Below, one piece after another: positions 1 to 64,000 of a stretch of DNA of 64,000 bases. The notes beneath the pieces are model-generated. The model saw only the letters and a program-made list of their open reading frames with translations. It was not told where the DNA came from and did not search any database. Position 1 is the first letter of the stretch; the number at the start of each line of letters is the position of its first letter. Source of the DNA: Rhodanobacter sp. DHB23 (GTDB lineage Bacteria > Pseudomonadota > Gammaproteobacteria > Xanthomonadales > Rhodanobacteraceae); assembly GCF_014842975.1 (NCBI RefSeq), contig NZ_JACYXK010000027.1, forward strand, positions 62,001-126,000, in the 5' to 3' direction. A program made the translations under genes and the position numbers.

Positions 1-611
1 ATGTACATCAGCGGCTTCAGCGTGAGCAGGAACAGGTCGCGCACCAGCGCCTTTTCCTCGTCATCCAGCTTCACGCTGCGCGCCGACCTGCCCTCGTTGA
101 GCGCGACGGCGAGCTTCTGCAGCACCGGCTTCTTCGCCAGTGCTTCCTTGTCGTTGGCCTTGGCCGCGCGCTCGGCGCGGTTCAGCGCCTTCTCCACCGA
201 TTCCAGGTCGGCCAGCGCCAGCTCGGTGTCGATGGTCTCGATGTCGGCGATCGGATCGACCTTGCCGGCCACGTGGATCACGTCGCCCTCGAAGCAGCGC
301 ACCACGTGGGTGATCGCGTCCACCTCGCGGATGTGCGCGAGGAACTTGTTGCCCAGGCCCTCGCCCTTCGACGCGCCGGCGACCAGGCCGGCGATGTCCA
401 CGAACTCCACCGCGGTCGGGATCACCTTCTGCGGATTGACGATGGCCGACAGCGCATTGAGCCGCAGGTCAGGCACCGGCACCACGCCCACGTTCGGCTC
501 GATGGTGCAGAACGGGAAGTTCGCCGCGGCGATGCCGGCCTTGGTCAGCGCGTTGAACAGGGTGGATTTGCCGACGTTGGGCAAGCCGACGATGCCGCAT
601 TTGATGCCCAT
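1..611 (-). CDS. ychF: Ribosome-binding ATPase YchF (C-terminal part off the left edge)
   Basis: Obg-related P-loop nucleotidase that hydrolyses ATP and associates with ribosomes. The first 203 residues are visible, beginning [20 protein letters not shown], which contains the G1 P-loop (GLPNVGKST). The switch region [20 protein letters not shown] and a coiled-coil-like Ala/Lys/Glu-rich stretch follow, all typical of YchF. The E. coli protein is about 363 residues, so roughly 160 residues plus the TGS domain lie outside the window. It is the last gene of the minus-strand pth-ychF block and is separated from pth by a GGATTCG-family repeat. Family assignment is certain; the missing C-terminus cannot be judged. 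Confidence 0.95.
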
Positions 612-621
612 TTTTTGCTCC

Positions 622-707
622 GGGATTCGTGATTTGGGATTCGGGATTCGGAAGAGCGGGACCGCCATGCTTCTGACGAATCCCGAATCCCGTATCCCGA
701 ATCCCGG
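622..707. repeat. Inverted GGATTCG-type intergenic repeat, copy 1
   Basis: A cluster of GGGATTCG-like units at 622-650 is followed by their inverted complement (CGAATCCC units) at 678-707, which can fold into one long imperfect hairpin. It fills almost the whole gap between pth and ychF. A second copy of the same element lies at 2073-2166, on the other side of the pth-rplY pair. Confidence 0.8.
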
Positions 708-1283
708 CTATTTCGTATGCAACCGCTGCATGGCCTTGTCGAACTGCCCCTCGACCGCCAGCGGCAGCACGTCCAGCGCGCGCGCGACGCCGTCAAGGAT
801 GGCGTCCTCGTCCTGCGCCGAGGGGCGTCCGAGCACCCAGGGTGTGACCTTGTCCTTGTGGCCGGGATGGCCGATGCCGATGCGCAGGCGGTGGAACCTG
901 CCGTGGCCGAGGTGGGCCACGATGTCGCGCAGGCCGTTCTGGCCGCCGTGGCCGCCGTCGAACTTCATCCGCACGGTGCCCGCATCGAGATCCAGCTCGT
1001 CGTGCGCCACCAGGCACTCGTCCGGCTCGATCTTGTAGTAGCGCAGCGCGGAAGCCACCGCGATGCCGCTCTTGTTCATGAAGGTGGCGGGCTTGAGCAG
1101 CCACACCGGCTCGCCGGCGATGCGCAGCTTGCAGGTCTCGCCGTGCAGCTTGCCGTCGAAGCCCCAGCGCCCGTCCTGCCCCGCCGCGAGGGCGTCAACA
1201 AACCAGAACCCGGCGTTGTGCCGGGTTCGGAGGTATTCGGCACCGGGATTGCCCAGCCCGACGATGAGTCGCAGACCCGCCAT
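708..1283 (-). CDS. pth: Peptidyl-tRNA hydrolase
   Basis: Releases tRNA from prematurely dropped peptidyl-tRNA in the cytoplasm. The protein is 191 residues, the usual family length. It begins [14 protein letters not shown] and contains [10 protein letters not shown] (catalytic His region), [10 protein letters not shown] and [24 protein letters not shown], all hallmark motifs. I chose the ATG at 1283 because the family start sits directly before the [11 protein letters not shown] strand; an in-frame GTG at 1301 would only add six unsupported residues. It lies 54 bases downstream of rplY, a very common pairing in gammaproteobacteria, with a strong GC hairpin between them. Confidence 0.96.
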
Positions 1284-1302
1284 GACGGCAAGCAAGCGCA
1301 CA

Positions 1303-1330
1303 CGTCCCGCGCCCGGACGGGCGCGGGACG
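1303..1330. terminator. Strong hairpin between rplY and pth
   Basis: A perfect 12-bp stem (1303-1314 with 1319-1330) with a 4-base loop lies between the rplY stop and the pth start. No T-run follows on the minus strand, so it may be an attenuator or RNA-processing site rather than a full intrinsic terminator. rplY and pth could therefore be transcribed together at unequal levels. Confidence 0.5.
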
Positions 1331-1337
1331 CAGCGGC

Positions 1338-1997
1338 TTACTTCTTGTCCTTGGCCGGGGCGGCGGGCTTCGCTTCCGCGGCCGGAGCGGCTTCGGCAGG
1401 CACTTCCTCGACCTCTTCCTTCACCGCGTTCGCGGTGACCACCGTGGTGTCGTGGTCGGCACCCAGGTGCAGCGCCACGATCTCCACGCCCTTCGGCAGC
1501 TTCAGCTGCGACAGGTGGATGATGTCGCCGGGCTTCAGGTCGGCCAGGTCGAGTTCGATGAACTCCGGCAGGTCCTTCGGCAGGCAGGAGATTTCCACTT
1601 CCGTCAGGTTGTGCGAGATCACCACGCCGGAGGTCTTGGCGGCAGCGGACTTTTCCTGGTTGAGGAAGTGCAGCGGCACGTTCACGCGGATGGCGTGGTT
1701 CTCGTCGATGCGCAGGAAATCCATGTGCATCATCTGCTGCTTGAACGGGTGCTTCTGCCAGTCGCGCACCAGCACCTTCTGCACCTTGCCGTCGACGTTC
1801 AGGTCGAGCACGGAGGAAAAGAACCACTCGTGCTTGGCGGCGAGCAGGATGGTGTTGTGCTCGATCTGGATGCTCTGCGGGGGCTGGCCTGCGCCATAGA
1901 CGACGGCCGGCACGTAGGCCGCACGACGCAGGCGGCGGCTCGCACCTTTCCCCTCGTCCTTGCGGCTCTCGGCCTTGATTTCATGAGTCTGTGCCAT
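1338..1997 (-). CDS. rplY: 50S ribosomal protein L25 (CTC family)
   Basis: 5S rRNA-binding protein of the large ribosomal subunit. At 219 residues it is the long TL5/CTC form: an N-terminal L25 beta-barrel (MAQTHEIKAESRKDEGKG, GAGQPPQSIQIEHN) is followed by the beta-rich C-terminal domain (PLHFLNQEKSAAAKTSGV, LPKDLPEFIELDLADLKPGD). It ends in an Ala/Glu/Pro/Lys-rich tail, as in other Xanthomonadales. The ATG at 1997 has an AAGG-like ribosome-binding site about 12 bases upstream and matches the family start. It sits between prs and pth on the same strand. Confidence 0.96.
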   Translation of the reverse strand: MAQTHEIKAESRKDEGKGASRRLRRAAYVPAVVYGAGQPPQSIQIEHNTILLAAKHEWFFSSVLDLNVDGKVQKVLVRDWQKHPFKQQMMHMDFLRIDENHAIRVNVPLHFLNQEKSAAAKTSGVVISHNLTEVEISCLPKDLPEFIELDLADLKPGDIIHLSQLKLPKGVEIVALHLGADHDTTVVTANAVKEEVEEVPAEAAPAAEAKPAAPAKDKK

Positions 1998-2041
1998 TTC
2001 TTTTACTACCTTTGGAGTGATCCACCTTGCGGCGGTTGAGT

Positions 2042-2065
2042 GACTCCCCCGCGACCAGGGGAGTC
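2042..2065. terminator. Hairpin in the prs-rplY gap
   Basis: GACTCCCC at 2042-2049 pairs perfectly with GGGGAGTC at 2058-2065. It lies about 45 bases upstream of the rplY start, where it could end prs transcripts or form part of the rplY leader. There is no clear T-run. Confidence 0.35.
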
Positions 2066-2072
2066 GTTGGAT

Positions 2073-2166
2073 CGGGATTCGGGAGACGGGATTCGGGATT
2101 CGGTAGAGCGGCGAGGCGCGAGCCCTTGGCTTTTCCGAATCCCGAATCCCGAATTCCGAATCCCGG
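2073..2166. repeat. Inverted GGATTCG-type intergenic repeat, copy 2
   Basis: Units of CGGGATTCGGG at 2073-2103 are followed by their inverted complement at 2135-2166. It belongs to the same family as the element at 622-707 and ends eight bases before the prs stop codon. The two copies bracket pth and rplY in the same orientation. Confidence 0.8.
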
Positions 2167-2173
2167 CGTTCAA

Positions 2174-3133
2174 TCAATCGATGTACAGCGAACTCACCGA
2201 TTCGCCGAAGGCGACGCGGCGGATCGTCTCGGCCAGCAGCTCGGCCACCGACAGCACGCGGATCTTCGCGTTGGCCTTCGCCTCGGCGCTGAGCGGCAGC
2301 GTGTTGGTGACCACCAGCTGGTCGAGCTGGGAATTCTCCAGGTTGCTCATCGCCGCGCCGGACAGCACCGGGTGCACGCAATAGGCCACCACCTTCTTCG
2401 CGCCGCGCTCCTTCAGCGCCGCGGCCGCGGCGCACAGCGTGCCGGCGGTGTCGACGATGTCATCCACCATCACGCAGGTCTTGCCCGCGACGTCGCCGAT
2501 GATGTTCATCACCGTGGCCACGTTGGCCTTGGGGCGGCGCTTGTCGATGATCGCCAGGTCGGCGTCATCCAGCCGCTTGGCCAGCGCGCGGGCGCGCACC
2601 ACGCCGCCCACGTCCGGGCTGACCACGATCAGGTCGTCCATGCTGTGGTTGCGCCAGATGTCGGCCAGCAGCACCGGCGAGGCGTAGACGTTGTCCACCG
2701 GGATGTCGAAGAAACCCTGGATCTGCTCGGCATGCAGATCCACCGTGACCACGCGGTCGATGCCGGCCGTGCCGATCATCTTGGCCACCAGCTTCGCGGT
2801 GATCGGCACGCGCGCCGAACGCGGGCGGCGGTCCTGCCGCGCATAGCCGAAGTACGGGATCACCGCGGTGACGCGGGCGGCGGAGGCGCGCTTCAGCGCG
2901 TCGGCCAGCGCCAGCAACTCGACCAGGTTCTTCGCGCTCGGCGCGCCCGTGGGCTGCAGCACGAACACTTCCTGGTTGCGCACGTTCTCCTCGATCTCGA
3001 TCTGCACCTCGCCGTCGCTGAAGGTGCTGACCAGGACCTTGCCCAGCGGCACGCCCAGGCGATGCGCGACCTCCTCGGCGAGACGGGGATGCGCGTTGCC
3101 GGCAAACAGCATCATCGGGCTGGAACTGTCCAC
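2174..3133 (-). CDS. prs: Ribose-phosphate pyrophosphokinase
   Basis: Makes PRPP from ribose 5-phosphate and ATP for purine, pyrimidine, histidine and NAD synthesis. It is 319 residues (E. coli 315). Visible motifs are [17 protein letters not shown] at the N-terminus, the flexible catalytic region [20 protein letters not shown], and the PRPP-binding loop [14 protein letters not shown]. The GTG at 3133 was chosen because a GAGGAA ribosome-binding site lies about eight bases upstream; a later ATG at 3115 lacks one. A tRNA-Gln gene lies directly upstream on the same strand, the arrangement seen in Xanthomonas. Confidence 0.96.
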
Positions 3134-3209
3134 GCGTGCATTCCTCGGAGTGCGATGAAGGTGCGAGAGTCTGGGTAGTGCAGGATTCCGCCACCCAGAT
3201 TCCCTAGAG

Positions 3210-3286
3210 TGGCTGGGGCGGAAGGATTCGAACCTTCGCATGCAGGAATCAAAATCCTGTGCCTTAACCAGCTTGGCGACGCCCCA
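3210..3286 (-). tRNA. tRNA-Gln (anticodon TTG)
   Basis: A 77-base gene including an encoded 3' CCA. The acceptor arms TGGGGCG and CGCCCCA pair fully. The anticodon stem CAGGA/TCCTG encloses the loop TTTTGAT, giving anticodon TTG, and the T-arm contains GGTTCGAATCC. It lies between ispE and prs on the same strand and may be co-transcribed with them. Confidence 0.97.
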
Positions 3287-3367
3287 GTGATTGATCCCGA
3301 TGGGCCGCCTTCCTGGCGATCCATCGGAGCGACCACTCCTGTGGTTCGCCTGTCGCTGCTCCGGCCG

Positions 3368-4756
3368 TCAGGGCCGGTTCGGGCCGCCTTCATGGCGACC
3401 CCATGCCTCATGCAAGGGCGAAACCGCGACGCCGGTGGCCACGTGGGCCGTGAACGCCGCGGGGCAACGATCCGCGATGGCCTGCGCCTGTTCCCGCGAG
3501 CGCAGCTCCAGGAACACGCAACCGCCGCTGCCGGAAAGCCTTGCCGGACCGTACTGGCCCAGCCAATCCAGCGCCGCCGCCACGCGCGGATGGCGCTCGC
3601 GCACCACCGATGTGAAGGCGTTCTCCGTCGTTTCGCCCGAAACAAAGGATGAAATTGTCGCCCGGGGCGCATTTCGTGTCAATTCAGGCGCTTGAAACAG
3701 CGCCGCGGTGGGCACGTGCTCATGCGGGTCGAGCACCACGTAATGCCGCCGCGGCAGCGCCAGCGGGGTGAGCCGCTCGCCCACGCCCTCGGCCCAGGCC
3801 GAACGGCCGCGCACGAAGACCGGCACGTCGGCACCCAGTTGCCGGCCCAGTTCCGCCAGCGCGTCCTCGTCCAGCCCGCAACCCCACAGGTGGTTCAGCG
3901 CCACCAGCACGGTGGCCGCGTCCGAGCTGCCGCCGCCCAGGCCGCCGCCCATCGGGATACGCTTTTCCAGCTCGATGTCCGCACCCAGCGTGCCATCCGA
4001 GCGTTCGCGCAGCAGCCACGCGGCGCGCACCACCAGGTCGTCCTGTTCGGGCACGCCGGGCACGTCGCTGACGCGGCGGATCACGCCATCCGTGCGCACG
4101 CGCAGGCGCAGCCCGTCGCCCCAGTCGAGCAGGCGGAACACGGTCTGCAGCTCGTGGTAGCCGTCGGCGCGACGGCCGGTGATGCGCAGGAACAGGTTGA
4201 GCTTGGCCGGCGCCGGCCAGCGCGTCCAGCCGCGGGGCGAAGCCTGCAGGCGGCGGCGCATGTAGACGCGCAGGTGCATGGGAAAGCCGCGCGCGCGGTC
4301 GTGCGCATCGTGTTCCGCCAGCGCCGGCGTGTAGCGCGCCGGATCGATGGCCTCGAAACCGTGGCGCGCATAGAACGGGGCATTCCACGGCACGTCCGCG
4401 AGCGTGCCCAGCACCACCGACGGATAGCCCGACTCGGCCGCCCACGCGCAGGCGTGCTCCAGCAGCGCCGCGCCGATGCCGCGCCGGCCGTGGCTGGGCA
4501 GCACGTCGATCTCGGCGATGCCCACTTCGCCGTCCTCGACCGCCACGCCCACGAAGCCCACGGCACGACCCTCCCCGTCCTGCGCCACCCACACGTGCCC
4601 GGCAGCCGTTGCCTCGAGCAGGGCCTGCACATCCATGGGCGCGGCCGCGTAGGACGGCCACGCGGGATGGCCGCGGAACAGTTCCTGCGCCGCGCGCTCG
4701 ATGTCGCGCAGCGCGTCGGCCTGGTCGAGGCGGGCGGGAGCGATGGTGAAACTCAT
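3368..4756 (-). CDS. ispE: GNAT acetyltransferase fused in frame to IspE (CDP-ME kinase)
   Basis: One open frame of 462 codons. Residues 1-165 look like a GNAT N-acetyltransferase, with acetyl-CoA loop [10 protein letters not shown] at 91-100 and [14 protein letters not shown] at 126-139. Residues 180-462 are a complete 4-diphosphocytidyl-2-C-methyl-D-erythritol kinase of the MEP isoprenoid pathway, with [21 protein letters not shown] and the GHMP ATP loop [17 protein letters not shown] near 268-284. IspE alone is normally about 285 residues. No stop separates the parts. An internal ATG at 4261 could start IspE alone but lacks a convincing ribosome-binding site. lolB ends six bases upstream. 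The GNAT substrate is unknown. The IspE identity is certain; whether the native product is a fusion is not. Confidence 0.88.
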
Positions 4757-4762
4757 GGGGCC

Positions 4763-5374
4763 TTACCGGATCGTCCAGCTCTCCACCGACAGCCGCACCT
4801 TGTACGGCGGCCGCGAGGCGAAGATGGTGGTGGGCAGCGGCGGCTGGCGCGTGCTGTCCCAGGCGCGGTAGTCCACCGACCAGCCGTCCTGCGTGAGCAG
4901 CGAGGGCAGGCGGTTGTCGCCGAACGCCAGCTCGGCGGGGCCGCTGTCGGCGCGCAGGCCCAGCACCCAGGCGCGCAGGTCGTGCAGCGGCACGGTCCAG
5001 CCCAGCGCATGCTGCATCAGCGCCTCCGCGTCGGGGCCGTGCAGGGGACCGCCATTCACGCCTTCCAGGGTGGCGCCGTCGGGACCGCCGCTGAGGCGGA
5101 AGTCCGCGCCGCTGAGGGCCGGCCCATGCAGCACGAATTCGTAGCGATCGCCGTCCTGCGTCCAGGCAAGGCTGCCGCTGCCGCCGGCATGGCCGTCGGA
5201 AACGCCCAGCCGTCCCTGCAGGGTCCAGTGGTCGGCGTGGGCCAGCGCGTGCTCGCGTTCGAGCTGTGCATTGAGCAGGGACGCGTCGCCCTTGATGCGC
5301 AACGCCTGCTGCGGCACGCAGGCGGCCAGCAGCAGCGGCAGGGCCGCCGCGAGGAACCGGAAATGTCGCTTCAT
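4763..5374 (-). CDS. lolB: Outer-membrane lipoprotein insertion protein LolB
   Basis: Receives lipoproteins from LolA and inserts them into the inner leaflet of the outer membrane. It is 203 residues with a lipoprotein signal peptide (MKRHFRFLAAALPLLLAACV) and predicted lipidated Cys19. WTLQGRLGVSDG, GSLAWTQDGDRYEFVLHGP and the C-terminal KVRLSVESWTIR match the LolB beta-sandwich. The start codon overlaps the stop of the upstream TPR lipoprotein by four bases and ispE follows directly, so the three genes form one operon. The lolB-ispE linkage is conserved in gammaproteobacteria. Confidence 0.93.
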   Translation of the reverse strand: MKRHFRFLAAALPLLLAACVPQQALRIKGDASLLNAQLEREHALAHADHWTLQGRLGVSDGHAGGSGSLAWTQDGDRYEFVLHGPALSGADFRLSGGPDGATLEGVNGGPLHGPDAEALMQHALGWTVPLHDLRAWVLGLRADSGPAELAFGDNRLPSLLTQDGWSVDYRAWDSTRQPPLPTTIFASRPPYKVRLSVESWTIR

Positions 5375-7089
5375 GGATTCAACCGTTTGAGGGTGTCCTG
5401 CAGGCTGGCGTTGTGCGGATCCATCCTGCGCACGGCATCGAACACCCGTTGCGCGCCCTGGCGGTCGCCCTGCTTCCACAGCACCTCGCCGAGGTGCACG
5501 CCGATGTCGGCGTCCTTGCCGGCCTGCCACGCGCTGCGCAGCGACTGCACCGCCTGGTCGAGGTGGCCCAGCCGGTACTGCACCCAGCCCCACGAGTCGG
5601 CGATGGCCGGATCGTTCGGTCGCGCCGCGCGCGCCTTGGCGATCAACCGCGCCGCCTCGGGGAGGTCGCGGTCCGCGTCGGCCAGGGTGAAGCCCAGCGC
5701 ATTGCTGGCGTCGATGTCGTCGGGCTTGAGCTTGAGCAGGCTGCGGAAATCCTGCACGGCGGGGTCGATCTGCCCGGCGCTGGCATAGGCGAGCCCGCGG
5801 CCATACAGCAGGCCCGGGTCGTTCGGCGCCACCTGCAGCGCGCGGGTGAAGGCGTCGACGGCCCGCGGGTAGCTCTGCTCCTGCATGTAGATCTCGGCAT
5901 CGAGCTCCCAGGCCTGGCGCAGCTGCTTCGGCTGGTCGAGATAGTCCATCTCCATCTGGCCGAGCAGCTCGTGCGCCTCGGCGCCCTTGCCCTGCGCCTG
6001 CAGCAGCACGGCGCTGCGCAGGTCGGCGTCGAAGGCATGCGGATCGTCGTCGCCGACCTGGTTGTACCAGGCCAGGGCCTCGGCATCGCGATGCTGCATC
6101 TCGGCCAGCTGGCCGAGCAGGAAGGCGTTCTGCGTGCGCACGTCGGGCGCGGCCTGCTGCAACTGGCGGTACAGCGCGGCAAGCGCCTTGGCGTCCTTGC
6201 CGTGCGCGGCGAGCGCGGCGCGCAACTGGTAGGTGTCGGCGCTCTGCGGACCGTGCTCCAGCACCCTGGCGGCCGCCGCGTCGTCGCCGGACTCGCTGAG
6301 CAGGCTGGCGTAGACCAGGCGCAGGCGCGTGTCGTCCGGCAACCTGGCGTTCGCCTGCTGCAGCAGCGCGAGCGCCCCCTTGGTGTCGCCGCTGCCGGCC
6401 TTCATCTGCGCCGACCAGACATAGACCTCGGCGGCGTCGGGGAAGCGGGCCATGGCGGCATCCGCGATCCGCTGCGCATAGGCGTGCCGGCCCAGCTTGT
6501 CGCCCAGCTCGCTCATCGCCAGCCAGGCCTGCGGGTCGGCGGGCAGGCGCTGCGGCGTCGCCAGCGCTTCCAGCAGTTGCCCGGCCTGCGCCTGGTCGCG
6601 CGCGGCCACCAGCGCCTGGCCGAAGCTGCGCCATGCGTTCTTGTCGCGGCCGTCGGTGAGTATCCGCAGCTGGCGCTGCGCCTCGAGCGTGTCGCCGCGG
6701 TCCAGCGCGAGCTGCGCGCGCGCCTGCGCCATCGCCGCCGGCTTGGCGCCCAGCGACTGCCAGCGATCCAGCGCGCGGCTGGCCGCGTCGTCGTCGTGCA
6801 CCGCGATCGCCAGCGCCGCGGCGCGCTCGGCCACGCCGGGATCGGTGCTGATCGCCATGGCCTTGCCGTAATGCAGCGCGGCGGACTTCAGGTCGGAATG
6901 GCCCAGCGCCATTTCGCCGGCCATCAGCTGCGCGAGCAGGTCGTGCTCCGCATCCGGCGTCGCCACCACCAGGTGCGCCAGCGGCTGGGGCGTGGACGCG
7001 GGCGCCGGCCCGGCGGCCGGCTTGAGCGGCGCCTGGGCGCAGCCGGCCAGCCCGAGCATCAGCGTGACGGCTGCCGTAAAATGCCGCAT
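5371..7089 (-). CDS. TPR-repeat outer-membrane lipoprotein
   Basis: A 572-residue protein that starts MRHFTAAVTLMLGLAGCAQA, a lipoprotein signal with Cys17. The rest consists of helical tetratricopeptide repeats such as DIGVHLGEVLWKQGDRQGA and GLLYGRGLAYASAGQIDPA. TPR proteins of this type commonly sit next to lolB in Xanthomonadales and Pseudomonas. They are expected to be periplasm-facing scaffolds, but no specific partner is established here. I chose the ATG at 7089 because it gives a proper signal peptide; the frame stays open another 29 codons upstream without a plausible start. It is divergent from hemA. Confidence 0.85.
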   Translation of the reverse strand: MRHFTAAVTLMLGLAGCAQAPLKPAAGPAPASTPQPLAHLVVATPDAEHDLLAQLMAGEMALGHSDLKSAALHYGKAMAISTDPGVAERAAALAIAVHDDDAASRALDRWQSLGAKPAAMAQARAQLALDRGDTLEAQRQLRILTDGRDKNAWRSFGQALVAARDQAQAGQLLEALATPQRLPADPQAWLAMSELGDKLGRHAYAQRIADAAMARFPDAAEVYVWSAQMKAGSGDTKGALALLQQANARLPDDTRLRLVYASLLSESGDDAAAARVLEHGPQSADTYQLRAALAAHGKDAKALAALYRQLQQAAPDVRTQNAFLLGQLAEMQHRDAEALAWYNQVGDDDPHAFDADLRSAVLLQAQGKGAEAHELLGQMEMDYLDQPKQLRQAWELDAEIYMQEQSYPRAVDAFTRALQVAPNDPGLLYGRGLAYASAGQIDPAVQDFRSLLKLKPDDIDASNALGFTLADADRDLPEAARLIAKARAARPNDPAIADSWGWVQYRLGHLDQAVQSLRSAWQAGKDADIGVHLGEVLWKQGDRQGAQRVFDAVRRMDPHNASLQDTLKRLNP

Positions 7090-7236
7090 CTGCTTGAATC
7101 CACAACGCCTGCTTCGCACACTGACCACCGTCTGTCCGTCACGTCTGCACACACGCCACACCGTGTCCGATTCCACGGCGCCTCGACGACAAGCTTAGCC
7201 TACGCCGCCTGACTACCGCCGGACCTCCGTCACCGC

Positions 7237-8505
7237 ATGCCGCTGATCGCTCTAGGGCTCAACCACCTCACCGCGCCGGTCGCCCTGCGCGAGCAAGTGG
7301 CGTTCGATCCCGAAGCCACCGCCGCCGCCCTGCATGAATTGCAGCGCGAACCCGGCGTGGAGGAAGCGCTGATCCTGTCCACCTGCAACCGCACCGAGCT
7401 TTACGTGAGCGTGGCCGCCGGCGCCGAGCAGTTGCCGCAGGCCTGGCTGGGCCGCCACCACCGGCTGGCTCCCGGCAAGCTGGACGAGTTCCTCTACCGC
7501 CACGACGAACAGGACGCTGCACGCCACCTGTTCCGCGTCGCCACCGGGCTGGACTCGATGGTGCTGGGCGAACCGCAGATCCTCGGCCAGGTGAAGGACG
7601 CCTACCAGCTCGCGCGCGAGGCGAACGCGCTGAAGGCACCGCTGGACCGCCTGCTGCAGCACACCTTCGCGGTGGCCAAGCGCGTGCGCACGGAAACCCG
7701 CATCGGCGCGCACACCGTGTCGGTGGCGTTCACCGCGGTGCGCCTCGCCGAGCAGGTGTTCGCCGACCTGCGCGAGGCCTGCGTGCTGCTGATCGGCGCC
7801 GGCGACACCATCGAACTGGCCGCGCGCCACCTTGCCGACAAGCAGGCGCGCCGGCTGATCGTGGCCAACCGCACGCTGGAAACCGCGCAGGACCTGGCCC
7901 AGCGCTACGGCGGCTACGCGATTGCGCTGGCCGACCTGCCGCAGCACCTGGCCGAAGCCGACATCGTGATTTCCTCCACCGCCGCACGCACGCCCGTGGT
8001 CACCCGCGCGATGGTGGAGAAGGCGCTGGCCACGCGCCGGCGCAAGCCGATGTTCATGGTGGACATCGCGGTGCCGCGCGACATCGAGCCGGCCGTGGCC
8101 GAACTGCCCGACGTCTACCTCTACGGCATCGACGACCTGCAGCAGGTGATCGACGACAACCGCCGCTCGCGCGCCGCCGCCGCCCGCGAGGCCGACGCCA
8201 TCATCGACCTGCAGGTGGACCGCTACATGGCCTGGCGCCGCGCGCTCGGCGTGCGCAACCCCGCGCTGGACCTGCGCCAGCATGCCGAGGTCTACCGCGA
8301 CGAAGTGCTGGAGAAGGCCCGCGCCATGCTCGCGCGCGGCAAGTCGCCCGACGAGGCGCTGGGCTTCCTCGCCCACACGCTCACCAACAAGCTGCTGCAC
8401 CACCCCAGCGCGCGGCTGCGCGAGGCGACGCTCTCCGGCGACCTCGACCTGCTGCATGCGGCTGGGCGCCTGTACGGACTCGACGAGCAAGACCCCGACC
8501 TGTAG
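7237..8505 (+). CDS. hemA: Glutamyl-tRNA reductase
   Basis: First committed step of C5 tetrapyrrole synthesis: NADPH-dependent reduction of Glu-tRNA(Glu) to glutamate-1-semialdehyde. It is 422 residues, full length. The start [20 protein letters not shown], catalytic Cys50 in [31 protein letters not shown], the NADPH-binding [16 protein letters not shown] and the C-terminal dimerisation helices are all present. It is divergent from the lolB operon, and prfA follows 93 bases downstream, a conserved hemA-prfA linkage. The gap to prfA is filled by a large perfect hairpin. Confidence 0.97.
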
Positions 8506-8575
8506 AGCGCACCCTGTGCGCGATGGCTCTGCGCTTCGATCGAAGCCCAAAGGCCATCGCGCACAGGGTGCGCTC
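8505..8575. repeat. REP-type element: 22-bp perfect hairpin between hemA and prfA
   Basis: The arm at 8505-8526 is the exact reverse complement of 8554-8575 (22 of 22). The 27-base loop itself contains the palindrome GCTTCGATCGAAGC at 8533-8546, so a cruciform or double hairpin is possible. The GAGCGCACCCTGTGCGCGAT core resembles interspersed repeats known from Xanthomonas and Stenotrophomonas (family recollection, not searched). It begins on the last base of the hemA stop codon. Confidence 0.85.
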
Positions 8576-8598
8576 CTACGCACGCAACCGACGATGCC

Positions 8599-9678
8599 AT
8601 GACGCCATCCATCCGCCGCAAACTCGAAACCCTTGCCGAGCGCCACGAGGAAATCGGCCTGCTGCTGGCCCAGCCCGACGTGCTGGCCGACGGCACGCGT
8701 TTCCGCGAACTGTCGCGCGAATACGCGCAGCTGGAGCCGGTCGCCGCCGCCTTGCGCGAGCATGAATCCGCCACGCACGAGCTGGCCGATGCGCGCGCGA
8801 TGCTGGGCGACCCCGAACTCGCCGCGATGGCCGCCGACGACGTCGCGCGGCTGGAAGCTCGCCTCGTCGAACTGGACGGCGAACTGCAGATCCTGCTGCT
8901 GCCTAAGGATCCGCGCGACGAGGCCAACCTCTACCTCGAAGTGCGCGCCGGCACCGGCGGCGACGAGGCGGCGATCTTCGCCGGCGACCTGTTTCGCATG
9001 TACGCGCGCTACGCCGAGCGCAAACGCTGGCAGGTGGAAATCCTCAGCGAGAGCCACGGCGAGCACGGCGGCTACAAGGAGATCGTGGCGCGCGTCGAAG
9101 GCAAGGGCGCGTACTCCCGGCTGAAGTTCGAATCGGGCACGCACCGCGTGCAGCGCGTGCCGGAAACCGAATCGCAGGGGCGCATCCACACCTCGGCCGC
9201 CACCGTGGCGATCCTGCCCGAGCTGGACGAGATCGAGGCCATCGCGATCAATCCCGCCGACCTCAAGATCGATACGTTCCGCGCCTCGGGCGCGGGCGGC
9301 CAGCACGTCAACAAGACCGACTCCGCGATCCGCATCACCCACCTCCCCACCGGCACGGTGGTGGAGTGCCAGGACGAGCGCAGCCAGCACAAGAACCGCG
9401 CCCGCGCGATGAGCCTGCTGCAGGCGCGCCTGCTGGACGAGGCGCAATCCAGGCAGACCGCGGCGCAGGCGCAGGAGCGCCGCCTGCAGGTGGGCTCGGG
9501 CGACCGCAGCCAGCGCATCCGCACCTACAACTTCCCGCAGGGCCGCATCACCGACCACCGCATCAACCTCACCCTGTACCGGCTGCCGGAAACCATGCAG
9601 GGCGACCTGGACGAGCTGGTCGACACGCTGACCCGCGAGAACCAGGCCGACCAGTTGCAGGCGCTGGGACAGGGTTGA
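8599..9678 (+). CDS. prfA: Peptide chain release factor 1
   Basis: Recognises UAA and UAG and triggers peptide release. It is 359 residues. The GGQ catalytic motif lies at 233-235 within [19 protein letters not shown]. The PxT-type codon-recognition region and the C-terminal [20 protein letters not shown] are intact. The ATG at 8599 matches the usual start ([19 protein letters not shown]). It is presumably co-transcribed with hemA through the hairpin. Confidence 0.97.
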
Positions 9679-9702
9679 AGCGCCTTGTCCTTTACCTTTG
9701 AA

Positions 9703-10026
9703 TCAGGCCGCGAAAACCACTTCGACGTGCACCACATCGTCGGTTTGCCGCGCCGGGCCGACAACGATCTGGACCTGCCGACCCAGCCGTGTCAGGCATT
9801 CCATCAGCTTTGCTTCGCTTACACCGCGGAACTGGCCGCGCAGCACGTTGGACAGCTTCGGTTGCGGCATGCCAAGCACGGCAGCGGCCTCCTGCTGCGT
9901 CCAGCCGCGCGACTGGATGATTTCCCTGATCTTGGTGACAAGCCGCGCCTTCACCAGCATTTCGTCGGCGTCGGAATAGCCAAGATCGGCATAGGCGTTG
10001 GGACTGCCCTTCTCTGCATCGCTCAT
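9703..10026 (-). CDS. HigA-like helix-turn-helix antitoxin
   Basis: A 107-residue XRE-family protein. The helix-turn-helix is in IREIIQSRGWTQQEAAAVLG and PQPKLSNVLRGQFRGVSEAK, matching the short antitoxin family whose DNA-binding domain lies in the C-terminal half. It is encoded directly behind a Gp49/HigB-like toxin with a four-base start/stop overlap, the toxin-first order typical of HigBA. It is expected to neutralise the toxin and repress the shared promoter. The function is inferred from family and context. Confidence 0.85.
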   Translation of the reverse strand: MSDAEKGSPNAYADLGYSDADEMLVKARLVTKIREIIQSRGWTQQEAAAVLGMPQPKLSNVLRGQFRGVSEAKLMECLTRLGRQVQIVVGPARQTDDVVHVEVVFAA

Positions 10027-10385
10027 TTGTTTCCACCTTTCGCATGGGCCTCGGCGAGCTTCAACCGCTCCCGGATCAAGTCCATGTCCGGCTTCGGCGT
10101 GGCAATGCCGTGCGTCGACTTCTTCTGGAAGCAGTGCAGGACATACACCGCATCCTCGAACCGCACCGTGTAGACAGCTCGGTACGTGCCGTCGGCATCG
10201 CTCTCGACCACTTCCAGCACGCCGGCACTGCCGAAACCTTTGAGCGGCCTGGCCTGCTCATGCTTGTCGCCGGTCTGCGCGAGGTGCAGCGCATACCCGA
10301 AGGTATCCCGCACATCGTCCGGCATCGCCATCAAATCCTTCCTGGACGACGCGATCCATGCGAGCGGCCTGATGGCTGGTTCCAT
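10023..10385 (-). CDS. HigB/Gp49-like RelE-superfamily toxin
   Basis: A 120-residue protein beginning MEPAIRPLAWIASSRKDLMA, followed by MPDDVRDTFGYALHLAQTG, the conserved core of the phage-Gp49/HigB-like group. VYVLHCFQKKSTHGIATPK then supplies the basic C-terminal strand. Such toxins are ribosome-dependent mRNA endonucleases (family knowledge). The ATG at 10385 is preceded by a good promoter whose expected transcription start is essentially at the ATG, and no Shine-Dalgarno sequence is visible. A-T usage is higher than in neighbouring genes, consistent with mobile TA modules. Confidence 0.85.
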   Translation of the reverse strand: MEPAIRPLAWIASSRKDLMAMPDDVRDTFGYALHLAQTGDKHEQARPLKGFGSAGVLEVVESDADGTYRAVYTVRFEDAVYVLHCFQKKSTHGIATPKPDMDLIRERLKLAEAHAKGGNK

Positions 10386-10391
10386 GCGCAA

Positions 10392-10420
10392 ATTATATCT
10401 ACATGAGTATAAAGCCACAA
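10392..10420 (-). promoter_or_regulatory. Promoter of the higBA-like pair
   Basis: Reading the minus strand, TTGTGG (10415-10420) and a perfect TATAAT (10392-10397) are separated by 17 bases. Transcription would begin about six to seven bases downstream, that is at the toxin ATG (10385), implying a leaderless message. The AT-rich flanks form a loose inverted repeat that could be the antitoxin operator. Confidence 0.7.
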
Positions 10421-10515
10421 CCACAGATGACGCCGTCTCCCGGCTCTTGTATCGAGCCGGTGTACCTGACGCCCGCAGGTATAGTCTGTCGAACACGACA
10501 ACGGATAGGCCGGAC

Positions 10516-11280
10516 ATGGGCAAGCGCTACCGCGAGACCCTGGAGGAACTCCAGGTCGAACTGACCCGCCTGCAGCAGGGTCTGCGCAGCAGCGGCAAGC
10601 GGCTGCTGGTGATCTTCGAGGGACGCGACACCGCCGGCAAGGGCGGCACCATCAAGGCGATCAGCGAGCGGCTGGATACACGCGGCTGCCGCATCGTGGC
10701 GCTGCCCAAGCCCAGCGATGCCGAGGCCACGCAGTGGTACTTCCAGCGCTATGTCGCCCACCTGCCCAATGCCGGCGAGTTCGTGCTGTTCGACCGCAGC
10801 TGGTACAACCGCGCCGTGGTCGAGCCGGCGATGGGCTTCTGCGACAAGGCCCAGTACGAGGCCTTCATGCAGGCCGTGCCGGCTTTCGAGAAGCTGCTCG
10901 TCGACGACGGCATCATCCTGCTGAAGTACTGGCTGGCGGTGGACCAGGCCGAGCAGGAGCAGCGCTTCGCCGATCGCGCCAACGACCCGCTGAAGCGCTG
11001 GAAGCTGTCCCCGGTGGACCTGCAGGCACGGCACAAATATGCCGAGATGGGACGGCTGCGCGACACGATGATCGAACGCACGGACAGCGACCATGCTCCA
11101 TGGTTCGTGGCCGACTTCAACGACCAGAAGCGCGGCCGCATCAACCTGATCCGGCACCTGCTGCAACAGGTGCCCGTGCACGACAAGGACACTGCGCCGG
11201 TGAAGCTGCACAGGTTGAAGGGCAAGCCGGGCAAGGAACACGTCACCAGGCAGGCCCGCCGGGTGCCGGATACCTACTAG
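10516..11280 (+). CDS. ppk2: Polyphosphate kinase 2 family protein
   Basis: Phosphorylates nucleoside phosphates with polyphosphate. It is 254 residues, the single-domain PPK2 length. The Walker A-type loop is FEGRDTAGKGGTIK (residues 34-47). FDRSWYNRAVVEPAMGF is the Walker B and lid region, and KYWLAVDQAEQEQRFADRANDPLKRWKLSP is typical of the family. The ATG at 10516 matches the usual start (MGKRYRETLEELQ). A -10-like TATAGT lies at 10480-10485. Nucleotide preference (GDP, ADP or AMP) cannot be read from motifs alone. Confidence 0.92.
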   Translation: MGKRYRETLEELQVELTRLQQGLRSSGKRLLVIFEGRDTAGKGGTIKAISERLDTRGCRIVALPKPSDAEATQWYFQRYVAHLPNAGEFVLFDRSWYNRAVVEPAMGFCDKAQYEAFMQAVPAFEKLLVDDGIILLKYWLAVDQAEQEQRFADRANDPLKRWKLSPVDLQARHKYAEMGRLRDTMIERTDSDHAPWFVADFNDQKRGRINLIRHLLQQVPVHDKDTAPVKLHRLKGKPGKEHVTRQARRVPDTY

Positions 11281-11292
11281 CCGGTCCACCCG

Positions 11293-11559
11293 CTAGGCGA
11301 TGCGGAACCCACTCGCTGCCTGTCCGGGCAACACCGTCCGCTCGACCGCATCCACCCGCGCCGCAGGCGGCCCCTGCCACAGCCAGCGCTCCAGCGCATC
11401 GAGCGCGGCGGCATCGCCGATGGCCAGCACTTCGACGCGACCGTCCGGCAGGTTGACCGCATGGCCCTCGATGCCCAGCGCCAAGGCCTGCTCGCGCGTG
11501 CCGGCGCGGAAGGACACGCCCTGCACGCGGCCGCGGACAAGGAAGCGCGCCGCCGGCAT
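11293..11559 (-). CDS. Acylphosphatase
   Basis: A small cytoplasmic hydrolase of acyl phosphates, 88 residues. The signature GRVQGVSFRAGTREQA carries the phosphate-binding loop and catalytic Arg, and GHAVNLPDGRVEV carries the catalytic Asn. The start ATG overlaps the stop of the upstream TlpA-like gene by four bases, so it is the last gene of a yihY-tlpA-acylphosphatase operon. It is convergent with ppk2. Confidence 0.93.
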   Translation of the reverse strand: MPAARFLVRGRVQGVSFRAGTREQALALGIEGHAVNLPDGRVEVLAIGDAAALDALERWLWQGPPAARVDAVERTVLPGQAASGFRIA

Positions 11560-12035
11560 CACTTCGCCTTGTTGATCGCCGCATCCAGCCTGGCGGCGTC
11601 GATCGGGCCGAGGAAGTGCGCCGCCACCGTGCCATCCGGCGCGATCAGATAGGTGGTGGGCAGGCCGCGCGGCTCGTCGAAATCCTTGACCGGCTTGTCC
11701 AGCGTGACCTGCGCCACGGGATACACCACCGGGTGCCTGGCGAGGAAGGCCTTGATGTCGGCCGGGTCGCTGTCCTCGTAGGCGAGGCCGATGGCACGCA
11801 CGCCCTTGTGCGTGGCCACGTAGCGCGAAAGCGCCGGCATCTCGGCGACGCACGGCACGCACCAGGTCGCCCAGAAATTCACGATCACCCAGTGCCCGCG
11901 CTCGGCGGCCAGGTCGTAGGGCTTGCCGTCCATCGTGGTGACGCGGATGGCTGGGTGCGAGGGCATCGCGGCACGCGCCGTGCCGGCCAGTGCGAGCGGG
12001 AATAGCAGTGCCGCAAGCCAGACATGCCGTTTCAT
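11559..12035 (-). CDS. TlpA-like periplasmic thioredoxin-fold protein
   Basis: A 158-residue protein with an N-terminal signal peptide (MKRHVWLAALLFPLALAGTA, cleavage after ARA). The redox-active site is Trp-Cys-Val-Pro-Cys with Cys59 and Cys62, followed by EMPALSRYV and the cis-Pro region GLPTTYLIAPDG. It is probably a periplasmic thiol-disulfide reductase, for example for cytochrome c maturation or protein repair. The specific substrate is not deducible. It overlaps genes on both sides by four bases. Confidence 0.88.
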   Translation of the reverse strand: MKRHVWLAALLFPLALAGTARAAMPSHPAIRVTTMDGKPYDLAAERGHWVIVNFWATWCVPCVAEMPALSRYVATHKGVRAIGLAYEDSDPADIKAFLARHPVVYPVAQVTLDKPVKDFDEPRGLPTTYLIAPDGTVAAHFLGPIDAARLDAAINKAK

Positions 12036-13348
12036 GGTGCAGGTTCCTTTGGATGGGGAGGTGTCGCGGGAAACGCCTGCAACAGCGATGTCCCCAGGGT
12101 CGCGCGCAGCGTGGCCGCAAGCTCGTCGAGCATCGCCAGCAATTCCCGTGGCAATGGCAGGTTCAATGCTTCCGCCTCCTGCGTCGGCTGCAGGGGCAGG
12201 CGATAGCTGGCGTGCTGGTATACGCGCAGCAGGTCGGCGCTGTCCAGGCTGCGGCTGAGCAGCCAGCCGCCCGTTTCGCCGCGCTGGATCAGGCCTGCGC
12301 GCAACAGGTCGTCGAAATAGGTCGCGGCCAGCGCGCTGCGCAGGCGCGGCTCGCTGGCGCAGACCGACGCGGGATCCACGCTTTCGCCGCGCCGCTGCGC
12401 ATCCACGAAATGCCTGAGCACCAGCATCAGGCCGAGGAACTCCGCGCCTTCCGGCAGCCGCTCGGCGGGCGGCTCGTATTCGTACGCCGAGATCGAGGCG
12501 GCGATCGAGGCACCGAGTATCACGATGATCCACGACAGGTAGATCCACACCAGGAAGATCGGGATCGCCGCCAGCGCCTTGCCGTAGATCTGCTGGTAGG
12601 TGTGCGCCCCGTGCACGAACAGGCGGAAGCCCCAGCGCGCGAACTCGAACAGGACCGCGGCGACCAGCGCGCCCGCGGTGGCGTCGCGCCGCGACACGCG
12701 GCGGTTCGGCACCAGCACATACATCAGCCACAGCGACACGAAGGTGGCCACGAACGGCACCGCGCGCAGCGCATGCGCGCCCAGGCCGGGCGATGCGGCG
12801 GCAGGCGCTCCCTGCAGCAGCGTCCCTGACGACGCGGCGACCGTGGCCGTCCCCTGCAGGAACGGCTGCGCACTGAGGTAGGAACTGGCCGCGATGCCGC
12901 CGCCCACCAGCACCGGCCCCAGCGTCAGCGCCGCCCAGTACAACAGCAGGCGCGCGGGCCAGCTGCGCGGCCGCTGCACGCGCCAGATGCGGTTCAGGCG
13001 GTCCTCGATGCTGACCATCATCGAGATCGCGCTGAACAGCATCATCAGGATGCTGATGCCGGTGAGCTGGCTCGCGTTGCCGGCGAAGCCCTGCAGCGCG
13101 TCCTGGATGTGGTGGCCCGCCGCCGGCACGAAGTTGCGGAACACGAAGTCCAGCAGCAGGTCGCGCGACTGCGCGAACACCGGGAACGCCGCGAACATCG
13201 CCAGCGCCGCCACCATCAGCGGCACCAGCGACACCAGCGTGGTGTAGGACAGCGCGCCGGCGGTCTCGAAGCACTTGTCGTCGACGAAGCGCTGCCACAG
13301 GAAGTGGCCGAAACTCTGCGTGCGGTCGCGGTCGAAGCGCAGTTTCAT
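12032..13348 (-). CDS. YihY/BrkB family inner-membrane protein
   Basis: A 438-residue integral membrane protein of the YihY/BrkB family (formerly called ribonuclease BN). Six hydrophobic segments are visible between residues about 35 and 285, including TLVSLVPLMVAALAMFAAFP and IPIFLVWIYLSWIIVILGAS. The family motif FETAGALSYTTLVSLVPL is present near the N-terminus. A C-terminal soluble extension of roughly 150 residues resembles a winged-helix-like region. It is first in the operon with tlpA-like and acylphosphatase genes. Function remains uncertain across the family. Confidence 0.85.
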   Translation of the reverse strand: MKLRFDRDRTQSFGHFLWQRFVDDKCFETAGALSYTTLVSLVPLMVAALAMFAAFPVFAQSRDLLLDFVFRNFVPAAGHHIQDALQGFAGNASQLTGISILMMLFSAISMMVSIEDRLNRIWRVQRPRSWPARLLLYWAALTLGPVLVGGGIAASSYLSAQPFLQGTATVAASSGTLLQGAPAAASPGLGAHALRAVPFVATFVSLWLMYVLVPNRRVSRRDATAGALVAAVLFEFARWGFRLFVHGAHTYQQIYGKALAAIPIFLVWIYLSWIIVILGASIAASISAYEYEPPAERLPEGAEFLGLMLVLRHFVDAQRRGESVDPASVCASEPRLRSALAATYFDDLLRAGLIQRGETGGWLLSRSLDSADLLRVYQHASYRLPLQPTQEAEALNLPLPRELLAMLDELAATLRATLGTSLLQAFPATPPHPKEPAP

Positions 13349-13387
13349 GAAAGCTCGCCAGGCTCGCGGATATCGCCCGTACACTAG

Positions 13388-14355
<968 letters not shown>

Positions 14356-14378
14356 CACCAGACCCCCGGGAGACCCGC

Positions 14379-14843
14379 ATGCCGCATCCTGCCTTGCTGA
14401 CCGCCGCCGACATCGAAGCCATGGAGGCGGTAGCGCGCCCCCACCCGCTGAACCCGAATGCGCTGCGCCTGCGCAAGTCGCTGGGCGACGCCACCGGGCT
14501 CACCCAGCTGGGCGTGCACCGCATCGAGCTGCCGCCCGGCCGCGATTCCAGCGAATACCACCGCCACCTCTACGAGGAAGAATTCGTCTGCGTGCTCGCC
14601 GGGCGCGGACGCGCCCTGCTCGACGAACAGGCCCACGACATCGGCCCCGGCGACTTCCTCGGCTTCGCGCGCAACGGGCCCGCCCACGTCATCACCAATA
14701 CCGGCGATGCGCCGCTGGTGCTGCTGGTCGCCGGCCAGCGGCTGGAGCAGGACGTCTGCGACTACCCGCACCGCCGCAAGCGCCTGTACGTGCGCGGCGA
14801 ACAGGGCGACCTGGTGGACTTCGACGCGATCCAGCCGGACTGA
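14379..14843 (+). CDS. Cupin-domain protein
   Basis: A 154-residue single-domain cupin. Motif 1 is seen in GRDSSEYHRHLYEEEFVCVLAGRG, with metal-ligand-like His and Glu residues. Motif 2 is in GDFLGFARNGPAHVITN. Similar small cupins appear as uncharacterised enzymes or sugar-binding folds, and no substrate can be assigned. It lies 23 bases after DUF2069 with a CCGGGAGA ribosome-binding region, so it probably belongs to the wrbA operon. Confidence 0.85.
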   Translation: MPHPALLTAADIEAMEAVARPHPLNPNALRLRKSLGDATGLTQLGVHRIELPPGRDSSEYHRHLYEEEFVCVLAGRGRALLDEQAHDIGPGDFLGFARNGPAHVITNTGDAPLVLLVAGQRLEQDVCDYPHRRKRLYVRGEQGDLVDFDAIQPD

Positions 14844-14900
14844 CCGAGGTACGGCATCGCACGACCCACGCTTGAGTTGCCGCGCAACGGAAGCGGGGGA

Positions 14901-15470
14901 TCACGCCATCGCGACAGCCGACAGCACCTCGGCACGCCGCGCCAACAACGCCTCCATGCCCGACTGCGCAAGGATCGCGGCCACCCCGGCGGTCGCCGTG
15001 GCCGGATCGGGCAGCCCGGCCACCGCATCGAGCGCCGACTTCGCCGCCAGCACCAGGTCGCCGTCCACCGCCGCCAGGCGTTCGAGCGCATCGCGCTCGT
15101 TGACGTGCCGCTGCATCACCCGGTCCATTTCCGGCACCGGCGCGGTGCGCACCTTCGTCTCCAGCGACTCGATGCCCTGCTGCGCACGCTGCAGGCCCTG
15201 CGCCGTGGCCACGGCCGCGGCATCGGGGAACGGGTGCTCGCGCGTCGGCGCAGGCAGGCGCTCGCGCCGCCAGTCCCGCTCCAGTCCCGCCAGGTGCGCG
15301 CGCATCGCGGCGAGCATCTCGCTGACCTTGCCGCGTATCAGCAGGTCGTCCGCGCGCAGCTGGTTCTCCTTGCGGTAGAAGTTGTAGCCCCAGCCGTAGA
15401 ACAGGTTCGACAGCACCTGCCTGGCCGGACCGGCCGTCTCGATCGGATTTTCCGTTGTCTTCAATTCCAT
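14901..15470 (-). CDS. Hypothetical protein next to SPFH protein
   Basis: A 189-residue protein I do not recognise. It is helical and charged, with no signal peptide or membrane segment. NLFYGWGYNFYRKENQLRAD near the N-terminus is the most distinctive patch. Alternating Ala/Leu/Glu/Arg suggests a long helical bundle or coiled coil. It lies 63 bases downstream of the SPFH-domain gene on the same strand and is probably its functional partner. The ATG at 15470 was chosen over an upstream GTG-type extension without a ribosome-binding site. Confidence 0.7.
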   Translation of the reverse strand: MELKTTENPIETAGPARQVLSNLFYGWGYNFYRKENQLRADDLLIRGKVSEMLAAMRAHLAGLERDWRRERLPAPTREHPFPDAAAVATAQGLQRAQQGIESLETKVRTAPVPEMDRVMQRHVNERDALERLAAVDGDLVLAAKSALDAVAGLPDPATATAGVAAILAQSGMEALLARRAEVLSAVAMA

Positions 15471-15533
15471 CGTGCCATCTCCAATCCGGTGGACGAACCG
15501 CATCCGCAAGGACGCGGTTCGCATGGACGGCCA

Positions 15534-16379
15534 TCACGCCTTCGGCAGCGTCACCGATGCGTGCCCATCGGGCACGGGATACGTGCCCATCGTGGCGCCG
15601 CCGATCGAGAACGGCGCGCCCACCGCCATGTTCGGCGCGGAGACCAGGCCACGCTCGGCCATCTTCAACGCCGTGTAGTAGCGCACCGCCTCGACCTCGC
15701 TCAGGCCGAACGCGCGCAGCGAGATCAGTTCGCGCATGCGGTCGTCCTTGGGCAGGATCAGCACCTTGGCGTCGTTCAGGGTGATGCCGAACACCGAGAG
15801 GAAGGCACTCATGTGCTCCTTCAGCAACTCGACCACCTCGTGGATGTGCTCGTTGATCTTCTCCATCGGGGTGACCTGCACGACCTGGTTGATCGCCTGC
15901 TCCACTACCGGGGCCGCGTAGGCAGCGACTTCGTCGGCCTTGATGTAGTGACCGCTGAACGGCATGTGCGTGGTGAGCTTGAGCGCGTCGTCCTTGCTGT
16001 CGACGTGGATGTAGTAGTCGACCTGGTACACCATCTCGGCCATCTCCGCCGAGGTGGCCACGCCGCTGGCGCGCACCAGCAGCTTGGCGCGGTTCACGTA
16101 CAGCACCTCGTACTGCCACGGCGAACTGCCGCCGAAGAAGCCGGTGACGAAGCCGCCCACCAGCGGCTTGTCGGGCGTCTGGATCGGGTATTGCCCGGTG
16201 TCGTAGACGCCGAGCACCGCACCGCGCGACTTGAGCACGGCGAAATGGTTCGCCTCCACCGTCAGCAGGCTGCCCGAGATGATGCTCGCGTCCGGGTAGT
16301 GGTAGGCCAGTACGTCCGGCCCCATGATGTCGGTGCCGTTGTCCTGCAGGGTCGAGATCACTTGCCGCGTCAGTGCCAT
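15534..16379 (-). CDS. SPFH-domain (stomatin/virion-core-like) protein
   Basis: A 281-residue cytoplasmic protein of the SPFH/YdjI-like group, sometimes named virion core protein. Features are EANHFAVLKSRGAVLGVYDTG, YEVLYVNRAKLLVRASG, the alpha-helical multimerisation stretch VEQAINQVVQVTPMEKINEHI, and a C-terminal Gly/Pro tail. The second of two close ATGs (16379) is preferred because a GAGGGA ribosome-binding site lies eight bases upstream of it. Many relatives carry a C-terminal zinc ribbon, which this one lacks. SPFH proteins form membrane-associated rings; a role here is not established. Confidence 0.82.
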   Translation of the reverse strand: MALTRQVISTLQDNGTDIMGPDVLAYHYPDASIISGSLLTVEANHFAVLKSRGAVLGVYDTGQYPIQTPDKPLVGGFVTGFFGGSSPWQYEVLYVNRAKLLVRASGVATSAEMAEMVYQVDYYIHVDSKDDALKLTTHMPFSGHYIKADEVAAYAAPVVEQAINQVVQVTPMEKINEHIHEVVELLKEHMSAFLSVFGITLNDAKVLILPKDDRMRELISLRAFGLSEVEAVRYYTALKMAERGLVSAPNMAVGAPFSIGGATMGTYPVPDGHASVTLPKA

Positions 16380-16385
16380 GGTCAT

Positions 16386-16846
16386 TCCCTCGTGCTGTGG
16401 ATGGTGTGCGCCTGTCCCTGGCCTGGTCACTGCTGCGCTGGATCGACCCGGCGATTCCGACAATACGCGTCGCCGATTATGCGGTAGCGTGCGGCGCAAG
16501 TTCTTGGCACTTGCGCCTCGGCAAGCTGCCTTGCTTTCCTGGCCTGGCCAGCTCTCCAGACCGGGGCGCCGCCGGCCGATGCCGCGCGCAAAGCGGCGGC
16601 TGGCGCATGAACGCCAATGCGCTGCCGGTCGAGCAGGAACCGGCCTCGTCGCGTAGCCAGGCCCGCCGTACCGAAACCGGCGCGGCATGGTCGACTACCG
16701 CTGCCGGGAAGCATGCGGGCAATACTGGCGAGACGGCATCGGAACCACCGGCGGCGCCCTTCCCGATGCGGCCTGCATCGACACAACCGGCACGCCACTT
16801 CGCTAAGCTGTCCCCCGACCAGATCATCGAGGACGGATCCCCGCGC
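16386..16846. other. Divergent intergenic region, no gene seen
   Basis: About 460 bases between the divergent SPFH and tamA genes. The tamA frame stays open through part of it, but the codons give no conserved protein and the tamA signal peptide begins only at 16847. I see no RNA gene, repeat or convincing paired promoter boxes. Confidence 0.6.
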
Positions 16847-18610
16847 ATGCGTCGCACCACCCTGTTCGCATTGCCGCTCTTGCTGTTCGCGACACTCGCG
16901 CAGGCCGGCGTGCAACTGCTGGTGCGTGGCGTGGACGAGCCGCTGCAGCAGGCGATCAGCGCATCGACGGGACTGTCGCAGTACGCGCGCAGCGAGGTGA
17001 GCGATGCGCAGGTGCGCCGCCTGTACGCGCAGGCGCCGGCGCAGGCGAAGGCGGCGCTGGAACCCTACGGCTACTACGAAGCGGACGTCACGGCGCAACT
17101 GCAGCAGGTCGGCAAGGACTGGAAGGTGACGCTGGACGTGCGCCCCGGCGAGCCGGTGAAGGTCGCTTCGGTGGAGGTGCAATTGGACGCCGAGGCACTC
17201 GCGCTGCCCTCGATCCGCCGCGCGCGCGCCGCGCTGACGCGCATGCGCGGCAAGCAGCTGGACGACGCCACTTACGATGCCGCGCGCGATGCGCTGTCTG
17301 CCGCGCTCACCGCGAACGGCTTCCTCGACGCGAAACTGCTGACGCACCGCGTGGAAGTGGACACGGCGCGGCGCAGCGCGGCGATCCGGCTGGCATGGCA
17401 GGTGGGCCGGCGCTATCGCTACGGCGCGGTGCATTTCGAGGGATCGCAGTTCAAGGAGGGTTTCCTGGAACGCTACGTGCCGTTCAAGCCCGGCGATTAC
17501 TTCGACCAGGACCAGCTGCTGCAACTGCAGCAGGCGCTGAACGGCGCGGACTACTTCGCGGTGGTCAACGTGCTGCCGCAGGTCGACGGGAAGGCCGACG
17601 GCAAGGTCGACATCGCGGTGGAACTGGTGCCGGCGAAGCGCACGATCTACACCGGCGGCCCGTTCATCGGCACCGACACCGGCCTGGGCGTGCGCGGCGG
17701 CCTGGAGCGGCGCTGGGTGAACCGCAGCGGCCACAAGTGGAAGAACGAGCTGGTGCTGGCGCAGCGCCTGAAGACGCTGTCGACGCTGTACTCCATCCCG
17801 ATGCCCGGCGACGACCAGCGCAGCTTCAACTTCGGCGCCAACTACCGCGACGCGAACACCGACACCTCGCAGTCGCGCACGCTGGAGCTGGTCGCCAACG
17901 AGACGCGGCTGTGGCATGGCTGGACGCGCACCGTGGGCCTGCACGCACTGTCCGGCACCTTCACCGTGGGCAAGCGCAGCGACGAGCCGGACGACACGCC
18001 CGGCATCGAGCACGGCAGCAGCACGCTGGTGTTCGCCGAGGCTTCGCTGTCGCGCAAGCAGGCGGACAACTACGACTTCGTGCATGACGGCTGGTCGCTG
18101 AATTTCGCGGCGCGCAGCACGGCGGGCGACCTGCTCTCCTCCGCCAGCTTCAGCCAGCTCACCGCCGACGCGAAATGGATCCATGCGTTCGGCGCGAAAA
18201 GGCGCGACCGGCTGATCCTGCGCGGCAGCGCCGGCAAGACCTGGACCGACGACTTCGCCGCGCTGCCGCCGCAACTGCGTTTCTTCGCCGGCGGCGACCG
18301 CTCGGTGCGCGGCTACGGCTTCCAGTCCATCGGCCCCGAGAACGGTTACGGGCGCGTGATCGGCGGCAACAACCTGCTGGTCGCCAGCGCCGAGGTGGAG
18401 CACTACTTCACCCGCAACTGGGGCATCGCCAGCTTCCTCGACGCGGGCAACGCCTTCGATGCCGTCGACTACCGGCCGAAACTCGGCACCGGCATCGGCC
18501 TGCGCTGGCGCTCGCCGGTGGGCATGATCCGGGTGGACCTGGGCACGCCCATCCACGATGCGCAGCGCCATGGCGTGGTGCTGCACCTGGTGATCGGGCC
18601 GGACCTGTGA
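16847..18610 (+). CDS. tamA: Autotransporter assembly outer-membrane protein TamA
   Basis: Omp85-family barrel that works with TamB in outer-membrane protein and lipid transport. It is 587 residues, starting with a signal peptide (MRRTTLFALPLLLFATLAQA). Three POTRA domains follow at roughly 21-270 (for example LEPYGYYEADVTAQL, LTANGFLDAKLLTHRVEVD, YRYGAVHFEGSQF). The C-terminal beta-barrel contains FAGGDRSVRGYGFQSIGPE, the conserved lid-lock RGY motif. The start is set by the signal peptide. It is followed by tamB after a 211-base gap containing two hairpins. Confidence 0.94.
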   Translation: MRRTTLFALPLLLFATLAQAGVQLLVRGVDEPLQQAISASTGLSQYARSEVSDAQVRRLYAQAPAQAKAALEPYGYYEADVTAQLQQVGKDWKVTLDVRPGEPVKVASVEVQLDAEALALPSIRRARAALTRMRGKQLDDATYDAARDALSAALTANGFLDAKLLTHRVEVDTARRSAAIRLAWQVGRRYRYGAVHFEGSQFKEGFLERYVPFKPGDYFDQDQLLQLQQALNGADYFAVVNVLPQVDGKADGKVDIAVELVPAKRTIYTGGPFIGTDTGLGVRGGLERRWVNRSGHKWKNELVLAQRLKTLSTLYSIPMPGDDQRSFNFGANYRDANTDTSQSRTLELVANETRLWHGWTRTVGLHALSGTFTVGKRSDEPDDTPGIEHGSSTLVFAEASLSRKQADNYDFVHDGWSLNFAARSTAGDLLSSASFSQLTADAKWIHAFGAKRRDRLILRGSAGKTWTDDFAALPPQLRFFAGGDRSVRGYGFQSIGPENGYGRVIGGNNLLVASAEVEHYFTRNWGIASFLDAGNAFDAVDYRPKLGTGIGLRWRSPVGMIRVDLGTPIHDAQRHGVVLHLVIGPDL

Positions 18611-18657
18611 ACGGGCTCCCTGGCGCCCGCTCACAGGCGGCCACGGATGGCCGCACG

Positions 18658-18748
18658 CGCATCGGCCGCGTTGCGGCCGATGCGGCGGAGCCGGCTCCGT
18701 GCAACGGACCCGGCGAGTCGAAAGCGGGCAGGACAGCCCGTTTTCGAC
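18658..18748. repeat. Two hairpins between tamA and tamB
   Basis: The first is a perfect 12-bp stem with a three-base loop (18658-18669 with 18673-18684). The second is a 13-bp stem with one mismatch (18717-18729 with 18736-18748). Neither has a downstream T-run. They sit within a presumed operon and could modulate the tamA:tamB ratio or stabilise the upstream message. Confidence 0.6.
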
Positions 18749-18821
18749 ATGGGCAAGGCTTCGCTTCCGGTTTCGGGACACGACAACCGCGCATGTGCAA
18801 ATTACGGAGGCAGTCGGTTTC

Positions 18822-21800
18822 ATGAAGTGGCTGAAACGCCTCGCCATCGCCATCGCGATCCTGCTGCTGGCAGCGGCCACCACGCTGTGGTGGCTGCTGG
18901 ACACCGGCGCCGGGCTGCGCTTCGCCCTGACGCGCGCGCAATCGGCCACGCACGGCGCGCTGCAGTGGAGGCAGGCGCAAGGCGCACTGCTCGGCCCGCT
19001 GCAACTCGACGGGCTGCGCTACGACGACGGCAACGGCACGCGGATCGACGTGGCGCACGCACGCCTCGACCTGCGCTTCTGGCCGCTGCTGGCGCGCCGC
19101 CTGCACGTGCGCGAGCTCGACGCCGAGGGCGTGACCGTGGCGCTGCCGAAGAGCGACAACGCCAGCGAAAACCCCGGCGGCTTCTCGCTGCAGCCGCCCA
19201 TCGACCTGCGGCTGGACCGCGCCCACGTCGGCACGGTGCAGGTGAGCCAGGCCGGCCAGCCCGTGTTCGCCTCCGACAGCCTCGATCTCGCGGGAAGCTG
19301 GACGAAAACCGGCATCGCCATCGACACCTTGAAGCTGCGCGCGCCGGATGGGCACGTCGACCTCGAAGGCCGGCTCGCCCTCGCCAGCGGGCAGCGCGGC
19401 AACGGCAAGGCCGACTTCGCATGGCAGCTGGGCGACACCCGCTACGCCGGCCAGGTCGACGCCCACGGCGATGGCCGGCAGGCGCGACTGGAACTGCAGC
19501 TCGCGCAGCCCATGGCGGCGCACCTGCAACTCGACCTGGGGCAGGACGCCAACCACGACTGGAAGGCTGCACTGGTTGCGCCACGCTTCGACCCCAGGCC
19601 GCTGCTCGGCGACAGCGCGCCGGCATCCCTGGCGCTGTCCGTGCAGGGCCACGGCGACCGCCACGGCGGCGAGCTCGACGGCACGCTGGACCTGGACCAA
19701 TACCGCGTCCTGCTGCAACCCCTGCGCGCCAGCCTCGGCGACGACGGCAAGACGCTCGTGCTGCAGCAGCTCGCACTGGCCTCGCCGCAGGTCAAGGGCG
19801 CGCTGTCCGCCAGCGGCAGGCTGCGGCTCGATGCAAAACCGCTGGGCGGCCAACTGGCGATCCAGTGGAGCGACCTGCAACTGCCCGCCGAGCTGGCTGG
19901 CCAGCCGCTGGCCAGCACCGGCAAGCTCGAAGCGGACGGCAACGCCGAACGCTTCCACGCCAGCGGCGAGGTCGCCATCGGGCCGCCCGGCAAGCCCACG
20001 CAACTGACCCTGGACCTCGACGGCACGCCGCAGGCCATCGCCCTGCATCCGCTTGCCCTGCGGCAGGCGCAGGGCCAGTTGCAGGCGCAAGGCACACTGC
20101 AGCTGCAACCCGTGCCGGCTTGGCAGGTCCATGCCACGGCCACGCGTTTCGATCCCGGCCAGTTGTTCGCGGGCTGGAACGGCGCGCTGGATCTCGCGCT
20201 CGACAGCCAGGGCACGCTGGCGAAGACCGGTCCCGACGCCACGCTGGAACTCAAGCAACTGGGCGGGCGCCTGCGCGACCGCAGCGTCGGCGGCACGGCC
20301 AGGCTGCACCTGTCCCCGGACCGGGTGGTCGACGGGCAGCTCAAGCTTTCCTCCGGCGGCAGCACGGTGCAACTCGATGCCAGGCCGGGCCAAGGCAACG
20401 ACGCCACCCTCAAGCTCGCCATCGCCTCGCTGGGCGACTGGCTGCCTGGCGCCGCTGGGCATCTGGATGGTCAGTTCGCCATCCGCGGCCTGTGGCCGCG
20501 GCTTTCCGTCAACGGGCACCTGGACGGCAGCGCGCTGGCCTGGCAGCAGCAACGCGTGGACACGTTGCAACTCGTCGCCGGCATTCCCGACATCAGCCAC
20601 CCGGCAGGCAAGCTGGAACTGGCGACGGCGGGCTCGCACATCGGCGGCCTGCTGTTCCAGCGCATCCACCTGCTGGCCGAGGGCAGCCAGGGCGACCACC
20701 GGCTGGCGCTGGAGGCGCACGGCAGCCAGGTTTCCGGCACGCTGGCCCTGCATGGCGCGCTGAAGAACGATGCGTGGACCGGCACGCTGTCCACGCTGGA
20801 CCTCGAACCGCAGGGCCTGCCCGGCTGGCGCCTGCAGAACCCCAGCCAGTTGGCCTGGCGCGACGGCGCCTTCAGCCTCGGCGAGCTGTGCCTCACGGCA
20901 GGCGATCCGCAGCTGTGCGCCAGTGCCAGGCAGGACAAGGCCGGCAACCTCGACGCCAGCTACCGGCTGCGCGCGCTGCCGCTGGCGCTGCTGCTCAATG
21001 CCACCGGCGAGTCCGGCCTGCCGGTACGCGTGGACGGCAACCTGCAAGGCGACGGCCAGTTGCGCCGCAGCGCGGCCGGTGCGCTCAGCGGCCATGCCGA
21101 CATCGGCTCCTCCCGCGGCAGCATCACCTGGACCGGGCATGCCGACGCACCGTTGCTGAGCTACGACGACTTCGCACTGGATGCCCGGCTCGCCCCCGAC
21201 AGCCAGCGCATCGCCCTGCACGCCGCGCTCGACCACGGCGGACGTCTGGACGGCCAGATGAGCCTGACCGGCAAGCAGCAGTCGCTGGCCGGGCAACTCG
21301 ACCTGCGCCTCGACAGCCTCGCCTTCGTCGAGCTGTTCGGCGACGCGCTGGCGAACGTGCGCGGGCAGGCCAGCGGCAGCTTCCGTCTCGGCGGCACGCT
21401 GGCGCAGCCGGCCATCAGCGGCGATGCCACCCTGGCCGACTTCGCGGCCGAGGTTCCGGCCGCGGGCCTGAAACTCGCGCAGGGACGGTTGACCGCAAGC
21501 GCCATCGACGCGCACAGCCTGCGCGTCGATGGCAGCGTGCAGTCCGGCACGGGCACGCTCGCGGTGAACGGCGTCGCCGGCCTCGGCGGCGACGTCGCCA
21601 CCGACATCGCGATCAAGGGCAGCCGGTTCACCGCCGCCGACATCCCGGCCGCCAGGGTCGTGATCACGCCCGACCTGCGCCTGCAGCGCAACGCGCAAGG
21701 GCTGGACCTCGGCGGCACGGTGTCGCTGGACAGCGCCGACGTGAACCTCGACAGGCTGCCCGGCGCGGGCGCCAGCAAGGCCTCGCCCGACGTGGTGGTG

Positions 21801-22565
21801 GTCGACCGTCCGCCGCCCGAGCCGGGCAGCAGCTTGCCGTTCACCGCCACGGTGAAGGTGGACCTGGGCAGCAAGACGCACCTCGCCGGCATGGGCCTGG
21901 ACGGCCGCCTCGGCGGCGTGCTCACGGTGAACGAACGCCCCGGCCGCGCCACCACCGGCCAGGGCCAGGTCACGGTAAGCGGCACCTACAAGGCCTACGG
22001 CCAGAACCTGGCGATCCAGAGCGGCAAGCTGCTGTTCGCCAGCACGCCGATCGACAACCCGGGCCTGGACATCCGCGCGATCCGCAAGCTCAACCCCAAC
22101 GCCACCGTCGACGAGGGCCAGGAAGTGGGCCTGCAGATTTCCGGCACCGCGCAGCGCCCGGTGCTCACCGTGTTCTCCAATCCGCTGATGGAGCAGTCCG
22201 ATGCGCTCTCCTACCTGGTCACCGGCAAGCCGCTGTCGCAGGTGAAGGGTGGCGAGGGCGACATGCTGGGCGCCGCCGCGCAGGCGCTTGGCTCGGCGGC
22301 GGGCAACCTGCTGGCGAAGAGCATCGGCTCGAAGATCGGCGTGGACGACATCGGCGTCTCCAGCAACGAGGCGCTGGGCGGCAATTCCGCGTTCACCGTG
22401 GGCAAGTACCTCTCGCCACGGCTCTACCTCAGCTACGGCGTAGGTCTTTTCGAACCCGGCCAGGTCGTCACGCTGCGCTACCGGCTCAACCATCGCTGGA
22501 ATTTCGAGGCGCAGAGCGCCACCGACTTCAATCGCGCCAGTTTCAACTACCGCTACGAGCGCTGA
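18822..22565 (+). CDS. tamB: Translocation and assembly module protein TamB
   Basis: A very large AsmA-like bridge protein spanning the periplasm between inner membrane and TamA, 1247 residues (E. coli 1259). The N-terminal signal anchor is MKWLKRLAIAIAILLLAAAT. A long beta-taco made of repeated L-x-D and G-x-L strands follows. The C-terminal DUF490 domain ends with LSPRLYLSYGVGLFEPGQVV and LRYRLNHRWNFEAQS, the canonical TamB end. A GGAGG ribosome-binding site lies about 11 bases upstream. It pairs with tamA directly upstream. Confidence 0.95.
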   Translation: MKWLKRLAIAIAILLLAAATTLWWLLDTGAGLRFALTRAQSATHGALQWRQAQGALLGPLQLDGLRYDDGNGTRIDVAHARLDLRFWPLLARRLHVRELDAEGVTVALPKSDNASENPGGFSLQPPIDLRLDRAHVGTVQVSQAGQPVFASDSLDLAGSWTKTGIAIDTLKLRAPDGHVDLEGRLALASGQRGNGKADFAWQLGDTRYAGQVDAHGDGRQARLELQLAQPMAAHLQLDLGQDANHDWKAALVAPRFDPRPLLGDSAPASLALSVQGHGDRHGGELDGTLDLDQYRVLLQPLRASLGDDGKTLVLQQLALASPQVKGALSASGRLRLDAKPLGGQLAIQWSDLQLPAELAGQPLASTGKLEADGNAERFHASGEVAIGPPGKPTQLTLDLDGTPQAIALHPLALRQAQGQLQAQGTLQLQPVPAWQVHATATRFDPGQLFAGWNGALDLALDSQGTLAKTGPDATLELKQLGGRLRDRSVGGTARLHLSPDRVVDGQLKLSSGGSTVQLDARPGQGNDATLKLAIASLGDWLPGAAGHLDGQFAIRGLWPRLSVNGHLDGSALAWQQQRVDTLQLVAGIPDISHPAGKLELATAGSHIGGLLFQRIHLLAEGSQGDHRLALEAHGSQVSGTLALHGALKNDAWTGTLSTLDLEPQGLPGWRLQNPSQLAWRDGAFSLGELCLTAGDPQLCASARQDKAGNLDASYRLRALPLALLLNATGESGLPVRVDGNLQGDGQLRRSAAGALSGHADIGSSRGSITWTGHADAPLLSYDDFALDARLAPDSQRIALHAALDHGGRLDGQMSLTGKQQSLAGQLDLRLDSLAFVELFGDALANVRGQASGSFRLGGTLAQPAISGDATLADFAAEVPAAGLKLAQGRLTASAIDAHSLRVDGSVQSGTGTLAVNGVAGLGGDVATDIAIKGSRFTAADIPAARVVITPDLRLQRNAQGLDLGGTVSLDSADVNLDRLPGAGASKASPDVVVVDRPPPEPGSSLPFTATVKVDLGSKTHLAGMGLDGRLGGVLTVNERPGRATTGQGQVTVSGTYKAYGQNLAIQSGKLLFASTPIDNPGLDIRAIRKLNPNATVDEGQEVGLQISGTAQRPVLTVFSNPLMEQSDALSYLVTGKPLSQVKGGEGDMLGAAAQALGSAAGNLLAKSIGSKIGVDDIGVSSNEALGGNSAFTVGKYLSPRLYLSYGVGLFEPGQVVTLRYRLNHRWNFEAQSATDFNRASFNYRYER

Positions 22566-22713
22566 ATCCGCGCGCAAGAAAATTCACGCATCGTCCGTAC
22601 TTGCCGAATCGCGCATGACCGGCGTACCGCGTGTCACCGTCGTCGTGCCATGCTCATGGCGATAATCGCCGCACCGTTTCCGTTCCGTCGTCACCCACCA
22701 TGGAGTGCCTCCG

Positions 22714-24351
22714 ATGATCGACCGAGCCTTTCCCCGCAACGCCGCCTGCACGTTGCTGTGCGCCGGCGTGGTGATGCTGGCCGGCTGCAACAAGGCCGCC
22801 GATTCGCAGGCCGCGAACCCGGCCGCCGCCGGCAGCGCACCCGCCACCACCGGCACCAGCGCGCAGCAGTCCGCACCCTATACGCCGCCTTCCGCCGACC
22901 AGCTGTACCAGATGGTGGCGCCGATCGCCCTATTCCCCGACAAGCTGGTGGCGCAGGTGCTGGCCGGCTCGACCTACCCCGACCAGATCACCGCCGCCGA
23001 CAACATGCTGCGGCAGCAGCCCAACCTGACTGGCGCGGCGCTGACCGCTGCGGTGAATCCGCAACCCTGGGATCCCAGCGTGAAGGGCCTGACGCAGTTC
23101 CCCTCCGTGCTGGACCAGATGGCGCAGAACATCCCGTGGACGACCGCGCTGGGCGAGGCCTACGTCAACGACCCGTCCGACGTGATGAACGCCATCCAGG
23201 TGATGCGCCAGCGCGCGCAGAGCAACGGCAGCCTGCGCAGCTCGGCGCAGATGCAGGTGGTCAGCCAGGCCCAGGCCGCGCCGGCCGACGAACAGGTGGT
23301 CGACGAAGGCGGGGCGCAGCCCGCGTACGACGGCCCCGCCGAGGTGCCACCGCCACCGCAGACCATCGAGATCCTGCCGGCGCAGCCCGACACGGTGTAC
23401 GTACCGCAATACGACCCCGAAACCGTGTACGGCGAACCGGTCGCGGCCTACCCCGGCTACACCTATGCCCAGCCCGCCGGCTACAGCACCGGCCAGATCG
23501 TCGCGACCGGCGCCATCGCCTTCGGCGTGGGCATCGTGGTGGGCGCGCTGCTCGAGCACCACCACGACAACGGCCCCGCCCCGGCCCCGAATCCCGGCTG
23601 GGGCTGGAACAGCTGGGGCATGAACTGGGGCAGGCACGGCGGCGGCCCGCAAGGCCAGGGCGGCGGCTGGCAGCGCCCGGCGGTGGTGCACAACAACAGC
23701 GTCTATGTCTCGCGCTCCACCACCATCGTCAACCGCTACGTCACCAACAACATCAACAACAGCCGCACGGTCAACTACACCAACAGCAACAACCGCACGG
23801 TCAACAACAGCACGGTCGACAACCGCTACGCCGGCAATGGCGCGGCCGATGGCCGCGCACCCGCGGCAGCCGCGCAAAGGCCCGCCACGCAACCCATGAC
23901 CATGCCGCACTTCGGCACGCCGGTGCGTGGCGCCGAACCTGCGCGATTCGGGCAGGCGCGCACCGGCGCCCCTGCCCAACCGGTACCGCGCGCCGCCGGG
24001 GAGCCGCGCACGGCGGCAGCTCCTCGCCCCGCCGAAGCGCCGCGCGCAGCCGCAGTGCCGCGCCCAGTCGAGGCACCGCGTGAAGCCGCACGTCCCGAAG
24101 CCGCGCGTCCGGCCCCGCAGCCACAGCCCATGCGCCAGGCACCGCGTCCTGCCCCCGCCCAGGCCGCCGCACCGCGGCCGATGGAACAGCCGCGGGAGAT
24201 GGAACGCGCGCCGGAGGCGGCCGCGCCGCGGCCGGAAGCCAGGCCCCAGCCGGCGCCCGCCCCGGCCGCCCGTCCTGCGCCCGCCGAGCAGCACCCGGCC
24301 GCCAAGCCCGCGCACGCGCCGCCGAAGAAGCACGACGACGAGCACCACTGA
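22714..24351 (+). CDS. DUF3300 lipoprotein
   Basis: A 545-residue secreted lipoprotein with lipobox MLAGC (Cys25). The DUF3300 domain occupies about residues 60-290 (YQMVAPIALFPDKLVAQVL, AVNPQPWDPSVKGLTQFPSV, YVPQYDPETVYGEP). A hydrophobic Gly-rich segment (IVATGAIAFGVGIVVGALLE), an Asn/Thr-rich stretch and a long low-complexity Ala/Pro/Arg/Glu tail follow. The tail is probably disordered. Function of the family is unknown. The ATG at 22714 has a GGAG ribosome-binding site nine bases upstream. A GC hairpin follows the stop. Confidence 0.88.
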   Translation: MIDRAFPRNAACTLLCAGVVMLAGCNKAADSQAANPAAAGSAPATTGTSAQQSAPYTPPSADQLYQMVAPIALFPDKLVAQVLAGSTYPDQITAADNMLRQQPNLTGAALTAAVNPQPWDPSVKGLTQFPSVLDQMAQNIPWTTALGEAYVNDPSDVMNAIQVMRQRAQSNGSLRSSAQMQVVSQAQAAPADEQVVDEGGAQPAYDGPAEVPPPPQTIEILPAQPDTVYVPQYDPETVYGEPVAAYPGYTYAQPAGYSTGQIVATGAIAFGVGIVVGALLEHHHDNGPAPAPNPGWGWNSWGMNWGRHGGGPQGQGGGWQRPAVVHNNSVYVSRSTTIVNRYVTNNINNSRTVNYTNSNNRTVNNSTVDNRYAGNGAADGRAPAAAAQRPATQPMTMPHFGTPVRGAEPARFGQARTGAPAQPVPRAAGEPRTAAAPRPAEAPRAAAVPRPVEAPREAARPEAARPAPQPQPMRQAPRPAPAQAAAPRPMEQPREMERAPEAAAPRPEARPQPAPAPAARPAPAEQHPAAKPAHAPPKKHDDEHH

Positions 24352-24365
24352 CGGCGCGGCCGGTC

Positions 24366-24394
24366 CCGGGAGCGCACGCGTGCTGCGCTCCCGG
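24366..24394. terminator. Hairpin after the DUF3300 gene
   Basis: CCGGGAGCGCA (24366-24376) pairs perfectly with TGCGCTCCCGG (24384-24394) around a seven-base loop, 15 bases after the stop codon. No clean T-run follows, so termination efficiency is uncertain. Confidence 0.5.
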
Positions 24395-24465
24395 CCTTCC
24401 GGCACCTGCAACAGCACCTGCATGGGGTTATCGTGCTCGCCTCCCAAGACAGCGAGGTGGCACCC

Positions 24466-26532
24466 ATGCAACGTACCCGATGGATCCTGGCCGCGGCGAT
24501 CGCCGCCGCGCTCTGCGGCACGCCCGCCCTTGCCGCCACGCCCGCCGCGCACGACCCCGACATCGGCATCGACCTCGCCGGCATCGACCACTCCGTGCAG
24601 CCCGGCGACGAATTCTTCGACTACGCCAACGGCAATTGGCTGAAGACCGCGCAGATCCCCGCCGACCGCTCCAGCACCGGCACCTTCCTGAAGATCTTCG
24701 AGCTCACCGAGCAGCACACCGCCGACCTGATCAGGAATGCCGGCGCCAGCCACCCCGCCGCCGGCAGCAACGCGCGCAAGATCGCCGACTACTACGCGGC
24801 GTACATGGATGAGGCCGCGATCGGGCAGCACGGCCTCGCGCCGCTGAAGGGCGAACTCGCCGCCATCGACGCCATCGCCTCGAAGGACGACCTTGCCCGC
24901 GTGCTGGGTAGCCGCCTGCGCGCCGACGTGGATCCGATCAACGCCACCAACTTCCACACCGAGAACCTGTTCGGCCTGTTCGTGACGCAGGGGCTGGAAG
25001 ATCCCTCGCACACCGTCGCCTACCTGCTGCAGGGCGGCCTGGCCATGCCCAGCCGCGACTACTACCTCGCCGACGATCCGAACATGGCGGCGTTCCGCAG
25101 CCAGTACCGCACCTACGTGGTGGCGCTGCTGAAGCAGGCCGGCATCGCCGACGCGGAGGCCAAGGCCGCCACGGTGATAGCCCTGGAAACCAGGATTGCC
25201 AAGGCGCAGGAAAGCCTGGTCGACAGCCAGGACGTGCACAAGGCGAACAACCTGTGGAGCATGGCCGACTTCGCGCAGAAGGCGCCGGGCCTGGACTGGG
25301 CCGCCTACTTCAAGGCCGCCGGCCTGGGCGGGCAGCAGCAGATCGACGCATGGCAGTCCGGCGCCATCAGCGGCCTCGCCGCGCTGGTCGGCAGCGAACC
25401 GCTGGACGCGTGGAAGACCCTGCTCACCTTCCACACGCTGGACAGCGCCGCGCCGCTGCTGCCCAAGGCCTATGCCGACCTCCACTTCGGTTTCTACGGC
25501 CACACCCTGCAGGGCACGCCGCAGCAGCAGCCGCGCTGGAAGCTCGCGGTGGGCGCCACCAATACCGACCTCGGCGACGCGGTGGGCCAGCTCTACGTGC
25601 AGAAGTATTTCCCCGCCTCCTCCAAGGCCGAAGTGCAGCGGCTGGTGAAGAACCTGATCGCCGCCTTCGACGAGCGCCTCGACACGCTGAGCTGGATGAC
25701 CCCGGCCACGCGCGCCAAGGCCAAGGAGAAGCTGGTCACGCTGAAGGTGGGCGTGGGCTACCCCGAACACTGGCGCGACTACGCCAACCTGCAGGTCAGC
25801 GCCGACGACCCGCTGGGCAACCACCTGCGCGCGGAGCAGCATGAATACGCACACCAGCTCGCCAAGCTGGGCCAGCCGGTGGACCGCGGCGAGTGGTGGA
25901 TGACGCCGCAGACGGTGAACGCGGTGAACCTGCCGCTGCAGAACGCGCTGAACTTCCCCGCCGCGATCCTGCAGGCGCCGTTCTTCGATCCGAAGGCCGA
26001 CGCCGCCGCCAACTACGGCGCGATCGGCGCCATCATCGGCCACGAGATCAGCCACAGCTTCGACAACACCGGCGCCGACTTCGACGCGCAGGGCAAGATG
26101 GAAAACTGGTGGACGCCCGCCGACGAGGCGCACTTCAAGAGCGCCACCGCGCAACTGGCCAGGCAGTTCGACCAGTACGAGGCGCTGCCCGGCCTGCACG
26201 TCAGCGGCGAGCAGACGCTGGGCGAGGACATCGCCGACGTTTCCGGCCTCACCATCGCCTACCTCGCGTACCACAAGTCGCTGGGCGGCAAGCCCGCGCC
26301 GGTGATCGACGGGCTCAGCGGCGACCAGCGCTTCTTCCTGGCCTTCGGCCAGGCCTGGCGCTCGAAGATCCGCGACGCCGCCCAGCGCCAGCGCCTCGCC
26401 ATCGACGTGCATGCCCCCGCCGAGTTCCGTGCGCTCACCGTGCGCAACCTCGACGCGTGGTATTCGGCGTTCAACGTGCAGCCCGGACAGAAGCTGTACC
26501 TCGCGCCCGACCAGCGCGTGAAGATCTGGTAA
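24466..26532 (+). CDS. M13-family zinc metallopeptidase (PepO/neprilysin-like)
   Basis: A secreted or periplasmic oligopeptidase of 688 residues. The signal peptide is at 1-23 (MQRTRWILAAAIAAALCGTPALA). The neprilysin N-terminal domain includes VQPGDEFFDYANGNWLKTA. The zinc site is HEISH at 526-530 within AIIGHEISHSFDNTGADFD, with the third ligand Glu587 in GEDIADVSG. The substrate-binding segment reads VNAVNLPLQNALNFPAAIL rather than the usual NAYY form, a small deviation near the active site. A GAGG ribosome-binding site precedes the ATG at 24466, and an intrinsic terminator follows. Confidence 0.94.
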   Translation: MQRTRWILAAAIAAALCGTPALAATPAAHDPDIGIDLAGIDHSVQPGDEFFDYANGNWLKTAQIPADRSSTGTFLKIFELTEQHTADLIRNAGASHPAAGSNARKIADYYAAYMDEAAIGQHGLAPLKGELAAIDAIASKDDLARVLGSRLRADVDPINATNFHTENLFGLFVTQGLEDPSHTVAYLLQGGLAMPSRDYYLADDPNMAAFRSQYRTYVVALLKQAGIADAEAKAATVIALETRIAKAQESLVDSQDVHKANNLWSMADFAQKAPGLDWAAYFKAAGLGGQQQIDAWQSGAISGLAALVGSEPLDAWKTLLTFHTLDSAAPLLPKAYADLHFGFYGHTLQGTPQQQPRWKLAVGATNTDLGDAVGQLYVQKYFPASSKAEVQRLVKNLIAAFDERLDTLSWMTPATRAKAKEKLVTLKVGVGYPEHWRDYANLQVSADDPLGNHLRAEQHEYAHQLAKLGQPVDRGEWWMTPQTVNAVNLPLQNALNFPAAILQAPFFDPKADAAANYGAIGAIIGHEISHSFDNTGADFDAQGKMENWWTPADEAHFKSATAQLARQFDQYEALPGLHVSGEQTLGEDIADVSGLTIAYLAYHKSLGGKPAPVIDGLSGDQRFFLAFGQAWRSKIRDAAQRQRLAIDVHAPAEFRALTVRNLDAWYSAFNVQPGQKLYLAPDQRVKIW

Positions 26533-26559
26533 GCGCCACCCGCCGCGTCTGGACCACGG

Positions 26560-26590
26560 AAAAACCGCGCCCGGAAAGGCGCGGTTTTTT
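26560..26590 (+). terminator. Rho-independent terminator after the M13 peptidase
   Basis: The 12-bp stem AAAAACCGCGCC (26560-26571) pairs with GGCGCGGTTTTT (26578-26589) and ends in a run of six T. It is the most canonical intrinsic terminator in the window and works in both directions. The next gene starts only six bases further on, so its promoter or leader must overlap this element. Confidence 0.9.
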
Positions 26591-26595
26591 CCATA

Positions 26596-28215
26596 ATGGC
26601 GGACATGCAAAACACCAAGCCGATTCCGCCCGCGCTGCGCAAACTGCTGGACGACGCCCGGCGTGCCCATGCCCGCGGCGACCACGCGCACGCCGGCCAG
26701 CTCGCCGCGCACGCCACGCAGATGGATGCCGGCTGCGCCGAGGCGCACCACCTCGCCGGGCTGGCCTGCCTGGACACCGGCCAGCTGGGCCGCGCGCTGG
26801 AGCACCTGAACCGCGCCGTGGCGATCGAGACCGAGAACGCCGAATACGCCACGCACTTCGCGCGCGCGCTGGCGATGTCCGGCCGCCGCGGCCATGCCCT
26901 GCAGGTCGCCAACATCGCCTACGCGCTGACGCCCACCGACCCGCTGACGCTGGACGCGCTGGGCGGCGTCTACATGCAATGCAACGCCCACGAGCGCGCC
27001 AGCGCCATGTTCCGCCGCGCAGTGGCCGCGCTGCCGGACCACGCAATGTGCCGCTTCAATGCCGCGGTGACCGTCACCTTCACCGGCAACCTCGCCGTCG
27101 CCGAGGCGCACTTCGACGCCTGCATCGAGCGCATGCCGACCTGCTGGCAGGCCTACGGGCTGCGCTCGCGCCTGCGCCTGCAGACGGCGGACGACAACCA
27201 CGTCGAGGCCCTGCGCACGCTGCTGGCCCGGCATCCCGCCGAGGTCGACGCGCAGATCCACCTGCACAGCGCGCTCGCCAAGGAATGCGAGGACCTCGGC
27301 GACTACGCCGCCGCCTTCGAGCACATGCGCCTGGGCAAGGCCGCCGCACGCACGCGGGTGGACTACCGGCCCGAGCAGGACCGCGCGCTGGTCGATGCGC
27401 TGATCGCGGCGTTCCCGGGCCCCGTGGCCACCGACTCCGGCTACGGCAGCGACGAGCCCATCTTCGTCGTGGGCATGCCGCGCTCCGGCACCACGCTGGT
27501 GGAGCGCGTCCTGTCCAGCCACCCGGACGTGTATTCCGCCGGCGAGCTGATGGATTTCGGCATGCAGCTCTGCCGCCTCGCGCCCGCGGGCGCGCCGGCC
27601 AGGCTCGGCCCGGAGCTGGTCGCGCAGTCGCACCGCTACGACTGGCACCAGCTCGGCCTGCGCTACGTGGACGCCACCCGTCCGCAGACGACGCTCAAGC
27701 CGCGCTTCATTGACAAGCTGCCGCACAACTTCCTCAACCTCGGCATGATCGCCAAGGCGCTGCCGAAGGCGAAGATCGTCTGCCTGCGCCGCCATCCGCT
27801 GGACACTTGCCTCAGCAATTTCCGCGAAGCCTTCGCGGAAGACTCCGCCTTCCACGGCTACAGCTTCGACCTGCTCGATATCGGCCGCTTCTACATCCAG
27901 TTCGACCGCCTGATGGCGCACTGGGACACCGTGCTGCCCGGCCGCATCCTGCAGCTGGACTACGAGACCCTGGTGGCCGAGCAGGAAGCCACCACCCGCC
28001 GGCTGCTCGCCCACTGCGGGCTGGAATGGCACGACGCCTGCCTGGCCTTCCAGCGCAACACCTCCGCCGTCGCCACCGCCAGCACCGCGCAGGTGCGCGA
28101 AGGCATGCATCGCCGCGCCGTGGGGCGCTGGCAGAAATTCCGCCCGTGGCTGGGGCCGCTGGAGGAGTTGCTGCGCGACGCGGGCATCGATACCTCGACG
28201 GCAGCGCGGAGTTGA
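26596..28215 (+). CDS. TPR-repeat sulfotransferase family protein
   Basis: A 539-residue protein. Residues about 10-270 are tetratricopeptide-like helices (AEAHHLAGLACLDTGQLGRA, ERASAMFRRAVAALPDHA). Residues about 288-525 are a sulfotransferase domain. The 5'-PSB loop for PAPS is FVVGMPRSGTTLVERVLSSH (R296) and the 3'-PB motif is CLRRHPLDTCLSNF. TPR-linked sulfotransferases of this kind occur widely in Xanthomonadales with unknown acceptors. The start is either 26596 or the ATG at 26605; a terminator lies immediately upstream. Confidence 0.86.
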   Translation: MADMQNTKPIPPALRKLLDDARRAHARGDHAHAGQLAAHATQMDAGCAEAHHLAGLACLDTGQLGRALEHLNRAVAIETENAEYATHFARALAMSGRRGHALQVANIAYALTPTDPLTLDALGGVYMQCNAHERASAMFRRAVAALPDHAMCRFNAAVTVTFTGNLAVAEAHFDACIERMPTCWQAYGLRSRLRLQTADDNHVEALRTLLARHPAEVDAQIHLHSALAKECEDLGDYAAAFEHMRLGKAAARTRVDYRPEQDRALVDALIAAFPGPVATDSGYGSDEPIFVVGMPRSGTTLVERVLSSHPDVYSAGELMDFGMQLCRLAPAGAPARLGPELVAQSHRYDWHQLGLRYVDATRPQTTLKPRFIDKLPHNFLNLGMIAKALPKAKIVCLRRHPLDTCLSNFREAFAEDSAFHGYSFDLLDIGRFYIQFDRLMAHWDTVLPGRILQLDYETLVAEQEATTRRLLAHCGLEWHDACLAFQRNTSAVATASTAQVREGMHRRAVGRWQKFRPWLGPLEELLRDAGIDTSTAARS

Positions 28216-28237
28216 AGGGCGGACGCGCGCAACGGCA

Positions 28238-28256
28238 GGACCAGGCAAACCGTCGC
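28238..28256. repeat. 19-bp direct repeat, left copy
   Basis: GGACCAGGCAAACCGTCGC, identical to 29678-29696. The two copies flank the retropepsin-like gene and are 1440 bases apart. This copy begins 22 bases after the sulfotransferase stop. Confidence 0.85.
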
Positions 28257-28303
28257 TAGGTAGCCCTATCGGCGGGTGTTTCCAGATCACGGAGCCAGGA
28301 AAC

Positions 28304-29635
28304 ATGCGGATCCCACGGTATTCGATGCCATTCTGCGCCGCAGCGCTGTCCCTGGTGATTCTCTTTCCGCGCGCGATCCATGCCGAACAACGGGCCAGTG
28401 GCCAATGGGGGTTCGGGCGAAACGATCCATACGGCATCATCGATGCCATGGCGGCAGGCGACGTCGACAAGCTCCAGGCGCTCGGCAGGGAGGGGCTTCC
28501 GCCACCAGCGGACGACCTGGCGAAAGCCGCCTACTACCGGAGCATTTTCCGGCTCGACTCCTCGAGCGAATACGCCAGGCGATGCTCCAGTTTCGCGGGT
28601 GACGCAAGGAAGCCCAGGCCGCCTTCGGCGGACATATGCAGTGCATTGCTGTCGGGCAACGCCGCCATGCAGGGCGACATGGCGGCCTGGGCCAGCCTCC
28701 TGTGGGATACGGCGGACCCCGGGACGCCCCCGCCATTCGATCCCGGCGCCTATGGAAACACGCCCCGTAGCGCGATCTCCCCTGCAGCAGCCGAGCATGT
28801 CGTGCCCAACCTCTGGCGGGACGATCCGGCACCCGCTGCCGGCCAGGGGAACATGCGGGACGTGCCCCTGAGCGCCCGGCGGCCATTTGCCATCGGTATC
28901 ACCCTGAACGGCGTGCGGACCATCGCGATACTCGACACTGGAACGAATCTTTCCGTCATCCGCCCCGAGGTCGCGAAGTCGGCAAAAGTCCGCATCAATC
29001 CCGCCGCATTCGGATCGATCTCGACCAGCTACGACACCAAGGGCGACATCGATTCGCCCCGGATCCATCTCGGCACGGCGGACTCCCTCGACATCGCCGA
29101 CCGGAATGGGGCCGTGGCAGCGGCAGGCAGGCACATTCCCGCCGTCGTCACGGGCAACGTGAATCTCGTTGGCACGCAATTGCTGGAAGCGTTGGGAGCC
29201 GTCCTGCTGGAAGAAGACCAGCTCGTCATCCACCCTGCGAACGTGCGGTGCGGGCAACCCCTGCACATTGCATCCAGGGCGGCCGGCGAATTCCTGCTTG
29301 CGCTACCGCTCAAGATCAACGGCAAGGTACGGAATGCGGCTTTCGATACCGGGAACAGCGAATACCTCACCGGCACGGGCGTGGCGTCGCATGGCCCCGA
29401 TGCGACGGCCGTCCGCTCCTACGACTACCACACGATCAACGGTGAAAGGCACGCCAGCTATTACGTGGAAACCGTGACGCTCGGAGACGGAAAGACCAGG
29501 ATACCCGCGAGGATCGTCCCGGACGATCGCGCGCCATACCCTTATGTCGCCGGCCTTCCGTTTCTCCGGGATCACGATGTGTACATCGATTTCCAGAAGC
29601 GCCTCGCATGCGTTTTCACGAAACACGCCAGGTGA
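28304..29635 (+). CDS. Secreted retropepsin-like protein with two DTG motifs
   Basis: A 443-residue protein with signal peptide MRIPRYSMPFCAAALSLVIL (cleavage near IHA). It carries two aspartyl-protease-type motifs: AILDTGTNLSVI (Asp211) and AAFDTGNSEYL (Asp348). Each is followed by the beta-strand pattern of the retropepsin fold. Retropepsins normally need two chains to build one active site; here both halves are in one chain, as in pepsin. An AGGAAAC ribosome-binding site lies just before the ATG. Its third codon positions are visibly less GC-rich than in flanking genes. Proteolytic activity and substrate are inferred only. Confidence 0.78.
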   Translation: MRIPRYSMPFCAAALSLVILFPRAIHAEQRASGQWGFGRNDPYGIIDAMAAGDVDKLQALGREGLPPPADDLAKAAYYRSIFRLDSSSEYARRCSSFAGDARKPRPPSADICSALLSGNAAMQGDMAAWASLLWDTADPGTPPPFDPGAYGNTPRSAISPAAAEHVVPNLWRDDPAPAAGQGNMRDVPLSARRPFAIGITLNGVRTIAILDTGTNLSVIRPEVAKSAKVRINPAAFGSISTSYDTKGDIDSPRIHLGTADSLDIADRNGAVAAAGRHIPAVVTGNVNLVGTQLLEALGAVLLEEDQLVIHPANVRCGQPLHIASRAAGEFLLALPLKINGKVRNAAFDTGNSEYLTGTGVASHGPDATAVRSYDYHTINGERHASYYVETVTLGDGKTRIPARIVPDDRAPYPYVAGLPFLRDHDVYIDFQKRLACVFTKHAR

Positions 29636-29906
29636 TGTCCTCCGCGAAGCCCTGTACGCCTGCATGCCGATACTGCGGGACCAGGCAAACCGTCGCCGGA
29701 TTTCGCCGGCGGCGCCTGGCTGGCGACGCACGGAACGGCGGCGATGCACGGAACGCAGGACCAGCCAACGTCATCGCGCCACGCGCCCAGTCGCGCCTCG
29801 CGCGGCGGCGCTGTGGCCAACCAGCCCGATGCTATCCTGCCCGCACTGCGCCGGCCTGCACCTGCGGCCGCGCGCAGGCTCGGACGGGTGATCGGCGGGG
29901 GATCGA
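29636..29906. other. Gap between the retropepsin-like and GGDEF genes, repeats only
   Basis: About 270 bases without a credible gene. It holds the right 19-bp direct repeat, an 18-bp imperfect tandem repeat at 29723-29758, and a degenerate third copy of the direct repeat near 29755-29776. The TTG-initiated GGDEF gene follows. Confidence 0.6.
29678..29696. repeat. 19-bp direct repeat, right copy
   Basis: Identical over 19 bases to 28238-28256, in the same orientation. It lies 42 bases after the stop of the retropepsin-like gene. Confidence 0.85.
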
Positions 29907-32900
29907 TTGGGCTGGCTTGCGCGACTGACCGTGGCGGCACTGCTGGCGCTGGGCGTGCCGACCGCGGCGAATGCGCAACAGGCGGCGGCGCTCGACCTGT
30001 TCGACCTCGGCGCGCCGTCGTTCACCACCTTCACCACGCGCGACGGCCTGCCCGACCCCGTCACCGTGACCACGCAGACCGACCGGCAGGGCGTCACCTG
30101 GGTGGGCACGCCGCACGGCCTGGCCTGGTACGACGGCCGCCGCTGGCAGGCGCTGGACGATCCCGCGCTGGGCGGCTACATCCAGCAACTGTTCGTGGAC
30201 GACCACGGCACGTTGTGGGCCTGCGGCAGCGCCTTCGGGCTGGCGCGATACGACGGCACGCAGTGGCACGTCGACGGGGACGCGGACGGGCTGACCACGC
30301 GCGACGTGCGGCGCCTGGTCGAAACCGACGGAACGGACGGCAGGCGCCTGTGGGCCGTGAGCCCCGACGCCGGCCTGTTCTACCGCGCACAGGGCCGCTG
30401 GCATGCGGCCACGGGCAATGCGCAACTGCCGCATGCCGGCTTCCTCGTGCTGGCGCAGACCCGCGGCCTGTCCGGCCATCCGCGCCTGTGGGCCGGCTCG
30501 GTCAGGGACGGCCTGTGGTACCGCGAAGGCGACGGCCCCTGGGAACACTTCGGCGCACCCAGCTTCGATGCCGGCCACGGGCTGTCGTACCTGCTCGTCA
30601 CGCACGCGCATGGCGGGGAAGCCCTGTGGCTGTCGTCCTACGACACCGGCCTCTGGCGCCTCGACGCGCACGGCCTGCGCCACTGGAGCCTGGCCTCGGG
30701 CGAGCTGCCGACCAACATCATCTACGACATGGCGGAGACGCCGATCGCGGGCGGCGACTCCGCCGTGTGGGCCTCCTCGCGCGACGGCCTGCTGCGCGTC
30801 TACCACGACCGCGTGCAGGTGTTCGACCGCCGCTACGGTCTGCCGTCGGACGCGGTGCGCGGGGTGCGCGCCTGGCGCAGCCCCGGCGGCACCTACGTGC
30901 TGTGGGTCGCCACCGAGGACGGCCTGGCCCGCGCCGTGATGGACGGTGGCGCATGGAAAACCGTGTCCCTGCTGGGCGCGCACCAGACCGGCGTGCTCGG
31001 CGTGCTGCTGGATCGCGACGCGCAGGGCAACGAGCGGCTGTGGGTCGGTTCCGACGGCGACGGACTGGGCCTCTACCAGCAGCACCGCTGGCACTACTAC
31101 GACAAGGCCTCCGGATCATTGCCCGGCGACGACGTGAACATGATCGTGCGCGCCGACGACGCGCAAGGCCGGCCGGCGGTCTGGCTGGGCACGGACGACG
31201 GCCAGCTGCTGCGCGTGGACGACGGACCGCTGTTCCACCCGGTGGACACGCCGTGGCCGAAGACATCCGGCCAGCACGTCAACGACATGCTCGGCCGCCG
31301 CATCGACGGCAAGCCGGAGCAATGGTTCGCCACCGACGACTCCGGGACCTATCGCCTGCGCGACGGCAAGTGGGCGTCTTTCCGCCCGGCCGGCGCCACC
31401 GGCAATTGGTCGGTGCGCAAGCTGCTGGCGCAGACCACCGCCGGCGGCGGCCAATGGCTGTGGGCCACCAGCGACCAGGGACTGGCGCGCTTCGACGGCA
31501 CGCAGTGGACACTGTTCGGGCGCGAGATCGGCCTGCCCGGCACCGACCTGATCGGCATGCAGCTGATCCCCGATGCCCGCGGCCGCCCCGTCCTGTGGCT
31601 GGGCAGCCGCCGCCACGGCGCCATCCGCGTGGATATCGGCGACCCGCTGCATCCGCACGCCCTGCCGCAGGATCTGCCGCCGCCGCCCGACCTCACCACC
31701 GACGGCGGCTTGGCCGACGCCAGCGGCCGCATCTACCTGTGCACCGACTCCGGCGTGCAGCTGCTCACGCCGGAGTCGGGCGGTTTCCGCTCGCAGGTGT
31801 TCACGGTGCGCGACGGCATGGTCAACAACGAGTGCAATCCCGATGCGCAGTTCATCGACGCGCACGACCGCTACTGGACCGGCACCCTGGGCGGGCTGAT
31901 CGTGCACGACCCGGCACTGCGCAGGCCCGACCACGACGCCAAGCCGCTGATGCTGGTCGACGTGCGCGTGGACGAACGTCCCGTGCATGGCAGGCCCGTC
32001 GTCGTGCCGCCGGGACAGCACGAGCTGCGCGTCGACTTCGCCCTGCTCTCGTGGCAGCGCGAGAGCGAGTCGCGCTTCCGCACCTGGCTGGAAGGCTTCG
32101 GCGCGGAGCCCGGCCCGTGGACGGAGGACAACTTCCGCGACATCGGCGCACTGCCCCATGGCCGTTACGTGCTGCACATCGAAGGCCGCGACTACGCCGG
32201 CAACCTCAGCCGGACCATCCTGCTGCCGATCGTGGTGATGCCGCACTGGTGGCAGCGGCCAGCGGCGCTGGCGCTGTTCGCCGTGCTGGCGCTTGCCGCA
32301 CTCTATGGCCTGCTGCGCTGGCGCACGCTGGCGCTGCGCAGACGGCAGCACGCGCTGGAACGGCGCATCGACGCGCGCACCGAGGAGCTCAACAAGGCCA
32401 ACCGGCAACTGCAGGAGCTCGCCCGGCGCGACGGGCTGACCGGCCTGTTCAACCGGCGCTGGCTGATGGAGGCGCTGCGACCCGGCCCCGGCGGCCTGCG
32501 CAGGCAGCGCAGCGTGCAGACCGCGCTGGTCTTCATCGACGTGGACGACTTCAAGACCTACAACGACCGCTACGGCCACCTCGCCGGCGACCACGCGCTG
32601 CGCATCGTGGCCGAGACCCTGCTCAAATTCGCGCCCGCCGACGCCGTGGTCGCCCGCTACGGCGGCGAGGAGTTCGCCTGCCTGCTGTTCGACACCAGCC
32701 TGGGCGCGGCCCACGCGATCGCCGAGCGCATGCGCGCCGCCGTGGCCAACCGCGACGCGGCCGCCCACGGCGAAGCCGTGCGCCGCATCACCATCAGTGC
32801 CGGCGTGGCCTGCCAGCAACTGCTGCCGGACGACGATGCCGAGGACCTGCTGCGCGAGGCCGACGAGGCGCTGTACGCCGCCAAGCGCGCCGGCCGCAAC

Positions 32901-32930
32901 TGCGTGCGCGACGCCGCGCACGAGTTGTGA
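29907..32930 (+). CDS. Propeller sensor diguanylate cyclase (Reg_prop / Y_Y_Y / GGDEF)
   Basis: A 1007-residue membrane sensor. A signal peptide or anchor (MGWLARLTVAALLALGVPTA) precedes about 650 residues of two-component-regulator propeller repeats, with motifs such as TLWACGSAFGLARYDG and LWATSDQGLARFDGTQW. A Y_Y_Y domain (about 690-775), one transmembrane helix (about 780-805) and a short coiled coil then lead to a GGDEF domain with active-site GGEEF at 919-923. No RxxD inhibitory site is found at the usual spacing. It should make cyclic di-GMP in response to a periplasmic signal. The start is TTG, with a GGGGGA ribosome-binding site five bases upstream. Confidence 0.9.
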   Translation: MGWLARLTVAALLALGVPTAANAQQAAALDLFDLGAPSFTTFTTRDGLPDPVTVTTQTDRQGVTWVGTPHGLAWYDGRRWQALDDPALGGYIQQLFVDDHGTLWACGSAFGLARYDGTQWHVDGDADGLTTRDVRRLVETDGTDGRRLWAVSPDAGLFYRAQGRWHAATGNAQLPHAGFLVLAQTRGLSGHPRLWAGSVRDGLWYREGDGPWEHFGAPSFDAGHGLSYLLVTHAHGGEALWLSSYDTGLWRLDAHGLRHWSLASGELPTNIIYDMAETPIAGGDSAVWASSRDGLLRVYHDRVQVFDRRYGLPSDAVRGVRAWRSPGGTYVLWVATEDGLARAVMDGGAWKTVSLLGAHQTGVLGVLLDRDAQGNERLWVGSDGDGLGLYQQHRWHYYDKASGSLPGDDVNMIVRADDAQGRPAVWLGTDDGQLLRVDDGPLFHPVDTPWPKTSGQHVNDMLGRRIDGKPEQWFATDDSGTYRLRDGKWASFRPAGATGNWSVRKLLAQTTAGGGQWLWATSDQGLARFDGTQWTLFGREIGLPGTDLIGMQLIPDARGRPVLWLGSRRHGAIRVDIGDPLHPHALPQDLPPPPDLTTDGGLADASGRIYLCTDSGVQLLTPESGGFRSQVFTVRDGMVNNECNPDAQFIDAHDRYWTGTLGGLIVHDPALRRPDHDAKPLMLVDVRVDERPVHGRPVVVPPGQHELRVDFALLSWQRESESRFRTWLEGFGAEPGPWTEDNFRDIGALPHGRYVLHIEGRDYAGNLSRTILLPIVVMPHWWQRPAALALFAVLALAALYGLLRWRTLALRRRQHALERRIDARTEELNKANRQLQELARRDGLTGLFNRRWLMEALRPGPGGLRRQRSVQTALVFIDVDDFKTYNDRYGHLAGDHALRIVAETLLKFAPADAVVARYGGEEFACLLFDTSLGAAHAIAERMRAAVANRDAAAHGEAVRRITISAGVACQQLLPDDDAEDLLREADEALYAAKRAGRNCVRDAAHEL

Positions 32931-32942
32931 CCGCATGGCGGC

Positions 32943-33602
32943 TCAGCGCCGCTTGCGCCACAGGCTCACGCGCCGCCCCACGGCCAACGGCTGCCAACCG
33001 AAGTGCCCCGCCACCCAGCGCAGCGAGGCCTCGGAATGGAACCCCACGTGCGTGGGGTCGCGGTGGTAATGCCAGCGCGGGAAGTCCGCCCGCGGCGGTC
33101 GCAACTCGGTCATCAGGCCCAGCAGGCCGCTGGGCGCGAGCAGCGCGTCGATGCGCGCGAGATCGCGCAACGGCGCGTGCATGTGTTCCAGCACTTCGCT
33201 GCAGGTGACGAAGTCGTAGCGCGCGGCCAGCGGCGCTTCGTCGGAAGCGAAGAACGGGTCGTAGCCCAGCGTGGGGAAGCCCGCCTCGCCCAGCATCGCC
33301 GCCAGCGCCGGCGCCGCGCCGCAACCGTAGTCGAGCCCACGCGCGCCGGGCGCGAGCCGCGCCATCAGCGGTTCGGCCAGCTGCGCGAGGAAGCGGCGGT
33401 AGCCGGGATCGCCGATGCGGTTGTCGTGCGTGCCGTAGTAGGCGCGCTCGGCCGCGGCATCCAGCCAGGTCGACGGATCGCGGCTGACCAGGTCGCAGCG
33501 CGGACAATGCCGGTAGGCGCCCGTGGTTTCGCGCCAGGCCATGCCGGTCGCCGCCCCGCACAGCGGGCACGCGACCGCCGCGTCAGCGGATGCCGAGTCC
33601 AT
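32943..33602 (-). CDS. Class I SAM-dependent methyltransferase with N-terminal zinc knuckle
   Basis: A 219-residue protein. The N-terminus has paired cysteines (CPLCG near residue 12 and CPRC near 33) that look like a zinc ribbon. The SAM-binding motif I is GLDYGCGAAPALAAML. YDFVTCSEVLEHMHAPLRDL is motif II and the post-motif, as in the Methyltransf_23 group, with HYHRDPTHVGFHSEASL later. Its first 20 bases overlap the end of murD2, so it is translationally coupled to the MurL/MurD2 operon. The substrate is unknown. Confidence 0.85.
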   Translation of the reverse strand: MDSASADAAVACPLCGAATGMAWRETTGAYRHCPRCDLVSRDPSTWLDAAAERAYYGTHDNRIGDPGYRRFLAQLAEPLMARLAPGARGLDYGCGAAPALAAMLGEAGFPTLGYDPFFASDEAPLAARYDFVTCSEVLEHMHAPLRDLARIDALLAPSGLLGLMTELRPPRADFPRWHYHRDPTHVGFHSEASLRWVAGHFGWQPLAVGRRVSLWRKRR

Positions 33603-34938
33603 CGATGCCGATGGTTTCGACGGCGAAGCCGGCCAGTTCCGCGAAGTGGCGGCCGCGCTCGGCGTAATCCTTGAACTGGTCGAAGCTGGGCGCCCCGGGC
33701 GACAGCAGCACCACGCCGCCTGCAGGCGTGACCGTGCGCGCCATCGCCACCGCGTCCGCGAAATCCTCGGCCTCGCCCAGCGGCACGCTGGCCTTGGCGG
33801 CGCGCAGCGCCTGCGCGATGCGCGGGCCGTTGGCGCCTTGCGTGACGATGCGCAGGTCGGTGCGCTCCTTCACCGCCTGCACGAAATCCGACCAGTCCAG
33901 CCCGCGGTCGTGCCCGCCCACGATCACCGTTACCTCGCGCCCGGCGAGGCTGTCCAGCGCGGCCAGCGTGGCCAGCGGCGTGGTGCTGATGGAATCGTTG
34001 ATCCACGCCAGGCCATCGTGCATGCCCAACGGCTGCAGGCGATGCGGCAACGGGCGGAAGTCCGCCAGTGCAGGCGCCGCCTCGACTGCGTCGTAGCCCA
34101 GCGTTTCCAGTGCGGCCAGCGCGGCGCAGGCGTTGAGCGCGTTGTGCAGGCCGGGCGCGGCCATCGCATGGAGGTCGAACACGGCATGCCCACCGCGGCG
34201 GATCGCGCCGTCGGCCACATGCCAGCCTTCCGGCGTGCCGAACAGGAGGCGGTGCGGATGTGCGGCGGTGCGCTCCAGCAACGGTGCCTGCTGGCCGTTG
34301 ACCAGCAGGGTGCGCGATACGTCGGCCAGCTTGAGCTTGTCGGCCACGTAGCGTTCGCGTGAACCATGCCAGTCGAGGTGTTCCTCGTACAGGCTGGTGA
34401 CCACGCCGAGTTCCAGCGGGCCCGCTTCGCCGGTCTGGAAGCTGGAGAGCTCGATGGCCCATAGCTCGGCATGCTGCCCCGGCAGTTCCAGCAGCGGCAG
34501 GCCGATATTCCCGGCCAGCGCGGTGCGCACGCCCAGGCCCCGCGCGAGATGCGCGATGAAGGCGGTGGTGGTGCTCTTGCCCTTGGTGCCGGTGACGGCG
34601 ATCACGCGCGCATCCTGGTTCTCCGCGAACCACAGCGCAGTGCCGGAAGTGAACAGCGTGCCCTGCGCCTGCGCGGTGGTCACGGCGGCCTTGTAGGCGG
34701 AGATGCCCGGCGACTTTACCACCACGTCGTAGGCGCACAGCGCCACCGAACCGGGTTCCTGGCCGTAGACGGTGAGCGCAGCGTCGAACGCGCGTGCCGC
34801 GTCGGCCTCCCCCTCGCTGCAATACAGCGCCAGCGGAAGCTGCGGCAGCCGCGCGCGGATGGCACTGATCGCGGCGCGGCCCTCACGACCAAAGCCCCAG
34901 ATCGCGACGCGCTTGCCCGCCAGCTCAACGATGCGCAT
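33583..34938 (-). CDS. murD2: UDP-N-acetylmuramoyl-L-alanine:L-glutamate ligase MurD2
   Basis: A Mur ligase of 451 residues that lies beside MurL. In Xanthomonas the MurD2 enzyme adds L-Glu (not D-Glu) to UDP-MurNAc-L-Ala. Visible features are the N-terminal Rossmann domain (GKRVAIWGFGREGRAAISAI), ATP loop VTGTKGKSTTTAFIAHLARG, ELSSFQTGEAGPLELGVVTS, and the C-terminal WINDSISTTPLATLAALDS. The ATG at 34938 has an AGGAG ribosome-binding site; an in-frame upstream extension does not. It is 39 bases downstream of murL. A generic MurD annotation would miss the L-Glu specificity, which is inferred from linkage to MurL. Confidence 0.9.
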   Translation of the reverse strand: MRIVELAGKRVAIWGFGREGRAAISAIRARLPQLPLALYCSEGEADAARAFDAALTVYGQEPGSVALCAYDVVVKSPGISAYKAAVTTAQAQGTLFTSGTALWFAENQDARVIAVTGTKGKSTTTAFIAHLARGLGVRTALAGNIGLPLLELPGQHAELWAIELSSFQTGEAGPLELGVVTSLYEEHLDWHGSRERYVADKLKLADVSRTLLVNGQQAPLLERTAAHPHRLLFGTPEGWHVADGAIRRGGHAVFDLHAMAAPGLHNALNACAALAALETLGYDAVEAAPALADFRPLPHRLQPLGMHDGLAWINDSISTTPLATLAALDSLAGREVTVIVGGHDRGLDWSDFVQAVKERTDLRIVTQGANGPRIAQALRAAKASVPLGEAEDFADAVAMARTVTPAGGVVLLSPGAPSFDQFKDYAERGRHFAELAGFAVETIGIDGLGIR

Positions 34939-34977
34939 GACAGCCGCTCCTACGGCCGCTCCCGTGCGGGACAACGC

Positions 34978-36324
34978 TCATGCGCCGATGGCCTTCAGCG
35001 CCGCCTGCAAACGCGCCGGCACGCGATGCTCGGCGGAAAGCTCCAGCCACGGCTCCAGCGCGAGTTGCGCGGCATCGAGCTGCGGCAGGATCTCGTCGCG
35101 GAAGCGCGCCACCAGCGCGTCCTCCTGCCACTCGGGCCGCTGGCCCAGCGCATGCATCGCCGCGCGCGCCTCGGCGCCCTCGCCCACGCACTCGAACGGC
35201 TTGTGGTCCTGGTATTCCAGCAGCGCATCGAAGCCCGCCGCCTGCGCCTCGTCGTCGAGCAGGTTGCGGCCGAAGATCGCCAGCAGGCGCGGCTTGGGCA
35301 GGAACGGCGCCAGCGCGAGGAACACGAAGTGGCACTTGGGGCACTGCCCGCACCAGCGGTCCGCCGGCTTGGGGCCGAGAATCCTGAAGTTGCGGTTGCA
35401 GCTGGAAAACACGTCGAAGTACGGCGTGAGCCTGGCGAACGCACGGGTGATCGCCAGCTCGGAATACGGCCGCAGCAGCGAGCAGTAATCCAGGTCGGCG
35501 GCGACGTGCGTGTGCAGCCAGTCGCCGAGCAGCTGCTCGAACGCGTAGCCCTTGCTCCACTGGTGGTTCACCTGCTGGCCGTCGTATTCCAGCGTGGCGG
35601 CGGAGGCGGAGCGTTCGTTGGCGAAGGCGATCGAGTCGTGGTCGTAGAGGATCGCGGCCACGGCGAGGATGGCCGAGTTCACCGCGGTGACCGGGATGTG
35701 CCCGTTCCAGGCCCCGCGCTGGTTGAGTTCGAACAGCGCCGGTGCCAGCTCGCGCTGGATGTTGCGCGTGGGCAGGCCGGTGCGCTCGGCGCAGGCGGCG
35801 ATCAGCGCGGAATTGCCCACCCATACCGCGGTGGCTGCGCCGCCGGCGGACTTGATTGCTTCCACCGCGACGAGGGAATCCTTGCCGCCGCCGATCGGGA
35901 CGAGGGTGTTCTGGCGCAAACCCAGCGCCGGGACCTGGGCGGCGGCGGATGCACCGCGCGGGAAGTGGATGCGACCTCGCAGGTCCAGCCCGTTGCGATA
36001 CGCGAACTCCGCGAGACCGTGCAGGTAGAGCGCATCGAGCAGGTCCGCCGTGGCATCGTCCAGCAGGCCATCCGCCACTTCGATCTTCGGCGGCACGCCG
36101 GCCTTGTAGTAGCTCACGCCGGCGATCAGGTGCAGCAGCTTCAGCGCGGCGTCGAACGCAGCCTGCCGTGCCGCCGGCAACTCGGGCGCGTCAGGGAAGC
36201 GGATGCGCTCCACCATGGGTTCGCCGTCGTCGAAGGCGTACGCCAGCTCGGCCACGCCGTCGGCGTAGCGCGCATGCAGGAAGCGGAACACCTGGGTCAG
36301 GCGAGGGTTGGTGCTGGTGGTCAC
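34978..36324 (-). CDS. murL: UDP-MurNAc-L-Ala-L-Glu epimerase MurL
   Basis: A 448-residue protein beginning VTTSTNPRLTQVFRFLHARY (GTG start). It is the family that epimerises the terminal L-Glu of UDP-MurNAc-L-Ala-L-Glu to D-Glu in Xanthomonas. A PP-loop-like ATP site is visible in RQNTLVPIGGGKDSLVAVEA, with AVWVGNSALIAACAERTGLP after it. A cysteine-rich segment LGPKPADRWCGQCPKCHFVF follows. The GTG at 36324 overlaps the stop of the DUF559 remnant, and a GGAG box lies upstream. With MurD2 it bypasses free D-glutamate and the MurI racemase. Confidence 0.88.
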   Translation of the reverse strand: MTTSTNPRLTQVFRFLHARYADGVAELAYAFDDGEPMVERIRFPDAPELPAARQAAFDAALKLLHLIAGVSYYKAGVPPKIEVADGLLDDATADLLDALYLHGLAEFAYRNGLDLRGRIHFPRGASAAAQVPALGLRQNTLVPIGGGKDSLVAVEAIKSAGGAATAVWVGNSALIAACAERTGLPTRNIQRELAPALFELNQRGAWNGHIPVTAVNSAILAVAAILYDHDSIAFANERSASAATLEYDGQQVNHQWSKGYAFEQLLGDWLHTHVAADLDYCSLLRPYSELAITRAFARLTPYFDVFSSCNRNFRILGPKPADRWCGQCPKCHFVFLALAPFLPKPRLLAIFGRNLLDDEAQAAGFDALLEYQDHKPFECVGEGAEARAAMHALGQRPEWQEDALVARFRDEILPQLDAAQLALEPWLELSAEHRVPARLQAALKAIGA

Positions 36325-36726
36325 TTGTCAGTCTCCGCGGCGCGCCCCCTCTCCCCTTCGGGGAGAGGGCTGGGGTGAGGGGCCGGACTGGCCAAAGCCG
36401 CCAGGATCACCTCGAGCACGCCCTCGATATTCGTCAGTACGTCATTGTCCCAGAAACGCAGCACGCGGTAGCCCATGGTTTCCAGCTTGCGCGTACGTGT
36501 CTCGTCGTAAATCACCTGTTCGCCATGCTGGCTACCGTCCAGTTCCACGATCAAGCCCGCATCCGGACAGGCGAAATCAGCGATATAGCGGTCGATCTCG
36601 TGCTGGCGGCGGAATTTCCAGCCTTGCATCTGGCGGGCAGTTGCGCAGGTGGCGCCAGAGTTTCTGTTCGGCGTCTGTCTGACCGACCCTCAAGCGCCGT
36701 GCCCTGCCCACATTCATGCGTTTCAT
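36321..36726 (-). pseudogene. Frameshifted DUF559 (very-short-patch-repair-like) endonuclease
   Basis: Two abutting frames together give one DUF559 protein. The first (from ATG 36726) reads MKRMNVGRARRLRVGQTDAE and KLWRHLRN, then loses homology near 36630. The second supplies QGWKFRRQHEIDRYIADFAC, LIVELDGSQH and RVLRFWDNDVL, the catalytic part. A one-base shift around 36625-36640 (just after HLRN) explains the break. The C-terminus reads through a REP hairpin (36347-36369), giving a PHPSPLPEGERGR tail. It lies between lysC-lysA and murL and its stop overlaps the murL start. Confidence 0.8.
36347..36369. repeat. REP hairpin (CCCTCTCCCC family)
   Basis: CCCTCTCCCC (36347-36356) pairs perfectly with GGGGAGAGGG (36360-36369), and a GGCTGGGGTGAGGGG tail follows. 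The same family recurs in degenerate form at 36770-36858 and as cores at 41307-41325, 52351-52376 and 52449-52470. Confidence 0.8.
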
Positions 36727-36769
36727 CCTTGAAACCTCGCCTTGTTGGTCAATCCACCGCGAGCACCCG

Positions 36770-36858
36770 CCCCTCACCCCAGCCCTCTTCCTCGCTCCTC
36801 AAAGCAGGGCCATCCATGGCCCTTCCCCGCATCCCAGAGGGAAGAGGGGGAGAAGCTG
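36770..36858. repeat. Degenerate REP element downstream of lysC-lysA
   Basis: CCCTCACCCCAGCCCTCTTC at the left end and a purine-rich AGAGGGAAGAGGGGGAGAAG at the right end form an interrupted inverted repeat. It is the inverted counterpart of the element at 36347-36385. Together the two bracket the DUF559 remnant. Confidence 0.65.
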
Positions 36859-36860
36859 CG

Positions 36861-39476
36861 TCAGGCGTCGATCACCACCTCTTCCGTCTCGCCGCGCAGG
36901 TTGTACGGCGAGGACATGACCTTGCCGTAGGCGCCGGTTTGCGCGACCAGGATCACGTCGCCCTCCTGCGGCTCGGGCAGGCGGCGGTCGCTGCCCAGCA
37001 CGTCGCCCGATTCGCAGATCGGGCCGACCACCTGGAACAGCGCGTCGGCGGGTTCGTCGAGGCGGCTGAGGTTGGCGATCTCGTGCCAGGCGTCGTACAG
37101 CGCGGGGCGGATCAGGCTGTTCATGCCGGTGTCCACGCCGAGGTAGCGCCAGCTGCCCTTGCCCTTGGTCTGGGTGACGCGCGCCAGCAGCACGCCGGCG
37201 TCGGCCACCAGGTAGCGGCCCGGCTCCATCCACAGCTGGTAATGCGGATAGGCGGCCTTGACCTCGCGCAGCACCTTGTCCAGCGCGGCGATGTCCAGCT
37301 TTGCCTCGCCCGGATGCGAGGGCACGCCCAGGCCGCCGCCGATGTTGAGGAAGGCGATGCTGCCGATGCGCTCGGCGAGGCTGGCGAGCTGGCTGTACAC
37401 CTCGCCCCAGTGCTTCGCGTCGAGCACGCCCGAACCGAGGTGCGCATGCAGGCCGCGCACCACCACGCCATGCGCGTCGGCGTGGCGCAGGAAGGCGTCG
37501 AGCTGCTCCACCGGCAGGCCGAACTTGCTGCCGCTGCCGCCGGTGCGCACCTTCTCGTGATGGCCCAGGCCACGGCCGAGATCCACGCGCAGCACGATCT
37601 CGCGACCGCGGAACAGCTCGCCCCAGTGCTCCACCGGATGCAGGGCGTCCAGCGTGATCGTGGCGCGCGTGGCCAGGCCGCGTTCGAAATCCGCGCGTGA
37701 GGCGAAGTTGGGCGTGAACAGCAGCGGCACGTCGGCGGGCACTGCCGCCGACACCGCTTCCAGCTCGCCTGGCGAGACGCATTCGAAGGCGAAGCCTTCT
37801 CCGGCCAGCGCGCGCAGAATCGCCGGATGCGTGTTCGCCTTCACCGCGTAGTGCAGGCGATCCACCGCCGACAGCGATTTCAGTTCGCGCGCCTGCTGGC
37901 GCACCGTGGGCAGGTGGTAGACGTAGCGCGGCGTGGCCTCCGCAGCGATATCAAGAAGCCGGCTGCGTTCGGCCGGCTCGCGCCACCACGCGTGCGCAAC
38001 CGCCGCCTCGCCGCTGCCGTACAAATGCTGCCAGCTCGGGCCGAACAGCACGCTGTCGTCGGTGCGCAGCGCGCCGGCGGTGATCAGCAACTCGTGCAGG
38101 TGCGGCAGCAGGTCGTCCACCACGTCCTCGTCCACCACGAAGGTGAGGTTGAGGTTGTTGGACGACTGCGAGATCAGGTGCACGCGCAGCTGGTCGAACT
38201 CCGCCAGCACGCTGGACAGCGTGTGCAGCATCGAGCGCATGCCGCGGCCGACCAGGGTGATCGCCGCGCAGGGCGCGATCACCTTGACCCGGCACACCTT
38301 GGCGAGGTCGCCGGCCAGCGCGGCGATCGCGTCGGAATCGAGCAGGTTCTCGGTGGGGTCGAGCGACACGGTGACGTTGGTCTCGGCCGAGCCGATCAGG
38401 TCCACCGACAGGCCATGCTGCTTGAAGTGCGCGAACACGTCGGCGAGGAAGCCGACCTGCTGCCACATGCCCACCGATTCCATCGACACCAGGGTGATGC
38501 CCTTGCGCGCGCTGATCGCCTTCACCGAGGGCGCGTGCTCGCGCACCTGCGGGCCGATCACCGTGCCTTCCAGCTCGGGCCGGTTGGTGTCCTTCACCAG
38601 CAGCGGCACGCGCGGTTCGCGCAACGGCGACAGGCAGCGCGGGTGCAGCACCTTGGCGCCGGTGGAGGCGATTTCCTGCGCCTCCTCGTAGTCCAGCTTC
38701 TGCAGCAGGCGCGCGCCCGGCACCTGGCGCGGGTTGGCGGTGAACATGCCGGCCACGTCGGTCCAGATCTCCACGCGCGCGGCCTTGAGCAGCGCGCCGA
38801 AGTACGAAGCCGAGGTATCCGAACCGCCACGGCCAAGCAGCACCGTGCGCCCTTCGCTTTCGCGCGCGATGAACCCCTGCGTGATGAACACCTCGCCCTG
38901 CGCGGCGAGCCGCGCGTTCAAGGCCGGGTCGGGCCGGGCCTCGACCATCGCCGAGAGCAGCTTGGTGCGCTCGTTCTGGTTGGGCAGCGCGACCGCGGCA
39001 AGGCAGTCGCGCGCGTCCACCCATTGCGTACCCAGCCCCGTGTGGCTGAGGAAGGCCGCGCCCAGCGCGCTGGACATCAGCTCGCCGTGCGCCTGCACCA
39101 GCGCCGCCCAGGCCAGTTCGCCCAGCCGCGCCGGGCCTTCCGCCGCCAGCGCGGCCAGTTCGTCCAGCCGCGCGCCCAGCGTGGCCGGCAGCGGCAGCCG
39201 CATGTGGCCGAGCAGGTCGTGGTGGCGTTGCGCGATGGCGCCGGCCGCCGCCTTGCGTTTGCCCTGGTCGCCCTCGCCGCACAGCTGTTTCAGCGCGTCG
39301 GTGATGCCGGTGAGCGCTGACACGACCACCAGCACGCGCGCGCCTTCGGCGCGGCGGCTGGCGACCAGCTCGCGGATGTTGTGCCAGCGCGGCAGGGTGG
39401 CGACACTGGTGCCGCCGAACTTCATCACGATCCAGGGGGCGTCCGCCGGCAGCGGCGCGGGGGCGTTGTGATTCAC
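36861..39476 (-). CDS. lysC-lysA: Bifunctional aspartate kinase / diaminopimelate decarboxylase
   Basis: An 871-residue fusion of the first and last enzymes of lysine synthesis. Residues about 15-320 are the aspartokinase catalytic domain (IVMKFGGTSVATLPRWHNI, TVLLGRGGSDTSASYFGALL) and about 325-470 are ACT regulatory domains (LVSMESVGMWQQVGFLADVF, RVHLISQSSNNLNLTFVV). Residues about 485-871 are a PLP-dependent DAP decarboxylase with PLP Lys546 in LHYAVKANTHP, the HLGSG loop and the C-terminal CESGDVLGSDR. The fusion is characteristic of Xanthomonadales. Tandem AGACGTCT-like boxes lie about 90 bases upstream of the ATG. Confidence 0.95.
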   Translation of the reverse strand: MNHNAPAPLPADAPWIVMKFGGTSVATLPRWHNIRELVASRRAEGARVLVVVSALTGITDALKQLCGEGDQGKRKAAAGAIAQRHHDLLGHMRLPLPATLGARLDELAALAAEGPARLGELAWAALVQAHGELMSSALGAAFLSHTGLGTQWVDARDCLAAVALPNQNERTKLLSAMVEARPDPALNARLAAQGEVFITQGFIARESEGRTVLLGRGGSDTSASYFGALLKAARVEIWTDVAGMFTANPRQVPGARLLQKLDYEEAQEIASTGAKVLHPRCLSPLREPRVPLLVKDTNRPELEGTVIGPQVREHAPSVKAISARKGITLVSMESVGMWQQVGFLADVFAHFKQHGLSVDLIGSAETNVTVSLDPTENLLDSDAIAALAGDLAKVCRVKVIAPCAAITLVGRGMRSMLHTLSSVLAEFDQLRVHLISQSSNNLNLTFVVDEDVVDDLLPHLHELLITAGALRTDDSVLFGPSWQHLYGSGEAAVAHAWWREPAERSRLLDIAAEATPRYVYHLPTVRQQARELKSLSAVDRLHYAVKANTHPAILRALAGEGFAFECVSPGELEAVSAAVPADVPLLFTPNFASRADFERGLATRATITLDALHPVEHWGELFRGREIVLRVDLGRGLGHHEKVRTGGSGSKFGLPVEQLDAFLRHADAHGVVVRGLHAHLGSGVLDAKHWGEVYSQLASLAERIGSIAFLNIGGGLGVPSHPGEAKLDIAALDKVLREVKAAYPHYQLWMEPGRYLVADAGVLLARVTQTKGKGSWRYLGVDTGMNSLIRPALYDAWHEIANLSRLDEPADALFQVVGPICESGDVLGSDRRLPEPQEGDVILVAQTGAYGKVMSSPYNLRGETEEVVIDA

Positions 39477-39565
39477 GGTGCTCTTGCGTGGTTGGTGGGA
39501 AAACGATCCCGCCAGTGTTGCGCCGCGTCAAAGCGATTGCAAGAGCTTTTGCATGCGCCTGCGTT

Positions 39566-39583
39566 TGGACGTCCAGACGTCCA
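39566..39583. promoter_or_regulatory. Tandem met-box-like operator upstream of lysC-lysA
   Basis: GGACGTCC and AGACGTCC lie side by side at 39567-39582. Read as a whole, 39566-39583 is a 7-bp perfect inverted repeat with a 4-base spacer. The units match the AGACGTCT consensus of MetJ boxes at 6 and 7 of 8 positions. On the minus strand a TTGACA (39586-39591) lies just upstream, so the boxes fall in the promoter spacer, a repressor position. A closely similar array precedes metX. Confidence 0.6.
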
Positions 39584-39655
39584 CTTGTCAAGGCATCCGG
39601 CGTCCTTCTGCCGCACTGCTAGACTGCGCGCTACCGACCAGGAACCCGCCAGCGC

Positions 39656-41032
39656 ATGACTGCCGCGCCTCACGCCCTGTCCACGATGTTGCGGGCACTG
39701 CCCGAGGCCATCACGGCGATGCTGGCCGCCCTGCTCACCCTGGCCTGCGCCCAATGGCTCGCGCCCGGCCCCGGCAGCGCGGTGCTGGCCGTGGTGCTGA
39801 GCCTTTCGCTTGCCCGCAGCCGGCTCGACCGCGACCACCGCGGCCAGCTGGAAGCGGCCATCGCCCTGCCCGCCGTTGGCCTCGCCGCGACCGGCGTCGG
39901 CTGGTTGCTGCTGCACGCACCGTGGATCGGCGCCACGGCGTTCACCGTGGGCGTGGCGTCATCGGTGTGGCTGCGCCAGTTCGGCGAGCTGGCGCGGCGC
40001 GCCAGCCGGCTGGTCGCCCTACCCTTCGTGACCGTGCTCACCGTGCCGCATTTGTCCGGCGCGCAGCATGGGCGCTTGCCTGCCGCGCTGGTTCCGATCC
40101 TGGTGGCCCTGCTGGCGCTGGCCTGGGTGTCGCTGCTGGATGTGCTGGGCCGACGCATGGGCTGGCTCGTCGACGAGCGCAAGCGCCATGCCGCCGCGCC
40201 GGCGCGCGCCCCGGCCCGTCAGGCGCGGCTTTCCGCCACCACGCGCATGGCCTTGCAGATGGCCGTGGCGCTGGCGCTCGCCTTCGCCGTGGGCCACCTC
40301 GGTTTCGGCGAACACTGGCCGTGGGTAGTGCTGACCGCCTTCATCGTGCACAGCGGCAACCGCGGCCGGCTGGAGGTGGCATACAAGAGCCTGCTGCGGC
40401 TGGCCGGTGCGGCAGGCGGCTGCATCGCCGCGGCCTTGCTCGCGGTGCCAGCCGATGCACACGGTGGCGCGGCGTTGATCCTGCTCGCGCTGTTCCTAGG
40501 CACGTGGCTGCGCCAGATCAATTACGCGTGGTGGGCGCTGTTCGTGACCGTGGCGCTGGCGCTGCTGCAGAACTACGCCGGACTGCCTGCGGCGTCGGCG
40601 ATGACGCTGCGCCTCGCGGCCATCGCGGTGGGCGCCGCGATCGGCGTGGCCACGGCGTGGCTGGTGCTGCCGGTGCGTTCCACCGATGTGTTGCGCCGGC
40701 GCCTGGCGGATGCTCTGGCCGCGCTGGGCGAGGCGCTGGATCCGGCGGTCGAACGACGCGACGCGGCGGCCTTCGTGCGCGCACTCGATGATGTGGAGTC
40801 GCTGGCGCCGGCGTTCCGCGTGGCACGCATGCTCGGGCTGCGCCAGCCGGCGGACTGGATCGATGTGCTGACCACTTGCCGTGCGCCTGCAGTGGCCTTG
40901 ATCGGGCAAGGCGCCACGCCGGGGCATGTGCGGCGTGCGGTTGGTGCGGCGAGGCAGGCGTTGCGGGAGCCGGAGCGGTTGCTCGATGCGTTGAAGACGC
41001 TACGCGATGCGCTTCCTCTCCCCGCCGCCTGA
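39656..41032 (+). CDS. FUSC-family inner-membrane transporter-like protein
   Basis: A 458-residue protein of the fusaric-acid-resistance / aromatic-acid-exporter (FUSC) superfamily. Two blocks of hydrophobic helices are seen at about 18-160 and 200-340 (for example AVLAVVLSLSLARSRLDRDH, ALFVTVALALLQNYAGLPAA). The FUSC_2 core WPWVVLTAFIVHSGNRGRLE lies between them, and a soluble helical C-terminus follows. Substrate is unknown. It is divergent from lysC-lysA and there is no adjacent membrane-fusion or outer-membrane partner. Confidence 0.83.
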   Translation: MTAAPHALSTMLRALPEAITAMLAALLTLACAQWLAPGPGSAVLAVVLSLSLARSRLDRDHRGQLEAAIALPAVGLAATGVGWLLLHAPWIGATAFTVGVASSVWLRQFGELARRASRLVALPFVTVLTVPHLSGAQHGRLPAALVPILVALLALAWVSLLDVLGRRMGWLVDERKRHAAAPARAPARQARLSATTRMALQMAVALALAFAVGHLGFGEHWPWVVLTAFIVHSGNRGRLEVAYKSLLRLAGAAGGCIAAALLAVPADAHGGAALILLALFLGTWLRQINYAWWALFVTVALALLQNYAGLPAASAMTLRLAAIAVGAAIGVATAWLVLPVRSTDVLRRRLADALAALGEALDPAVERRDAAAFVRALDDVESLAPAFRVARMLGLRQPADWIDVLTTCRAPAVALIGQGATPGHVRRAVGAARQALREPERLLDALKTLRDALPLPAA

Positions 41033-41065
41033 TCAGCGTCGAGTCTCAAGCTGCGAGCTAATTTG

Positions 41066-41184
41066 CTCCTCCCCTTGCTTGCAGGGGGAGGTTGGGAGGG
41101 GGTGAAACCTTGCGAAACACTCTCATGGATGGCTTTCGCAAGAGCTTGACCCCACCCCAGCCCTCCCCTGCAAGCAGGGGAGGG
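41066..41184. repeat. REP doublet (two inverted REP units) between FUSC and fumarase genes
   Basis: The left unit (about 41066-41100) carries CCTTGCTTGCAGGGGGAG followed by a G-rich tail. The right unit is its inverse, with a perfect 11-bp hairpin (41161-41171 with 41174-41184) preceded by CCCCACCCCAGC. This inverted-pair architecture is that of a REPIN or BIME element. Confidence 0.75.
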
Positions 41185-41355
41185 AGACAGGACATGGCAC
41201 GACTGGGACTCGACGCCGATCAGGTCCCGGGAGGGGAGAGGAGGCAAATGCGTGCGCCGAGGGATTCGTTCGGCAGCACCGCGCAAGTCCGGACCCTCTC
41301 CTCAATCCTCTCCCGGAGGGAGAGGAGGCGAACGCGGTGCGCTGCGCGCACGGGT
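41185..41355. other. Rest of the FUSC-fumarase gap, REP remnants only
   Basis: Contains GGGAGGGGAGAGGAGGCAAATG-type purine-rich remnants and a small hairpin, CCTCTCCC (41307-41314) with GGGAGAGG (41318-41325). No gene is supported between the convergent FUSC and fumarase genes. Confidence 0.6.
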
Positions 41356-42873
41356 TTATTGAACAAAGACGGGGATCTTGCCGATCCGCGCCTGCCACTC
41401 CTTCGGCCCGGTCTGGTGCACCGAGGTGCCGGCGGAATCCACGGCCACGGTCACCGGCATGTCCTGCACCTCGAACTCGTAGATCGCTTCCATGCCGAGG
41501 TCGGCGAAGCCGACCACGCGCGAGGCCTTGATCGCCTTGGACACCAGGTAGGCGGCGCCACCCACCGCCATCAGGTACACCGACTGGTGCCGCTTGATCG
41601 CTTCGATCGCGGCCGGACCGCGCTCGGCCTTGCCGACCATGCCGAGCAGGCCGGTCTGCGCCAGCACCTGCTCGGTGAACTTGTCCATGCGCGTGGCGGT
41701 GGTGGGGCCGGCGGGGCCGACCACTTCGTCGCGCACCGGGTCGACCGGGCCCACGTAGTAGATGAAGCGGCCGTGGAAATCGACCGGCAACGGCTCGCCC
41801 TTGTTGAGCATCTCCACCATGCGCTTGTGCGCGGCATCGCGTCCCGTGAGCAGCTTGCCGTTGAGCAGCAGCACCTCGCCCGGCTTCCACGTGGCGACTT
41901 CTTCCTTGGTCACCGTATCGAGGTCCACGCGGCGCGCGTTCTGCGGGCTGTAGGTGAGCTTGGGCCAGTCCGCCAGCGACGGCGGCTCCAGCGCCACCGG
42001 GCCCGAGCCGTCCAGCGTGAAATGCGCATGGCGGGTGGCCGCACAGTTGGGGATCATCGCCACCGGCAGGTTGGCCGCGTGGGTGGGGTAGTCCTTGATC
42101 TTGATGTCGAGCACGGTGGTGAGGCCGCCCAGGCCCTGCGCGCCGATGCCCAGCGCGTTGACCTTCTCGTACAGCTCGATGCGCAGTTCCTCGATGCGGT
42201 TCTGCGGGCCGCGCGCGATCAGCTCCTGGATGTCGATGTGCTCCATCAGCGACTCCTTGGCCAGCAGCATCGCCTTCTCGGCGGTGCCGCCGATGCCGAT
42301 GCCCAGCATGCCCGGCGGGCACCAGCCGGCGCCCATGGTCGGCACGGTCTTCAGCACCCAGTCCACGATGGAATCGGAGGGGTTGAGCATCACGAACTTG
42401 CTCTTGGCCTCCGAACCGCCGCCCTTGGCCGCGACGATCACGTCGACGGTGTCGCCAGGCACGATGGAGACGTTGATGACCGCCGGCGTGTTGTCCTTCG
42501 TGTTCGCGCGCTTGCCGGCCGGATCGGCCAGCACGCTGGCGCGCAGCTTGTTGTCCGGGTCGTTGTAGGCGCGGCGCACGCCTTCGTTGACGGCGTCCTC
42601 CAGCGAGCCGGTGAAGCCTTCCCAGCGCACGCCCATGCCCACCTTGAGGAACACGGTGACAATGCCGGTGTCCTGGCACAGCGGGCGGTGGCCCTCGGCG
42701 GCCATGCGCGAGTTGATCAGGATCTGCGCCATCGCGTCCTTCGCGGCCGGCGACTCCTCGCGTTCGTAGGCGGCGGCGAGGTTCTTGATGTAGTCGACCG
42801 GGTGGTAGTAGCTGATGTACTGCAACGCGTCGGCGACGGACTGGATCAGGTCGGCTTGCTTGATGGCTGTCAT
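41356..42873 (-). CDS. fumA: Class I (iron-sulfur) fumarate hydratase
   Basis: TCA-cycle hydratase interconverting fumarate and malate with an oxygen-sensitive [4Fe-4S] cluster. It is 505 residues. The alpha part contains GHRPLCQDTGIVTVFLKVG, AGWCPPGMLGIGIGG and VAMIPNCAATRHAHF, which supply the three cluster cysteines. The beta part contains FHGRFIYYVGPVDPVRDEV, GPTTATRMDKF and the C-terminal swivelling domain. Both halves are fused as in FumA/FumB. The ATG at 42873 matches the family. It is divergent from the porin operon. Confidence 0.95.
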   Translation of the reverse strand: MTAIKQADLIQSVADALQYISYYHPVDYIKNLAAAYEREESPAAKDAMAQILINSRMAAEGHRPLCQDTGIVTVFLKVGMGVRWEGFTGSLEDAVNEGVRRAYNDPDNKLRASVLADPAGKRANTKDNTPAVINVSIVPGDTVDVIVAAKGGGSEAKSKFVMLNPSDSIVDWVLKTVPTMGAGWCPPGMLGIGIGGTAEKAMLLAKESLMEHIDIQELIARGPQNRIEELRIELYEKVNALGIGAQGLGGLTTVLDIKIKDYPTHAANLPVAMIPNCAATRHAHFTLDGSGPVALEPPSLADWPKLTYSPQNARRVDLDTVTKEEVATWKPGEVLLLNGKLLTGRDAAHKRMVEMLNKGEPLPVDFHGRFIYYVGPVDPVRDEVVGPAGPTTATRMDKFTEQVLAQTGLLGMVGKAERGPAAIEAIKRHQSVYLMAVGGAAYLVSKAIKASRVVGFADLGMEAIYEFEVQDMPVTVAVDSAGTSVHQTGPKEWQARIGKIPVFVQ

Positions 42874-43002
42874 GGCGATGGCGCTTGGCTGGGGAACGGG
42901 GAAAGGCGCCGTCTGACCGCCGGCCGCGGCGCACGAAAGCGCTTATTGTGCCGCAAGCGCCCCATTCCGGGCTCGGCAGCCGGTCCGCCGGCCATCGGTC
43001 GC

Positions 43003-43029
43003 TCAAGTTTTTCGTTGGATTGCCGTTAA
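43003..43029 (+). promoter_or_regulatory. Sigma-28 (FliA) promoter of the porin-binding protein-MCP operon
   Basis: TCAAGTTT (43003-43010), an 11-base spacer, then GCCGTTAA (43022-43029). The FliA consensus is TAAAGTTT-N11-GCCGATAA, so each half matches 7 of 8 with exact spacing. The expected transcript start is about 48 bases upstream of the porin ATG. No competing sigma-70 boxes of similar quality are visible. Confidence 0.8.
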
Positions 43030-43083
43030 ACGGTGTGCCAGGGCCCCGCCCTCACCCATCGACCACCAACGGATTCCATCCAG

Positions 43084-44292
43084 ATGCTTTCCAAGAAAAC
43101 CCTTGCCGCGGCCCTCGCGGCAACGCTTGCCGTCGCCTCCGGCGCGCATGCCGACGACAGCTTCTCCTGGCGCTTTTCCGGCTTCGGCACGGCCGGCTAC
43201 ACCGCCACGAACTCCAACGACGTGCTGCTGGTCAACCCCGGCCAGCTCAAGGGCGCCCAGGAAGGCGGCACCGGCCTGGTCGATACCCGCGTCGGCGGCC
43301 AGCTCGACCTCACCTTCACGCCCAGCCTGAGCGCCACCGCGCAGGCCATCGCGATGCAGGACGCCAAGGGCCGCTTCCGCCCGACCGTGGAGTGGGCCTT
43401 CCTGCGCTACAAGCTCACCGGCGATACCACGGTACGCCTGGGCCGCCTGGGCTGGCCGGCCTACCTGGTTTCCGACTACCGCTACGTGGGCTACGCCAAC
43501 CCGTGGGTGCGCGCGCCGCTGGAGGTCTACAACCTCGCCGCGATGGACAATTACGAGGGCGCGGACATCAGCTGGTCGCACAACGCGGGAGCCGGCTACC
43601 TCACCCTGCAGGCGCTGGCCGGCCACGCCTCCAGCCCGCTGCCCGACTCCACCGAGGAGACCGCGCGGCTCAAGGTCAACCAGCTGGCCGGCGCCTACGT
43701 CACCTACGAGATCGGCAACCTGCGCCTGCGCGGCGGCGCCAGCACCGGCAAGGTGACCTACCGCTCGAGCAACCTCGGCCTGCTGGTGGACAGCTTGCAG
43801 ATGGTGGGTTTCGACCAGTACGCCAACAGCATCAACGCCAACGGCGCGCGCACCACCTTCATGAGCCTGGGCGGCAACTACGACGACGGCAAGCTGCTGC
43901 TCACCGGCGAATACGCCAAGCTGCGCTCCGCTTCGGACGCGCTGGGCACCGCCGCCGGCTGGTACGGCACGGCCGGCTACCGCCTCGGCAAGTGGATGCC
44001 CTATGTCACCTGGGCCGGCTACACCAAGGACAACAACAGTTCGAACTACGCGTTCCCGCCCTATCCGCCGCTGATGCCGCTGGCGCAGGGCGTGGACGGC
44101 CTGGTCGACGGCAACAGCCAGCACACCGCCTCGCTGGGCGTGCGCTGGGACGTGTACAAGAACGTGGCGATCAAGCTGCAGGCCGACCACGTCCTGCCCT
44201 CCTCCCATGGCGGCACCTTCACCGAGGTGGTTCCCGGCTACGACGGGCATGCCGTGAACGTGTACTCCGCCGTCGTCGATTTCCTGTTCTGA
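43084..44292 (+). CDS. Outer-membrane porin (16-strand-type beta barrel)
   Basis: A 402-residue secreted protein with signal peptide MLSKKTLAAALAATLAVASG (cleavage after AHA). Alternating beta-strands follow, for example FSWRFSGFGTAGYTATNS, LGRLGWPAYLVSDYRYVGYA and KNVAIKLQADHVLPS. It ends in VNVYSAVVDFLF with a terminal Phe, the outer-membrane insertion signal. It is a general porin-like channel; substrate is not evident. The ATG at 43084 gives the signal peptide; the frame is open upstream but lacks a start with a ribosome-binding site. It is first in an operon with a small binding protein and an MCP. Confidence 0.88.
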   Translation: MLSKKTLAAALAATLAVASGAHADDSFSWRFSGFGTAGYTATNSNDVLLVNPGQLKGAQEGGTGLVDTRVGGQLDLTFTPSLSATAQAIAMQDAKGRFRPTVEWAFLRYKLTGDTTVRLGRLGWPAYLVSDYRYVGYANPWVRAPLEVYNLAAMDNYEGADISWSHNAGAGYLTLQALAGHASSPLPDSTEETARLKVNQLAGAYVTYEIGNLRLRGGASTGKVTYRSSNLGLLVDSLQMVGFDQYANSINANGARTTFMSLGGNYDDGKLLLTGEYAKLRSASDALGTAAGWYGTAGYRLGKWMPYVTWAGYTKDNNSSNYAFPPYPPLMPLAQGVDGLVDGNSQHTASLGVRWDVYKNVAIKLQADHVLPSSHGGTFTEVVPGYDGHAVNVYSAVVDFLF

Positions 44293-44300
44293 GGCCCGCC

Positions 44301-44729
44301 ATGCATCGCATCTTCCGAAACTGCCTCGTCGCCGGCGCGCTGGCGCTGGCCGGTGCACCCGCCTTCGCCGGCACCGCGGTGATCGTGAGCGCCAACAGCC
44401 CGGTCAAGTCGCTCAGCAAGGACGACGCCGCCGCGCTTTACCTGGGCAAGACCACCAGCCTGCCCGCCGGCGGCACCGCCAAGCTGTTCGACCTGGCCGA
44501 TTCCAATCCGCTGCGCGAGAAGTTCTACCAGGCGGCCACCGGCAAGTCGGCCAGCCAGGTGAAGTCGGTGTGGTCGCGCCTGGTGTTCAGCGGCCGCGCC
44601 GTGCCGCCCAAGGAGCTGGACAGCGACGCCGCCGTGGTCAAGGCCGTGGCCGCCGATCCGTCCGCGGTCGGCTACGTCGACAGCAGCGCGGTGAACGGCT
44701 CGGTCCGGGCCGTGCTGCAGCTGCCCTGA
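44301..44729 (+). CDS. Small periplasmic phosphate-type substrate-binding protein
   Basis: A 142-residue secreted protein with signal peptide [20 protein letters not shown] (cleavage after AFA). [20 protein letters not shown] and [20 protein letters not shown] are typical of the short PstS-like (PBP_like_2) family. [20 protein letters not shown] completes the fold. It has about half the length of a classical PstS and no ABC permease or ATPase nearby, so a transport role is unlikely. It lies eight bases after the porin and 58 bases before the chemoreceptor, suggesting it presents a ligand to one of them. Confidence 0.85.
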
Positions 44730-44787
44730 CCGTGCCCGCCCGTCGCCCCCTGGCTGCGGGCGAGTCAGCCCGCCCGAGAGCCTGTCC

Positions 44788-46368
44788 ATGAAGTTCAAGA
44801 CCCGCATCCTGCTCCTGCCCGGCGTCACCCTTGCCCTGTTCGTCGCCGGCTGGCTGGCGAGCAGCGCCATCGCCGCGCACTCCGCCACCATGGTGTCCGC
44901 GCTGGGCACCGACGACTATCCCTATCTGGAGGGCGTCACCCAGCTGGACGAGCTGAGCAAGCGCACCACGCAGACCATCCAGAGCGCCGTCGCCGAAGGC
45001 GACAAGAGCAAGCTGGACGACGTGAAGGCGATCGCGGCCGAGGCCGCCGCCGCAAGCAAGCGCATGCTTGCACTGGACGGCCACCAGGACAGCGCCAGGA
45101 CGCTGGCCGACGCCTACGATGCCTACGTGGCGAGCGCCACCGACGCGGCCGCCGTCATGCTCGGCGGCAAGGGTGACACCGCCAGCAAGGTGTCCGCCAT
45201 GCAGGATGCGCAGCATGCCCTCGAAAGCCTGCTGAGCCGCGAGATCGCCGCCGCCCGCGGCGCCGTGCAACAGCACCTGGACGCCTCGGCGCAAGGCGTG
45301 CACCGCGCGATGGTGGCCAACACCGTCTCCGGCGCCGCCATCGTGGTCGTGCTGGTGCTGGGCGCGTGGCTGGTGCTGCGCGCCATCGCGCGCGACCTTG
45401 GCGCCGAACCCGAGCACCTGCGCGACATCGTGGGACGCATCGCCGCCGGCGACCTGCGCGACGGGGAAAGCGGCGCAGCACATCCGGAGTCGGTGCTGGG
45501 CCGGCTGCAAGGCATGACGAAGCAGCTCGGCGACATCGTGGGCTCGATCCGCAGCGCCTCGCAAACCGTCGGCGAGGCGTCCGCGCAGATCACCGAGGGC
45601 AACGACGACCTCTCGCAGCGCAGCCAGGACCAGGCCGCCGCGCTGGAACAGACCGCGGCCTCGATGGAGGAGATGAACGCCTCGGTGCGGCACAACGCCG
45701 ACAACGCCAGCCACGTCGACCAGCTCGCCCGCAGCGCGCGCGCACAGGCCGAGCAAGGCGGCCGCGTGGTGGCCGAGGCCAACGCCGCCATGCAGGCCAT
45801 TGACGCCTCCAGCCGGCGCATCGCCGACATCGTCGGCCTGATCGACGAGATCGCCTTCCAGACCAACCTGCTGGCGCTGAACGCCGCGGTGGAAGCCGCC
45901 CGCGCCGGCGAGCAGGGCCGCGGTTTCGCGGTGGTGGCCGGCGAAGTGCGCAGCCTGGCGCAACGCTCCGCCGGCGCCGCCAAGGAGATCAAGGCGCTGA
46001 TCGCCGACAGCGTGGACAAGGTCAACACCGGCAGCGAACTGGTGGAACGCTCGGGGCAGACCCTGGCCGGCATCATCGACAGCGTGAAGAAGGTCACCGA
46101 CAGCGTCGCCGAGATCGTCGCCGCCAGCCAGGAACAGGCCAGCGGCATCGACGAGGTGAGCCGCACCATCACCGCGATGGACGACAACACCCAGCGCAAC
46201 GCGGCACTGGTCGAGCAGGTGTCCGCCACCAGCCGGTCCATGCACGAACAGGCCAGCACGCTGATGCGCCAGGTCGCCTTCTTCACCCTCGGCGAGCGGG
46301 CCGGCGGCCACGCCGACATCCCTGCGCCGGAACCCGAACCCGGCACCGGACTCGCGCTCTACGACTGA
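44788..46368 (+). CDS. Methyl-accepting chemotaxis protein
   Basis: A 526-residue transmembrane chemoreceptor. TM1 is at about 7-29 and a helical periplasmic ligand-binding domain (four-helix-bundle type) spans 30-185. TM2 is near 188-210 ([17 protein letters not shown]), followed by HAMP and the signalling domain. The hairpin tip is intact ([20 protein letters not shown] from residue 354). No C-terminal CheR-tethering pentapeptide is present. It is last in the sigma-28 operon with the porin and binding protein. Confidence 0.93.
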
Positions 46369-46645
46369 AACCCGGACAACAAGGCGAGCCTCCCACGAAA
46401 GCCGTCCCCGAGGCCGTCCCCACCTGCCGTTGCATCGCCAGACCGCGCTGCAGCGGCATTTTTTTGTCGTTCTTCCAGTGCCGCGCCAGGGAAGGTCCGA
46501 TCCACCGGTTTCCCGCCCGCCACTCCTGCAAAGGCGCACTGACGCGGGATGGCGCCTGGAGCGCTATGCGGACGGCTGCGCTTCGACCCACTGACACACT
46601 CGACTGGAGACGCTGCCCGACTGCCCCCCCCCCGAAGCCTGCCGG
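46369..46645. other. Gap between the MCP and cytochrome c genes
   Basis: A short GC stem (CCGC 46443-46446 with GCGG 46453-46456) followed by CATTTTTTT is a weak candidate terminator for the MCP operon. A C10 homopolymer lies at 46624-46633, just downstream of the cytochrome c stop. No gene is seen. Confidence 0.5.
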
Positions 46646-47677
46646 TCAGGGCTGGCGCGAACCGGCATAGGCCGCGAGCGCGATCATGTCCTGCAGCGTC
46701 AGGTGCGCGGCTTCCTCGCGCATCTGCATGGCCTCCGGGTTGGTACGCCGACCTGTCCGGAACAGGATCAATTCGCGCACGAGGTAGGTGGGCGAGCGCC
46801 CGGCCAGCGGCGGGATGTTGCCGGTACCGCGCAAGTCGGCGCCATGGCAGGCCTCGCAGGCCTGCACCGCGCCGTCGCCGCTGGCCGCCAGCACCGCGCC
46901 GCGCGCGATGCTTCCGCGCGGCACGTATGCCACGTAGCGGACGCGCTCGTCGCTCATCTCGTAACCGCCGAAATCGTCGGGGACCTCGATCACGCGCTCG
47001 CCCATAGGCTCGCGCGCACCGCTCTTGTCCGGCACCCGCACGTAGTAGTCCCAGTGCGTTTCCGGAACGGTCGATGTCTCGACCACGCGGATACGCGGCG
47101 CCGGCTTCAGGCTGGCGAAGTACGCCGCCGCGAGCTGCACGTCGGCGATGCCGAGCTGGCGCGCCTCCTCCGCCATGTCCTGCGTGGTCGCGGGCGGCCC
47201 GTTGCCGCGCTGCCCGTCGCGGAACGCCGCGACCTGCTCGAGGATGTACGCCTTGCTCAGGCCCGCCAGCGACGCGGTGACCGGGACGCCGCTGCCATCC
47301 GGCAAGTGGCAATAACCGCACGCCTTGGCCGGCTCGCGGCCATAGGCGACGACATGGGGCATCGGCGGATGGTCCTGCGGGAACCAGTCCGGCACGCCCA
47401 GCAGGCCATGGTCGATCTGGGCATTCGTGTAGCTGCGCGCGCTGCCCGGGACATGCCGCACGCCGTCGGGATCCGGCGGCGTGGCCGGCTTCGGCGCGTG
47501 CGGGTCCGGTGGCGGCGCTTCGAGGAAGGCCCATGTTTCAGCGGCGCGGATTCCGCCCCCCGGATCCGCAGTTGCACTTTGCGCCGCTGCGGCCATACCC
47601 GGTATCGACAGCCATGCGGCCATGCCCAGGCACACCGCACGCTGCGCCATGCGTTCCCGAATCCGACGCTTCATCAT
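46646..47677 (-). CDS. Periplasmic diheme cytochrome c
   Basis: A 343-residue secreted protein. The signal peptide comes after MMKRRIRERM and ends near MAAAAQS. Two class I heme sites are visible: CGYCH at 120-124 and CEACH at 274-278. The second domain has GADLRGTGNIPPLAGRSPTY, a cytochrome c4/c553-like signature with a later Met ligand candidate. It is probably an electron carrier or a subunit of a dehydrogenase, but no partner gene is adjacent. The ATG at 47677 has a GGAGG ribosome-binding site eight bases upstream. Confidence 0.88.
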   Translation of the reverse strand: MMKRRIRERMAQRAVCLGMAAWLSIPGMAAAAQSATADPGGGIRAAETWAFLEAPPPDPHAPKPATPPDPDGVRHVPGSARSYTNAQIDHGLLGVPDWFPQDHPPMPHVVAYGREPAKACGYCHLPDGSGVPVTASLAGLSKAYILEQVAAFRDGQRGNGPPATTQDMAEEARQLGIADVQLAAAYFASLKPAPRIRVVETSTVPETHWDYYVRVPDKSGAREPMGERVIEVPDDFGGYEMSDERVRYVAYVPRGSIARGAVLAASGDGAVQACEACHGADLRGTGNIPPLAGRSPTYLVRELILFRTGRRTNPEAMQMREEAAHLTLQDMIALAAYAGSRQP

Positions 47678-47973
47678 CGTCCCCGCCTCCCCCGAAGCAA
47701 GTCGCGCGACGATAGCATACGGACACTCCCCGAGGCGGCGGGACCGACGGCACGCTGGCCACCGGAAAGCGGCTCGCCACGGCAGAGGCACGAAACCGCC
47801 CTGTCGCCTGCGGAACCGTCAGCAGCCGACTGGCCGCCGCCGATCCATCCGCACCCAACGTCGACTGCGTACCCACGCTGCACTATCCGGAAGCCGGCGC
47901 CCGATCTGTCGAAAGCCCGCCCGCCCGTTCGTCGCTGCATGACAGGCCGTCGTCGCGGCCGCCAAGGAAACCC

Positions 47974-48618
47974 ATGAACCTGCATCTCTACATGCACCCG
48001 CTGTCCTCGTTCTGCCACAAGGTGCTGATCGCCCTGTACGAGAACGGCACGCCATTTGAGCCGCGCATGGTGCGGCTGGACGACGAGGCCTCGCGCGAGG
48101 ATTTCCGCAAGGTGTGGCCGATCCTGCGCTTTCCCGTGCTGCACGACGGGACGCGCGGCCGCACCGTGCCGGAATCCAGCATCATCATCGAGTACCTGGA
48201 GCTGCACTACCCGGGGCGTTCCGCCCTGGTGCCGATCGGCCCGCAGGCCGCCCTGGACGTACGCGAGCGCGACCGCTTCTTCGACCTGTACCTGCACGTG
48301 CCCACGCAGAAGATCATCACCGACCGCCTGCGCCCCGAAGGTGGCCACGACCCGGTCGGCGTGGAGCAGGCGCGCACGCAACTGCGCACGGCCTATGCGC
48401 TGCTCGACCGGGAGATGCGCGAGCGCACCTGGGCGACGGGCGACGCCTTCACCATGGCCGACTGCGCGGCGGCACCGCCGCTGTTCTACTCTGCCTGGGC
48501 GGAACCGGTGGACGACTTCCCGCACGTCGCCGCCTACCGGCAGCGCTTGATGGAACGGCCATCCTTCGCCCGCGCGCTGCGCGAGGCGGAGCCGTACCTG
48601 CAGTTCGTGCCGAAATGA
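47974..48618 (+). CDS. Glutathione S-transferase family protein
   Basis: A 214-residue protein. The thioredoxin-fold N-terminus is MNLHLYMHPLSSFCHKVLIA with VPESSIIIEYLELHYPG (the glutathione gamma-Glu site, ESSII). The helical C-terminal domain includes WATGDAFTMADCAAAPPLFY with the conserved N-cap motif. It is a cytoplasmic detoxification-type enzyme; substrate is unknown. An AAGGAA ribosome-binding site precedes the ATG. The upstream 296 bases to the divergent cytochrome gene hold nothing I can identify. Confidence 0.9.
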   Translation: MNLHLYMHPLSSFCHKVLIALYENGTPFEPRMVRLDDEASREDFRKVWPILRFPVLHDGTRGRTVPESSIIIEYLELHYPGRSALVPIGPQAALDVRERDRFFDLYLHVPTQKIITDRLRPEGGHDPVGVEQARTQLRTAYALLDREMRERTWATGDAFTMADCAAAPPLFYSAWAEPVDDFPHVAAYRQRLMERPSFARALREAEPYLQFVPK

Positions 48619-48638
48619 GAGGCTGGCAAACACCTCGA

Positions 48639-48718
48639 CGTCATGCCCGCGCATGCGGGCATCCATGTTGATTTTCGACGCATGCGAACAATGGATGCCC
48701 GCTTGCGCGGGCATGACG
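48639..48718. repeat. REP doublet downstream of GST and hom
   Basis: The 28-base unit at 48639-48666 and its inverse at 48691-48718 match with one mismatch. Each unit is itself a hairpin around CCCGCGCATGCGGG or CCCGCTTGCGCGGG. It fills the gap between the convergent GST and hom genes and may serve as their bidirectional terminator. It belongs to a widespread TCATGCCCGC-type family of proteobacterial intergenic repeats. Confidence 0.85.
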
Positions 48719-48726
48719 GCAGAAAC

Positions 48727-49809
48727 TCAGCCCAGCGCCAGCACGTCGCCCAGCAGCGCCTGCGCGGTGACTTCCGGCCCCGCGCCCGGCCCCTGGATCA
48801 CCAGCGGCTGGGTGTGGTAACGGGTGGTGGTGAGCGCGAACTGGTTGTCGGTGCCGTAGAGACGCGCGGCAGGGTGCTCGGCCGACACTTCGACCAGGCC
48901 CACGCGGGCGTGACCACGCTGGTTGAGGCGGGCGAGGAAACGCAGTACGTTGCCGCGCGCCTTCGCCTCGGCGTGGAGGGCGGCGAGCGGTTCGTCGAGT
49001 TCCTCGAGGCGGGCGAGGAACTGCTCGGTGTCGATCGCACGCAGCGGCTCGGGCACCAGGCTTTCCACCTGCACCTCGTCCCAGCCCAGCGCGAAGCCGG
49101 CGTTGCGGGCGATGATCAGCAGCTTGCGTGCCACGTCCTCGCCGGAAAGGTCGGCGCGCGGATCGGGTTCGGTGTAGCCGCGCTCGCGCGCCTCGCGCAG
49201 CAGCGCGGAGAACGGGCGGCTGCCGTCGTAGCCGTTGAACAGGTAGCTGAGCGAGCCGGAGAACACGCCTTCCAGCGTGAGCAGCGCGTCGCCGCACTGG
49301 CGCAGCCGGCGCAGCGTGGAAAGCACCGGCAGGCCCGCGCCCACGGTGGCCGAATCGCCGTAGCGCGCGCCATTGGCCAGCGCGGCCTGCAGCGCGCGCC
49401 AGCCCGGCAGTTCGCCGCCGCCCAGCGACTTGTTGGCGGTGACCACGTGGTAGCCGCGTACCAGCCATTCCGCGTGGCGCGCAGCGAGTTCGCCGCTGGC
49501 AGTGGCGTCCACGATCACCTTGATCGTGGCATCGCTGGCGTCGAGCGCAGCGAGCAGGGCCGCGTCGTCGCGCTGCACGCCGGTGCTCTTGAGCTGCTCG
49601 CGCAGGTTGCGCTCGGCGAGCTTCGCCGGCTCGGTCTGCTGGCGGCGCGAATTCGCCGCACCCACCAGCCGCAGGGAAGCGGCGGCCGGCGTGTTGAGCA
49701 GCTTGAGGAAGGCACCACCGACCACGCCGGTGCCCAGCAGCACCACGGCGACGGCGGGTGCCGCCTCGCGTTTCGCCGCGGGCGCGGCTTCGGCCAGCAC
49801 CGCGCTCAT
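48727..49809 (-). CDS. hom: Homoserine dehydrogenase
   Basis: Reduces aspartate semialdehyde to homoserine, the branch point to methionine and threonine. It is 360 residues and lacks the C-terminal ACT domain of longer forms, as in other Xanthomonadales. The NAD(P)-binding loop is VVLLGTGVVGGAFLKLLN. VVTANKSLGG and GVFSGSLSYLFNGYDG precede the catalytic Lys/Asp segment EPDPRADLSGEDVARKLLII. The ATG overlaps the metB stop by four bases. It is third in the riboswitch-controlled met operon. Confidence 0.95.
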   Translation of the reverse strand: MSAVLAEAAPAAKREAAPAVAVVLLGTGVVGGAFLKLLNTPAAASLRLVGAANSRRQQTEPAKLAERNLREQLKSTGVQRDDAALLAALDASDATIKVIVDATASGELAARHAEWLVRGYHVVTANKSLGGGELPGWRALQAALANGARYGDSATVGAGLPVLSTLRRLRQCGDALLTLEGVFSGSLSYLFNGYDGSRPFSALLREARERGYTEPDPRADLSGEDVARKLLIIARNAGFALGWDEVQVESLVPEPLRAIDTEQFLARLEELDEPLAALHAEAKARGNVLRFLARLNQRGHARVGLVEVSAEHPAARLYGTDNQFALTTTRYHTQPLVIQGPGAGPEVTAQALLGDVLALG

Positions 49810-50996
49810 GCACCCACCGCGCGTTTGGATTTGCCCGCGGCCACCGCACGCGCCAGCCCGGCGTCGAGGTCGCGCAGCAGGTCGTCGCCATCCTCGATGC
49901 CCACCGACACGCGCAGCAGGGTGTCGGCGATGCCGGCCTTGTGGCGCGCTTCCGGCGCCATCGCGGCGTGGGTCATGGTGGCCGGATGCGCGATCAGGCT
50001 CTCCACGCCGCCCAGCGATTCGGCCAGCGAGAAATATTCCAGTCCATCGACAAAGGCGGCGATCTGCGTCTCGTCGCCCTCCAGCTCGAAACTGAGCATG
50101 GCGCCGAAACCCTGCTGCTGGCGCGCGGCCAGCGCGTGGTACGGGTTGGACGCGAGGCCGGGGTAGTACACCTTGCGCACGGCGGCATGGCCGTCCAGGT
50201 GCGCGGCGATGCGCTCGGCGTTTTCCTGGTGCTGGCGCAGGCGCACGCCCAGCGTGCGCAGGCCGCGCAGCGTGAGGTAGCTGTCGAACGGCGCGCCGGT
50301 GAGGCCGTTGCAGTTGCCCCACCACTTGAGCTGCTCGGCCAGCTCCGGTGTGCGCGCCACCACGGCACCGCCGACCACGTCGCTGTGACCGTTGATGTAC
50401 TTGGTGGTGGAGTGCACCACCACGTCGGCGCCCAGCGCCAGCGGCTGCTGCAGCGCGGGCGAGAGGAAGGTGTTGTCCACCACCACCAGCGCGCCCGCGG
50501 CGTGCGCGGCCTGCGCCACGTGGCGGATGTCGGTGATGCGCAGCAGCGGGTTGGACGGCGTCTCCACCCACACCAGCGCAGGCTTGGCGGCGAGGCCGGC
50601 TGCGAGCGCGGCGGGATCGGTGAGATCGGCGAACTGCACCGCGAAGCGGCCCTTCTTCGCCCAGGCGTCGAGGATGCGCCAGGTGCCGCCGTAGCAGTCA
50701 TGCGCGGCGAGCACCGTGGCGCCGGCAGGCACCAGCTCCAGCACCAGCGCCACCGCGGCCATGCCGCTGGCGGTGACCACAGCTCCCGCACCCTGCTCCA
50801 GCTCGGCCAGCGCGTTCGCCAGCAGGTCGCGCGTCGGGTTGCCGCTGCGCGAGTAGTCGTAGGGGCGCTTCTTGCCGAAGCCCTCGAAGCTGTAGTTGGT
50901 CGAGAGGTGCAGCGGCGGCACCACGGCGCCGTGCTGGGTGTCGCTCTCGATGCCGGCGCGCACGGCGCGGGTGATGGAGGTGGCGTTGTCGCTCAT
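49806..50996 (-). CDS. metB: Cystathionine gamma-synthase / O-succinylhomoserine lyase
   Basis: PLP enzyme joining an activated homoserine with cysteine (or sulfide). It is 396 residues. Features are GAVVPPLHLSTNYSFEGFG, YDYSRSGNPTRDLL, TASGMAAVALVL and the PLP lysine in HSTTKYINGHSDVVGGAVV. ESLIAHPATMTHAAM near the C-terminus is typical of MetB/MetZ-group enzymes. Cystathionine synthase versus direct sulfhydrylase cannot be decided from sequence alone. It lies 42 bases downstream of metX and overlaps hom. Confidence 0.94.
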   Translation of the reverse strand: MSDNATSITRAVRAGIESDTQHGAVVPPLHLSTNYSFEGFGKKRPYDYSRSGNPTRDLLANALAELEQGAGAVVTASGMAAVALVLELVPAGATVLAAHDCYGGTWRILDAWAKKGRFAVQFADLTDPAALAAGLAAKPALVWVETPSNPLLRITDIRHVAQAAHAAGALVVVDNTFLSPALQQPLALGADVVVHSTTKYINGHSDVVGGAVVARTPELAEQLKWWGNCNGLTGAPFDSYLTLRGLRTLGVRLRQHQENAERIAAHLDGHAAVRKVYYPGLASNPYHALAARQQQGFGAMLSFELEGDETQIAAFVDGLEYFSLAESLGGVESLIAHPATMTHAAMAPEARHKAGIADTLLRVSVGIEDGDDLLRDLDAGLARAVAAGKSKRAVGA

Positions 50997-51038
50997 GGGG
51001 TTGCTCCCGGAATCCAGAATGTCGTTGTTATGTGTGTT

Positions 51039-52052
51039 TCAACGCAGGGCTTCGCGCAGCAGCGGCGCGAGTTGCTCCGGCTCCTTGAGGAAGGCGTCGT
51101 GGCCGTAGGGCGACTCCACCACTTCCAGCGTGGCGGGGCCGCGCAGGCGGCGCTGCAGTTCGCAGAGGTCGGCCAGCGGCACCAGGCGGTCCGACGGGAA
51201 GCCGATCAGGGTGGTCGGCAGCGGCACCTGCTCGGGCGCCACGTCGTGCAGGTCGATGGACTCGGACAACGCGAGGAAACGGTCGGCGTCGAAGCGCTCG
51301 ACGAAACGGCGTCCCTGGTGCTCGAGGTAGTCCTCGACCGGGAAATGGAAGCGCTCGCCGCGCCATTCCGGCTCGCCGGCGAAGCGGCGGCCGAACTCGG
51401 CGCTGCCGCGGTAGGTGGTGATGGCGAGCTGGCGCGCCAGCGCCAGCGCCTCGTCCAGCTGGCCGCTGGACTGGCCCAGCCGCACGATGCCGCGCTGCAC
51501 GCTGCGCTGCGCGGTGGACAACGGGTGGGCGCGGTGCGCGCCGGCCAGCAGCACCAGCCGGTCGGCGCGCTGCGCGTGCCGCGCGGCGAACGCCAGGCCC
51601 ACCATCGCGCCGTAGGACGAACCCACGAAGGCATGCGCCTTGACGATGCCCAGCGCGTCGAGCAGGGCGGCCAGCGCATCGGCCTGGTCCTCGCTGGAGA
51701 TAGTGGCGGTGCCCAGCTCCGCCGGGGTAAGCCAGTCGATCGCCAGCACGCGGAAACGGGCGAGGTCGATCGCCGCATCCTCGGCCACCAGCGCCTGCCA
51801 CCAGCCCGCCGCGGTATCGGCCGGCGCGGTGACGTCGCGGTTGGCGGAGATCCCGCCCTGCACGATCACGGTGGGCGCGTCCGGCGCACCGCACCACAGG
51901 TAGCGCACGTCGACTTCGCGCGGGCCGTTGCCGTACTTCGGGCTGAGCGCCAGCCGCCGCGTGCTGCGCTGCGCGCCCAGCGCGCGCGGCGCCACGGACG
52001 GGCCGACCACGTCGGCACAGGGAATACAGGTTTCGGGCTGCGGCTGGCTCAT
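51039..52052 (-). CDS. metX: Homoserine O-acyltransferase (MetX family)
   Basis: An alpha/beta-hydrolase-fold enzyme activating homoserine for methionine synthesis, 337 residues, the short MetX form of Xanthomonadales. The nucleophile elbow is VGSSYGAMVGLAFAARH, and LIGFPSDRLVPLADL and SPYGHDAFL carry the Asp and His of the triad. Whether the acyl donor is succinyl- or acetyl-CoA is not certain; relatives in this group often use succinyl-CoA. The ATG at 52052 has a GGAGAG ribosome-binding site four bases upstream, which is sequestered in a hairpin below the SAM-I riboswitch. It is first in metX-metB-hom. Confidence 0.92.
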   Translation of the reverse strand: MSQPQPETCIPCADVVGPSVAPRALGAQRSTRRLALSPKYGNGPREVDVRYLWCGAPDAPTVIVQGGISANRDVTAPADTAAGWWQALVAEDAAIDLARFRVLAIDWLTPAELGTATISSEDQADALAALLDALGIVKAHAFVGSSYGAMVGLAFAARHAQRADRLVLLAGAHRAHPLSTAQRSVQRGIVRLGQSSGQLDEALALARQLAITTYRGSAEFGRRFAGEPEWRGERFHFPVEDYLEHQGRRFVERFDADRFLALSESIDLHDVAPEQVPLPTTLIGFPSDRLVPLADLCELQRRLRGPATLEVVESPYGHDAFLKEPEQLAPLLREALR

Positions 52053-52056
52053 GCGT

Positions 52057-52092
52057 CTCTCCGTTCGGCATCGTCCTGCGGATGCCGGAGAG
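52057..52092 (-). promoter_or_regulatory. Shine-Dalgarno-sequestering hairpin of the met operon
   Basis: On the minus strand, CTCTCCGGCATC (52081-52092) pairs with GATGCC (52067-52072) and GGAGAG (52057-52062) across a four-base bulge. GGAGAG is the metX ribosome-binding site, so the hairpin would block initiation. It is the likely expression platform of the riboswitch just upstream, acting on translation. No T-run is present, arguing against transcription termination. Confidence 0.75.
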
Positions 52093-52133
52093 GAGCCCCG
52101 CGCAGATGCGGCACGACGCCGCTGCGCAAGCTG

Positions 52134-52242
52134 CCCATCTGCCGGCGTGCCTTCGCACCACCGCAGGAGTTGGCACCGTCGCGGAACATTCCGCAGGTTG
52201 CCCCGGCTTCAAAGGGCCTGTCCCTCAGCCGGTCTCGATGAG
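52134..52242 (-). ncRNA. SAM-I (S-box) riboswitch
   Basis: The aptamer lies in the metX leader. Closing stem P1 is CUCAUC (52237-52242) with GAUGGG (52134-52139). Inside are GAGACCGGCUGAGGGA, the P2 kink-turn and pseudoknot region GGCCCUUUGAAGCC, and GGGGCAACC. A P3 hairpin follows (GCGGAA...UUCCGC), then the core GGUGCCAACUCCUGC, and last a P4-side hairpin before AGAUGGG. All match the SAM-I consensus. SAM binding should lower metX-metB-hom expression. A translational SAM-I switch upstream of the met genes is known in Xanthomonas campestris. Confidence 0.94.
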
Positions 52243-52250
52243 TACGGCGG

Positions 52251-52279
52251 ATTCTGCATATGACTTTGCGCCATGTCAA
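52251..52279 (-). promoter_or_regulatory. Promoter of the metX-metB-hom operon
   Basis: TTGACA (52274-52279, perfect -35) and CAGAAT (52251-52256, 4 of 6) with a 17-base spacer on the minus strand. Transcription would begin near 52244, right at the 5' end of the SAM-I aptamer. Confidence 0.75.
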
Positions 52280-52280
52280 T

Positions 52281-52304
52281 AGACGTCTAAACGTCTGGAC
52301 GTTC
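52281..52304. promoter_or_regulatory. Three tandem met-box-like 8-mers upstream of the met promoter
   Basis: AGACGTCT, AAACGTCT and GGACGTTC lie end to end, matching the MetJ met-box consensus at 8, 7 and 6 of 8. They also form overlapping inverted repeats (AGACGT-ctaa-ACGTCT). The array ends one base upstream of the TTGACA element. A similar array precedes lysC-lysA. The binding protein could be MetJ or the ArsR-family SamR predicted for Xanthomonadales; neither gene is in the window. Confidence 0.65.
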
Positions 52305-52350
52305 ATATGGCCATTTGTCATGGGCGATTTGAACCGCACGACCGCTTCCT

Positions 52351-52470
52351 CCCCTCTCCCGAGAGCGGGAGAGGGGCTAAGGTAGAGGGCACGGATTTAC
52401 CCAACCACCTCGCCCTGCCCGGACACCCTCTCCCGCCCTCGCGGGCACCCTCTCCCGCAAGCGGGAGAGG
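52351..52470. repeat. REP hairpins (CTCTCCC family) between the met operon and the 2OG oxygenase
   Basis: CCCCTCTCCCG (52351-52361) pairs perfectly with CGGGAGAGGGG (52366-52376). CCTCTCCCGC (52449-52458) pairs with GCGGGAGAGG (52461-52470), and a partial third unit lies around 52426-52446. They share the core of the elements near 36347 and 41307. Confidence 0.8.
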
Positions 52471-52557
52471 ACTTCACCAGCCGGCGCAAGGCTTTGCCCG
52501 CATCCCGCCACGTACCAGCCAGTGCCGCTTCATGCGCAAACTGCTAGTTTTGCGCGG

Positions 52558-53277
52558 ATGGACCACCCCACCTATCCCGACCTGCACGCGACCCTGCAGC
52601 GCGACGGCTTCGCCTTCGTCACCGCCGACGCCATGCGTGGCCTGCTAGACGCGGCCACGCTCGCCGACTGGCCCGTGTTCGCCGCGAGCTGGAACACACT
52701 GGGCGACGACGGCTACCTGGCCGCGCGCGGTCGCCACCGCCGCCGCCGGCACGCGGTTTTCGCCGCCACTGCCGATGGCGCAATCCGCCACGAGCCGCAC
52801 CAGCCGCATTACCAGAGCGTGGCCTACAACGCCCTGCAGGGCGGCATCGAGCGCTGGTTCGAGCCGGTGGAGCCGGCCGTCGCGGACGGCGCCAGCCTGC
52901 AACGCATCCTCGCGTTCTGCCGCGACGGCTTCGGCGCGCTGGCACCGCAGGTGCGCAACTGGCGCATCGAAGTGCACCAGTTCCGCATCGAGGCGCGCGC
53001 CGACGCGGCCGGCGAGCCCACGCCCGAGGGCGTGCACCGCGACGGCGTGGACTACGTGCTGGTGCTGCTGGTCGACCGCGAGAACATCGAACGCGGCACC
53101 ACCACCATCCACGCCCCCGACGGCCGCGAACTGGGCCAGTTCACCCTGGCCCGCGCCTTCGACGCGGCCCTGCTGGACGACCACCGCGTGTTCCACGGCG
53201 TCACCCCCGTGGTGCCGAAGGACCCGGCGCAGACCGCGCACCGCGACGTGCTGGTGGTGACGTTCAAGGCCGCCTGA
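52558..53277 (+). CDS. 2-oxoglutarate/Fe(II) oxygenase family protein
   Basis: A 239-residue protein of the 2OG-Fe_Oxy_2 group, which includes amino-acid hydroxylases. The facial-triad candidates are H-x-D in EGVHRDGVDYVLVLLVDREN and a distal His in DDHRVFHGVTPVV. An Arg after HRDVLVVTF-type strands could bind 2-oxoglutarate. The ATG at 52558 is preferred to an upstream GTG; TAGTTT at 52545-52550 might be a -10 box, which would make the message nearly leaderless. Substrate is unknown. Confidence 0.82.
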   Translation: MDHPTYPDLHATLQRDGFAFVTADAMRGLLDAATLADWPVFAASWNTLGDDGYLAARGRHRRRRHAVFAATADGAIRHEPHQPHYQSVAYNALQGGIERWFEPVEPAVADGASLQRILAFCRDGFGALAPQVRNWRIEVHQFRIEARADAAGEPTPEGVHRDGVDYVLVLLVDRENIERGTTTIHAPDGRELGQFTLARAFDAALLDDHRVFHGVTPVVPKDPAQTAHRDVLVVTFKAA

Positions 53278-53304
53278 ATCCGCCCATCTCATGCAAGGAA
53301 CCCC

Positions 53305-54123
53305 ATGTCCCCACGCTTCCTGAAACGCGCCCTCGCACTCGCCGCGCTGCTATCCGTCGCACAGGCCGCGTTCGCGCAGACGCCAGCCACCGTGCAGCTG
53401 CAGGACCTCACCTGGACCGAGATCCGCGACCAGGTCCACGCCGGCAAGACCACCCTCATCATCCCCATCGGCGGCACCGAGCAGAGCGGCCCCTACATCG
53501 CGGTGGGCAAGCACAACCGCCGCGCCACCGTGCTGGCCGAGCGCATCGCGCAGAAGCTGGGCGACGCGCTGGTGGCGCCGACCGTCGACTACGTGCCCGA
53601 GGGCGGCTACGCGCCGCCGACCTCGCACATGCGTTTCCCCGGCACCATCACCATCCCGGACGCCACCTTCGAGCAGCTGCTGGCCTCGGCCGCGAACAGC
53701 TTCGCCGTGCATGGCTTCCGCAACGTCGTCTTCCTCGGCGACCACGGCGGTTACCAGAAAGACCTGCGGCAAGTGGTCGCACAGCTGAATCGGCAATGGG
53801 CCGGCACGCAGGCGCGCGCCTTCGCGCCGCCGGAGTATTACGAAGCCAGCTCCACCGGCTACGCGCAGATCCTGCGCCAGCACGGCGTCCGCGACGACGA
53901 GATCGGCACCCACGCGGGCCTGGCCGACACCTCGCTGCAGTTGGCCGTGGCGCCGCAGATGGTGCGGCTGGACGCGCTGCACAGCGCGCCGAAGCCCGGC
54001 ACCGCCGACGGCGTGTACGGCGGCGACCCGCACCGCTCCAGCGCAGCGCTGGGCCAGCTCGGCATCGATGCCATCGTGGCGCGCACCGTCGAGGCGATCC
54101 GCAAGGACACGTCTGGGCGATAA
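53305..54123 (+). CDS. Secreted creatininase-family protein
   Basis: A 272-residue protein with signal peptide MSPRFLKRALALAALLSVAQ (cleavage after AFA). The creatininase fold is indicated by IIPIGGTEQSGPYIAVGKHN (metal-binding Glu and His), FPGTITIPDATFEQLL, VVFLGDHGGYQKDLRQVV and DEIGTHAGLADTSLQLA. Most family members are cytoplasmic amidohydrolases; export is less usual. It is 27 bases after the 2OG oxygenase and 40 bases before a secreted propeller protein, so the three may act together. Confidence 0.86.
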   Translation: MSPRFLKRALALAALLSVAQAAFAQTPATVQLQDLTWTEIRDQVHAGKTTLIIPIGGTEQSGPYIAVGKHNRRATVLAERIAQKLGDALVAPTVDYVPEGGYAPPTSHMRFPGTITIPDATFEQLLASAANSFAVHGFRNVVFLGDHGGYQKDLRQVVAQLNRQWAGTQARAFAPPEYYEASSTGYAQILRQHGVRDDEIGTHAGLADTSLQLAVAPQMVRLDALHSAPKPGTADGVYGGDPHRSSAALGQLGIDAIVARTVEAIRKDTSGR

Positions 54124-54163
54124 TGACTCGCTCGCTTTCCCCATTCCCACAGCGAAACCGATC

Positions 54164-55330
54164 ATGACCCAACGCACCCGTCGTCCTCCCCGCCTCGCCC
54201 TGCTCGCCAGCGCCTTCGCCGGCCTCTGCGCCTCCGCCGCGGCCATGGCGCAATCCGTGGCCACCGTGCCCGGCATGCCGCGTGTGGTGAACCCCGCCGA
54301 CATGTACAGCCAGGCCGGGCGCGACATGTTCAGCCCCGCCGTGGCTGGCGCGCTGCCGCGCATCTACGTGCCGAACCTGCGCGGCGACAGCGTCAGCGTG
54401 ATCGACCCGGCCACCTACAAGGTGATCGACACCTTCAAGGTGGGCCGCAGCCCGCAGCACGTGGTGCCCGCGTACGACCTGCAGACGCTGTGGGTCACCA
54501 ACAATTCCGAGGGCCGCAACACCGGCAGCCTCACTCCGATCAACCCGAAGACCGGCAAGCCGGGCGCAGCGATCCCGGTGGATGACCCGTACAACATGTA
54601 CTTCACGCCCGACGGCAGGTTCGCCATCGTGGTGGCCGAGGCGCATGCGCGGCTGGATTTCCGCGACCCGCACACCATGGCGCTGAAGTTCAGCGTGAAC
54701 GCACCGGAGTGCAAGGGCATCAACCACGCCGACTTCTCCATCGACGGCCGCTACGCCATCTTCACCTGCGAGTTCGGCGGCAAGCTGGTCAAGATCGACA
54801 TGGTCGAGCACAAGGTGCTGGGCTACCTCGACCTCGACAAGCACGGCATGCCGCAGGACATCCGCGTATCGCCCGACGGCAAGGTGTTCTACGTCGCCGA
54901 CATGATGGCCGACGGCGTGTTCCTGATCGACGGCGACAGCTTCAGCAAGATCGGCTTCATCAAGACCGGCGTGGGCACGCACGGCGAATACCCGAGCCGC
55001 GACGGCACCCGGCTGTACGTGGCCAACCGCGGCTCCAACAAGGTGCACGGCCCGCGCGGCGGCAAGGGCAGCGTGTCGGTGATCGACTTCGCCACGCGCA
55101 AGGTCGTCGCCAACTGGCCGATCCCCGGCGGCGGCAGCCCGGACATGGGCAACGTCAGCGCGGACGGCAAGACGCTGTGGCTGTCCGGCCGCTTCGACGA
55201 CGTGGTCTACGCCTTCGACACCAGCACCGGCGCGGTGCGCAAGATCAAGGTCGGCGCCGAACCGCACGGCCTCGCGGTATGGCCGCAGCCGGGCCGCTAC
55301 TCGCTGGGGCATACCGGCATCATGCGCTGA
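54164..55330 (+). CDS. Secreted YncE/YVTN-type beta-propeller protein
   Basis: A 388-residue protein with an Arg-rich signal peptide (MTQRTRRPPRLALLASAFAG, cleavage after AMA). YVTN-like repeats follow (RIYVPNLRGDSVSVIDPATY, LYVANRGSNKVHGPRGGKGS, LWLSGRFDDVVYAFDTSTGA), forming a seven-bladed propeller. Such proteins are periplasmic or surface proteins without a fixed enzymatic role. It follows the secreted creatininase-like gene and ends at a strong bidirectional terminator. Confidence 0.85.
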   Translation: MTQRTRRPPRLALLASAFAGLCASAAAMAQSVATVPGMPRVVNPADMYSQAGRDMFSPAVAGALPRIYVPNLRGDSVSVIDPATYKVIDTFKVGRSPQHVVPAYDLQTLWVTNNSEGRNTGSLTPINPKTGKPGAAIPVDDPYNMYFTPDGRFAIVVAEAHARLDFRDPHTMALKFSVNAPECKGINHADFSIDGRYAIFTCEFGGKLVKIDMVEHKVLGYLDLDKHGMPQDIRVSPDGKVFYVADMMADGVFLIDGDSFSKIGFIKTGVGTHGEYPSRDGTRLYVANRGSNKVHGPRGGKGSVSVIDFATRKVVANWPIPGGGSPDMGNVSADGKTLWLSGRFDDVVYAFDTSTGAVRKIKVGAEPHGLAVWPQPGRYSLGHTGIMR

Positions 55331-55351
55331 CGGCAGGGCAGCATGCTTCCA

Positions 55352-55383
55352 CGAAGAGCCCGGGCCATGACCCGGGCTCTTCG
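55352..55383. terminator. Bidirectional terminator between propeller and SDR genes
   Basis: A perfect 13-bp stem, CGAAGAGCCCGGG (55352-55364) with CCCGGGCTCTTCG (55371-55383), with a six-base loop between two convergent genes. A short T-run follows on the plus strand. Confidence 0.85.
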
Positions 55384-55397
55384 TTTCGGGACGGCAG

Positions 55398-56216
55398 CTA
55401 TGCCTCGCCGTCGGCCCTACTCTTTGGCGCAGCCGCCGAACCGGCAAGGATGCCGCCATCGATGTGGAGTTCGCTACCCGTCATGTAGGTCGCCTCGTCC
55501 GAAGCGAGCAGGACGGCGACGGCCGCCACCTCTTCCGGCCTGCCGAAACGCCGCAGCGGCGTATCCCTGACGAAAGCCGTCATGTTCGCCTCGCGTTCCT
55601 CGCCGCTACCGAGCATCGGCTCCCACATCGGCGTGAGCACCGCGGCCGGATGGATGGCATTGCAACGCACGCGCAAACCCTGCTCCGCACAATAGAGCGC
55701 CACGCTCTTGGTGTGGTTGCGCACCGCCGCCTTGCTCGATGCGTAAGCGGCCGCCGCCGGGATACCGACCACGCCGGAGCGCGACGAGAGGTTGATGATC
55801 GACCCCGGCCCGGTCGCGCGCATCGCGCGGATCGCCTCGCGACAACCGAGGAACACACCGTCCAGGTTGGTTTCGTGCACGCGCCGCCACTCGGCAAGGC
55901 TGGCGTGCTCCGGATCGTGCGATACGAAGCCGGCCTCGAATCCCGTGATGCCGGCATTGTTCACCAGCACGTCGAGGCGCCCCGATAGCGCCAGCACCCG
56001 ACCGACCGCCTTGCGCCACTGCGCTTCATCGCGCACGTCCAGCGGCAGGAACACCGCCGCCTCGCCAAGCCGCGATGCCGTCGCTTCACCGCACGCGGCA
56101 TCGATGTCGGTCACATAGACCGACGCACCTTCATTGACGAAGGCCGCTGCGATGGCAGCGCCAATCCCCTTTGCCGCGCCAGTCACCAGCGCGACCTTGC
56201 CCTTCAGACGACCCAT
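55398..56216 (-). CDS. Short-chain dehydrogenase/reductase
   Basis: A 272-residue classical SDR. The NAD(P) site is [20 protein letters not shown], with an acidic residue in [10 protein letters not shown] favouring NAD+. NNAG is in [12 protein letters not shown]. The catalytic Ser-Tyr-Lys lies in [12 protein letters not shown] and [12 protein letters not shown]. The end [11 protein letters not shown] is typical. It resembles cyclopentanol/3-hydroxyacyl-type dehydrogenases but no substrate can be assigned. It is monocistronic and convergent with the propeller gene. Confidence 0.9.
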
Positions 56217-56429
56217 TGTTGCGTCTCCAGCAAAAAGTCATGGAAAGCGAGGCGCGCAGGCGCCTTGCCGTTGGCTTATTGCCTGGACGTGTTCATGGCA
56301 CGCTGCTCCGCAGCTTCGAGGGAGGGCACGGATCATCCCCGGGATGGCCGGGCCGGCGCAACCCGGCCTGGGGCCAAGCGGGCCCGTGCAAGCTAGAATA
56401 GGCGGTTAGCACATCGACCGACGCCTCTC

Positions 56430-58031
<1,602 letters not shown>

Positions 58032-58116
58032 CGCATCCTCGCGTGGCGGAAGTCACGCAGACGGAATGCCGTGCACCCGCTAGGCTCTGCGGCACTTCAT
58101 CCAGGGGATAGCACGC

Positions 58117-59016
58117 ATGAATCCGACACCGTCGCTCGCCTACGCCACGCCGGCCACCGCGCCGGCCTGGAAACGCTGGCTGGTCTGTTCACCGCTGGCG
58201 CGCATCGTGATCTTCATGGCGGCCTTCATCGTGCTGAATCGGGCGGCCTCGGCACTCGTCCACGCGCTCATGCGGGGCATGGCCAGGACACCGATGAGTT
58301 CGGCGCTGGTCTACCTGGCGGTCTTCGTACTGCCGGCGATCGTCACCTACCTGTTCCTGGTCCGCATCGTCGAACGCCGCAAGCCGGCGGAACTGGCACT
58401 GCGACGCTGGCCCGGCGCACTCGGCGGCCTGCTGGCCGGCGGCCTGCTGTTCAGCACGGTGGTCGGCGTGCTCTGGCTGCTGGGCAGCTATCACGTCACC
58501 GGCTTCAATCCGCACGCCGACTGGCTGCCGGCGTTGCTGCTCGCCGGCATCGGCGCCGGCATCGGCGAGGAGATCCTGTTCCGCGGCGTGCTGTTCCGCA
58601 TCATCGAGGAAGGTCTGGGCACCTGGGCCGCACTGCTGGTCTCGGCGCTGTTCTTCGGTTTCGCCCATGCCGGCAATCCGGGTGCCACCGCATGGAGTTC
58701 GGCCGCCATCGCGATCGAGGCCGGCCTGCTGTTCGCCCTGCTCTACCACGTCACCCGCTCGCTGCCGCTCTGCATGGGCCTGCACGCGGCCTGGAACTTC
58801 TGCCAGGGCACGGTCTACGGCATCCCGGTGTCGGGCATGAAGGCCGACGGCTGGCTGGTGTCCACGCGCACGGGGCCGGACTGGCTCAGCGGCGGCGTGT
58901 TCGGCGCCGAGGCCTCGGTGGTGGCCTTGACGCTGTGCCTGCTGTGCTCGGCGGCCTTGCTGGCGCTGGCCCTGCGCCGGCACTCGGTGGTGCCGCCCAG
59001 CTGGCGGCGACGCTGA
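58117..59016 (+). CDS. CPBP-family intramembrane glutamic endopeptidase
   Basis: A 299-residue integral membrane protein with about eight hydrophobic segments. The CPBP (Abi, CaaX-protease-like) motifs are intact: EExxxR in IGEEILFRGVLFRIIEE (Glu151, Glu152, Arg156), FxxxH in LFFGFAHAGNPGATAWSS, and HAAWNFCQGTVYGIPVSG. Roles in bacteria range from bacteriocin self-immunity to general membrane proteolysis; none can be chosen here. A GC hairpin follows the stop. Confidence 0.87.
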   Translation: MNPTPSLAYATPATAPAWKRWLVCSPLARIVIFMAAFIVLNRAASALVHALMRGMARTPMSSALVYLAVFVLPAIVTYLFLVRIVERRKPAELALRRWPGALGGLLAGGLLFSTVVGVLWLLGSYHVTGFNPHADWLPALLLAGIGAGIGEEILFRGVLFRIIEEGLGTWAALLVSALFFGFAHAGNPGATAWSSAAIAIEAGLLFALLYHVTRSLPLCMGLHAAWNFCQGTVYGIPVSGMKADGWLVSTRTGPDWLSGGVFGAEASVVALTLCLLCSAALLALALRRHSVVPPSWRRR

Positions 59017-59043
59017 GAGCCTGTTCAAGGTCTCCAAGCCCCG

Positions 59044-59073
59044 GCGGGCGCCCGGCTATGGCCGGGTGCCCGC
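59044..59073. terminator. Hairpin after the CPBP gene
   Basis: The 13-base arm 59044-59056 pairs with 59061-59073 with one G-T wobble and a TATG loop. There is no T-run, so it is a terminator candidate only. The hybrid kinase starts 86 bases further on. Confidence 0.5.
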
Positions 59074-59159
59074 AGCGGTTACCCTAGTGCGCAGCAACTG
59101 CCCCGCGCACGACAGGGACGTGCGATGGCCAGTCCTCCGGAACATTCGGCGACACGACC

Positions 59160-62789
<3,630 letters not shown>

Positions 62790-62796
62790 GGCTCCA

Positions 62797-63657
62797 GTGA
62801 GTCGCGCGCCCGATGACATCGAGCTGGAAGGCATCGAACTCGACCTGTTCGTCGAGGCGATGCGGCGACGCCACGGCTACGACTTCGGCCAGTACGCGCC
62901 GGCCTCGCTGCTGCGCCGCGTGCGCCAGCTGGCCAAGCGCCACGGCGACGGCGACGGTGCGATCAGCACGCTCATCCATCGCGTGCTGCACGAGCCGGAA
63001 CTGCTGCCGCAGTTGCTGGAAGGGCTGTCGGTGCCGGCTTCGGACATGTTCCGCGACCCCTCCGTGTTCCGCGCACTGCGCGAGCAGGTGCTGCCGCAGC
63101 TCGCCACGCACCCGCAGATCACCATCTGGCAGGCGGGTTGCGCGCGCGGCGAGGAGGTGTATTCGCTGGCCATCCTGCTGGAGGAGGCCGGGCTGTACGA
63201 ACGCAGCCAGATCTTCGCCACCGACCTCAGCGAACTCATGCTGGAGCAGGCACGCGAAGGCATCTACCCGCTGCGCGCCGCGCAGCAATGGTCGCGCAAC
63301 TACGTGGCGGCCGGCGGCAGCCATTCGCTGGCCGATTACTGCAGCGCGCGCTACGGCCTGCTCAAGCTCGACCGGCGGCTGCGCCGCAACGTCACGTTCG
63401 CCCAGCACAACCTGGTGGCCGACGAGGTGTTCTGCGAGGCGCAACTGGTGCTGTGCCGCAACGTGCTGATCTATTTCTCCAACCCGCTGCAGCAGCGCTG
63501 CCTCGCGCGGTTCCGCGACTCGCTGGTGCGTGGCGGCTTCCTCTGCCTGGGCTTGCGCGAGCGCCCGGGTTCCTCCGGAGCCGCGGCCGACTTCACGCCC
63601 GTGGATGCCAACCTGCGGATCTACCGCCGCGCGGCCGCAGCGGGGCCGGGGCCGTGA
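62797..63657 (+). CDS. cheR: CheR-type protein-glutamate methyltransferase
   Basis: A 286-residue SAM-dependent O-methyltransferase. The N-terminal helical domain reads FVEAMRRRHGYDFGQYAPAS. The SAM site is WQAGCARGEEVYSLAILLEE, and NVTFAQHNLVADEVF and LVLCRNVLIYFSNPLQQRCL are typical of CheR. The start is GTG seven bases after the kinase stop, so it is co-translated with it. Its stop overlaps the cheB start. It is probably a non-flagellar CheR acting on this kinase module rather than on an MCP. Confidence 0.93.
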   Translation: MSRAPDDIELEGIELDLFVEAMRRRHGYDFGQYAPASLLRRVRQLAKRHGDGDGAISTLIHRVLHEPELLPQLLEGLSVPASDMFRDPSVFRALREQVLPQLATHPQITIWQAGCARGEEVYSLAILLEEAGLYERSQIFATDLSELMLEQAREGIYPLRAAQQWSRNYVAAGGSHSLADYCSARYGLLKLDRRLRRNVTFAQHNLVADEVFCEAQLVLCRNVLIYFSNPLQQRCLARFRDSLVRGGFLCLGLRERPGSSGAAADFTPVDANLRIYRRAAAAGPGP

Positions 63658-64000
63658 AGCGCCCGGCCGCGATCGTGCTGGGCTGCTCGGCCGGTGGTCC
63701 CGAGGCGCTGAGGGCCGTGCTGGGCGGGCTCGACCCACGCCTGCCGCAAGCGGTGCTGGTCTGCTGCCACACCGGCTCGGAGACGGTGGATCTGTTGTGC
63801 GAACTGCTGGCCCGCGCCTCGCGGCTGCCGCTGATCGAGGCCGCGGAGCGCGAGCCGGTGCGCGGCGGCGTGGTGCAGGTCGCTCCCGCCGGCTACCACC
63901 TGCTGGTGGAACGCGACCTGCACTTCACGCTGTCGGCGGATGCGCGCGTCAACCTGTCGCGCCCCTCGATTGACGTCCTCTTCGCCTCCGCCGCCGCAGC
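63654..64000 (+). CDS. cheB: CheB-type methylesterase domain protein (cut by the right edge)
   Basis: About 115 residues are visible. The protein begins with the esterase domain itself: AAIVLGCSAGGPEALRAVLG carries the catalytic Ser in GCSAGG, and RPSIDVLFASAA matches CheB_methylest. A receiver domain is absent at the N-terminus. The GTG start overlaps the cheR stop (GTGA). In such stand-alone modules CheB removes methyl or amide groups set by CheR. The C-terminal half lies outside the window. Confidence 0.88.
   Translation, partial: MKRPAAIVLGCSAGGPEALRAVLGGLDPRLPQAVLVCCHTGSETVDLLCELLARASRLPLIEAAEREPVRGGVVQVAPAGYHLLVERDLHFTLSADARVNLSRPSIDVLFASAAA

Follow-up and report, generated by a model that had tools for sequence, protein, structure and literature searches.

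The met operon leader in the window

The window, a stretch of 64,000 nucleotides from Rhodanobacter sp. DHB23 (family Rhodanobacteraceae), carried on its minus strand the methionine operon metX-metB-hom. Gene metX (51039..52052, start codon at 52052-52050) was assigned to homoserine O-succinyltransferases (NF006449, 369 bits, cut-off 296) and metB (49806..50996) to cystathionine gamma-synthases (TIGR02080, 604 bits, cut-off 505), while hom (48727..49809), which overlaps metB by 4 bases, matched homoserine dehydrogenase models below their cut-offs. Upstream of metX, some 250 bases of the same strand displayed a box array, a promoter, a riboswitch and a hairpin, in the order given by a sequence-only reading of this DNA; the coordinates reported here were read from the sequence.

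The array was composed of three adjacent 8-mers, box 3 (GAACGTCC, 52297..52304), box 2 (AGACGTTT, 52289..52296) and box 1 (AGACGTCT, 52281..52288), matching AGACGTCT at 5, 7 and 8 of 8 positions, respectively, and it was kept in relatives (see below). A predicted MetJ operator calls for a minimum of two adjoining 8-mers of the AGACGTCT type close to a promoter, and this is what was found at metX. A single base separated box 1 from a -35 hexamer TTGACA (52274..52279), followed after a 17-base spacer by a -10 hexamer CAGAAT (52251..52256), a predicted promoter from which transcription of the operon would start. The best box pair scored 15/16 and the triple 20/24; neither score was equalled when the 150 bases upstream were dinucleotide-shuffled 20,000 times (maxima 13 and 17). 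Genome-wide, 13 tandem sites had at most 3 mismatches, and the metX site scored highest among them; a reversed-pattern control gave 6 sites.

Six bases beyond the -10 hexamer began a complete SAM-I riboswitch aptamer (52132..52244), located in the leader of a methionine gene and ending 79 bases before the metX start codon. Infernal matched RF00162 over its full length (model positions 1-108) with 82.5 bits (E 6e-18) against a gathering score of 44.4, which confirmed the aptamer that had been proposed from the sequence alone. Closer to the gene, a hairpin CTCTCCG...CGGAGAG (52057..52092; arms 52092-52086 and 52063-52057) is predicted to sequester the metX Shine-Dalgarno (SD) sequence. The 3' strand of helix P1 in the aptamer (52142-52136) has a complement in an additional strand, CATCTGC (52102..52108), and the unconstrained fold predicted their pairing. 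The SD of the window was closed in both folds computed, that of the whole leader and that of the platform alone, so no clean ON state was predicted. In X. campestris, where a translational SAM-I switch on met genes is indeed reported, as the sequence-only reading had stated, the anti-SD hairpin was found to form without SAM too and uncharged tRNA-fMet was invoked by the authors (PMC7270179). An upstream ATG within the SD hairpin was considered as the start of a leader peptide and dropped, as its frame continues as a long overlapping ORF.

Conservation in Rhodanobacteraceae and in other families

Among 147 genomes of Rhodanobacteraceae (f1), SAM-I was found in 139, MetJ in 146 and both in 138. 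Leaders were examined at 130 of the 140 SAM-I places (30 + 100 loci), covering all 26 genera; merely 60 upstream bases were available for one of them (L123), and the orientation of 25 leaders without a regular-expression match was taken from the strand of the search match. The 8-mers had been expected to recur in related met leaders and they clearly did: the best tandem pair within 150 bases upstream scored at least 12/16 in 129 of the 130 leaders, the sole exception being L116 (pair score 10), and at least 13 in 126, counts that are inflated, like every leader count given here, by kinship among the genomes. Only 37 of 13,000 shuffles reached a score of 12, and 2 reached 13.

The spacing between boxes and promoter was likewise conserved. 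With L161 excluded, the gap between the pair and the -35 hexamer was one base in 99 of 129 leaders. The pair ended nine bases before the hexamer in 13 leaders and six bases before it in 3, the first -35 base fell inside the pair in 12, and in 2 the pair extended 9 bases past the -35 start. The -35 hexamer was TTGACA, TTGACG or TTGACT in all 129 leaders, the promoter having been picked by a score favouring such hexamers, and the -10 hexamer displayed A2 and T6 in all 129, both being favoured by the score that selected it. At L161, SAM-I was matched for a second time in genome G130, with a lower score (52.5 bits) and likewise with an upstream box pair (14/16).

Folding of the SD region was tried for 126 leaders and gave values for 122, with SD and start codon assigned by a simple rule; three leaders with a doubtful start (L152, L154 and L156) were left out, as was L161. 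The unpaired probability of the SD core had a median of 0.07, versus 0.37 for shuffled platforms. It lay below 0.2 in 70 of the 122 leaders, as did 2 of the shuffle means, and for 74 leaders, where 12 would be expected, it ranked among the lowest 10% of values from 30 shuffles of the leader concerned. In the window leader it was 0.04, with a shuffle mean of 0.45, and a mostly open SD was encountered in five leaders (L019, L074, L101, L145 and L159). SD bases paired with upstream bases in 115 of the 122 minimum-energy folds, and every SD base was paired in 68. The hairpin arms varied by genus with retained complementarity (CTCTCC/GGAGAG, GGTTCTCC/GGAGAACC and CCGGTTCC/GGAACCGG). Since the SD is predicted to be buried in most family leaders, translational control as in X. 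campestris appears likely. A loop motif CGCRG..CGATG between the hairpin arms (52069-52080 in the window) was recorded in 67 of the 122 f1 platforms and in 1 of 36 platforms from family f2.

Simultaneous presence of both devices had been called unusual, and it was so in the genomes sampled. In 250 genomes of the order, searched for SAM-I with stricter Infernal filters that may lose weak matches, MetJ and SAM-I occurred together in all 52 Rhodanobacteraceae; among the 198 others, MetJ was found in 20, SAM-I in 116 and both in a single one (G243, family f9). Apart from G243, MetJ and SAM-I never co-occurred in the f9 genomes sampled, unlike in Rhodanobacteraceae. The same filters applied to 274 genomes spread over the class recovered SAM-I in 6 and MetJ in 3, the window genome being the only one with both.

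Outside f1, leaders were examined at 60 of 121 SAM-I places; those of f2 were the ones among the matches listed, and the remaining ones were chosen to span families. Tandem met boxes (at least 12/16) were found in none of these 60 leaders, all of which came from genomes without a MetJ match; no pair scored above 9 in f2 (0/36) and f9 (0/4) or above 10 in the other families (0/20). The same -35 was abutted in 46 of the 60 by a 24-base palindrome, ATCNCTNNATNNNNATNNAGNGAT, whose terminal GAT mostly ran into TTGAC. This palindrome was displayed by 36/36 f2 leaders among the matches listed (13-14 of 14 positions), and by 2/2 leaders in f3, 5/5 in f4, 2/4 in f5 and 1/1 in f6; it was found in none of the leaders from f8 (0/4), f9 (0/4), f10 (0/3) and f11 (0/1), and at 11/14 or more in none of the 130 f1 met leaders. 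Shuffles reached 11 in 0 to 2.5% of cases, depending on the family. The pattern was drawn up after viewing the f2 and several other leaders, so the fit in those leaders is partly by construction; the f1 zero is unaffected. The published SamR palindrome is 24 bases long with ATC...GAT ends, and metB, metX2 and hom are among the genes that SamR is predicted to regulate (PMC4239095). The palindrome of these families fits the published one.

A samR homolog was present in the window genome, where it codes for an ArsR-plus-methyltransferase protein of 310 residues upstream of metH1-metH2. Homologs (E at most 1e-40) occurred in 237 of the 250 genomes of the order, including 52/52 Rhodanobacteraceae. 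SamR was described as a distant SahR homolog adjoining metH1/metH2 (Leyn et al. 2014, PMC4239095), and the name is applied here by this description, without comparison to the protein of these authors. In three f2 and two f1 genomes, a palindrome resembling that of the met leaders (12-14 of 14 positions) was observed just 5' of samR-metH. A search for a stricter form gave sites in 5/5 f2, 0/5 f1 and 0/2 other genomes; one of the f2 sites precedes metE and another precedes ahcY (judged by eye).

The site predicted for the repressor at the met promoter thus differs by lineage, since boxes were present in 129/130 f1 leaders versus 0/60 others and the palindrome in 46 of the latter, while the riboswitch is constant. 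In Rhodanobacteraceae, a putative SamR-type site persists at metH, whereas the met operon has predicted MetJ boxes. An operator exchange between families is the parsimonious reading of this distribution, not a proof, and it may have run in either direction.

MetJ, its putative targets and the reading of the leader

The postulated regulator was found: a metJ gene (G000:C22:152116-152370, E 1.0e-34; locus L001:1246-1797, minus strand) lies approximately 26 kb past the end of the window. Over 87 residues its product matched structures of the E. coli protein (2.4e-30), and it also matched model NF003622 with 124.9 bits (cut-off 110). The best explanation, and in our view a fairly probable one, is a two-layer off switch acting on one operon, MetJ at the DNA level and then SAM-I in the RNA. 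When SAM is plentiful, MetJ would occupy the tandem boxes at the -35 hexamer and block initiation of metX-metB-hom; transcripts escaping this block would fold the SAM-I aptamer and keep the metX SD shut in its hairpin. The protein layer would depend on the lineage, with MetJ boxes in Rhodanobacteraceae and the SamR-type palindrome in several other families, both placed against the -35. The two layers are supported by the full SAM-I match, metJ in the genome, the conserved boxes and the buried SD. A proteome of Rhodanobacter R12, in which MetJ rose and four methionine enzymes fell with nitrate (PMC12146267), was also counted in favour of this explanation.

The MetJ proteins of the family were sampled from 62 loci (61 genes, G024 being present twice) representing all 26 genera, one of them (L049) truncated by a contig end. 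Lys23 and Thr25, which we take to be DNA-contact residues, were kept in 61/61 genes. Glu39 and Arg42 were both kept in 44 and Glu39/His42 was found in one, and in 16 genes of several genera position 39 was Leu and position 42 was Glu, Tyr, His or Ser (L001, L242-L251, L253, L257, L259, L260 and L262). MetJ of the window genome belonged to the latter group (Leu39/Glu42), and the replacement was also present in 10/10 other congeners examined. According to a simulation, Glu39 and Arg42 are crucial SAM partners of MetJ, and mutating either is predicted to lower co-repressor activity (PMC2775130).

Loss of these two residues weakens the case for a SAM-dependent MetJ and leaves its membership of the MetJ family unaffected. 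With both replaced, SAM may not be the co-repressor of MetJ in the genus of the window. The sequence-only reading had proposed that SAM is read twice here. Its architectural part, MetJ boxes followed by SAM-I at metX, is strongly supported; sensing of SAM by both protein and RNA in the window genome is likely but unproven, because MetJ of this genus lacks Glu39 and Arg42.

These substitutions also give some room, though we think it rather unlikely, to a division of labour in which MetJ of the window's genus would bind the boxes independently of SAM (constitutively or on another signal, its C-terminal tail helping) and the riboswitch would be the only SAM reader. Leu39 with an altered position 42 next to intact Lys23 and Thr25 points in this direction, as does the predicted decrease in co-repressor activity. 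Yet, this prediction comes from a simulation, and joint substitutions at 39 and 42 could yield an altered, working pocket; moreover, Glu39 and Arg42 are kept in most family genes and boxes occur in leaders of both MetJ groups.

The tail in question is rich in Lys and Ala (pooled, 36% and 35%), starts after the ELRR/ELKR domain end and was observed in all 60 uncut family genes, with 35-310 residues (median 93). In the window genome it weakly matched histone-H1-like families, below cut-off. No Lys/Ala tail was found in nine MetJ proteins from families f8, f9 and f12 (nine of the 20 found outside f1), which were extracted with a looser motif than those of f1, and the literature searched gave no paper pairing MetJ with 'histone H1-like'. 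Taken together, tail, residues and operators could be joined in a single scenario, which we regard as speculative and unlikely: the operator would have been exchanged between families at the riboswitch promoter (SamR palindrome versus MetJ boxes, same -35), and Rhodanobacteraceae MetJ would have acquired a tail like that of histone H1 and lost its canonical SAM contacts in certain genera, leaving the RNA as SAM sensor and MetJ as a differently tuned or chromatin-like silencer.

Findings in X. campestris bear on whether the boxes matter at all. Its met promoter was reported as unresponsive to methionine, with regulation by the 5'UTR, and metJ as absent (PMC6230763), which suggests that the protein layer described here may matter little in some relatives. 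Control by the riboswitch alone, the boxes being a weak or vestigial operator, would extend this situation of the orthologous operon to the window. We consider it improbable: the boxes were kept across the 26 genera, mostly at the exact one-base distance, and the X. campestris promoter is not equivalent, given the reported absence of metJ and the box-less f2 leaders.

Regulon sites were sought by genome pattern searches, and the likely MetJ sites that emerged ahead of aspartokinase, gltB, TonB-receptor and metJ genes speak for the preferred two-layer explanation. In the window, a tandem pair (GGACGTCT GGACGTCC, 13/16) was located at 39567..39582 (minus strand), upstream of a bifunctional aspartate kinase/diaminopimelate decarboxylase gene (36861..39476, minus strand; NF006515, 1211 bits, cut-off 802), and an equivalent site and gene were present in congener G069 (L378). 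This pair likely belongs to the same regulon as the metX boxes, which would make the kinase/decarboxylase gene a probable second MetJ target in the window. A further tandem site precedes another aspartokinase in G004 (named by eye from its N-terminus). Pairs of at least 11/16 were also found within 350 bases upstream of metJ at 57 of 62 loci (12/16 in the window genome, G000), a count made without shuffle control. Sites in front of metJ and in front of an aspartokinase gene are also a feature of the E. coli MetJ regulon.

Box pairs were also recorded ahead of genes named by eye. In G000 and G024 (L231 and L368) they precede gltB, which probably codes for the large subunit of glutamate synthase, the boxes at L231 abutting TTGACG in a way that resembles the metX arrangement. 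In G000 and G021 (L233 and L385) they precede a TonB-dependent receptor beside an fmdB-like gene, which makes this receptor a candidate uptake target. Another tandem site lies in the cysG/cysB intergenic region of G000. Twelve chosen family genomes yielded 170 tandem sites versus 59 with a reversed pattern, so many single sites are due to chance; those in coding sequences or at gene ends (among them L223, L224, L226, L227, L232 and L234, together with L230 within metE) were judged on inspection to be probably random and were not considered further.

Binding of the 8-mers by a protein other than MetJ is very improbable: the assignment to MetJ in this family was made from sequence and the literature searched gave no binding data for it, but the motif corresponds to the AGACGTCT consensus, nearly every genome of the family has metJ, most metJ loci carry similar boxes, and all 60 box-less leaders came from genomes without a MetJ match.

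Comparison with known systems

SAM-I Xcc of X. campestris (PMC7270179, PMC6230763) is similar to the present riboswitch in its aptamer family and in the SD enclosed in a hairpin, and the type of met operon is shared (acyltransferase, cystathionine gamma-synthase and homoserine dehydrogenase). It differs by the methionine-blind promoter and missing metJ reported there, whereas metJ and boxes were found here. Contrary to this report, the MetR/MetJ system was stated in PMC7270179 to appear conserved in Xanthomonas. Family f2, which we infer is probably that of X. campestris, displayed the SamR-type palindrome in leaders where Rhodanobacteraceae have met boxes.

The enterobacterial MetJ regulon (PMC4239095) shares with Rhodanobacteraceae a ribbon-helix-helix MetJ and tandem AGACGTCT-type promoter boxes. 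The histone-H1-like tail and a promoter shared with SAM-I set Rhodanobacteraceae apart from it. In the available portion of the same source (Leyn et al.), MetJ is listed for six gammaproteobacterial groups and not for four Xanthomonadales genomes. The SamR regulon described there for Xanthomonadales has its counterpart here in the ArsR-plus-methyltransferase regulator upstream of the metH genes; at the met operon, its palindrome was present in 36/36 f2 leaders among the matches listed and in 0/130 f1 leaders at 11/14 or more.

No description of MetJ and SAM-I sharing one promoter was encountered in the available portions of the literature searched. MetJ boxes and SAM-I, each known on its own, form a new combination that extends through the family: rarely found together elsewhere in the order (1/198), they occur on one promoter across 26 genera. 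The operator difference between families and the unusual MetJ are the parts most worth following. The same riboswitch placed behind MetJ boxes, a SamR-type site or neither offers a natural comparison bearing on why one operon takes both protein and RNA control, and a MetJ with a tail and changed SAM residues may uncouple the binding of DNA from the sensing of a ligand. Control by a repressor and then by a leader RNA within one operon, both responding to identical or related signals, is known from E. coli trp (TrpR plus attenuator), Salmonella mgtA and B. subtilis pur, systems that differ from the metX leader in their ligands and parts.
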